A DNA stretch of 34,522 nt from Betaproteobacteria bacterium (GTDB lineage: Bacteria; Pseudomonadota; Gammaproteobacteria; Burkholderiales; Casimicrobiaceae). The DNA lies in contig JAPUER010000062.1 of the NCBI GenBank assembly GCA_027492485.1, positions 10,680 to 45,201 of the forward strand. Direction: 5' to 3'. Positions 1 through 34,522 of this stretch are shown piece by piece (the first letter of the stretch is position 1; every line of letters starts with the position of its first letter). The notes under the pieces are model-generated. The model made no database searches, was not told the origin of the DNA, and was given only the letters and a program-made list of their open reading frames with translations. Made by a program: the position numbers and the translations under genes.

Positions 1-92
1 CGCGCGGGTATTTTTTTTGGCGCCCGGGTGTCGCGGGGGGGCCCGCCCCCCCCCCGGGGTTGTGGCATGGGGGGGGGCGGGCCCCCCCGCTC
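1..92. other. Low-complexity contig terminus, probably artefactual
   Basis: This stretch is dominated by runs of T, G and C: a T run near 11-18, G/C runs near 36-58, and G/C runs again near 69-88. Nothing like it occurs elsewhere in the window, and it encodes nothing recognisable. It sits at the very edge of the sequence, so low-quality assembly is the simplest reading. The neighbouring few hundred bases should be treated as possibly containing errors. Confidence 0.6.
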
Positions 93-208
93 CTACAGCC
101 TAGCGCTGGCTGGCGCACTGGCCGATCGCCTCGGGAACAGTACGTCCATGACAGAGCGGCCGTAGTTAGCCGCCATCATGTTCGTCGCCAACGGAAATCC
201 GAACTGCG

Positions 209-319
209 CTAGTGTGCAATTTGTAATGGCGTTGAGTACCAAATGACCGTCGCGAGCGTGGCTGCGAAGCTGCCAACAGTTGCGGTACCGATCCAGTTGG
301 TCAGGTTGCGGAAATTCAC
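209..319 (-). CDS. 36-aa single-span membrane peptide, unknown
   Basis: This is a GTG-started frame of 36 codons preceded by AGGGGGAAGC, a good ribosome binding site about five bases from the start. The product begins MNFRNLTNWIG, has a hydrophobic stretch at about residues 13-30 (TVGSFAATLATVIWY), and ends STPLQIAH. That predicts one short membrane span. I do not recognise a family. It has the same strand and the same length (36 aa) as the peptide at 1679-1789, and both have a polar N-terminus followed by one hydrophobic segment. It may therefore belong to the same peptide cluster. It could be a small membrane toxin, a peptide subunit, or chance; the ribosome binding site and the hydrophobic pattern favour a real gene. 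Confidence 0.42.
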   Translation of the reverse strand: MNFRNLTNWIGTATVGSFAATLATVIWYSTPLQIAH

Positions 320-617
320 GCTTCCCCCTAAAAACAAGTACGGCGGGTCGCGAGAACCCGCCGCCGACTTCGTTGCTTAACGCGCGAAGTTGCCCATCGC
401 GTCGACATCCAGCCATGCAGTACAGGCGTTGTCGGTCATCAATTCGTTCAGCGCGCCTTTGCCCGGTTCAAGTAGTCACTGCCGCTGGAGATTTGTTCGG
501 AGCGACTGCGAAATCTCAGGTTCACCCGATACCCGACGCGTGCGCCGCCAGCGAGACGGCATGTCGTACTTTGGGCGCGGCCTCGACTGCGGTATTAGCT
601 GGCGGTCTCGTGGTTAG
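320..617. other. Gap without a confident gene inside the peptide cluster
   Basis: No convincing gene is seen. On the minus strand, short in-frame stretches read like protein but lack good starts. One ends SDYLNRAKAR before a stop at 445-447. The next continues ALNELMTDNACTAWLDVDAM in a different frame to a stop at about 378. They could be remnants of one gene broken by an indel, since base-level errors are likely this close to the contig end. Confidence 0.3.
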
Positions 618-899
618 TCATTTCGTGACGAAGAACTGGAGGCCGAGGTTCGGCGCCGTTGTGATCCCCCAAATCGCGAAATGCACCAGGAGGACGATAA
701 GGCTTCGCGACAATGTTCTCCAGCGTATGGCGAAGATCCATATGAGCGCGGTCGCAAGCCCAGTCAATGTCCAAAGCGCAACACCCGTGTAGTTTGCAGC
801 GGTGCACGCCGTCACAACCCGTCCGCAGACGAACAAGCCAACACCTACACGCGCGGTGTCAGAAGTAATTAGCAAAAGATAAATGAGATTAGCCAGCAT
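618..899 (-). CDS. 93-aa multi-span membrane protein; candidate immunity-type protein
   Basis: The product starts MLANLIYLLLITSD and has about three hydrophobic segments: residues 2-32 (the weakest), 37-58 (TGVALWTLTGLATALIWIFAI) and 67-84 (SLIVLLVHFAIWGITTA). A basic loop, RWRTLSRS, sits between the last two, so this should be a small inner-membrane protein. No family is recognised. It lies directly downstream of the short double-glycine peptide genes on the same strand. Class II microcin and bacteriocin immunity proteins are typically small, multi-span and encoded next to the precursor, so an immunity role is a reasonable inference but no more than that. The ribosome binding site is weak, and an in-frame stop just upstream fixes this ATG as the first available start. 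Confidence 0.55.
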   Translation of the reverse strand: MLANLIYLLLITSDTARVGVGLFVCGRVVTACTAANYTGVALWTLTGLATALIWIFAIRWRTLSRSLIVLLVHFAIWGITTAPNLGLQFFVTK

Positions 900-969
900 G
901 ATCCGAAATCCCGATCATGTGGTCGGTGGTCTGACAAATCTGCTCAAACCACCGATACGCGATCAAATG

Positions 970-1110
970 CTATTTGTACTGAATCCAGAAACAAACTGTT
1001 ACTTCGCCAAACCCATCCGGCGTGATCGGATTCTTGGTCACGGTCACACAGCGCAATGGGGATGTATACGGACCCATCCCGGGATTGTCACTACCCACGA
1101 CGTTTTGCAT
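970..1110 (-). CDS. Short DNPGMGPY peptide; leader probably frame-broken
   Basis: The open frame from ATG at 1110 gives 46 aa. Residues 8-15 are DNPGMGPY, followed by TSPLRCVTVTKNP and a tail ending VTVCFWIQYK, with cysteines at 21 and 40. The same DNPGMGPY block, with a similar following sequence, occurs in the next peptide upstream (1154-1330), so the two are paralogues and this frame is coding. From this ATG only seven residues (MQNVVGS) precede the block. Another ATG at 1131-1133 starts MNKFRYS and lies 44 bases before the block. Adding one base would make exactly 15 codons, the leader length of the paralogue, ending in GS. A one-base deletion, real or a sequencing error, is therefore likely, and the intact gene would span 970-1133. 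Function is unknown; a secreted peptide is inferred. Confidence 0.5.
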   Translation of the reverse strand: MQNVVGSDNPGMGPYTSPLRCVTVTKNPITPDGFGEVTVCFWIQYK

Positions 1111-1153
1111 ATCGAGTATCGAAATTTATTCATGCGCACTGCGTAGGACTTTG

Positions 1154-1330
1154 TTAATACGTGACATACGCTTGGCCGCAAAGTTGCAATTCCTGACCGT
1201 CGACATGTACACCGAAACCTTTGCAAATCACGTGACTAATCGGCATTCGAATCGGCGCATCGTACGGTCCCATGCCAGGATTGTCGCCGCCAGTAATTTG
1301 CGTCGTATCCGCGACTGGAATGTTTTTCAT
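1154..1330 (-). CDS. 58-aa double-glycine-leader peptide, microcin-like precursor
   Basis: ATG at 1330 is preceded by GCGGAGGAAACAAAAA, a strong ribosome binding site. The N-terminus is MKNIPVADTTQITGG, fifteen residues. The colicin V leader, MRTLTLNELDSVSGG, is also fifteen and matches in pattern: basic residue at 2, aliphatic at 4, acidic at 8, V/I at 12, S/T at 13 and GG at 14-15. Cleavage after GG would release a 43-residue peptide starting DNPGMGPYDAPIRMP, with cysteines at precursor positions 36 and 51. Known double-glycine precursors are cut by C39-peptidase ABC exporters; none is visible in this window. The paralogue at 970-1110 shares DNPGMGPY. The mature part is shorter and less glycine-rich than classical class II microcins, so it could instead be a signalling peptide. 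Coding status is well supported; function is inferred. Confidence 0.66.
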   Translation of the reverse strand: MKNIPVADTTQITGGDNPGMGPYDAPIRMPISHVICKGFGVHVDGQELQLCGQAYVTY

Positions 1331-1438
1331 TTTTTGTTTCCTCCGCGCACTGTTATGGAGAGCCCAGCGCTATGCGCGAATCTCGCGCCGGGCAGATTTG
1401 AGTTGCTTTTTTGTCCGTTACCGTCCCCGGCAATGGGA

Positions 1439-1579
1439 CTACAGACCGGGGATATTCGGCAGTGCGTCCGGCCCTTGTCCATATGCGTGGACAAATTCCT
1501 CTTTCGTGGGCAGCATTAGCGCCGACGGCAACGTGCCTCCGCCGACGTTGATCGCGCTGGACGTGCTGATTGCTTTCGT
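1439..1579 (-). CDS. 46-aa double-glycine-leader peptide with ACG at the start position
   Basis: The frame read from ACG at 1577-1579 gives a 46-residue product beginning xKAISTSSAINVGGG. Its tail ends in GQGPDALPNIPGL before TAG. Upstream is AAAGGAAACAAAG, nearly the same as the AGGAAACAAAAA before the neighbouring 58-aa precursor, so ACG stands exactly where ATG is expected. With it as residue 1, the leader has K2, I4, V12 and G14-G15, the same spacing as the paralogue and colicin V. Either ACG is used as a rare start, or an ATG has mutated or been miscalled. The only other start in the frame is TTG at 1660, which has no ribosome binding site and gives an uncharacteristic N-terminus. The predicted mature peptide is about 31 residues and has no cysteine. 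Function is unknown. Confidence 0.5.
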   Translation of the reverse strand, partial: TKAISTSSAINVGGGTLPSALMLPTKEEFVHAYGQGPDALPNIPGL

Positions 1580-1678
1580 CTTTGTTTCCTTTACTTGTTG
1601 TGATGACGCTCTTCCCGGGGCCTGGGAATCTGCGGTCGTCTCATCGCCTCGATCTTGCAAGCGGGGCGTGGGGCGATC

Positions 1679-1789
1679 TCAGAATGCCTGCGCCAGCACC
1701 GACACCAGTAGCCCGCCCCAGGCGATGATGGTGAAGGCGGTGCCGAATTCGTCGTAGCGACGGCGCTTGATTTGGGTCGTTGTGTTCAT
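1679..1789 (-). CDS. 36-aa basic/hydrophobic membrane peptide, first gene of the cluster
   Basis: ATG at 1789 follows GCAGAGGAAAAC, a clear ribosome binding site. The product begins MNTTTQIKRRRYDEFG, with a KRRR cluster at residues 8-11. It then has a hydrophobic stretch, TAFTIIAWGGLLVSVLAQAF, running to the C-terminus. This predicts one membrane span with the N-terminus held on the cytoplasmic side by the basic cluster. No family is recognised. It is the first gene of the minus-strand cluster, about 148 bases downstream of the lux-box-like dyad at 1937-1956, and the same length as the membrane peptide at 209-319. The open frame runs further upstream, but the ribosome binding site and composition place the start here. 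A signalling, toxin or membrane-complex role cannot be decided from sequence. Confidence 0.58.
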   Translation of the reverse strand: MNTTTQIKRRRYDEFGTAFTIIAWGGLLVSVLAQAF

Positions 1790-2263
1790 GTTTTCCTCTG
1801 CTTGCTCTTTGTGGTTTCGCCTGCGGTGTGGCGGTTTGTCGCTTGGCGCGTCTGTCGTCGCGCCTCGCTTCACTTTCGTCTCGCGGTGTTTTCGATCACC
1901 GTGAGCCGTATTCAAATCACTTTCCGCAATTTCCGTAACTGTCAGTTCTGACAGGTAGGGCAGAAATGGCCCCCCGCTCGGCAAGACACAAGCCCCGGTC
2001 ACCGCCGATCTTCGCCGAGGCAGACTCGGAATACAGCGTCTTTCGCAAGTCCAGAATGAACGGGGGGCTTGACCGTTGGATGCCGGGTGCAGACCCTTGG
2101 CCTTTGGGTCAGAGCCTGTCCCGGCGAAGGCCGAGGCGAACCGTTCACACCTGTGCAGGACGGGCATTTGCTTAGACCTGCCTGGGCGCGCGGCGATGCC
2201 TGCTTGTGACGGCAGCAACTTGCTTGAGCAGAATGTCTTCATGCTTATCAAGTCTGCCGATGA
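1790..2263. other. Upstream region of the peptide cluster
   Basis: No convincing gene is seen in these 474 bases on either strand. The only structured feature is the perfect dyad at 1939-1954 inside a lux-box-like 20-mer. If that box activates transcription toward lower coordinates at the usual distance of about 42 bases, transcription would begin near 1904. The leader before the first peptide gene would then be about 115 bases. A weak -10-like TGAATA lies near 1909-1914 on the minus strand. Confidence 0.4.
1937..1956 (-). promoter_or_regulatory. lux/las-box-like 20-bp dyad
   Basis: The plus strand reads AACTGTCAGTTCTGACAGGT. Its core is a perfect inverted repeat, CTGTCAG-TT-CTGACAG (1939-1954). 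The well-known las box OP1 of the Pseudomonas lasB promoter is ACCTGCCAGTTCTGGCAGGT; 17 of 20 positions agree. LuxR-family acyl-homoserine-lactone receptors bind such 20-bp dyads as dimers. The site lies about 150 bases upstream of the 36-aa peptide gene at 1679-1789 and would fit a promoter for the minus-strand peptide cluster. No luxI or luxR gene is present in the window, so the cognate regulator is not shown. Another dyad-binding regulator is possible. Confidence 0.55.
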
Positions 2264-2437
2264 TCAGCCAGCAAGTCCCCACCGCCATCCGCAAAACCAG
2301 CGGATGTTGAACGGCACAAGCTGATCTGTGCTACCTGCGGAACGAAGATCAGTTACGCGGAGGGCAAGTTCTGCTGGGGCAACGAAAAGCGTTTCGGTGG
2401 CCTGCAGTATTGTCGCGAGCATCAAAAAGCGTTTTAG
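2264..2437 (+). pseudogene. Remnant C-terminal zinc ribbon, NERD/topoisomerase-like tail
   Basis: A stop-free plus-strand frame of 57 codons has no start codon and begins just after an in-frame TGA. It reads through a Pro/Ala linker into HKLICATCGTKISYAEGKFC, then WGNEKRFGGLQYCREHQKAF and a stop. The four likely metal ligands are the C-x2-C pair, a single Cys, and C-x2-H in YCREH. Short zinc modules with FGG.xYC.xHQ endings occur at the C-terminus of NERD-domain nuclease-like proteins and related DNA enzymes; that assignment is from memory of the family. The upstream catalytic part is missing or out of frame, so this looks like the decayed end of a larger gene. It lies next to the accessory peptide cluster and before hemB, consistent with an insertion boundary. 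Confidence 0.5.
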
Positions 2438-2467
2438 CGCCCACCGTTGCCCATTGGCGATGCTGCG

Positions 2468-3496
<1,029 letters not shown>

Positions 3497-3546
3497 TTAG
3501 GCGCCGCGCAACGGCAGCCGCCGACCGCCGCCGGCGGCCGGTTCCA

Positions 3547-6198
3547 TTACGTCGTCGCCGACGCTCCGGCGATGATCGTTTTCTCGATGACCTCGCGCAC
3601 GTTGGCCGACAGCGCGTCATGGGCAGCCAGTTTGTGCAGGACCATGCCCTGCAGGGTGCGTGCCGGTTCCGTGCACTTGTGCCAGCGCGAAAAGACGTCG
3701 CAGAAGCGCGCCGCCAGCGAAGGGTTCTGGGCGTCGAAGCGCAGGATCTGCTCTGCGATGAAGGCGTAGCCGCTGCCGTCGCTGGCGTGCAGACCGCACC
3801 AGTTCTGGTCGCCGAATGTCTGCACTACCGCACGGACGCGGTTCGGGTTCTTGCCGTCGAAGCGCTCGTGGGCGAGCAGCGCGCGCACCGCGGCAACCGC
3901 CTTGCCCTCGCCACTGCGCAGCGCGCCTGCCTCCAGCGCGAACCAGCGATTGAGCATCGACAGATCGTGCTGCCAGCGGTCGTGAAACGCGCCGTACATG
4001 CGGTCGCGTTCGCGGCAGGGCTGGTCGCGCAGTGCCGTCATCGCACTCATCACGTCGGTCAGGTTGTCTGCGGCCTGCCATTGCGTCAGGCAAAGCGCCT
4101 GTGTTTCGGCATCGCCGGCCGCATTGATCAGCGCCAGCAGCACGCCCGCGAGCGCGCGATGCGCGGTCGCCGCAACGTCCGGCGACCACGGGTTGGCGGC
4201 AAGCGCAACCCGCTCGTGGCCGTAGCGTTCGATGATCGCCGCGCGGTGGGTGACGGCAAGGCCGCGCAGCAAGCGGTCGCGGACAGCGGCAATGGCGGCC
4301 GGATCGATCCGCTCCTCACGGTCGGCGATTTCGCCGTGCGCCGGGAAGCTCAGCATGTGCGCAATCAGTGCCGGGTCGGTGCGGTAGTCGGCAAGCAGCG
4401 CGGCAATCGCATGATCGAACGCTGCCACACCGCCGCCATCGGCGCGCACATTGTCGTAAGCGCGGAAGAACAGCGTGCGCATCGCCTGCCAGCGCGCCAC
4501 GCCGTCGTCGTCGTGCATGACAAGGGCCGCCAGCTGGGCGTCGCTGTAATCGAAATTGACGCGCACCGGCGCCGAGAACCCGCGCAGCAGCGAGGGCACC
4601 GGTCGCGCCGGTACATCGTCGAAGACAAAGCTGTGCGACTTTTCTGTCACATCGAGCACGCGCGCTGCCGTGCTGCCGCTGCCTTCCTGCAACAGCGCCA
4701 CCGCGAGCGGCACCACCATCGGCTGCTGGCCGGACTGACCGGACACCGGCGCCATGGCTTGCTTGACGTGCAGCGTGTAGCGTGCCTGCCCGGCATCGTA
4801 TTCGTCGCTGACGTCGAGCTGCGGTGTACCCGCCCGACTGTACCAGCGCTTGAATTGACTGAGGTCGCGTCCGCTGGCGTCGGCCATCGCGGCAACGAAA
4901 TCGTCGCAGGTCGCCGCCGTGCCATCGTGGCGCGCAAAGTAGAGATCGGTGCCCTTGCGATAGGCCTCGGCGCCGAGCAGCGTGCGCAGCATGCGGATGA
5001 CCTCGGCGCCCTTTTCGTACACCGTGACAGTGTAGAAATTGTCGATCGCTTCGTACTCGTCCGGGCGGATCGGGTGCGCCATCGGCCCGGCATCCTGCGC
5101 GAACTGGCGCGACTGCATGAAGGCGGTTTCGTCGATGCGCACGACGGCGGGCGAGGCGCGGGTGGCCGTGTATTGCTGTTCGCGGAAGACGGTAAAGCCT
5201 TCCTTGAGCGATAGCTGGAACCAGTCGCGGCAGGTGACCCGGTTGCCGCTCCAGTTGTGGAAGTATTCGTGCGCCACGATGGCGTCGACAGTCAGGAAGT
5301 CGGTATCGGTCGCGGTTTCCCGGTCGGCCAGCAGAAAACGGGAATTGAAAATGTTCAATCCCTTGTTTTCCATCGCACCCATGTTGAAGTCGTCGGCCGC
5401 GTAGATCATGAAGCGGTCGAGGTCATATTCGCGACCGTAGGCTTGTTCGTCCCAGCGCATCGCAGCCTTCAGGCATTGCATCGCCCAGGTGCAACGCGGC
5501 AGATTGGCGGTCGTTGAGTAAATTTCGAGCAGAACCTCGCGACCGGATGCCGTGACGAAGCGATCCTGCAGGCGGTCGATGTCGCCGGCAACCAGCGCGA
5601 ACAGATAGCAGGGCTTGCGGTGCGGGTCGTGCCAGACGGCTTCGTGGCGATCATCGCCGAGGTCGCGTGTGCTGACCAGATTGCCGTTGGACAGCAGCAC
5701 CGGAAAGCCGGCACGCGGCGCGCGGATGGTGACCTGGTATTCCGACAGCACGTCGGGCCGATCCGGGAAGTAGGTGATGCGCCGGAACCCTTCCGCTTCG
5801 CATTGCGTGCAGAAGGTGCCGTTGGTGACGTACAGCCCTTCGAGCGCGAGATTGGCCGTCGGGTTGAAACGGGTGACGATGGAGAGGGCCGGACGTTCGC
5901 CCGCGGCGCTCATTGCCGCTGCGGCAATGGTGATGCGGTCACCGTTTTCGCTCTGCTGCCACGCGGTCGCCGGCAACGCTTCGCCGTTGAGCTGGACGCT
6001 GACCAGCGTCAGGCCGACGCCGTCGAGTTCGAGCGCGGGCGATGCCTCGTCGGCAGCGGGGTTGCGACGTAGCGAGAGTGTGGAGGCGACCTGCGTGGCG
6101 AGCGGATCGAGATCGAAGCAAAGCTCGACCCGATCCACCAGAAAGCCCGGAGCGCGGTAATCGCCACGCCGGATCACCGCGTTTTCCGGATGCTTCAT
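3547..6198 (-). CDS. pepN: Aminopeptidase N (M1 family zinc metallopeptidase)
   Basis: This cytosolic aminopeptidase removes N-terminal residues from peptides during protein turnover. The 883-aa product matches Escherichia coli-type PepN in length and order: an N-terminal beta-domain (about 1-190), the catalytic thermolysin-like domain, a small beta-domain, and a helical C-terminal domain. The substrate-recognition motif GAMEN is at residues 274-278. The zinc site HEYFH is at 310-314, and the third ligand is E333 in LSLKEGF. The gene starts nine bases after the stop of the FKBP-type isomerase gene, so the two are probably co-transcribed, with hemB following. Confidence 0.97.
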   Translation of the reverse strand: MKHPENAVIRRGDYRAPGFLVDRVELCFDLDPLATQVASTLSLRRNPAADEASPALELDGVGLTLVSVQLNGEALPATAWQQSENGDRITIAAAAMSAAGERPALSIVTRFNPTANLALEGLYVTNGTFCTQCEAEGFRRITYFPDRPDVLSEYQVTIRAPRAGFPVLLSNGNLVSTRDLGDDRHEAVWHDPHRKPCYLFALVAGDIDRLQDRFVTASGREVLLEIYSTTANLPRCTWAMQCLKAAMRWDEQAYGREYDLDRFMIYAADDFNMGAMENKGLNIFNSRFLLADRETATDTDFLTVDAIVAHEYFHNWSGNRVTCRDWFQLSLKEGFTVFREQQYTATRASPAVVRIDETAFMQSRQFAQDAGPMAHPIRPDEYEAIDNFYTVTVYEKGAEVIRMLRTLLGAEAYRKGTDLYFARHDGTAATCDDFVAAMADASGRDLSQFKRWYSRAGTPQLDVSDEYDAGQARYTLHVKQAMAPVSGQSGQQPMVVPLAVALLQEGSGSTAARVLDVTEKSHSFVFDDVPARPVPSLLRGFSAPVRVNFDYSDAQLAALVMHDDDGVARWQAMRTLFFRAYDNVRADGGGVAAFDHAIAALLADYRTDPALIAHMLSFPAHGEIADREERIDPAAIAAVRDRLLRGLAVTHRAAIIERYGHERVALAANPWSPDVAATAHRALAGVLLALINAAGDAETQALCLTQWQAADNLTDVMSAMTALRDQPCRERDRMYGAFHDRWQHDLSMLNRWFALEAGALRSGEGKAVAAVRALLAHERFDGKNPNRVRAVVQTFGDQNWCGLHASDGSGYAFIAEQILRFDAQNPSLAARFCDVFSRWHKCTEPARTLQGMVLHKLAAHDALSANVREVIEKTIIAGASATT

Positions 6199-6207
6199 GG
6201 CAGGTCT

Positions 6208-6720
6208 CTACTGCTTCGCAGCCGGCACGTAAGGCGAGGGCGCCACCGCGGCGTTCTGCGTTTTGCCGATCACGGTCATCAGCTCGACGTCGAATACCAG
6301 CGTCGCGTTCGGCGGAATGTCGGCACCGGCGCCGCGAGCGCCGTAGCCCTTGTCGGGCGGGATGATCAGCGTGCGCTGGCCGCCGACTTTCATGCCGGCA
6401 ACGCCTTCGTCCCAGCCCGTGATGACGCGACCGGCGCCGATGATGAAGCCGAACGGGATCTTGCGCTCGATCGATGAATCGAATTTCTTGCCCTTGTTGT
6501 CGGGCGCCGCGGCATCCCACAGGTATCCGGTGTAGTGCACGGCAACCGGTGCGCCGGCTTCGGCAAGGGCACCGTCGCCGATCTTGCGATCGACGATTTT
6601 CAGCGTGGTTGGGGCGGTGGCCCGGGCCGCAGTTGCCGGCGCCGACGCCGGTGTCTGCGCCGGCAACGCGGTGGAGGTGATGGCAACTGCCAGCGCGGAG
6701 GCGAGGAGGGTGAATTTCAT
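6208..6720 (-). CDS. Exported FKBP-type peptidyl-prolyl isomerase
   Basis: FKBP-type isomerases catalyse cis-trans isomerisation of X-Pro bonds and help proteins fold. From the ATG at 6720 the product is 170 aa. It begins with a signal peptide (MKFTLLASALAVAITSTALP, then AQTPA), followed by an Ala/Pro/Thr-rich linker and a single FKBP domain. The domain carries VAVHYTGYLWD, KKFDSS, IIGAGRVITGWDEG, GGQRTLIIPPDKGYG and PPNATLVFDVEL, which includes the usual active-site aromatics and aspartate. An upstream TTG at 6753 is open in frame, but using it would bury the signal peptide, so the ATG is preferred. No dimerisation domain is seen, unlike FkpA or Mip. It is probably periplasmic. Confidence 0.92.
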   Translation of the reverse strand: MKFTLLASALAVAITSTALPAQTPASAPATAARATAPTTLKIVDRKIGDGALAEAGAPVAVHYTGYLWDAAAPDNKGKKFDSSIERKIPFGFIIGAGRVITGWDEGVAGMKVGGQRTLIIPPDKGYGARGAGADIPPNATLVFDVELMTVIGKTQNAAVAPSPYVPAAKQ

Positions 6721-6922
6721 GGCGATGTAACTCGAAACGTGAAAATATGCCAACGGCGGTACTTGGCGCCAGTTGACAGGGCGGTGTTCGCTGGCCGGCC
6801 GACGGGACTGCGGGGCCCCGCTTTCGCTTGCCGCCGCCCAGACGGAGCGCTATTCTACGTTCGATAAACGGAGGCTTGCGCCGGCAAGTCATCCGAACCA
6901 CTTTGTTGATCGACCGGAAACA

Positions 6923-8578
6923 ATGCTTCGTTGGCTCGCCAGTTTGACCGACTCCAGTCCGCTGGGTTCAGTTGGAGGTGCCCGCAAATTTGCGGCATCG
7001 CTTGACCGCGATATCTTCTCGGCAACCGATGCCGTCTGCGTACAGTTGCGTGCCTTCGTCAGCGAGGCCGAAAGCAGGGAATCGCTGGCCGCGGCGCCGC
7101 TGCTCGAGCTCGACGCCCGCGTGGACGCCACCACCAGCCGTCTTGAGCGCGACTATCTTGCCGCGTCGCTGCAATCGCATTCGTTGCGCGAGCGATTGTG
7201 GGATGCCGGCTACGACTGGGCGATGCGGTTCGCCGATGCCTATCGGGTCGTTCTCATGCGCGAATCGGCGTCGGTCGCCGGGCGGGCGGCAACCGAGTTT
7301 GCGCGCGTAGCGGCCCGCTTCTTCTGGTTCCGCACGATGGCGTACCGTTTTCGACTCTATCGTCACGAAGAGTGGATTCCCGGCATCTGGGCCGAGACGC
7401 ACCAGGTGTTCCGCAAAACCTGCGATCTCGGCGTCGACCATGTCATCGTCGCCGACATCGGCAATGCCGGTCAGCCGACTTTCCCGGCGCGCGCGTTCTC
7501 GGTGCTGCTGCTGTTGCGAGTCGGCAATGCCGGCGGCTATACGCCGTCGCAGATCCATGCCTTGTACCGCAAGATCGAGGAATTTACCCACGATATCCGG
7601 TTGACCGCACGCCCGACGTCGGACGGCGGGTTCGCCATCAACCTGTCGGGTACCGACGGCTTGGTGCCGCGCCATTCGGTACCGCAAGGCGGGCAGTATC
7701 TGTATTGCGACACCACTGCCGTGCATGCCCGTGCGCTCGCCTGGCTCGACCAGGTCGAGGCGGAAGACGGCGGCCGCAACGTCACCCTGGGCGGATCGCT
7801 GTCGCAAAACCCGTTGCTCGCGCTGCGCAGCGCGGTGCTGCGCATCGATCCCGAATTCAAACCGCTGGCGCGTGCCAGTCAGCGCAGCGACGACCGCGGC
7901 CGGGTCGCCGCGACCTACGGCGTGAACAAGGTGGCGACCGCCATCTCCTTCGACCCGGGACTGCTGGCGGCGAGCGTCGACGGCGATAACTATGAGTACG
8001 CCGATGCACTCGAGATCGAAACCATCGGCACGCTGAAGGCGTCCACGCTCAAGCGCCTGCGGCGCGATCTGCCGCCGGACGCGGCACGGCTCGATCTGCA
8101 GTTCTGGCATCTGCGCGATCGCAGCGACACCGGGTTCCGCTGCGTGATGCCGAACACCTCGACGCAGCGATTGCGTCTGCGCGACATCGCGGTGGTGACC
8201 GAGGAAGCCCCCGCCGCCGGCTGGCAGCTGGCGACCATCGTCCGCCTGCTGAAGCTGCCGGCCGGGCACATCGAATTGGGTCTGCAGGTGCTGTCGCGCG
8301 ATATCGACATGGTCGAGCTGCGCACCCTGCGCTCGCGGCAGGGGCTCTATCGCGACAACGCGGCGACCATGGTGGCGAGCGCCGTGTTTAAGGCGATCCG
8401 CCTGAAGAGCGCCTTCTTCGGCCGCCCGATCATGGGCGCCACCTGGATCATGAACACCGTCGACTATCAGGCCAGCGTGGTCTACGAGGTGCAGGGCTCC
8501 GGCCGTCGCTACGAGGCGAGCGAGGTGATCAGCGAAGGGTCCGACTGGGTGTGGGTGCGGCCGAACGAGTTGAGCTGA
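6923..8578 (+). CDS. 551-aa protein of unknown function
   Basis: I do not recognise this gene. ATG at 6923, after CGGAAACA, gives a soluble-looking protein of 551 aa that starts MLRWLASLTDSSPLGSVGGA. The first 200 residues or so look helical, with many Ala, Arg and Glu residues. This part includes an aromatic segment, ARFFWFRTMAYRFRLYRHEEW. The middle and C-terminal parts look beta-rich, ending SDWVWVRPNELS. No signal peptide, membrane span or enzyme motif is evident. It is transcribed divergently from the FKBP gene and is followed 16 bases later by an AlaX-type gene, so the two may form an operon. The open frame extends upstream to 6773, but composition and the ribosome binding site favour 6923. 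Confidence 0.8.
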   Translation: MLRWLASLTDSSPLGSVGGARKFAASLDRDIFSATDAVCVQLRAFVSEAESRESLAAAPLLELDARVDATTSRLERDYLAASLQSHSLRERLWDAGYDWAMRFADAYRVVLMRESASVAGRAATEFARVAARFFWFRTMAYRFRLYRHEEWIPGIWAETHQVFRKTCDLGVDHVIVADIGNAGQPTFPARAFSVLLLLRVGNAGGYTPSQIHALYRKIEEFTHDIRLTARPTSDGGFAINLSGTDGLVPRHSVPQGGQYLYCDTTAVHARALAWLDQVEAEDGGRNVTLGGSLSQNPLLALRSAVLRIDPEFKPLARASQRSDDRGRVAATYGVNKVATAISFDPGLLAASVDGDNYEYADALEIETIGTLKASTLKRLRRDLPPDAARLDLQFWHLRDRSDTGFRCVMPNTSTQRLRLRDIAVVTEEAPAAGWQLATIVRLLKLPAGHIELGLQVLSRDIDMVELRTLRSRQGLYRDNAATMVASAVFKAIRLKSAFFGRPIMGATWIMNTVDYQASVVYEVQGSGRRYEASEVISEGSDWVWVRPNELS

Positions 8579-8594
8579 CACGGATTCGCTGCCG

Positions 8595-9347
8595 GTGACC
8601 GAACTCCTCTTTCGCGATGACGCGTACTTGCGCAACGCAACGGCACGGGTGACGGCGCTGACGCAAACGGCGCCGCGCGATGGCTCGGCGCCGCAGCCGG
8701 CGGTGGTTCTCGACCGCACCGTGTGCTACTACGACAGCGGCGGCCAGCCGGGCGATAGCGGGACGCTGGTCTGGGCGGGCGGCAGCGTCGCCATCGTCGA
8801 TACCCGCCGCGACCGCGAGAGCGGCGCGATACTGCATGTGCTCGCCGGCGACGCCGTTCTGCCCGCCGTGGGCGACCGCGTGACGGTGACGCTCGACTGG
8901 TCGCGCCGCCACGTCCACATGCGCTATCACACCGCGCTGCATCTGGTCTGCGCTGCCTTGCCCGGCATTTTGGCGACCGGCAACGCGATCGACACGACCA
9001 AGGCACGCATCGACTTCGATCTCTCCGGCGTTGCCTTCGACCGCGCTGCGACCGAAGCGCGGCTCAACGCGCTGATCGCCGGCAATCACGACGTCAGCAC
9101 GCAGTGGATCAGCGACGAAGCAATGGCCGCGCAGCCGGAACTGGTGCGCACCATGAGCGTGGCGCCGCCCACCGGCGCCGGGCGGGTGCGCCTGCTGAAA
9201 ATCGGCGACGGCGTCGACCTCCAGCCCTGCGGCGGCACCCACGTGCGCAACACGGGCGAGATCGGCCCGGTGCAGATCGTGAAGGTGGAAAGCAAAGGCA
9301 AGCAAAACCGGCGCCTGGTGATCCAGTTGCAAGCAGCTTCAGCCTGA
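8595..9347 (+). CDS. alaX: AlaX-type alanyl-tRNA editing protein
   Basis: Free-standing AlaX proteins resemble the editing half of alanyl-tRNA synthetase and hydrolyse tRNA(Ala) mischarged with serine or glycine. The 250-aa product shows the family zinc ligands: H112 and H116 (HMRYHTALHL), C212 and H216 (PCGGTHVRNTGEIG). The N-terminal part with FYYDSGGQPGD-type sequence (here CYYDSGGQPGD, residues 44-54) is the beta-barrel seen in longer AlaX forms. The start is GTG, with a weak ribosome binding site, 16 bases after the preceding unknown gene. That gene may be co-expressed, but no functional link is known. It is convergent with the hydrolase gene downstream. Confidence 0.92.
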   Translation: MTELLFRDDAYLRNATARVTALTQTAPRDGSAPQPAVVLDRTVCYYDSGGQPGDSGTLVWAGGSVAIVDTRRDRESGAILHVLAGDAVLPAVGDRVTVTLDWSRRHVHMRYHTALHLVCAALPGILATGNAIDTTKARIDFDLSGVAFDRAATEARLNALIAGNHDVSTQWISDEAMAAQPELVRTMSVAPPTGAGRVRLLKIGDGVDLQPCGGTHVRNTGEIGPVQIVKVESKGKQNRRLVIQLQAASA

Positions 9348-9450
9348 AACGATCGCCCAGACTAGCGCAACAGCAAGAATCGGCTAATGTCGACTTGCCA
9401 TATTTTCCGCTGCAATACCTTGGCTGTATGCCGTTTTTCTCAAAAAGCTG

Positions 9451-10341
9451 TCAGGCCACGCCGTTCGCCTTGAACCACGCGATCAGCTCTTTCCACGCCG
9501 CGTCGGCCGTGGCCTTGCGGTAGCTCGGGCGGTAGTCGGCATGGAAGGCGTGCGGCGCGTCGGGATAGAGGATGATCTTGCTCTTTTTGCCTTTCGCTTT
9601 CAGCGCGTCTTCCATCTTCGCCACGGTGTCGTTCGGGATGCCGGCATCGGCGTCGCCGTAGAGGCCCAGCACCGGCGCGTTGATCTTGTCGACCAGATCG
9701 ATCGGATGCGCCGGCGTCATCGCATTGGCGGCGCCGACAAGACGGCCGTACCACGCGCCGCCGGCCTTCACGTTCGGGTTGTGCGCGGCGTACAGCCAGG
9801 TGATGCGCCCGCCCCAGCAGAAGCCGGTCACGGCGAGCTTGTCGGCGTTCGCCTTGCCGCTGGCCTTGGCATATGCCACGCAGGCGTCGAGATCGGCCAT
9901 CACCTGCGCGTCCGGCACTTTGCTGACCACGTCGGTCATGATCTTCGGTATCTCGGCGATCTTGGTGACATCGCCCTGCCGCGCGAACAGCTCGGCGGCG
10001 ATGGCAAAGTAGCCCAGCTTCGCGAAGCGGCGGCAGACATCCTTGATGTGTTCATGGACGCCGAAAATCTCCTGCACCACCAGCACCACCGGAAAGCCGG
10101 AACCGGCAGCCGGCATCGCCCGATAGGCGACCATTTCGCCGTCCTTGGTCGGCACCTTCACCTCACCGGCGACGAGACCATCGGCCGGCGTGGCGATCGT
10201 CTGCGCCGACACCGGCAGCACGGAGGCGGCAAAACCGGCACCGAGCGAGGTGACCATGAAGCCGCGGCGGTCGAGTTTGACGGCCGGCACCAGCGCATCG
10301 ATTTCGTCCTGCGCGGCGGCGGAATGGGATTCATGCAGCAT
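9451..10341 (-). CDS. Dienelactone hydrolase family protein with Tat-like N-terminus
   Basis: This is an alpha/beta-hydrolase of the dienelactone hydrolase family, 296 aa. The catalytic residues are visible: E91 in VQEIFGVH, nucleophile C175 in GFCWGG, an aspartate at about 230-232 in YGDADAGIP, and H264 in PHAFHADYR. Residues 25-47 form [20 protein letters not shown] followed by VSAQ. This resembles a twin-arginine (Tat) export signal preceded by a longer than usual N-terminal tail, so the enzyme may act in the periplasm. Classical family members cleave dienelactone in chloroaromatic breakdown, but many act on other esters, and no aromatic pathway genes surround this one. The substrate is unknown. 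Confidence 0.9.
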
Positions 10342-10380
10342 GAGTGTGTTCCTCGAAAATCATCATTGGGGTCGTAGTGC

Positions 10381-10404
10381 CGGTTGCCCGCCACCGGGCA
10401 ACCG
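10381..10404 (-). terminator. GC-rich hairpin downstream of the glutaminase gene
   Basis: CGGTTGCCCG (10381-10390) and CGGGCAACCG (10395-10404) form a perfect ten-base-pair stem with a four-base loop. It lies between the stop of glsA and the start of the hydrolase gene on the same strand, where a terminator or mRNA-stabilising hairpin would be useful. No T run follows on the minus strand, so intrinsic termination is uncertain. Confidence 0.4.
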
Positions 10405-10485
10405 CAAGCACTGCGCAGAATAGGACAACCGCGGCGCCGGCCGGTTCGGGTTTGCCAGCAGAGGCGCGGTGACAATGGCGGCTGG

Positions 10486-11400
10486 CTAGAAAATCGAACG
10501 GTTGGTTAGCGAGGTGAACATCTCCAGCGCCAGCGAGCCGGCATGGCTGTTGCCGCTTTCCTCCAGTGCCGGCGACCACACGCAGATGCCGCATTCGCCG
10601 GGCAATATCGCCACGATGCCGCCGCCGACGCCGCTCTTGGCCGGCAGGCCGACGCGGTAGGCAAAATCGCCCGCCGCATCGTAGGTGCCGCAGGTCAGCA
10701 TCAGCGCCGACAGCCGCTTGGCCGAACTGGCGTCGACCACCGTTTCGCCGTTCCACGGATTGACGCCGTGATTGGCCAGAAAACACACTGCGCGCGCCAG
10801 TTCGACGCAGCTCATTTCGATCGCGCAATGGTGGCAATAGGCGTGCAGCACCTCGCCGACCTTGTTGTGCAGATTGCCGAAGCTCTTCATGAAATACGCC
10901 ATCGCGGTGTTGCGCGACGAGGTGCCGATTTCCGATTGTGCGACCCGCGCGTTGTATGTGATGTCGGCGACGCCGGCCAGCTTGCGCACAAAGTCGACCA
11001 GCGATTGCGTCGCGTTCACGCTGCGACTGGCGAGCAGGTCGGTGACCACCAGCGCGCCGGCGTTGATGAACGGGTTGCGCGGAATGCCGTTCTCGCGCTC
11101 CAGCTGCACCAACGAATTGAACGGATTGCCCGACGGCTCGCGCCCGACCCGCGTCCACAGCGAATCGCCCTCGCGCTGGAAGGCCAGCGTCAGCGCGAAC
11201 AGCTTGGAGATCGACTGGATCGAGAAGCGCTTGGTCGCGTCTCCCGCGGCATACACATTGCCGGTGAAATCCACCACCGCCATGCCGAACTGACGCGGTG
11301 CCACATTGGCCAGCTCGGGGATGTAGGAGGCGACCCTGCCTTCGCCAATGACGGGCTGCAGCGCGGCATGGATGCGGTCGAGGACGGGCTGGTAATCCAT
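10486..11400 (-). CDS. glsA: Glutaminase
   Basis: Glutaminase converts glutamine to glutamate and ammonia in the cytosol. The 304-aa product has the serine-dependent beta-lactamase-like fold signatures: the S-x-x-K motif S63-K66 in FSIQSISKLF, and the conserved GNPFNSL, NPFINAGA and PAKSGVGGGI segments. Length fits the family. ATG at 11400 gives the standard N-terminus, MDYQPVLDRIHAAL. An open frame continues upstream into the neighbouring gene but is not conserved sequence. The gene begins 40 bases after the stop of the DUF3683 oxidoreductase gene on the same strand, so the two may be co-transcribed. Confidence 0.96.
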   Translation of the reverse strand: MDYQPVLDRIHAALQPVIGEGRVASYIPELANVAPRQFGMAVVDFTGNVYAAGDATKRFSIQSISKLFALTLAFQREGDSLWTRVGREPSGNPFNSLVQLERENGIPRNPFINAGALVVTDLLASRSVNATQSLVDFVRKLAGVADITYNARVAQSEIGTSSRNTAMAYFMKSFGNLHNKVGEVLHAYCHHCAIEMSCVELARAVCFLANHGVNPWNGETVVDASSAKRLSALMLTCGTYDAAGDFAYRVGLPAKSGVGGGIVAILPGECGICVWSPALEESGNSHAGSLALEMFTSLTNRSIF

Positions 11401-11440
11401 CGCGTGGATTATGCCGGGCGCCGCCCTCAGCGCGGTGGCG

Positions 11441-14400
11441 CTATACGAGCACCCGCTCGATGCCGCCGTTGTTGGCGCGCTCGACGTAATCCGCCATCCA
11501 GCGCTCGCCGAGCAGATGCTTCGCCATTTCCACCACGATGTAATCGGCGGTGGTGCCGGCGTCATCGTTGTAGCGCGACAAGCCCTGCAGACAGCTCGGG
11601 CAGCTGGTCAGAATCTTGACGTCGCCGGTGAATGGCTTCTCGCCGCCGTCGCCACCCTGCACCGGAAGCGCGCGCAATGCCTCGGCGCCTTTGCGCATCT
11701 CGCGTTCCTTGCGGAAGCGCACCTGCGTCGAGATGTCGGGTCGGCTGACGGCCAGCGTGCCGCTCTCGCCGCAGCAGCGATCGTTGAGCGCGACTTTCTG
11801 CCCCATCAGCGCGTCGACCACCTTCATCGGTGCCTGCGTCTTGATCGGCGTGTGGCAGGGGTCGTGATACATGTAGCGGGTGCCCGTCACGCCTTCGAGC
11901 TTGACGCCCTTTTCGAGTAGATATTCGTGGATGTCGAGCAGGCGACAGCCGGGGAAGATCTTCTCGAACTGGTATTTCTGCAATTGATCCATGCAGGTGC
12001 CGCAGCTCACGATCACCGTCTTGATGTCGAGATAGTTCAGCGTGTTGGCCACGCGATGGAACAGCACCCGGTTGTCGGTGGTGATTTCCTGTCCCTTGTC
12101 GTGGTTGCCGGTGGCCGTCTGCGGATAGCCGCAGCAGAGATAGCCGGGCGGCAGCACCGTCTGCGCGCCGACGTGCCAGAGCATCGCCTGCGTGGCGAGG
12201 CCGACCTGCGAGAACAGACGCTCGGAGCCGCAGCCGGGGAAGTAGAACACCGCCTCCTGCTCGTTGGCATCGAGCTGCGGGTTGCGGATGATCGGCACGA
12301 CTTTGTCGTCCTCGATGTCGAGCAGCTTGCGCGCGGTTTGTTTGGGCAGGCCGCCCGGCATCGGCTTGTTGATGAAATGAATCACCTGCGCCTTGACCGG
12401 TGGTCTGCCGCCGGTGGTCGACGGCGGGCGCCGCGTCTGCGAGCCGATCAGGCCAAAGCGTTTGGCGAGTCCGTAGGCAAAACGCTGCGCGCGGTAGCCG
12501 GTGTTGACCACGGTGCGCTTGAGCAGGTTCACCGTCGCCGGGTCGCGTGCATTGAGCAGCGCCATCGCCATCGCGGTGCCGGGGTTGAACTTCTTCTTGC
12601 CCACCTTGCGCAGCAGGTTGCGCATGGCCATCGACACGTCGCCGAAATCGATGTCGACCGGGCAGGGGTTCACGCACTTGTGGCAGACCGTGCAGTGATC
12701 GGCGACGTCGGACAGCTCGTCCCAATGCCTGAGCGAGATGCCGCGCCGCGTCTGCTCTTCGTACAGAAAGGCCTCGACCAGCAGACCGGTGGCGAGGATC
12801 TTGTTGCGCGGGCTGTAGAGCAGGTTGGCGCGCGGCACGTGCGTCGCGCAGACGGGTTTGCACTTGCCGCAGCGCAAGCAGTCCTTGACCGAATCGCTGA
12901 TGGCGCCGATGTCGCTCGCTTCAAGGATCAGCGATTCGCTGCCGAGCAGCCCGAACGACGGCGTATAGGCATAGCGCAAATCGCCACCGGGCAGCAGCTT
13001 GCCCTTGTTGAAGCGGCCTTCGGGATCGACTTTGTTCTTGTAGCGCTGGAACGGCGCGATCTCCTCGGCGGTGAGAAATTCGAGCTTGGTCAGGCCGATG
13101 CCGTGTTCGCCCGATATTACGCCGTCGAGCGCGCGCGCCAACCGCATGATGCGCGCGACCGCAGCGTTGGCCTGCTGCAACATCGCGTAGTTGTCGCTGT
13201 TGACGGGGATGTTGGTGTGCACGTTGCCGTCGCCGGCGTGCATGTGCAGGGCCACCCACACGCGACCTCGCAATACCTGCTGATGGATCGCCTTGATGCG
13301 TTCAAGCACCGGCTTCAGCGCTTCGCCCGCGAAAATATCCTGCAGCGGCGTCTTGATCTCGGTCTTCCACGACACACGGATGTCGCGCGCCTGCAGTTGC
13401 CGGAACAGCGCGGCAGCGGCCGCCTGGTCGGCGCCCGGCGCGTCGTCGATAAAGGGCTCGGTATGGCAGATCGACGACGGACCGACCACGGCGAGCAGCT
13501 TCGCCCAGCGGGCGCGAACGTCGGCGACCAGCGCGCGCGCTTCCAGCACCTTGTCGGCCAGCAGTTCGGCCGATACGCCGTATTCCTCATAGCGATGCTG
13601 CGGCATCGGGCCGGCGAAGAAGGCGAGCAATTGATCGCAAAGGTCGAGCTTGTTGCTGATCGACAGTTCGATATTGATGCGCTCGATGCCGTCGCAGTAG
13701 TCGCCCATGCGCGGCAGCGGAATGACCACATCCTCGTTGAGCTTGAAAGCGTTGGTATGCTTCGAGATGGCTGCCGTGCGTGCGCGGTCGAGCCAGAACT
13801 TCTTGCGCATTTCGCCGCTGACGGCGATGAAACCCTCGCCGCCGCGCGCATTGCACAGGCGGACCACCTCCGAGGCCGCGCGTGCCACCGCGTCCTCGTC
13901 GTCGCCGACGACGTCGCCGATCAGTACCATCTTCGGCTGTCCGTGGCGCCTCGCCTTGGTGGCGTAGCCCACGGCCCTGACGTAGCGTTCGTCGAGATGT
14001 TCGAGGCCGGACAGCATCACGCGCGCCGTGCCGGTCTTGGGCAGGCTGTCGAGGTAGTCCTTCACTTCGACGATGGCCGGCACCGAATCGCGCACCTGGC
14101 CGAAGAACTCCATGCACACGGTACGCGTGTGCGGCGGCATCTTGTGCAGCACCCACTTCGACCAGGTGATCAGGCCGTCGCAGCCTTCCTTCTGCACGCC
14201 GGGCAGACCGGAGAGGAACTTGTCGGTCACGTCCTTGCCGAGTCCGATTTTGCGGAAGCTCGGGCCGGGAATGATCAGCGTCTCCTCGCGCAGCGGACGC
14301 CGTTTTTCATCGAGGTACTGCAGGTGGAAGGTGGCGTGATTGGCGTCGTGAATCTTGCCGACGTTGTGGTCCGTGCGCGTCACTTCGAGCCACTCGCCGG

Positions 14401-15514
14401 CAGGCGTCACCATGCGCCACTGCACCAGGTTGTCGAGCGCGGTGCCCCACAGCACGGCCTTCTTGCCGCCGGCATTCATCGCGATGTTGCCGCCGATGCA
14501 ACTGGCGTCGGCGCTGGTCGGATCGCAGGCCCAGACGAGGCCGGCGTGTTCCGCCGCCTCCATCGCGCGGCGCGTCACCACGCCCGCTTCGCATTCGATC
14601 ACGCCATAAGGTTCGCCACGGTTTGCGTCGCCGGGAAGCGCCTCGAAACGTACCGGGGAAAGCGTTTCCAGTTTCTCTGTGTTGATCACCGCCGACATGC
14701 GCGACAGCGGAATCGCACCGCCGGTGTAACCGGTGCCGCCGCCACGTGGAATGATGGTCAGTTCGAGCTCGATGCAGCCCCTGACGAGACCGATCACTTC
14801 GTCTTCGCTATCGGGATGCAAGACGACAAATGGGTACTCGACGCGCCAGTCGGTGGCGTCGGTCACGTGCGATACGCGGGCCAGTCCGTCGAAGGTGATG
14901 TTGTCCTTGTGCGTGACGCGGCCGAGCACCTTGAGCACGCGTTTGCGCAGATCGTAGGTCTCGCGAAATTGCGCTTCAAAACGATCCACGGCCTGCGTGG
15001 CGCGGCGCACCAGATCGCCCACCTTTTCCTTGCGCGCCTGGCCGTCGGCATCCGCGACGTCGACATTGCGCCGCTTCTCGACTTCGCGCAGGCGATGGCG
15101 CAGGGCCTCGATCAACTGTGCGCGGCGGCGCGGGTTATCGATCAGGTCGTCCTGCAGGTAGGGGTTGCGCTCCACCACCCAGATGTCGCCCAGCACCTCG
15201 AACAGCATGCGCGCGCTGCGACCAGTCTTGCGCTCGCCACGCAGCGACTGCAACACGTCCCAGGCGTCGTCGCCAAGCAGGCGAATGACGATCTCGCGAT
15301 CGGAGAAGCTCGTGTAGTTATAGGGAATCTCGCGGATGCGCGGGCCCGTGCCGCCGGGCTCGTCGGTGGTGGCGGCGTCCAGGTGGATGGCTTTCTGCGC
15401 GATGCTGCGTGCGCCGGATCGTGCCGGACCTGCGGCGGACGATGCGCCGGCGGCCGCCGGCATCGCGTTCGCGTGGAACAGCTTGTGGATCAATCGCAGC
15501 GGGAAAGCCTTCAT
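11441..15514 (-). CDS. DUF3683 FAD/Fe-S oxidoreductase (GlcD-GlcF-like fusion)
   Basis: This 1357-aa protein fuses an FAD-linked 2-hydroxyacid oxidase module to a GlcF/GlpC-like iron-sulfur module. In order: a DUF3683-type N-terminal region ([19 protein letters not shown], about 62-80); the FAD-binding segment [11 protein letters not shown] (about 256-266); the C-terminal oxidase motifs [12 protein letters not shown] and [13 protein letters not shown]. Two ferredoxin-type [4Fe-4S] motifs follow, [11 protein letters not shown] (about 875) and [12 protein letters not shown] (about 940). Two CCG domains come last, with PGCGSERLF (about 1090), [22 protein letters not shown] and SCPSCLQG (about 1300). 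Relatives oxidise glycolate, D-lactate or similar hydroxyacids and pass electrons to the respiratory chain; the substrate here is unknown. ATG at 15514 was chosen because the upstream GTG adds only a Pro-rich stub. It is probably membrane-associated. Confidence 0.93.
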
Positions 15515-15600
15515 GGGCTGAGGCGCGGGCCGCACTCACGCGCACCCGGAGTGGATGGAGCCGCAGTATATCGCGGTGCAGCAAAAGTGCGGCGGGCGGA

Positions 15601-15617
15601 AAGGCTTGTAAAGCCTT
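15601..15617. terminator. Small hairpin between convergent-orientation blocks
   Basis: AAGGCTT-GTA-AAGCCTT is a seven-base-pair stem with a three-base loop in the roughly 200-base gap between the histidine kinase stop (15714) and the oxidoreductase start (15514). On the minus strand it is followed by TCCGCC, without a clear T run. It may mark the end of the two-component operon, but the evidence is weak. Confidence 0.25.
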
Positions 15618-15713
15618 GGTTTCAGCGCGGTTTTATGTCGCGCCGAATGGTGATCGATGGCTACCGCCGCGATCGCGGGCGACCACATTGCGGCGAGCTG
15701 ACGGATGCTGCGC

Positions 15714-16904
15714 TCACCCCGACCGGCGCGATTGCAGTGGCAGTATCAGCCGAAAATGACCGCCGCCGCCGTCGCGCTCCAGGCACTCCAGCGTGCCCCC
15801 GTGCTCGTTGACAATCTGCCGCGCCAGCGACAAACCGAGGCCGACGCCGCCCTGCATTTCCGCGGCGCCACGCGCCCGATAGAACGGTTCGAAAATGCGT
15901 TCGCGCTCGCCTGCGGGCACACCGGGCCCGCGGTCGAGTATGTCGACATGCGCCTGATCGCCCTCAAGCGCAACGACCGCCTCGACGTTTCCGGCGTCGC
16001 CGCTATAGCGGACGGCATTTTCCAGAATGTTGCGCAACACGCGGCGCAGCAGCCGCGCATCGCCCCGGACGTGAACCAGGCTGCCGTGCGCCGAGCCGCC
16101 GACGCGTGCCGCTTCCTCTGCGGTCAGCGCCAGCAGTTCCACGTCGTCCACGAGTTCGGGCCGATGCTGCGATTGCAGCCGGCTCGACAGCAGGATTTCT
16201 TCCACCAGCGCGTCGAGATCGGCGATTTCCCGCCGGATGTCGGCGCGAATCTCCACCGACGAGCGCGTCCCGATCTGCTCGAGCTGCATCTGGATGCGGG
16301 CGAGCGGCGAGCGCAGTTCGTGCGATGCGTTGGCCAGCAGCGACTGCTGCGAGCGCACCAGCGCCTGGATGCGATTGGCGGCCTCGTTGAATTCACGCGC
16401 CAGTTCGCCCACCTCGCCGGGCCCGTCGAGCGGCGCGCGGGCCGCCAGGTTGCCTGCACCGAATGCGTTGACCGGCCCGGCAATGCGCTCGATGCTGCGC
16501 GCCAGCCAGCGCGCGACCGGATAGGCGACCAGCAGCATCGCGACCGCGGTGATCAGGAACATGACCAGCGGTATCGGCAGCAGCGGGCCAGCGGCGCGCA
16601 CGATGGGCGACCGGAAGCCATCGCCGGGAGGGGGCATGGCGTCACGCGGCGGGCGCGGCGGCAATTCCGGCGGACCGGGAATGAGTCCCGGCGGCGGCAT
16701 TCGCTCCTTCGAAAGCGTCAACGCCGGCGGTGGCGGCAGGTTCGGCGCATCTGCGAAACGCAGCATGCGCATGCCCGGAAAATCGTTGAGCACCTCCCAG
16801 GCCAGCAAGCCGATCGCGGCCAGGATCAGCGTGAATACGACCAGCGCCAGATAGATCCGCACCCAGAGGCGACGATACCAGGCGAGCGGCCGGGCCGGTG
16901 CCAT
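15714..16904 (-). CDS. Two-component sensor histidine kinase with Pro-rich periplasmic loop
   Basis: This is a 396-aa inner-membrane kinase. Transmembrane segments lie at about 17-37 and 108-130. The periplasmic loop between them is short and very proline-rich (LPPPPALTL, MPPPGLIPGPPELPPRPP, MPPPGDG). HAMP follows (about 130-185). The dimerisation/phosphorylation domain has H195 in ASHELRSPLARIQ. The ATPase domain has NILENAVRYS (N box), DRGPGVP (G1), FEPFYRA (F) and GVGLGLSLA (G2). It lies eight bases after the response-regulator stop, so the pair is certainly co-transcribed. The unusual loop has no recognisable ligand-binding fold; stimulus unknown. Confidence 0.95.
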   Translation of the reverse strand: MAPARPLAWYRRLWVRIYLALVVFTLILAAIGLLAWEVLNDFPGMRMLRFADAPNLPPPPALTLSKERMPPPGLIPGPPELPPRPPRDAMPPPGDGFRSPIVRAAGPLLPIPLVMFLITAVAMLLVAYPVARWLARSIERIAGPVNAFGAGNLAARAPLDGPGEVGELAREFNEAANRIQALVRSQQSLLANASHELRSPLARIQMQLEQIGTRSSVEIRADIRREIADLDALVEEILLSSRLQSQHRPELVDDVELLALTAEEAARVGGSAHGSLVHVRGDARLLRRVLRNILENAVRYSGDAGNVEAVVALEGDQAHVDILDRGPGVPAGERERIFEPFYRARGAAEMQGGVGLGLSLARQIVNEHGGTLECLERDGGGGHFRLILPLQSRRSG

Positions 16905-16912
16905 CGGTGCCC

Positions 16913-17650
16913 TCAGCCTTCGCGCTGCGCGGCGAACAGATAGCCGACGCCACGCAGCGTCAGCAAATGGCGCGGCTGCTTGGGATCATCCTCGATCAGC
17001 GAGCGGATGCGCGAAATGTGCACGTCGATCGAACGGTCGAAAGCCTCCAGCTCCTCGCCCTTGACCATGCGCATCAGTTGCTCGCGCGACAGCACGCGAC
17101 CGGCGTTTTCTGCCAGCGCCAGCAACAAATTGAACTGATGACCGGTTAGCGCGCAGTCCTCGCCGGCTTTGCTGACGCGATGTGCCGCCCGGTCGATCGC
17201 AAGACCGCCAAACACGAGCACATCCGACGTGCCATCGTTGCGCTGGCTACCCGCCCGCCGCAAAATTGCCCGCACCCGCGCCAGCAGTTCGCGCGGCTCG
17301 AACGGCTTCGGCAAGTAGTCGTCGGCGCCAAGTTCGAGGCCGACGATGCGGTCCATCGCATCGCCTCGGGCCGTCAGCATCAGTACCGGCATCTGCGAAC
17401 GCTGGCGCAACGACCGCAGAAAGTCGAAGCCGTCGCCGTCCGGCAGCATGACGTCGAGGATGGCGCCCGCGAAGCCGTCCAGCCCTTCCCGTTGCAGCGT
17501 CGCCTCTGCGCCGGCAATCGTCGGCGCATGCGAAAAGCGGTAACCGTGTGGCGTCAAATAGGCGACGACCATGTCCGCCAGACGCTGGTCGTCATCCAGA
17601 AGCAGCAGGTGGGTCGTCGGATTCAATGCGGACGCTACGGGATTGTTCAC
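16913..17650 (-). CDS. OmpR-family response regulator
   Basis: This 245-aa regulator has an N-terminal receiver and a C-terminal winged-helix DNA-binding domain. Receiver residues are visible: acidic pocket LLLDDDQ (residues 17-22), phospho-acceptor D66 in AILDVMLPDGDG, switch Thr in LMLTARGD, and the lysine in LPKPFEP. The DNA-binding part has the typical ALTGHQFNLLLALAENAGRV, RSIDVHISRIRSLIE and TLRGVGYLF. The start is GTG at 17650, only six bases after the stop of the secreted beta-helix gene, so it appears to be transcribed with that gene. It should phospho-relay with the histidine kinase downstream. Its targets are unknown, but regulation of its own operon is plausible. Confidence 0.95.
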   Translation of the reverse strand: MNNPVASALNPTTHLLLLDDDQRLADMVVAYLTPHGYRFSHAPTIAGAEATLQREGLDGFAGAILDVMLPDGDGFDFLRSLRQRSQMPVLMLTARGDAMDRIVGLELGADDYLPKPFEPRELLARVRAILRRAGSQRNDGTSDVLVFGGLAIDRAAHRVSKAGEDCALTGHQFNLLLALAENAGRVLSREQLMRMVKGEELEAFDRSIDVHISRIRSLIEDDPKQPRHLLTLRGVGYLFAAQREG

Positions 17651-17656
17651 GGCATG

Positions 17657-19669
17657 TCATTGAACTGTAGCAGCAGTTGTTGCGCAGAACGCGATTCCTT
17701 CGTCCGCCCAGCCGGCGGCCGTCATGCTGCTTTGGGTGGTGACCGAAGTCGAATAGCGGTGATTCGGGGTTTTGCCGCCGGCTGCCGCGCGGAAGCTCCG
17801 GTAAATCGGCACCGGTGCGGTCGCGGGGCAGCTCGTTGTCGTTGCCGCCTTGTAGATTGCGAAGTCGTAGCCTTCATTGCTGAAACCGGTGACGGTGCCG
17901 GCCGCGATTGCGCTGGCAATGAGCGCGCAGTCGGTCGCCCTGAAACCGTAGAAATGCGAGCTGGTGAACGGTGAGGCGATGCTGATGTAGTAGCGGCACA
18001 CCGAGTCCTCGGCGGCGGTCAGGTCGGACGCAAGCGCCGACTTTGCCTGAAACGTGGCGCCACTGCGGCGAAAGCCGGCGGTGTTGTCGAGCAGGTATTG
18101 CTCATCCGGACGCCCGCTGACGAACCAGGCATCCAGTGCCGTGTTGTAAAACTCGGCCACCGTCACGATGGTCGGGTTGTACTCGAACGCGCCCATATCG
18201 ACGGTGCTGCCGTAGCTGCGCTGAAAACCGCTGCCACGCTGGTCGGCGCTGAGGCTGACGCCGTTGCTGCCGGTGTCGATCGCCGGACTGGTCGCAGCCA
18301 GCGCGTGGGTGCGGGTGTTGCCACCGTTGAATGCGAGGGCGAGCAATTTCGGGTCGCTGCCGGTCAGGTTGCCGCTGCCCGAGATGGTTGCGTCGCTGCG
18401 CCGCACCAGGCTGGTGGTCACCGCCCAGTTGGTCGCGAAACTGGCGCCGGCATTGCTCAAATCGTAGTAACTGCTGGAACCGGTGTTGGTCATGGCGACG
18501 ATCGAACTGTCGATGCCATACGTCGGCTCGCGCGTGGTGGTGCTGGCGCCCGCTACGGTGCACGCAGAGCGCGTGATGGCGGCGCCACTGCTGGCGGTGC
18601 GGAGGCTGTTGTAAGCGATCGTACTGTTGTCGACAGACAGCCCGGCATTGCCGGCGACGGCGATGGCCGCGGCGTTGCCACTGGCACCGCTGACGACGTT
18701 GCCGGACACGGTTGCGTTCACCAGCGCGAGCGTCGTCTCGGTGGCCGACGTCTGCGCCGACGCGCTGGCGTTGGCGTGATTGATGCCGCCGCCGGCCAAT
18801 GCGGCGCTGTTGTCGGCAACCTCACTGTTCTGCACCAGCACCGAGGCGGCGACCAGACCGCTCTTCGACGGGTACGTTACGTAGATGCCACCACCCGATG
18901 CGCCGGTCGCGGTGTTGCCGACGATGCGGCTCTGGTTGATGCTGACGGTCGCAGGGCCGGCGATCGCAATGCCACCGCCCGAGCGCACGGCCGTGTTGCC
19001 GCTGACGGTACTTGCCGAGATGGTGACCGCCGCTGCGCTGCCCGCCGCCAGCGTTGCTTCGTAGCCAACGTAGAGCCCGCCGCCCAGCGCCTGCGTCGTA
19101 GCGGCCGCACAGCCGGTGCTGTTGCCGCTGACGGTGGTTCCCGCCAGCGTCAGTGTCTGGCCGCTGCGGCGCATCGCCCAGGCCAGCGCGCCGCCGTTGC
19201 GAGCCGCCGTGTTGCCGCTGAGCACGACGTTGGTGAGGGTCAGCGATTCGGTCGCGAGGATGGCGCCGCCCGAGCCGCCGGACGGGGTTGGACAGGTGCC
19301 GCTGGCGGCGCCCCGGCTCAACGTCATGCCGCTCAGCGCGACCGGCGCGTCGGCAGCACTGCTGCCGGCGACGATGCTGAATATGCGCGAGCTGCCGTTG
19401 CCGCTGATGGTGAGGCTTGCCGCGCCCGGCCCGACAAGGTTGAGGCTTTTGGCGATGGCGATCTCGCCACCGGTCAGCGTGAGCGTACCGCTCGCCGTGA
19501 TATTGATGATGTCGCCTGCCGCAGCCGATGCGACGGCGGCGCGCAGACTGCCGCTGCCGCTATCGGCCAGCGAGGCGACATTGATCGTTGCGGCGTTGCT
19601 GGTGGCCGTTGCGCCGAATGCGGCAAACGCCGCGAGACGGGCCGCGCGAGCGAGTGGATGGTGATGCAT
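17657..19669 (-). CDS. Secreted parallel beta-helix protein with DUF5648-like C-terminus
   Basis: The product is 670 aa, starting at ATG 19669 after an excellent ribosome binding site, CAGGAGACCTC. A signal peptide, MHHHPLARAARLAAFAAFGA plus TATSNA, is followed by NVASLADSGSGSLRAAV, the opening seen in 'choice-of-anchor Q' and related beta-helix proteins. The central 400 residues repeat short units with SGNTA, GGGI and NSTI patterns, as in parallel beta-helices. The last 170 residues or so change character: AEFYNTALDAWFVSG, paired cysteines, PVPIYRSFRA, PNHRYST and GWADEGIAFC. This resembles the DUF5648 lectin-like repeat. Probable role: surface or extracellular binding or carbohydrate interaction; no catalytic residues can be assigned. 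It is a paralogue of the gene 18 bases upstream. Confidence 0.85.
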   Translation of the reverse strand: MHHHPLARAARLAAFAAFGATATSNAATINVASLADSGSGSLRAAVASAAAGDIINITASGTLTLTGGEIAIAKSLNLVGPGAASLTISGNGSSRIFSIVAGSSAADAPVALSGMTLSRGAASGTCPTPSGGSGGAILATESLTLTNVVLSGNTAARNGGALAWAMRRSGQTLTLAGTTVSGNSTGCAAATTQALGGGLYVGYEATLAAGSAAAVTISASTVSGNTAVRSGGGIAIAGPATVSINQSRIVGNTATGASGGGIYVTYPSKSGLVAASVLVQNSEVADNSAALAGGGINHANASASAQTSATETTLALVNATVSGNVVSGASGNAAAIAVAGNAGLSVDNSTIAYNSLRTASSGAAITRSACTVAGASTTTREPTYGIDSSIVAMTNTGSSSYYDLSNAGASFATNWAVTTSLVRRSDATISGSGNLTGSDPKLLALAFNGGNTRTHALAATSPAIDTGSNGVSLSADQRGSGFQRSYGSTVDMGAFEYNPTIVTVAEFYNTALDAWFVSGRPDEQYLLDNTAGFRRSGATFQAKSALASDLTAAEDSVCRYYISIASPFTSSHFYGFRATDCALIASAIAAGTVTGFSNEGYDFAIYKAATTTSCPATAPVPIYRSFRAAAGGKTPNHRYSTSVTTQSSMTAAGWADEGIAFCATTAATVQ

Positions 19670-19687
19670 GAGGTCTCCTGGCAGCAA

Positions 19688-21379
19688 TTACGGCAGACTG
19701 AACCCGCAATTGGTATTGAGGTGGTTGCGAACGGCCGCCCAGGTGGGGCGGGTGCCGAGCGTGTTGATGGCGCCGCTGATGACGGCGTCGCCGGCGTAGC
19801 CAAGCAGGATGCGGGCGAGCATCAGGCCGTCGGTGGCGGCGAGCAGATTGCCATCGCCATCGAGATCGAAACTGCAGCCGCCGGTCGCGGCGGCAGTCAG
19901 GGTTGCTTCGTAGGCGCCGATATCGGGCGTGCCACCGAAAACACGCACCCCGCCGCGCTGGTCGGCGGCCAGGCCGAGCGGATTGCTGCCGGCGTTGAGC
20001 GCGGGGCTGGTCGCCACCAGCGCATGCGAACGGGTGCTGCCGCCGTTCCAGCCGAGCGCCATCAGCTGCGGGTCAACCCCGGTCAGGTTAGCGCTGCCGC
20101 TTAGCGTGACTGCGGTCTGGCGCACCAGACTCTGATTCGCGCTCCAGGCGTTGGCAAAGGAAAGGCCGCCATCCGACAAATCGGCGTAGCCATTGGCGCC
20201 GCCGCTGGTCATGGCAACGATGGTGCTGGCAAGGGTTGCCAGCGGCTCCGTGCTTACGCTGCACAGCGAGCGCACGATGCCGGCGCCGCTGGCGTTGGCA
20301 GCCGCTTCATTGTGCGCGACCGTGCAGTTGTTGAGGGTCAGCGCGACATTGCCGGCCAGACTCACCGCCGCGCCGTCACCTGCGGTTCCCCGCACGACAT
20401 TGCCCGACACGGTGCTGTTGGTCAGCGTGACGCCGCTGCGCCGGGCGTTCGCCTGCTGCGTGCTGGCCAGATTGGCCGCAGCAATGGCGCCGCCAGCGAG
20501 CGCTGCAACGTTGTTCGATAGCTCGCTCGCGTTGAAACCGGCGCTCGGTGTCGCGACCGTGCTCGCACCCGGCGCCACGACATAGGCGCCACCGCCATAA
20601 CCGGTGATGGCACTGTTGCCAACGATGCGGGTGGACGCCACCGAAACTGCGAGCGGCCCCGCCAGCGCAACGCCACCACCGTGTCGCTGGGCACTGTTGC
20701 CGAGCAGACCGACGGTGGCGAGGGTCACGGTGCCCTGGGCGCTGCTGTCGACCGTGGCGTCATACCCGGCAAAAAGTCCGCCGCCGATGCCCCCAGCTGT
20801 GGCGTTGGCGCAGCCGGCACTGTTACCGGCGAGGCGCACATTGCCGAGCGCAAGCGTCTGACCGTTTCGGCGCATCGCCCAGGCCAGGCCGCCGCCGTTG
20901 CGCGCTGCGTAGCTATCGGTGATGACAACGTCGGTCAGCGTCAACGATTCGGTCGCGGCAAGCGCACCGCCCGAGCCGGTCGTCGGCGCCGGGCAAGAGC
21001 CCGCCGCGTAGCCGTTGGCGAGCGTGACGCCGCTGATGGTCACGGGCGCGTCGGCGGCGCCGGCAATGGTGGCCGAAACCTTGAAAACACGCGACGTACC
21101 GTTGCCGCTGATGGTCAGCACGGCGCTGCCTGGCCCGGCAATGGTGAGTGACTTGGTGATCGGGATTTCGCCACTGGTCAAGGTGAGCGTTCCGGTCGCC
21201 GCAATGGTGACGCTATCGCCTGCCGAGGCGGCGGCGACGACCGCGCGCAGCGAGCCGCTGCCGCTGTCGGCGAGCGAGCTCACGGTGTAGCTGGCGGCGT
21301 GCGCAAGCGGCGCCGCCAATGCCAGCGAAATCATTGCGCCGTACAGCGTGGCGGACACAGCGAAGGGCCGTGGTTGCAT
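19688..21379 (-). CDS. Secreted parallel beta-helix protein with dockerin-like C-terminus
   Basis: The product is 563 aa; ATG at 21379 follows GGAGGCCGCC. The signal peptide ends around AAPLAHA (residue 28). The mature start, SYTVSSLADSGSGSLRAVV, and the long beta-helix body closely track the downstream paralogue block by block (GGALAATESLTLTDVV, GGGLAWAMRRNGQTL, NSTVSGNVV). The final 62 residues differ: CSFDLDGDGNLLAATDGLML followed by ARILLGY is a calcium-binding dockerin/EF-hand-like loop with helix. No scaffoldin or cohesin is visible here, so the module may simply stabilise or anchor the protein. It is likely secreted to the surface. It lies between the dioxygenase-like gene (12-base gap) and its paralogue (18-base gap), consistent with tandem duplication in an operon. 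Confidence 0.86.
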   Translation of the reverse strand: MQPRPFAVSATLYGAMISLALAAPLAHAASYTVSSLADSGSGSLRAVVAAASAGDSVTIAATGTLTLTSGEIPITKSLTIAGPGSAVLTISGNGTSRVFKVSATIAGAADAPVTISGVTLANGYAAGSCPAPTTGSGGALAATESLTLTDVVITDSYAARNGGGLAWAMRRNGQTLALGNVRLAGNSAGCANATAGGIGGGLFAGYDATVDSSAQGTVTLATVGLLGNSAQRHGGGVALAGPLAVSVASTRIVGNSAITGYGGGAYVVAPGASTVATPSAGFNASELSNNVAALAGGAIAAANLASTQQANARRSGVTLTNSTVSGNVVRGTAGDGAAVSLAGNVALTLNNCTVAHNEAAANASGAGIVRSLCSVSTEPLATLASTIVAMTSGGANGYADLSDGGLSFANAWSANQSLVRQTAVTLSGSANLTGVDPQLMALGWNGGSTRSHALVATSPALNAGSNPLGLAADQRGGVRVFGGTPDIGAYEATLTAAATGGCSFDLDGDGNLLAATDGLMLARILLGYAGDAVISGAINTLGTRPTWAAVRNHLNTNCGFSLP

Positions 21380-21391
21380 GGCGGCCTCCGG

Positions 21392-22264
21392 CTATGCGGC
21401 GATGCCGACCGTCAGCGTCGAGGTGTAGCCGGCCGCGACACTACCGACCAGGGTAGCCAGTTGCGTGCTGTAGCTGTCGCTGAAGACGTTGTCCGTTGCC
21501 GGGTTGCTGGCGGCGTGGTTGGCTGCGCTGTTGCCATACGTGCTGCTGCCCGCGGCGGCATAGAACGCCGTCAACGTACTGCGGTCGTAGGTCAGTTGTG
21601 ACGTCTTCAGCGCGCTGGCGCCGGAGGTCGCGGCGGTGCTGAGTGAACGATAAATTTCGAAGTGAATGTGCGTAACGCGCCCGGAATAGCAACCGGGAAC
21701 GATGGTGCTGAACGTCACGCTGCCGCTGGCGTCGGTCTGCTGTACGCCACGCAGGAAGTTTTCCGCGGTCACGCCGCTCGAATACATCGAATAGAGGCCG
21801 TTGGCCGTGCAGTGCCAGAGGTAGATGGCGTAGCCGGCAAGACTGGCGCAACTGCCGTTGGTGTTGACCAGTTGCAGCGTTTGCGTGAGTGGCACGCCAG
21901 CGGCAACGTTGCTGCCGGAAGTGCCGAAGCTGGACCGGATGTCGCTGCGCACAATGCCGGACTGGGTGAGCACATTCGGGCCGTTGGTGCCGTCGCCGGG
22001 ATAGGGGCCACCGGTCTCGGTCGGGATGACGGTGCAACTGCTGACCGTGGTGCCGCCGGAGAAGATGGTCTCGCCGTCGACGGCCTCGCCACAACCCACT
22101 GCGGCCATCGCACCCAGCGGTGACAGGATCAGGCCGGCGCCACCCAGGCGACGCAGCGCGTTGCGGCGGGAGAGGCGCTGCCGTGCCTGCAGATCGGCCA
22201 GCACGTCCGGTAGGCTCTTGTCATGATCGTTGTCGTGGCTGTCGTTGGGCAATCGGTTCGTCAT
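21392..22264 (-). CDS. Tat-exported intradiol ring-cleavage dioxygenase-like protein
   Basis: The product is 290 aa from ATG 22264, which follows AGGAG ten bases upstream. The N-terminus carries a Tat motif, SRRNALRRLGGAGLILSPLG, and a possible lipobox Cys at 58 (AAVGC), so it is likely exported and may be membrane-anchored. The core matches protocatechuate-3,4-dioxygenase-type intradiol enzymes: TETGGPYPGDG, YLWHCTANGLYSMYSSG and TIVPGCYSGRVTHIHFEIY. Predicted Fe(III) ligands are Y158, Y193, H199 and H201, all present. Such exported relatives have little-known substrates; no cytosolic aromatic pathway is nearby. It is the first gene of the set that continues through two beta-helix proteins and a two-component system. 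It is divergent from the decarboxylase gene. Confidence 0.88.
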   Translation of the reverse strand: MTNRLPNDSHDNDHDKSLPDVLADLQARQRLSRRNALRRLGGAGLILSPLGAMAAVGCGEAVDGETIFSGGTTVSSCTVIPTETGGPYPGDGTNGPNVLTQSGIVRSDIRSSFGTSGSNVAAGVPLTQTLQLVNTNGSCASLAGYAIYLWHCTANGLYSMYSSGVTAENFLRGVQQTDASGSVTFSTIVPGCYSGRVTHIHFEIYRSLSTAATSGASALKTSQLTYDRSTLTAFYAAAGSSTYGNSAANHAASNPATDNVFSDSYSTQLATLVGSVAAGYTSTLTVGIAA

Positions 22265-22428
22265 TGCTGAAACTCCTGTGGCAATTGTTTTGTCGCGGCG
22301 GCGGGCATCGCAGTCTGCCGCAAAAGCTATGATGCGAACATTGTTCGGGTTGTGTTGTAAGCACGCATTGCCCGCAGGTAAAGTTTTGTAAAGTGTCGCT
22401 TCAGCCCGACACGTCACTGGAAACGCAC
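22265..22428. promoter_or_regulatory. Divergent intergenic region between dioxygenase-like gene and decarboxylase
   Basis: These 164 bases separate two divergently transcribed genes, so at least one promoter each way is expected. The right part is A/T-richer than its surroundings (TAAAGTTTTGTAAAG near 22379-22393). I cannot assign -35/-10 boxes with confidence. Confidence 0.35.
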
Positions 22429-24672
22429 ATGAAATTTCGCTTCCCCGTTGTCATCATCGATGAAGACTGGCGCGCCGAATCGGCATCCGGTCTCGGTATC
22501 CGCGCGCTCGCCAAGGCGCTCGAAGACGAAGGGATGGAAGTGGTGGGCGGGTTCACCTACGTCGACGTCGGCATGGTGGCCAATCAGGCGGCGCGTGCGT
22601 CTGCCTTCGTGGTGTCGATCGACGACGAGGAGATCAACGAGGACGGCGAGGAGAGTACGGCCGTCATCGAGCTGAAAAAATTCATCGAAGCAACGCGCAA
22701 GCGCAACGCCGACGTGCCGATCTTCCTGTTCGGCGAAACGCGCACCTCGCAACACCTGCCCAACGAGATCCTCAAGGAGCTGCACGGCTTCATCCACATG
22801 TTCGAGGACACGCCGGAATTCACGGCGCGGATGATCGTGCGCGAAGCGACCAAGTATCTGAGCGCTTTGCCGCCGCCGTTCTTCAAGGCACTGGTCGAAT
22901 ACGCGCGGGATGGTTCCTATTCGTGGCACTGCCCCGGTCACTCGGGCGGCGTGGCGTTTCTCAAGAGCCCCGTGGGCCAGATGTTCCACCAGTTTTTCGG
23001 CGAGAACATGCTGCGCGCCGACGTCTGCAACGCGGTGGAGGAGCTTGGGCAATTGCTCGATCACACCGGGCCGGTGGCGGCGAGCGAGCGCAACGCCGCG
23101 CGTATCTTCGGCGCCGATCACCTGTTCTTTGTGACCAATGGCACCAGTACCTCGAACAAGGTGGTGTGGCATGCCAACGTGGCGCGCGACGACATCGTGC
23201 TGGTCGACCGCAACTGCCACAAGAGCATCTTGCACGCGATCATGATGACCGGCACGGTGCCGATCTTCCTGCAGCCGACGCGCAACCACTTCGGCATCAT
23301 CGGACCGATCACGCGCGACCAGTTCTCGCGCGAATCGATCCAAAACAAGATCAACGCCCACCCGCTGGTCAAGGACAAAAACGCCAAGCCGCGGGTGATG
23401 ACCATCACGCAAAGCACCTATGACGGCGTGCTCTACAACGTCGAGACCATCAAGAAGGAGCTGCAGGGCTACGTCGAGAACCTGCACTTCGACGAGGCCT
23501 GGCTGCCGCACGCCGCGTTCCATCCGTTCTATCAGGACATGCACGCCATCGGCCCCGGTCGCAAGCCATGCGAGGATTCGATGGTGTTTGCGACGCAGAG
23601 CACGCACAAGCTGCTGGCCGGTCTCTCGCAGGCGTCGCAGATTCTGGTGCAGGATGCCGAGCATCTGAAGCTCGACTTCACTCGCTTTAACGAGGCGTAC
23701 CTGATGCACACCTCCACTTCGCCGCAGTACGCCATCATCGCGAGCTGTGACGTGGCGGCGGCCATGATGGAACAGCCCGGCGGTGGCGCGCTGGTCGAGG
23801 AGAGCATCAGCGAAGCGCTCGACTTCCGTCGCGCGATGGCGAAGGTCGACAAGGAATTCGGCAAGGATTGGTGGTTCAAAACCTGGGGGCCGACCAAATT
23901 CGACTCCCATGGCTCGGGCAAGCGCGAGGAGTGGTTCCTGAAGCCTGGCGACAAGTGGCATGGCTTCGGCGACATCGCGCCGGGATTCAACATGCTCGAC
24001 CCGATCAAGGCGACCATCGTTACGCCGGGGCTCGATGTCAACGGCCGCTTTTCGAAGCAGGGTATCCCGGCCTCGCTGGTCACCAAGTACCTGGCTGAGC
24101 ATGGTGTGGTGGTTGAGAAGACGGGTCTTTACAGTTTCTTCGTGATGTTCACCATCGGCATCACCAAGGGCCGTTGGAACTCGCTGGTCACCGAGCTGCA
24201 GCAGTTCAAGATGGATTACGACCAGAACCAGCCGTTGTGGCGCGTGATGCCGGAATTCGTGCACGCGCATCCGCAGTACGAGCAGGTGGGTTTGCGCGAC
24301 CTCGCGCAGCGCATCCACGAGGCCTATCGCAAATACGACGTAGCGCGCGTAACGACCGAGATGTATCTGTCGCCGATGGAGCCGGCGATGAAGCCGAGCG
24401 ATGCCTTCGAACATCTCGCCCATCGCACGGTCGATCGCGTGCCGGTCGACGAACTGCTCGGGCGCGTCACCGCAATGCTGGTGACCCCCTACCCGCCCGG
24501 CATTCCGCTGCTGCTCCCCGGCGAGCGCTTCAACAAGACGATCGTCGATTACCTCAAGTTCGCCCGCGAATTCAACACGCTGCTGCCGGGGTTTGATACC
24601 GATGTGCACGGCTTGGTGATGGAGCACGACAAGGGCGTGGAGCGGTATTTTGTGGATTGCGTGAGGGCGTGA
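22429..24672 (+). CDS. Arg/Lys/Orn decarboxylase, PLP-dependent, large form
   Basis: The product is 747 aa. It belongs to the large fold-type-I decarboxylases (AdiA, LdcC/CadA, SpeC/SpeF family) that convert arginine, lysine or ornithine to agmatine, cadaverine or putrescine. An N-terminal receiver-like wing domain (about 1-130) precedes the PLP core. The core includes SWHCPGHSGGVAF, LFFVTNGTSTSNKVV, HFDEAWLPHAAFHPFY and the PLP lysine K394 in FATQSTHKLLAGLSQ. The C-terminal domain ends near TLLPGFDTDVHGLVMEHDKG. ATG at 22429 follows TGGAAACGCAC; the longer open frame adds only 12 non-conserved residues. Substrate specificity cannot be read reliably; betaproteobacterial members are often annotated simply as Arg/Lys/Orn decarboxylase. 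Role: polyamine supply or acid resistance. Confidence 0.94.
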   Translation: MKFRFPVVIIDEDWRAESASGLGIRALAKALEDEGMEVVGGFTYVDVGMVANQAARASAFVVSIDDEEINEDGEESTAVIELKKFIEATRKRNADVPIFLFGETRTSQHLPNEILKELHGFIHMFEDTPEFTARMIVREATKYLSALPPPFFKALVEYARDGSYSWHCPGHSGGVAFLKSPVGQMFHQFFGENMLRADVCNAVEELGQLLDHTGPVAASERNAARIFGADHLFFVTNGTSTSNKVVWHANVARDDIVLVDRNCHKSILHAIMMTGTVPIFLQPTRNHFGIIGPITRDQFSRESIQNKINAHPLVKDKNAKPRVMTITQSTYDGVLYNVETIKKELQGYVENLHFDEAWLPHAAFHPFYQDMHAIGPGRKPCEDSMVFATQSTHKLLAGLSQASQILVQDAEHLKLDFTRFNEAYLMHTSTSPQYAIIASCDVAAAMMEQPGGGALVEESISEALDFRRAMAKVDKEFGKDWWFKTWGPTKFDSHGSGKREEWFLKPGDKWHGFGDIAPGFNMLDPIKATIVTPGLDVNGRFSKQGIPASLVTKYLAEHGVVVEKTGLYSFFVMFTIGITKGRWNSLVTELQQFKMDYDQNQPLWRVMPEFVHAHPQYEQVGLRDLAQRIHEAYRKYDVARVTTEMYLSPMEPAMKPSDAFEHLAHRTVDRVPVDELLGRVTAMLVTPYPPGIPLLLPGERFNKTIVDYLKFAREFNTLLPGFDTDVHGLVMEHDKGVERYFVDCVRA

Positions 24673-25215
24673 TCCCACCGCCCTTCGTTCGTGGTGAGCG
24701 TGTCGAACCGAACCATGAACACACTTTTTCCCCTCCCCTTGAAGGGGAGGGTTGGGGCGGGGAAGGGGCTCGGTTGCGTTCTCGGTAACAGCTGCGTGTG
24801 CGACCAGCGCGCTCTATGGCCGCGCAGGACCGGTCACCTTTTTGCTTCACCAAAAAGGTGACCCCCGGGATTCGCCGTTTCCCTGCGGTGCTCGCAACGC
24901 GCGGGGTCCGCGCAACATTCGGGCGAAAACGTAGCCGCGTAGCGGCGGGGCTTCAGTGCAGGCTAACTTGCACAGCAAGTTAAGCGAAGCGGACAGAACT
25001 AATTGTGCGGGTCCCGCGCGGCATGGCGCGCTGGTGACCCGCCAACCAAGCTTGATCTTTCAGCCATCAGACCCTTCGACAAGCTCAGGGCGAACAGCAA
25101 GTGTGCTGCCGCCCCTGCGCGCCTGGATAGCCCGCCAGTTAGACGCTTTCCCGCAAATCCGCGACAATCTCGCCCTCACGAGAAAACGGAGCGGGTTACC
25201 CGCCCAACGCTGCCC
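24673..25215. repeat. Repeat-rich intergenic region
   Basis: No gene is seen in these 543 bases. They hold several inverted repeats: REP-like inverted copies at 24687-24709 (GTTCGTGGTGAGCGTGTCG and on) and 25072-25095 (CCCTTCGACAAGCTCAGGGC and on); CCCTCCCCTT-G-AAGGGGAGGG at 24731-24751; GGTCACCTTTTTG / CAAAAAGGTGACC at 24832-24863 with a six-base loop; and AACTTGC-ACA-GCAAGTT at 24965-24981. These short elements are the kind dispersed in many proteobacterial genomes. One may end decarboxylase transcription. The promoter for accD should also lie here but is not obvious. Confidence 0.6.
24832..24863. repeat. Perfect 13-bp inverted repeat hairpin
   Basis: GGTCACCTTTTTG and CAAAAAGGTGACC are perfectly complementary arms around the six-base loop CTTCAC. 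The stem is stable and reads the same on both strands. It lies about 160 bases past the decarboxylase stop. It may act as a bidirectional terminator or be one copy of a dispersed palindromic element. Confidence 0.6.
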
Positions 25216-26064
25216 ATGTCCTGGATCGAAAAAATCATTCCGTCGGTGAAAGGCGATTCCGGCCCCAAGCGTGGCGTGCCGGAGGGCCTCTGGCTGAAAT
25301 GCCCGTCCTGCGATACCGTGCTCTACACCTCGGACGTCGAGAAGAACCAGCACGTCTGCATGAAGTGCAACTACCACATGCGGATCGGCGCGCGGACACG
25401 GTTTGCGGCGCTGCTCGACGAAGCGGGGCGCAAGGAGATCGCCGCCGACGTGACGCCGGTGGATTCGCTGAAGTTCAAGGACAGCAAGAAATACCCCGAC
25501 CGTCTGAAGCAGGCGACCGAGGCGACCGGCGAGACCGATGCGCTGGTGGTGATGCAAGGCGCGATCGAGAAGGTGCCGGCGGTGGTGGCCTGCTTCGAGT
25601 TCGAGTTCATGGGCGGCTCGATGGGTTCGGTGGTTGGCGAGCGTTTCGCGCGTGGCGTCGATGCCGCGATCAAGGCGAAATGCGGCTTCGTGTCGATTGC
25701 CGCCTCGGGCGGCGCGCGCATGCAGGAGGGCCTGGCCTCGCTGATGCAGATGGCCAAGACCACGGCGCGGCTGGCCGAGCTGGCCGAGAAAAAACTGCCC
25801 TACATCAGCGTGCTGACCGACCCGACGATGGGCGGCGTGTCGGCGAGCTTCGCCTTCGTCGGCGACGTGGTGATCGCCGAGCCGGGCGCGCTGGTGGGCT
25901 TCGCCGGGCCGCGCGTGATCGAGCAGACGGTGCGCGAGAAATTACCCGAGGGTTTTCAGCGCGCCGAGTTCCTGCTCGACAAGGGTGCCATCGACCTGAT
26001 CGTCGATCGCCGCCAATTGCGACCGACGCTGGCGAAACTGCTGACTTCGCTGCGGACTGGCTGA
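25216..26064 (+). CDS. accD: Acetyl-CoA carboxylase carboxyltransferase subunit beta
   Basis: AccD and AccA form the carboxyltransferase that makes malonyl-CoA, the committed step of fatty-acid synthesis. The 282-aa product has the N-terminal zinc ribbon C29-x2-C32 and C48-x2-C51 (CPSC, CMKC). The crotonase-like core includes [40 protein letters not shown] and [15 protein letters not shown] at 25216 gives the standard N-terminus, [10 protein letters not shown]; the longer frame upstream runs through repeat sequence and is not coding. It begins the conserved series accD-folC-SPOR-cvpA-purF-metZ. In many Burkholderiales trpF-trpB-trpA precede it; here the decarboxylase and a repeat-rich gap do. 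Confidence 0.97.
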
Positions 26065-26077
26065 CAGCGCGGCCATC

Positions 26078-26206
26078 GGTAAACAGCTTTTTGGCTGAAA
26101 TGACCATTTCATCGGGGCAGGCAGCCAAAAAACACGAAAGCCGGTTTTGGCGAAATTCGGCGCTTTGCCCATATCCGATAAGGCTTTCAGCGAAAAGCTG
26201 TTCACC
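26078..26206. repeat. 129-bp element with imperfect terminal inverted repeats
   Basis: The accD-folC gap is almost filled by an element whose ends match in inverted orientation. The left end (26078-26100) starts GGTAAACAGCTTTTTGGCTG. The reverse complement of the right end (26185-26206) starts GGTGAACAGCTTTTCGCTGA. Three differences occur over about 22 bases. The interior has no reading frame and contains smaller repeats, including GCCAAAA and TTTTGGC. No target-site duplication is evident. It could be a MITE-like insertion or a long mRNA hairpin between the two genes. Confidence 0.55.
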
Positions 26207-26227
26207 GCGAGCTGAGGTCGTCGCGTC

Positions 26228-27511
26228 GTGACCGCGCTCGCCGACTGGCTGGCGCGCATCTACTCGATTCGTTCCGGCCCCGAAATCGAGATGGGACTGG
26301 AGCGCATCCGGCCGATATTCGAGCGAATGCAGGTGGCGCCGGCTTGCCCCGTGATTCTGGTGGCGGGCACCAACGGCAAAGGGTCGGTGTGCGCTTACAT
26401 CGACGCCATGCTCCGCGCGGCGGGCTATCGCGTCGGGCGTTACACCTCGCCGCATATCCATCGCTTCAACGAACGGGTGGCAATCAACGGCGTCGAGGCG
26501 ACCGACGACGCGCTGGTGGCGGCCTTCGACGCGGTGGATGCGGCACGCCGCGACGTGGCGCTCACCTTCTTCGAATACACGACGCTGGCCGCCTTTCACC
26601 TGTTCGCTGCCGCCGGACTGGACGCCTGGGTGGTCGAGGTTGGCCTCGGCGGCCGGCTCGATGCCACCAACATCCTCGACGCCGATTGCGCCGTGATCAC
26701 CAGCATCGGCGTCGATCACACCGAATTTCTCGGCCCGACTCGCGAACTGATCGCCGTCGAAAAGGCCGGCATCCTGCGCCGCGGACGCGATGCGGTGATT
26801 GCCGAGCCGGATCCGCCCGCCACGCTGACGCATTCGGTGAGCGCGCACGGCGCCCGCGCTCACTACATCGGCCGCGATTTCGGCTGGCATCGCGTGGCCG
26901 AAGCGCCGCAGCAATGGGGTTTCTGGATGCGCGATCCGGCCGCGGCCGACGGCATCGCCCATCGGCATGGGCTGCCGATTCCGGCGCTGCGCGGCGGCTA
27001 TCAATTGGGCAACGCCGCCGCCGCGCTGGCCGCGTTGCATTGCCTGCGCGAGCGTTTGCCGTTGTCGCAGGGCGCGGTCAAGCAGGGGTTGCTGGAGGTT
27101 GAATGGCCGGGCCGCTTTCAGGTGCTGCCCGGTCGCCCGGTGACCGTGCTCGATGTCGGGCATAACGCTCACGCAGCGATTGCGCTTGAGCGAGCGCTTG
27201 CTGACATGGCGTACTTCCCGGTCACCCATGCCGTTTTTGCCATGCTGCGCGACAAGGACATCGGCGCCGTCGTCGCCGCCGTCAAGGGCCGCATCGACGA
27301 GTGGCACGTCGCGCCGCTGCCCGGCCCGCGCGGCGCCGATCTGACACAGTTGCTCGATGCCTTGCAGAAAAGCGGCGTGTCGGATCGCCATATTCACCGC
27401 CACGACAGCGTTGCCGACGCCTATGCTGCGGCGCGGAAACTGGCAGCCGAAGCCGATAGAATCGTGGTCTTTGGATCGTTCCTCACGGTGGCGCAAGTCG
27501 CCGGGGCCTGA
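26228..27511 (+). CDS. folC: Dihydrofolate synthase / folylpolyglutamate synthase
   Basis: FolC adds glutamate to dihydropteroate and then further glutamates to folates, using ATP, in the cytosol. The 427-aa product has the Mur-ligase-like ATP-binding loop VAGTNGKGS (about 45-53). It also has the family segments YTSPHIHRFNERVAING, EVGLGGRLDATNI, GVDHTEFLG and DVGHNAHA. The start is GTG at 26228 with GAGG ten bases upstream. It follows accD after the inverted-repeat element and is followed six bases later by the SPOR protein gene, so the downstream genes are likely co-transcribed. Confidence 0.97.
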   Translation: MTALADWLARIYSIRSGPEIEMGLERIRPIFERMQVAPACPVILVAGTNGKGSVCAYIDAMLRAAGYRVGRYTSPHIHRFNERVAINGVEATDDALVAAFDAVDAARRDVALTFFEYTTLAAFHLFAAAGLDAWVVEVGLGGRLDATNILDADCAVITSIGVDHTEFLGPTRELIAVEKAGILRRGRDAVIAEPDPPATLTHSVSAHGARAHYIGRDFGWHRVAEAPQQWGFWMRDPAAADGIAHRHGLPIPALRGGYQLGNAAAALAALHCLRERLPLSQGAVKQGLLEVEWPGRFQVLPGRPVTVLDVGHNAHAAIALERALADMAYFPVTHAVFAMLRDKDIGAVVAAVKGRIDEWHVAPLPGPRGADLTQLLDALQKSGVSDRHIHRHDSVADAYAAARKLAAEADRIVVFGSFLTVAQVAGA

Positions 27512-27517
27512 GTTTCA

Positions 27518-28297
27518 ATGGCTGCTGCCGCGCCCAATATCGACGAACCGCAGCGCGCCGACCAATTGCGTCGCCGCGCCAATCGGCGGCTGCTGGGCGC
27601 CTCGGTGCTGCTGCTGATCGCCATCGTGGCGGTGCCGATGTTCCTCGAACGCGAGCCGCCGCCGCTGCCGGACAACGTCGACGTGCGCATTCCGCCGGTC
27701 GAAGGTACCAAATTCGATCCCAAATTCCCCGATGGCAAGAAGGCCGCCGCCGACAAGCCGGCCGAGATCGCGTCGATCAGCGAGCCGACCGGCGCCCAGG
27801 CCGGGGTGCCGACAGCCGCCGCGCCTTCCGCCGCGCCGGTAGCCGCGACCGCCGCCGTCGCGTCCGCAGTCCCCGACAAAGCGCCGCCCAGCCCCGCCAA
27901 GGCCGCTGTCGAGCCGCCGGCAGCCAAACCGGTGACGACGCCTCCGGCGACGGCGAATACCAAGCCGGCCGAAAAGCCAGCCGAAAAAGCGGCAACCAAG
28001 GCCGCCGAAAAGGCAGCGCCAGCCAAAGCGGCGGCAACCACCGGCGCGGAAGTGGTACGCAAGCCCGGCCAACTGGTCGTGCAGGTCATCGCGGTGCGCG
28101 ATCCGGCCGCCGCGAAGCAGGCCTACGATCGTGCCAAGTCGCTCAAGTTTCCGGTGTACACCGAGAAGATCGATGTTTCCAATGGCACCGTCACCCGCGT
28201 TCGCGTGGGGCCCTACGACGGCAAGCAGGCGGCGGAGTCCGCTCGCGCCAGACTCGCGCAGGTGGGGTTCGAGGCCAAGGTCGTCACGCTGCAATAG
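27518..28297 (+). CDS. SPOR-domain inner-membrane protein (DedD-like)
   Basis: The product is 259 aa with a short cytoplasmic N-terminus (RRRANRRLLG), one transmembrane segment at about 28-45 (LLGASVLLLIAIVAVPMF), and a long Ala/Pro/Lys-rich periplasmic linker with PAEK-type repeats. A C-terminal SPOR domain follows (about 180-259: GQLVVQVIAVRD to RVRVGPYDGK and VVTLQ). SPOR domains bind septal peptidoglycan stripped of stem peptides, and DedD-type proteins assist cell constriction. The position between folC and cvpA is the usual one for dedD-like genes in proteobacteria. The low-complexity linker is normal for the family. Confidence 0.9.
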   Translation: MAAAAPNIDEPQRADQLRRRANRRLLGASVLLLIAIVAVPMFLEREPPPLPDNVDVRIPPVEGTKFDPKFPDGKKAAADKPAEIASISEPTGAQAGVPTAAAPSAAPVAATAAVASAVPDKAPPSPAKAAVEPPAAKPVTTPPATANTKPAEKPAEKAATKAAEKAAPAKAAATTGAEVVRKPGQLVVQVIAVRDPAAAKQAYDRAKSLKFPVYTEKIDVSNGTVTRVRVGPYDGKQAAESARARLAQVGFEAKVVTLQ

Positions 28298-28321
28298 CGG
28301 GCGCCGGAACCCAAACACCCC

Positions 28322-28897
28322 ATGACCGGCTTTGATATCGCAGTCATCGTGGTGGTGCTTCTTTCGGCGCTGCTCGGCCTGTGGCGCGGCGTGATCCGCG
28401 AAGTCTTCGCGCTGGCCGCATGGATCGCGGCGATTGTTTGCATGTTCCTGTTCGGCGGCCGCGTGGCGCAGATGTTGCCGCTACTGCAACTCTCCGCCGA
28501 GACGGCGTGGCTGCGTTCGCTGGCTGGCCACGCGCTGGTGTTCGTCGGTGTTTTCCTGCTGCTGAGTGTGATCGGCTTCGTCTTCAGCAAACTGGTCAAG
28601 GCGGTCGGCCTGTCGTTTGTCGACCGCGCATTGGGCATGGTGTTTGGTGTGCTGCGTGGCGTGCTGATCGTCGTGTTGCTGGTGCTGGTGGCCGGGGCGA
28701 CCAGCCTGCCGTCGTTCGCCTGGTGGCGCGACAGCATCAGCGCAAAACCGCTGGCAACGTTCGCGGCGATTCTGCGCAGCAAATTGCCGGACGACCTGGC
28801 CAAACGCTTCAAATTCCAGCCGGCAACCCCAACTGTAGCTGGCACTGATTTCAAGATCGCGGCGGCTGCCGCAAGGATGTTCCCATGTGTGGTGTGA
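28322..28897 (+). CDS. cvpA: CvpA family membrane protein
   Basis: This is an inner-membrane protein of 191 aa with about four hydrophobic segments: FDIAVIVVVLLSALLGLWRG, ALAAWIAAIVCMFLFGG, ALVFVGVFLLLSVIGFVF and VFGVLRGVLIVVLLVLVAGA. The opening, with LSALLGLWRGVIREVFAL, is typical of CvpA. Members were first linked to colicin V production in E. coli and are now tied to envelope integrity; the exact activity is unsettled. The 3' end overlaps the start of purF by 13 bases, so the two genes are translationally close and co-transcribed, as in most proteobacteria. Confidence 0.94.
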   Translation: MTGFDIAVIVVVLLSALLGLWRGVIREVFALAAWIAAIVCMFLFGGRVAQMLPLLQLSAETAWLRSLAGHALVFVGVFLLLSVIGFVFSKLVKAVGLSFVDRALGMVFGVLRGVLIVVLLVLVAGATSLPSFAWWRDSISAKPLATFAAILRSKLPDDLAKRFKFQPATPTVAGTDFKIAAAAARMFPCVV

Positions 28898-30390
28898 TCG
28901 GTATCGTCTCGCACGGCCCGGTAAACCAGTTGATCTACGACGGCCTGATGACGCTGCAACACCGCGGGCAGGACGCCGCCGGCATCATGACGGCGGATGG
29001 TGCGGTGTTCCACCAGCACAAGGCCAAGGGCATGGCGCGCGACGTGTTCCGCACCCGCAACATGCGCGATCTGCTCGGCAACGCCGGCATCGGCCACGTG
29101 CGCTACCCGACGGCGGGCAGCGCGGTGAGCGAGCATGAGGCACAGCCGTTCTACGTGAATTCGCCGTTCGGCATCTCGCTGGTGCACAACGGCAATCTCA
29201 CCAACGGCGAGCAGCTGAAGGCCGATCTGTTCAAGCTCGACGCGCGCCACATCAATACCAACAGCGACAGCGAAGTGTTGCTCAATGTGCTGGCGCTGGA
29301 GCTGGAACGCGCCGCGCAGGGCGGGCGCACGCTGACGCCGGAGATGATTTTCAAAGCCGTTGCCGGCGTGCATCAGCGCTGCAAGGGCGCGTATGCGGTG
29401 ACGGCGATGATCGCGGGCTACGGCATGCTGGCGTTCCGCGATCCGCACGGCATCCGGCCGATGGTCTATGGCCGCAACGAGACGATGGCCGGGCCGGAAT
29501 ACGCCGTGGCCAGCGAGACCGTGGCGCTCGACGTGCTGGGCTTTCAGTTCGTGCGCGACATCGCACCGGGCGAGGCGCTGTTCATTGACTTTGCGGGACA
29601 CGTGCACGCGCAACAGTGCGCGCAAAACCCGAAGCTGAATCCCTGCATCTTCGAGTACGTCTACCTCGCGCGGCCGGACTCGGTGATCGACGGCATCAGC
29701 GTGTACGACGCCCGCGTGCACCTCGGCGCCGAGTTGGCCGGCGAGATCATGAAACTGCCGGACTGGCAGGAGATCGACGTGGTGGTGCCGATCCCCGATT
29801 CATCGCGCCCAAGCGCGCTGGAATTGGCGACGCGCATCAACCGCCCGTATCGCGAAGGTTTTGTGAAGAATCGCTACGTCGGCCGCACCTTCATCATGCC
29901 GGGCCACGCGATGCGCAGGAAGAGCGTGCGCCAGAAACTGAACCCGATCGCCAGCGAATTCACCGGCAAGACGGTGTTGCTGGTCGACGATTCGATCGTG
30001 CGCGGCACCACGAGCCGCGAGATCGTGCAGATGGCGCGAGAGGCGGGCGCGAAAAAAGTGTTCTTCGCCAGTGCCGCACCGCCGGTGATCTACCCGAACG
30101 TTTACGGCATCGACATGCCGACGCCAAGCGAGCTGATTGCCGTGGGCAAGACGCATGAACAGGTGGCCGAAGCGATTGGTGCCGACCGCGTGATCTATCA
30201 AAGCATCGACGGCATGAAGCGCGCCATCCTGCAAAGCCAGAAACCCGATCATCCGGCGAAGATCGCCGATTTTGATGCGTCCTGCTTCGACGGTTGCTAC
30301 GTCACCGGCGACATCACGCCGCAGTTTCTGCAGGGCCTCGCGGTGGCGCGCGATGAGCTGCGTGGTGAGGTGGTAGGGGCGGATCAGTAG
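28885..30390 (+). CDS. purF: Amidophosphoribosyltransferase
   Basis: PurF makes phosphoribosylamine from PRPP and glutamine, the first committed step of purine synthesis, in the cytosol. The 501-aa product begins MCGVIGIVSHGP. Cys2 becomes the N-terminal nucleophile of the glutaminase domain after Met removal. The glutaminase half continues with LQHRGQDAAG, VRYPTAGS and HNGNLTN. The phosphoribosyltransferase half carries the PRPP loop VLLVDDSIVRGTTS (about 360-375) and PVIYPNVYGIDMP. The ribosome binding site AAGGA lies inside the overlapping end of cvpA. Length and order are standard. Confidence 0.97.
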   Translation: MCGVIGIVSHGPVNQLIYDGLMTLQHRGQDAAGIMTADGAVFHQHKAKGMARDVFRTRNMRDLLGNAGIGHVRYPTAGSAVSEHEAQPFYVNSPFGISLVHNGNLTNGEQLKADLFKLDARHINTNSDSEVLLNVLALELERAAQGGRTLTPEMIFKAVAGVHQRCKGAYAVTAMIAGYGMLAFRDPHGIRPMVYGRNETMAGPEYAVASETVALDVLGFQFVRDIAPGEALFIDFAGHVHAQQCAQNPKLNPCIFEYVYLARPDSVIDGISVYDARVHLGAELAGEIMKLPDWQEIDVVVPIPDSSRPSALELATRINRPYREGFVKNRYVGRTFIMPGHAMRRKSVRQKLNPIASEFTGKTVLLVDDSIVRGTTSREIVQMAREAGAKKVFFASAAPPVIYPNVYGIDMPTPSELIAVGKTHEQVAEAIGADRVIYQSIDGMKRAILQSQKPDHPAKIADFDASCFDGCYVTGDITPQFLQGLAVARDELRGEVVGADQ

Positions 30391-30427
30391 CGCTGCGCGC
30401 AGGACGAATGACGAGTGACGAAATGGC

Positions 30428-30509
30428 ACTCGTAGGGTGGGCGCCCCGTGCCCACCAAGCATTGACGTGAGGCACCAGACGGTGGGCAGGGGCTGCCCAC
30501 CCTACGAGT
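30428..30509. repeat. 82-bp palindromic element in the metZ leader
   Basis: ACTCGTAGGGTGGGC (30428-30442) and GCCCACCCTACGAGT (30495-30509) are perfect 15-base inverted arms. Inside are further complementary blocks (CCGTGCCCACC, GGTGGGCAGGGG). GTAGGGTGGGC/GCCCACCCTAC palindromes of this sort occur as dispersed repeats in many environmental proteobacteria. This copy ends nine bases before the metZ start codon, so it may shape metZ expression by forming a hairpin over the ribosome binding region. Confidence 0.65.
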
Positions 30510-30518
30510 AAACAAATC

Positions 30519-31703
30519 ATGAACGACCACGATTACTCTGTTGACACCCTAGCCATCCGCGCGGGCGGATTGCGTTCGCCGTTCAACGAGCACTCCGAGG
30601 CACTGTTTGCCACGGTGAGCTTTGTGCATGAATCGGCGGCGATGGCGGCGAAGCGCTTCACCGGCGAGGAGCCGGGCTACATCTATTCGCGCTTCACCAA
30701 CCCGACGGTGGACATGTTCGAGCGCCGTCTTGCCGCAATGGAGGGCGCCGAGGCGGCGATCGCGACGTCCACCGGCATGGCCGCGATTTCAACGCTGGCG
30801 ATGACGCTCTGCGCGGCGGGCGACCACATCGTGACCAGCGGCAGCGTGTTTGGCTCAACGCTCAATGTATTCGGCGCGCCGGTGATGGGCAAGTTCGGCG
30901 TCACCTGCGAGGTGGTGAACTCGACGGGGCTCGATGCCTGGGCGAAGGCGATCCGTCCGGGCACCAAAATGGTGTTTCTGGAAACGCCGTCGAACCCGAT
31001 GGCGGATGTGTTCGACATCGCGGCGATTGCCGACATGGCGCGTAAGGTCGGCGCAACCTTTGCCGTCGACAATTGCTTTTGCACGCCGGTGCTGCAGAAG
31101 CCGTTGGCGCTGGGCGCAGATGTGGTGATTCATTCGGCGTCGAAACATCTCGATGGTCAGGGGCGCGTGATGGGTGGCGCAGTTGTGGGCACGAAAGAGA
31201 TGTGCCGCGAGCGCGTCTACAACTTTCTGCGCACCACGGGCGCGAGTCTTGCTCCGTTCAACGCATGGGTGATTTTGAAGGGCATGGAGACTTTGCCGAT
31301 CCGCATGCGGGCGCACAGCGAAAATGCGCTGGCGCTGGCGGAGTGGCTTGAGGCGCATCCGAGGGTGGCGAATGTGAACTACCCGTTTCTCGCGTCGCAT
31401 CCGGCGGTGGCGCTTGCGAGGCGACAGCAGTCGGGCGGTGGCGCGGTGCTGTCGTTCAAGGTCAAGGGCGGCAAGGCCGAGGCATGGAAGGTGATCGACG
31501 CGGTAAAGATCATGTCGATCACCGGCAATCTGGGTGATGTGAAGACGACGATTACGCACCCGGCCACGACCACGCACGGACGCATGACACAGGCGGCGCG
31601 CGATGCGGCGGGCATCGGCGACGCGCTGATTCGTGTCGCCGTGGGGCTGGAGTCGCAGGAGGATTTGCGAGCCGATCTGGCGCGCGGTTTGAGTCAGATA
31701 TAG
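30519..31703 (+). CDS. metZ: O-succinylhomoserine sulfhydrylase
   Basis: MetZ is a PLP enzyme of the Cys/Met metabolism family that makes homocysteine from O-succinylhomoserine and sulfide, allowing direct sulfhydrylation in methionine synthesis. The 394-aa product shows YIYSRFTNPTVDMFE, ATSTGMAAI, ETPSNPMADVFD and AVDNCFCTPVLQKPLALGAD. The PLP lysine is K209 in HSASKHLDGQGRVMGG. The C-terminal segment, SITGNLGDVKTTITHPATTT, is also typical. The position after purF matches other Burkholderiales, which supports metZ over metB or cystathionine beta-lyase. The ribosome binding site is weak, and a palindromic repeat lies immediately upstream. Confidence 0.93.
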   Translation: MNDHDYSVDTLAIRAGGLRSPFNEHSEALFATVSFVHESAAMAAKRFTGEEPGYIYSRFTNPTVDMFERRLAAMEGAEAAIATSTGMAAISTLAMTLCAAGDHIVTSGSVFGSTLNVFGAPVMGKFGVTCEVVNSTGLDAWAKAIRPGTKMVFLETPSNPMADVFDIAAIADMARKVGATFAVDNCFCTPVLQKPLALGADVVIHSASKHLDGQGRVMGGAVVGTKEMCRERVYNFLRTTGASLAPFNAWVILKGMETLPIRMRAHSENALALAEWLEAHPRVANVNYPFLASHPAVALARRQQSGGGAVLSFKVKGGKAEAWKVIDAVKIMSITGNLGDVKTTITHPATTTHGRMTQAARDAAGIGDALIRVAVGLESQEDLRADLARGLSQI

Positions 31704-31763
31704 AAGCCGGTCGCGCCGGTCCGCTCAGTAGTACATAACAGTTTTAAGAGGGTCAAGAGAGTC

Positions 31764-33038
31764 ATGTTGTACGCCTTTCACGAAATGCAGAAATCCCTGG
31801 GTGCGCCGATGCGCTTCATGGCCGAGATGGGCATGACCTGGGCGCAATCCGACGGCAATCCGTGGAAAGACTTGCCCCCGAACGACTTCCTCGCGGCGAC
31901 CAGCGAATTGACGATTCGGCTGACCAAGGAATACCCCAAGCTGCCATTCGGTATCCATACGATCAGTGTCGATGGCCATACGCACGCCATCGAGGAAACG
32001 GTGGTTGCCGAAAAACCGTTTTGCCAGTTGCGGCGATTCAGCAAAGTCGGCGCCAGGGGCGAGCCGCGCATCCTGCTGGTGGCGCCACTGTCCGGGCATC
32101 ATGCGACGCTGCTGCGCGATACGGTGCGCTCATTGGTGCAGGATCACGAGGTGTTTGTCACCGACTGGCGGGACGCTCGCATCGTGCCGTTGTCGGAAGG
32201 CATCTTTCATCTCGATGACTATGTGACCTACGTCATGGAATTCCTGCGCTCGCTGGGGCCGAACGTGTTCGTGATGTCGGTCTGCCAGCCGACGGTGCCG
32301 GTGCTGTGCGCGGTCAGCCTGATGGCGGCGCAGAACGACCCGCTGCGGCCGAAGGCGATGATCATGATGGGCGGTCCCATCGATACGCGGGTCAATCCGT
32401 CGAGCGTCAACAACTACGCAACCAAGCATTCGATCGACTGGTTCGAGCGGCACGTGATCTCGCGCGTGCCGGCGAAGTATCCCGGCTTCGGTCGCCGCGT
32501 CTATCCGGGCTTCCTGCAGCACTATGGCTTCGTTGCAATGAACCCTGGGCACCACGCCAAGTCGCACTGGGAGTACTACATCAACATGATGCGTGGCGAC
32601 GGCCCGGCGGATACCGAGGCGCACCGCAAGTTCTACGATGAATACAACGCGGTGCTCGATCTGGATGCGGCGTACTACCTTGAGACGGTGCAGCGGGTTT
32701 TCCAGGAATACCGCCTGCCCCGCGGTGTGATGGACGTCCACGGCGAAAAGGTGGTCCCAACTGCGATCAAGGACATTGGGCTGATGACCGTCGAAGGCGG
32801 TGAAGATGATATTTCCTGTCCGGGGCAGACGTACGCCGCGCACGGCCTGTGTGCGAACATCCCGGAGTCAAGGCGCAATCACCTGCTGGTGGAGGGTTGC
32901 GGCCACTACGGCATCTTCTCCGGCAGTCGCTGGCGCAGCATCGTTTATCCGGCGATTCGCGACTTTATTGCCAGAGAAAGCGCTGGCGCCAAGACTGCGG
33001 GGAGCGTTGCTCCCTCGCGCCGCGCCGGCAAGAAATAA
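31764..33038 (+). CDS. phaZ: Intracellular polyhydroxyalkanoate depolymerase
   Basis: PhaZ hydrolyses the carbon store poly(3-hydroxybutyrate) inside the cell. The 424-aa product matches intracellular PhaZ of Ralstonia type, in which a cysteine replaces the usual lipase serine. Here the nucleophile is C174 in MSVCQPTVPV. The remaining triad is likely the Asp in EGGEDDISCPGQT and the His in VEGCGHYGIFSG. The family N-terminus MLYAFHEMQKSLGAPMRF is complete, and no signal peptide is present, so it is not the secreted enzyme. ATG at 31764 has AGAG just upstream. No other pha genes are in the window. Confidence 0.95.
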   Translation: MLYAFHEMQKSLGAPMRFMAEMGMTWAQSDGNPWKDLPPNDFLAATSELTIRLTKEYPKLPFGIHTISVDGHTHAIEETVVAEKPFCQLRRFSKVGARGEPRILLVAPLSGHHATLLRDTVRSLVQDHEVFVTDWRDARIVPLSEGIFHLDDYVTYVMEFLRSLGPNVFVMSVCQPTVPVLCAVSLMAAQNDPLRPKAMIMMGGPIDTRVNPSSVNNYATKHSIDWFERHVISRVPAKYPGFGRRVYPGFLQHYGFVAMNPGHHAKSHWEYYINMMRGDGPADTEAHRKFYDEYNAVLDLDAAYYLETVQRVFQEYRLPRGVMDVHGEKVVPTAIKDIGLMTVEGGEDDISCPGQTYAAHGLCANIPESRRNHLLVEGCGHYGIFSGSRWRSIVYPAIRDFIARESAGAKTAGSVAPSRRAGKK

Positions 33039-33174
33039 TTTGAAATTTTCCAACTTTTTGACGAAAACCCACTGGCCGCGCCTTCGCCAGCGGTGTTGCA
33101 CAAAAATTAGGCGCAATATTGCCTGAAAATTAAGCAAAACCCTTCAAAATCAGGTCGTTTTTCGGTGCTGGGAG

Positions 33175-33203
33175 TTGCAAAGTAAAAATAGGTATGCCAT
33201 AAT
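33175..33203 (+). promoter_or_regulatory. Sigma-70-type promoter for tRNA-fMet and the rRNA leader
   Basis: TTGCAA (33175-33180) and CATAAT (33198-33203) are separated by exactly 17 bases, with A/T-rich spacer sequence. Both hexamers differ from consensus at one or two positions. The start would be near 33210, about 80 bases before the initiator tRNA. The rest of the gap back to phaZ (33039-33174) contains no gene. Confidence 0.7.
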
Positions 33204-33288
33204 TTCTGTCTTCGCTGATTGAACGCAACGCAGCAAACGACGGAAGTTGAATGTTGGGGGGTTGAGGGCAGTTGGCAGAAGCCGCAGG

Positions 33289-33365
33289 CGCGGGGTGGAG
33301 CAGTCTGGCAGCTCGTCGGGCTCATAACCCGAAGGTCGAAGGTTCAAATCCTTCCCCCGCAACCA
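33289..33365 (+). tRNA. Initiator tRNA-fMet (CAU)
   Basis: These 77 bases, including encoded CCA, fold into a full cloverleaf: acceptor CGCGGGG/CCCCGCA, D stem GAGC/GCTC, anticodon stem TCGGG/CCCGA with loop CTCATAA (anticodon CAT at 33323-33325), and T stem GAAGG/CCTTC. The unpaired C1-A72 at the acceptor end and the GGG/CCC pairs in the anticodon stem are hallmarks of bacterial initiator tRNA. It lies about 420 bases upstream of 16S rRNA on the same strand. Confidence 0.97.
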
Positions 33366-33785
33366 GTTTGATTCGGGAGCGAATTGAGATTGGTAGCGAA
33401 GTCTGTGAGGTGTGCCGGTTTGGGCTTGCTTGATCGAGATTAAGCGGGTTAGATCGGAAGAGAGAAATAATTTGCGAGGCATTAGAATAGATGCCCCGGA
33501 AATGATTTCTCTCGAAAAAGCCGGAAGGCGGATTCGGGAAGGCCTCGAAAGAGGCGGATGGAGAAATCAACGCTCTTTAAGAATTGAGACAACCGAAACG
33601 TGTAGGTACTTCGGAGAATAGCCGGCCGCTCTAGGGTTCGGCGAGCTTCAGGGGTGCATACACAGATGGGGAGATGTTCTTCTCTGATTGACTCAGGCTT
33701 TGCTAAGCCGCCAGGGGTTGATTGAGGGGAGGATGTCGAAGAACCGTTCAGTGTAATTTTGAGTATTGTGAAATTAGCAGTGATT
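33366..33785 (+). promoter_or_regulatory. rRNA leader with stem-loop and boxA
   Basis: These 420 bases between the initiator tRNA and 16S rRNA contain no gene. GAGAGAAATAATTT (33460-33473) pairs with AAATGATTTCTCTC (33500-33513) with one mismatch, and inside it GGCAT pairs with ATGCC (33478-33495), forming a long hairpin without a T run. GCTCTTTAA at 33572-33580 matches the boxA antitermination site of rRNA leaders (E. coli TGCTCTTTAACA). The tRNA is thus probably transcribed with the rRNA operon and released by processing, although a second promoter cannot be ruled out. Confidence 0.65.
33571..33582 (+). promoter_or_regulatory. boxA antitermination element
   Basis: CGCTCTTTAAGA resembles the rRNA leader boxA, which recruits NusB/NusE to prevent premature termination in rRNA operons. 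It lies about 205 bases before the 16S 5' end, in the expected leader position. Confidence 0.65.

Positions 33786-34522
<737 letters not shown>

What the first reader, a model, noticed from the sequence alone, without database searches (positions are those of the whole stretch)
618..1956. Putative lux-box-controlled, microcin-like multi-peptide operon
Seen: on one strand lie a 36-aa membrane peptide, three short precursors and a 93-aa multi-span membrane protein, preceded by a lux/las-box-like dyad. The clearest precursor has the 15-residue leader MKNIPVADTTQITGG, which matches the colicin V leader MRTLTLNELDSVSGG in length and in residue classes at 2, 4, 8, 12, 13, 14 and 15. The others match the same frame once one start codon and one indel are allowed for. 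Known: double-glycine precursors with small membrane immunity proteins make up class II microcin and bacteriocin loci. Inferred: a quorum-controlled peptide system in a betaproteobacterium. The mature peptides (31-43 aa) are not obviously similar to known microcins, so this may be a new family or a peptide signal.
Basis: partly seen in the sequence, partly recalled or inferred. Interest (0 to 1): 0.86.

Follow-up and report, generated by a model that had tools for sequence, protein, structure and literature searches.

The report
Lux-box-controlled double-glycine peptide operon
A betaproteobacterium appears to carry scattered gene sets for small exported bacteriocin-like peptides and an exporter, all behind the same LuxR-type control site; if confirmed, this ties a quorum-sensing-type regulator to peptide weapons, and possibly peptide signals, in a Gram-negative bacterium.

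Summary
Window 970-1789 (minus strand) encodes three double-glycine (GG) precursors and a 36-aa membrane peptide behind a 20-bp dyad at 1937-1956. A congener has a DNPGxGPY precursor in a row with HlyD, a PF02517 protein and a C39 exporter. Contig C58 of the same genome holds paralogues of the 36-aa peptide and of precursor 3, plus a peptide over the class IIb bacteriocin cutoff. The dyad recurs twice in C58 and before a HlyD + C39-ABC exporter on C6; these four sites share a -10-like hexamer at identical spacing, as do two congeners beside the same LuxR. A fifth copy, inside anmK, lacks it. The composite motif has 10 matches in 299 genomes, one before luxI; reversed control none. Reading: a dispersed LuxR-solo regulon of GG peptides plus exporter. 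No LuxI found. Caveats: precursor 3 has ACG for ATG, precursor 2's leader is out of frame, the 93-aa protein has no homologue found, and the window begins at an assembly gap. Most novel open reading: short GG peptides beside this LuxR family are its signal.

The parts
1937..1956 (-). lux-type box ACCTGTCAGAACTGACAGTT (dyad core 1939-1954), proposed LuxR operator
   Evidence: same core pattern at C6, C58 (two), G014, G003, each with the same downstream spacing
1910..1915 (-). -10-like hexamer TTGAAT, 23 nt from the 16-bp core (class II lux promoter-type spacing)
1679..1789 (-). 36-aa single-span membrane peptide (TM36), MNTTTQIKRRRYDEFGTAFTIIAWGGLLVSVLAQAF
   Evidence: 50% identical C58 copy; a box-linked homologue in G014 (E 5.8e-6)
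1439..1579 (-). GG precursor 3 (15-residue leader ending GGG; ACG at the start position; core TLPSAL...NIPGL)
   Evidence: paralogue in C58 with an ATG at the aligned place, behind a TM36 copy as here
1154..1330 (-). GG precursor 1, 58 aa: leader MKNIPVADTTQITGG, core DNPGMGPY... with two Cys
   Evidence: congener homologue in a row with HlyD and a C39 exporter
970..1110 (-). GG precursor 2 (core DNPGMGPY..., two Cys; complete leader not in frame)
618..899 (-). 93-aa hydrophobic protein, candidate membrane/immunity protein
   Evidence: no homologue outside this genome in 100 genomes; role inferred from position only
209..319 (-). possible 36-aa peptide (GTG start, RBS AGGGGG), uncertain; no membrane span in the hydropathy scan
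   Evidence: lies close to the assembly gap

Best explanation
The window holds one arm of a dispersed regulon of exported double-glycine peptides of the class II bacteriocin/microcin kind. A LuxR-type activator encoded on contig C58 binds a 20-bp dyad centred about 43 bp upstream of the presumed start point and switches on: the window operon (membrane peptide, three GG precursors, a further membrane protein); the C58 precursor cluster; and the HlyD + C39-peptidase ABC exporter on contig C6. The exporter cuts after the GG/GS site and releases short peptides that most likely inhibit related bacteria; small membrane and PF02517 (CPBP-type) proteins protect the producer. Shown by sequence: precursors with relatives, leaders, shared promoter motif, LuxR linkage, exporter, class IIb-type sibling peptide. 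Inferred: LuxR binding, cleavage, killing, immunity, and the signal.
For: Congener G002 has a DNPGQGPY precursor in a row with HlyD, a second GG peptide, a PF02517 protein, an S51 peptidase and a C39-ABC. The C58 cluster has six GG precursors that I count, two TM36 copies, two PF02517 proteins and a LuxR with Autoind_bind + GerE domains. One C58 peptide scores 25.0 against TIGR03949 class IIb (cutoff 21.5) and 35.7 against lactococcin G-beta (cutoff 37). Box + fixed-spacing hexamer occur at the window, C58 (two), C6, G014 and G003. In 299 genomes the composite motif has 10 matches in 7 genomes, 4 of them here, 0 for the reversed control. One outside match precedes a LuxI gene (PF00765, 97 bits). 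Close LuxR relatives (E < 1e-100) were found in 3 of 199 genomes, the same 3 that hold promoter-type boxes among the 100 genomes. The best PDB match of the LuxR profile is LasR, E 1.1e-19.
Against: Window precursors match no named family. Precursor 3 lacks a normal start codon and precursor 2's leader is out of frame, so the operon may be partly decayed or the assembly may hold errors. No LuxI by PF00765. The 93-aa protein is unsupported. Of the 10 composite-motif matches, two (G042, G100) have no LuxR-type target within the stretch seen. The exporter is on another contig. No expression or activity data.
Confidence: 0.74

Rival explanations
1. Peptide signalling rather than killing: short GG peptides encoded near this LuxR family are exported and are themselves the signal sensed by LuxR, and the window peptides are part of that communication system.
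For: Seven LuxR loci have a short GG-type peptide nearby: downstream of luxR in G000:C58, G002:C1, G003:C228, G007:C16, G011:C1 and G015:C81, and about 1.1 kb away and divergent in G174:C52, another family. Tails are short; two end FPVIPR, one FPIFPR, two begin FPVVPP or FPIVPP. At five of the seven a dyad lies between luxR and peptide or directly before the peptide. LuxI was not found in this genome, and the weak LuxI hits tested in 3 congeners are better Acetyltransf_5 matches.
Against: Two LuxR loci with the box (G014:C168, G003:C721) lack such a peptide. Cleavage sites of the G015 and G003:C228 peptides are not strict GG. The LuxR has an autoinducer-binding domain close to LasR, with W60, D71, P72, W86 and G111 invariant in 8 rows. 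G002's LuxR is broken. No importer was looked for. A sibling peptide looks like a class IIb bacteriocin.
Confidence: 0.17
2. The window operon is a decaying remnant: its paralogues on C58 are functional, while this copy lost a start codon and a reading frame.
For: ACG against ATG in the C58 paralogue; precursor 2 leader out of frame.
Against: Precursor 1, TM36, the box and its -10 are intact; errors near an assembly edge would look the same (10 N directly before the window).
Confidence: 0.25
3. Assembly or binning artefact.
For: N gap and G/C runs at the window start; GC 0.552 over 200-1960 against 0.646 from 2460 on.
Against: A paralogous TM36-precursor 3 unit and the same box lie on the 174-kb contig C58 (GC 0.53 in the cluster), and the box on C6 of the same genome.
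Confidence: 0.04
4. The dyad is a transcription terminator or chance palindrome, not an operator.
For: Two copies of the core lie inside anmK coding sequence (G000:C29, G012:C3) and one in G063:C22 without a hexamer, so chance or coding copies exist.
Against: Fixed-spacing hexamer at 6 of the 9 sites, and at none of those three; a match before luxI.
Confidence: 0.05

Closest known systems
Class II microcins (microcin V type) with C39-PCAT, MFP and TolC (PMC9746304, passages read)
   Same: Short GG/GA-terminated leader, C39-ABC + HlyD exporter in the genome, small membrane proteins beside the precursors
   Different: Exporter on another contig; lux-type box; no family match of the cores; TolC not examined
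Class IIb two-peptide bacteriocins (TIGR03949, lactococcin G-beta family)
   Same: A C58 sibling peptide passes TIGR03949; PF02517 proteins nearby
   Different: Gram-negative host; window peptides themselves do not match
Moraxella catarrhalis McbC bacteriocin operon (PMC2761928, passages read)
   Same: Gram-negative GG bacteriocin with secretion genes and a small immunity protein unlike others
   Different: One four-gene operon; no LuxR control in the passages seen
luxR-linked biosynthetic clusters (PMC5872303, passages read)
   Same: Bacteriocin-type clusters linked to luxR are listed there; about half of all clusters lack luxI
   Different: No GG-peptide regulon spread over several loci, nor a short peptide beside luxR, in the passages seen
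LasR/LuxR regulons with lux/las boxes
   Same: Domain make-up, dyad and promoter spacing (box consensus recalled)
   Different: No LuxI found; LasR's WxxxY tyrosine falls in an insertion's alignment, and the residue four after the Trp is Gln in the C58 protein

Membership tests
Class II microcin / GG bacteriocin | short leader ending GG, GA or GS | tested here: met
   Precursor 1 and five C58 peptides have 15-residue leaders; precursor 2 leader out of frame, precursor 3 with ACG
Class II microcin / GG bacteriocin | C39-peptidase ABC exporter and HlyD partner | tested here: met
   C6, C11 and C35; C6 shares the box. Which exporter handles the window peptides is not shown
Class II microcin / GG bacteriocin | cognate immunity protein | tested here: inconclusive
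   Membrane proteins present; no family hit over cutoff, and the 93-aa protein has no homologue found
Class II microcin / GG bacteriocin | antibacterial activity | not testable with these tools
   needs bench work
Class IIb two-peptide bacteriocin | match to a curated class IIb model | tested here: not met
   Window peptides: no hit. Only a C58 sibling meets TIGR03949, 25.0 against 21.5
NHLP bacteriocin system | ABC over the TIGR03796 cutoff | tested here: not met
   C6 ABC 504 bits, cutoff 853
LuxI/LuxR acyl-homoserine lactone quorum sensing | LuxR with autoinducer-binding and GerE domains | tested here: met
   Both over cutoff
LuxI/LuxR acyl-homoserine lactone quorum sensing | LuxI-type synthase in the genome | tested here: not met
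   No PF00765 match in G000. In one search no control genome rang either; one search did find strong LuxI matches in other relatives. The genome is a draft
LuxI/LuxR acyl-homoserine lactone quorum sensing | lux box at class II promoter-type spacing | tested here: met
Peptide quorum sensing with a cytoplasmic receptor | receptor activated by an imported mature peptide | not testable with these tools
   adjacency only

The most novel reading that the evidence does not exclude
LuxR solo, lux-type box and a short GG peptide form a self-contained peptide quorum-sensing module in betaproteobacteria: the exported tail (about 7-12 residues, often FP[VI]xP) returns to activate LuxR, which turns on bacteriocin-like operons such as the window's and their exporter. 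This would be a Gram-negative counterpart of Gram-positive peptide pheromone circuits, using a LuxR receptor without LuxI.
Probability: 0.17. Interest if true: 0.92.

Novelty: new variant of a known kind. Interest (0 to 1): 0.72.

Why it matters
GG-leader peptides of Gram-negative bacteria outside the Enterobacterales have, to my knowledge, few tested functions. Here a shared promoter motif links precursors, an exporter and a LuxR-type receptor scattered over three contigs, so the regulon is directly testable. The short peptides beside the LuxR family put a concrete candidate on the older question whether Gram-negative bacteria use exported GG peptides as signals.

Tried and rejected
Family scans of the window peptides gave nothing useful; the MetS/MaAIMP hits to the 36-aa peptide are far below cutoff. 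A strict GG-leader regular expression over five loci (L005-L008, L010) gave no convincing precursor and missed those of C35 seen later. A TM36-type hit in G062 lies inside a 467-aa frame and was set aside. Boxes at G000:C29 and G012:C3 (inside anmK) and at G063:C22 were set aside as lacking the -10-like hexamer. Composite-motif matches in G042 and G100 have no LuxR-linked target in the 2.5-3 kb seen. The one genome-contig scan confirmed 2 loci of 287 candidate stretches, both from congeners already known. tblastn of TM36 (the C58 copy) and precursor 1 in the plasmid collection, and the C58 LuxR in viral contigs, found nothing. The profile of three short peptides rang at E 8.3e-20 or better only in the three genomes it came from, plus three weak matches inside longer frames, in 299 genomes. 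Of 30 LuxR loci scanned for adjacent GG peptides, 4 candidates were found against 0 in the reversed control; one of the 4 (L101) looks like chance, and the scan missed the C58 and G174 peptides. LuxR pocket residue names used in the literature are recalled; positions cited are those. A terminator reading of the dyad was considered and rejected.

Full report
What is there. Precursor 1 has a clean 15-residue leader and a GGAGGAAA ribosome-binding site. Precursor 3 has ACG where its C58 paralogue has ATG. Precursor 2 keeps the GS site and the DNPGMGPY core, but its own ATG leaves only seven leader residues; an upstream ATG is in another frame. I did not repair either. GC over 200-1960 is 0.552, against 0.646 for the window from 2460 on. 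The window starts directly after 10 N in contig C62, and its first bases are G/C runs, so the far end of the operon is uncertain.

Relatives of the precursors. Among 60 genomes, precursor 1 finds itself, precursor 2 (E 1.2e-4) and a peptide of congener G002 (E 4.6e-4, 44% over 27 residues); all other matches are above E 0.1. The G002 peptide, MKTLNQKELAMVSGG|DNPGQGPY..., sits in a row with HlyD (HlyD_3 58 bits), another GG peptide, a PF02517 protein (56 bits), an S51 peptidase and a C39-ABC exporter (Peptidase_C39 104 bits). It scores 15.2 against the bacteriocin_sig cutoff of 15.7.

The sister cluster. Contig C58 of the same genome carries, on one strand, a LuxR-type regulator (Autoind_bind and GerE, both over cutoff), six GG precursors by my count, five of them with 15-residue leaders, two TM36 copies, one cut by N, and two PF02517 proteins over cutoff. 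The TM36-precursor 3 unit of the window aligns with the TM36-MKEINSS unit of C58 at DNA level; the peptides share 18 of 45 residues and the TM36 copies 18 of 36. One C58 peptide, MNELNMTELDEVNGG|NWAII..., passes the class IIb model TIGR03949 (25.0 against 21.5) and falls just short of the lactococcin G-beta model (35.7 against 37). Two other C58 peptides given to the same scan matched nothing. Contig C35 has a further C39/HlyD locus with two GG precursors; neither matches an NCBIfam family.

The box. ACCTGTCAGAACTGACAGTT at 1937-1956 recurs, with small differences, at C58 (two sites), at C6 beginning 82 bp before the start codon of an HlyD gene followed by a C39-ABC, and inside anmK on C29. 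In 100 genomes the 17-mer ACTGTCAGNNCTGACAG occurs at nine sites in five genomes, none for the reversed control. Six of the nine are promoter-like: window, C58 (two), C6, G014 and G003. Each has T..AAT exactly 23 nt after the 16-bp core; the two anmK copies and the G063 site do not, on either strand. The sites are not independent: C58 and G003 are clearly homologous. With core and hexamer combined (core loosened to CTGTCANNNNTGACAG), 299 genomes give ten matches in seven genomes and no control match: the same six; one before a LuxI gene in G140 (PF00765, 97 bits); one before a short GG-type peptide about 1.1 kb from a LuxR in G174; and two, in G042 and G100, with no such context in the stretch seen. 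The LuxI case acts as a positive control that the motif is a LuxR-type promoter.

The regulator. Close relatives of the C58 LuxR (E < 1e-100) were found in G000, G003 and G014 only, of 199 genomes; in G003 and G014 the promoter-type box lies 15 and 89 bp past the luxR gene, much as on C58. In G014 a 63-aa TM36-type frame follows the box; after the G003 box I found no precursor. The best solved relative is LasR. G000 has no LuxI by PF00765 in two searches; in the first no control genome rang, the second found strong LuxI matches in other relatives. Weak hits in three congeners (G007, G011, G014) score at or a little over the PF00765 cutoff (24.0, 26.3 and 30.5 against 24) but 107-112 bits as Acetyltransf_5; weak hits in others were not examined. 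So the LuxR is best called a solo, with the caveat of a draft genome.

A second layer. More distant LuxR relatives in G007, G011, G015, G003:C228 and G002 are followed within some hundreds of bases by short GG-type peptides with tails such as FPVVPPLGGGG, FPIVPPNSTTP, TLEAFPIFPR and ...EDFPVIPR. C58 has ...AIGGG|VGDVSSGPIVII behind its box, and G174 has one behind its box. The G015 and G003:C228 peptides have GAAG-type rather than strict GG sites. In G011, G015 and G003:C228 a CTATCA-type dyad stands between luxR and peptide; none was found in G007 or G002. G002's LuxR is broken across frames. G014:C168 and G003:C721 have no such peptide that I could find. This adjacency is the basis of the novel reading; nothing here shows that the peptide binds LuxR.

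Mechanism. The best-supported account is a LuxR-activated regulon for making and exporting class II bacteriocin-like peptides, with precursors and an exporter co-regulated from separate loci. Regulation by the C58 LuxR, cleavage by a C39 exporter and a killing role are inferences from anatomy and family knowledge. The membrane peptide TM36 keeps company with precursors in both clusters and is a candidate immunity or accessory peptide; the 93-aa protein has no homologue outside this genome in 100 genomes, and its role is a guess from position.

Literature. Seven searches of the open library, of which I saw the top 0 to 20 rows each, showed no paper whose listing describes a LuxR-controlled GG-peptide regulon of this kind; the search for LuxR solo with double-glycine and peptide returned none. 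I read passages only of PMC5872303, PMC2761928, PMC9746304, PMC13220807 and PMC10134790. The first notes that luxR-linked clusters include bacteriocin types and that 47% contain a luxI. [quoted passage not shown] Dirix et al. 2004 on GG peptides as signals in Gram-negative bacteria was seen as a reference title in PMC2761928. Most subscription papers were not searchable, so absence here is weak evidence.

Organism. Contigs of congeners G014 and G003 match public MAG contigs in length and in the LuxR match, labelled Betaproteobacteria bacterium and Pseudomonadota bacterium. No call names this genome.

Noticed in passing
window 1-60; L005 10670-10679: The window begins right after 10 N, in G/C homopolymer runs; a similar run-rich stretch around N lies in C29 (L031 near 4,850-4,950). 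These look like poor contig ends.
   Followed up: partly
L006 (G000:C35) 4787-10660: A separate C39-ABC/HlyD locus with two longer GG precursors and a second, short C39-type frame.
   Followed up: partly
L031 8105-8120; L051 6218-6233: The same 16-bp dyad core occurs inside the anmK-like gene (name by eye) of two species, without the -10-like hexamer.
   Followed up: yes
L125 (G002:C1) about 4500-5600: A LuxR of the same wider family is split between frames, yet is followed by an intact short GG peptide.
   Followed up: partly
L017 8720-9496: A Peptidase_S51 protein (121.5 bits) lies inside the G002 GG-peptide/exporter row.
   Followed up: partly
window 17657-21379 (-): Two adjacent, similar proteins of 676 and 563 aa with repeated VSGN-type motifs, probably exported beta-helix proteins (by eye); the first has a C-terminal DUF5648 (36.9 bits).
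   Followed up: partly
window about 2300-2440 (+): Short frame reading ...HKLICATCGTKISYAEGKFCWGNEKRFGGLQYCREHQKAF by eye, a possible small zinc-binding protein; my stated frame for it failed and it was not pursued.
   Followed up: no
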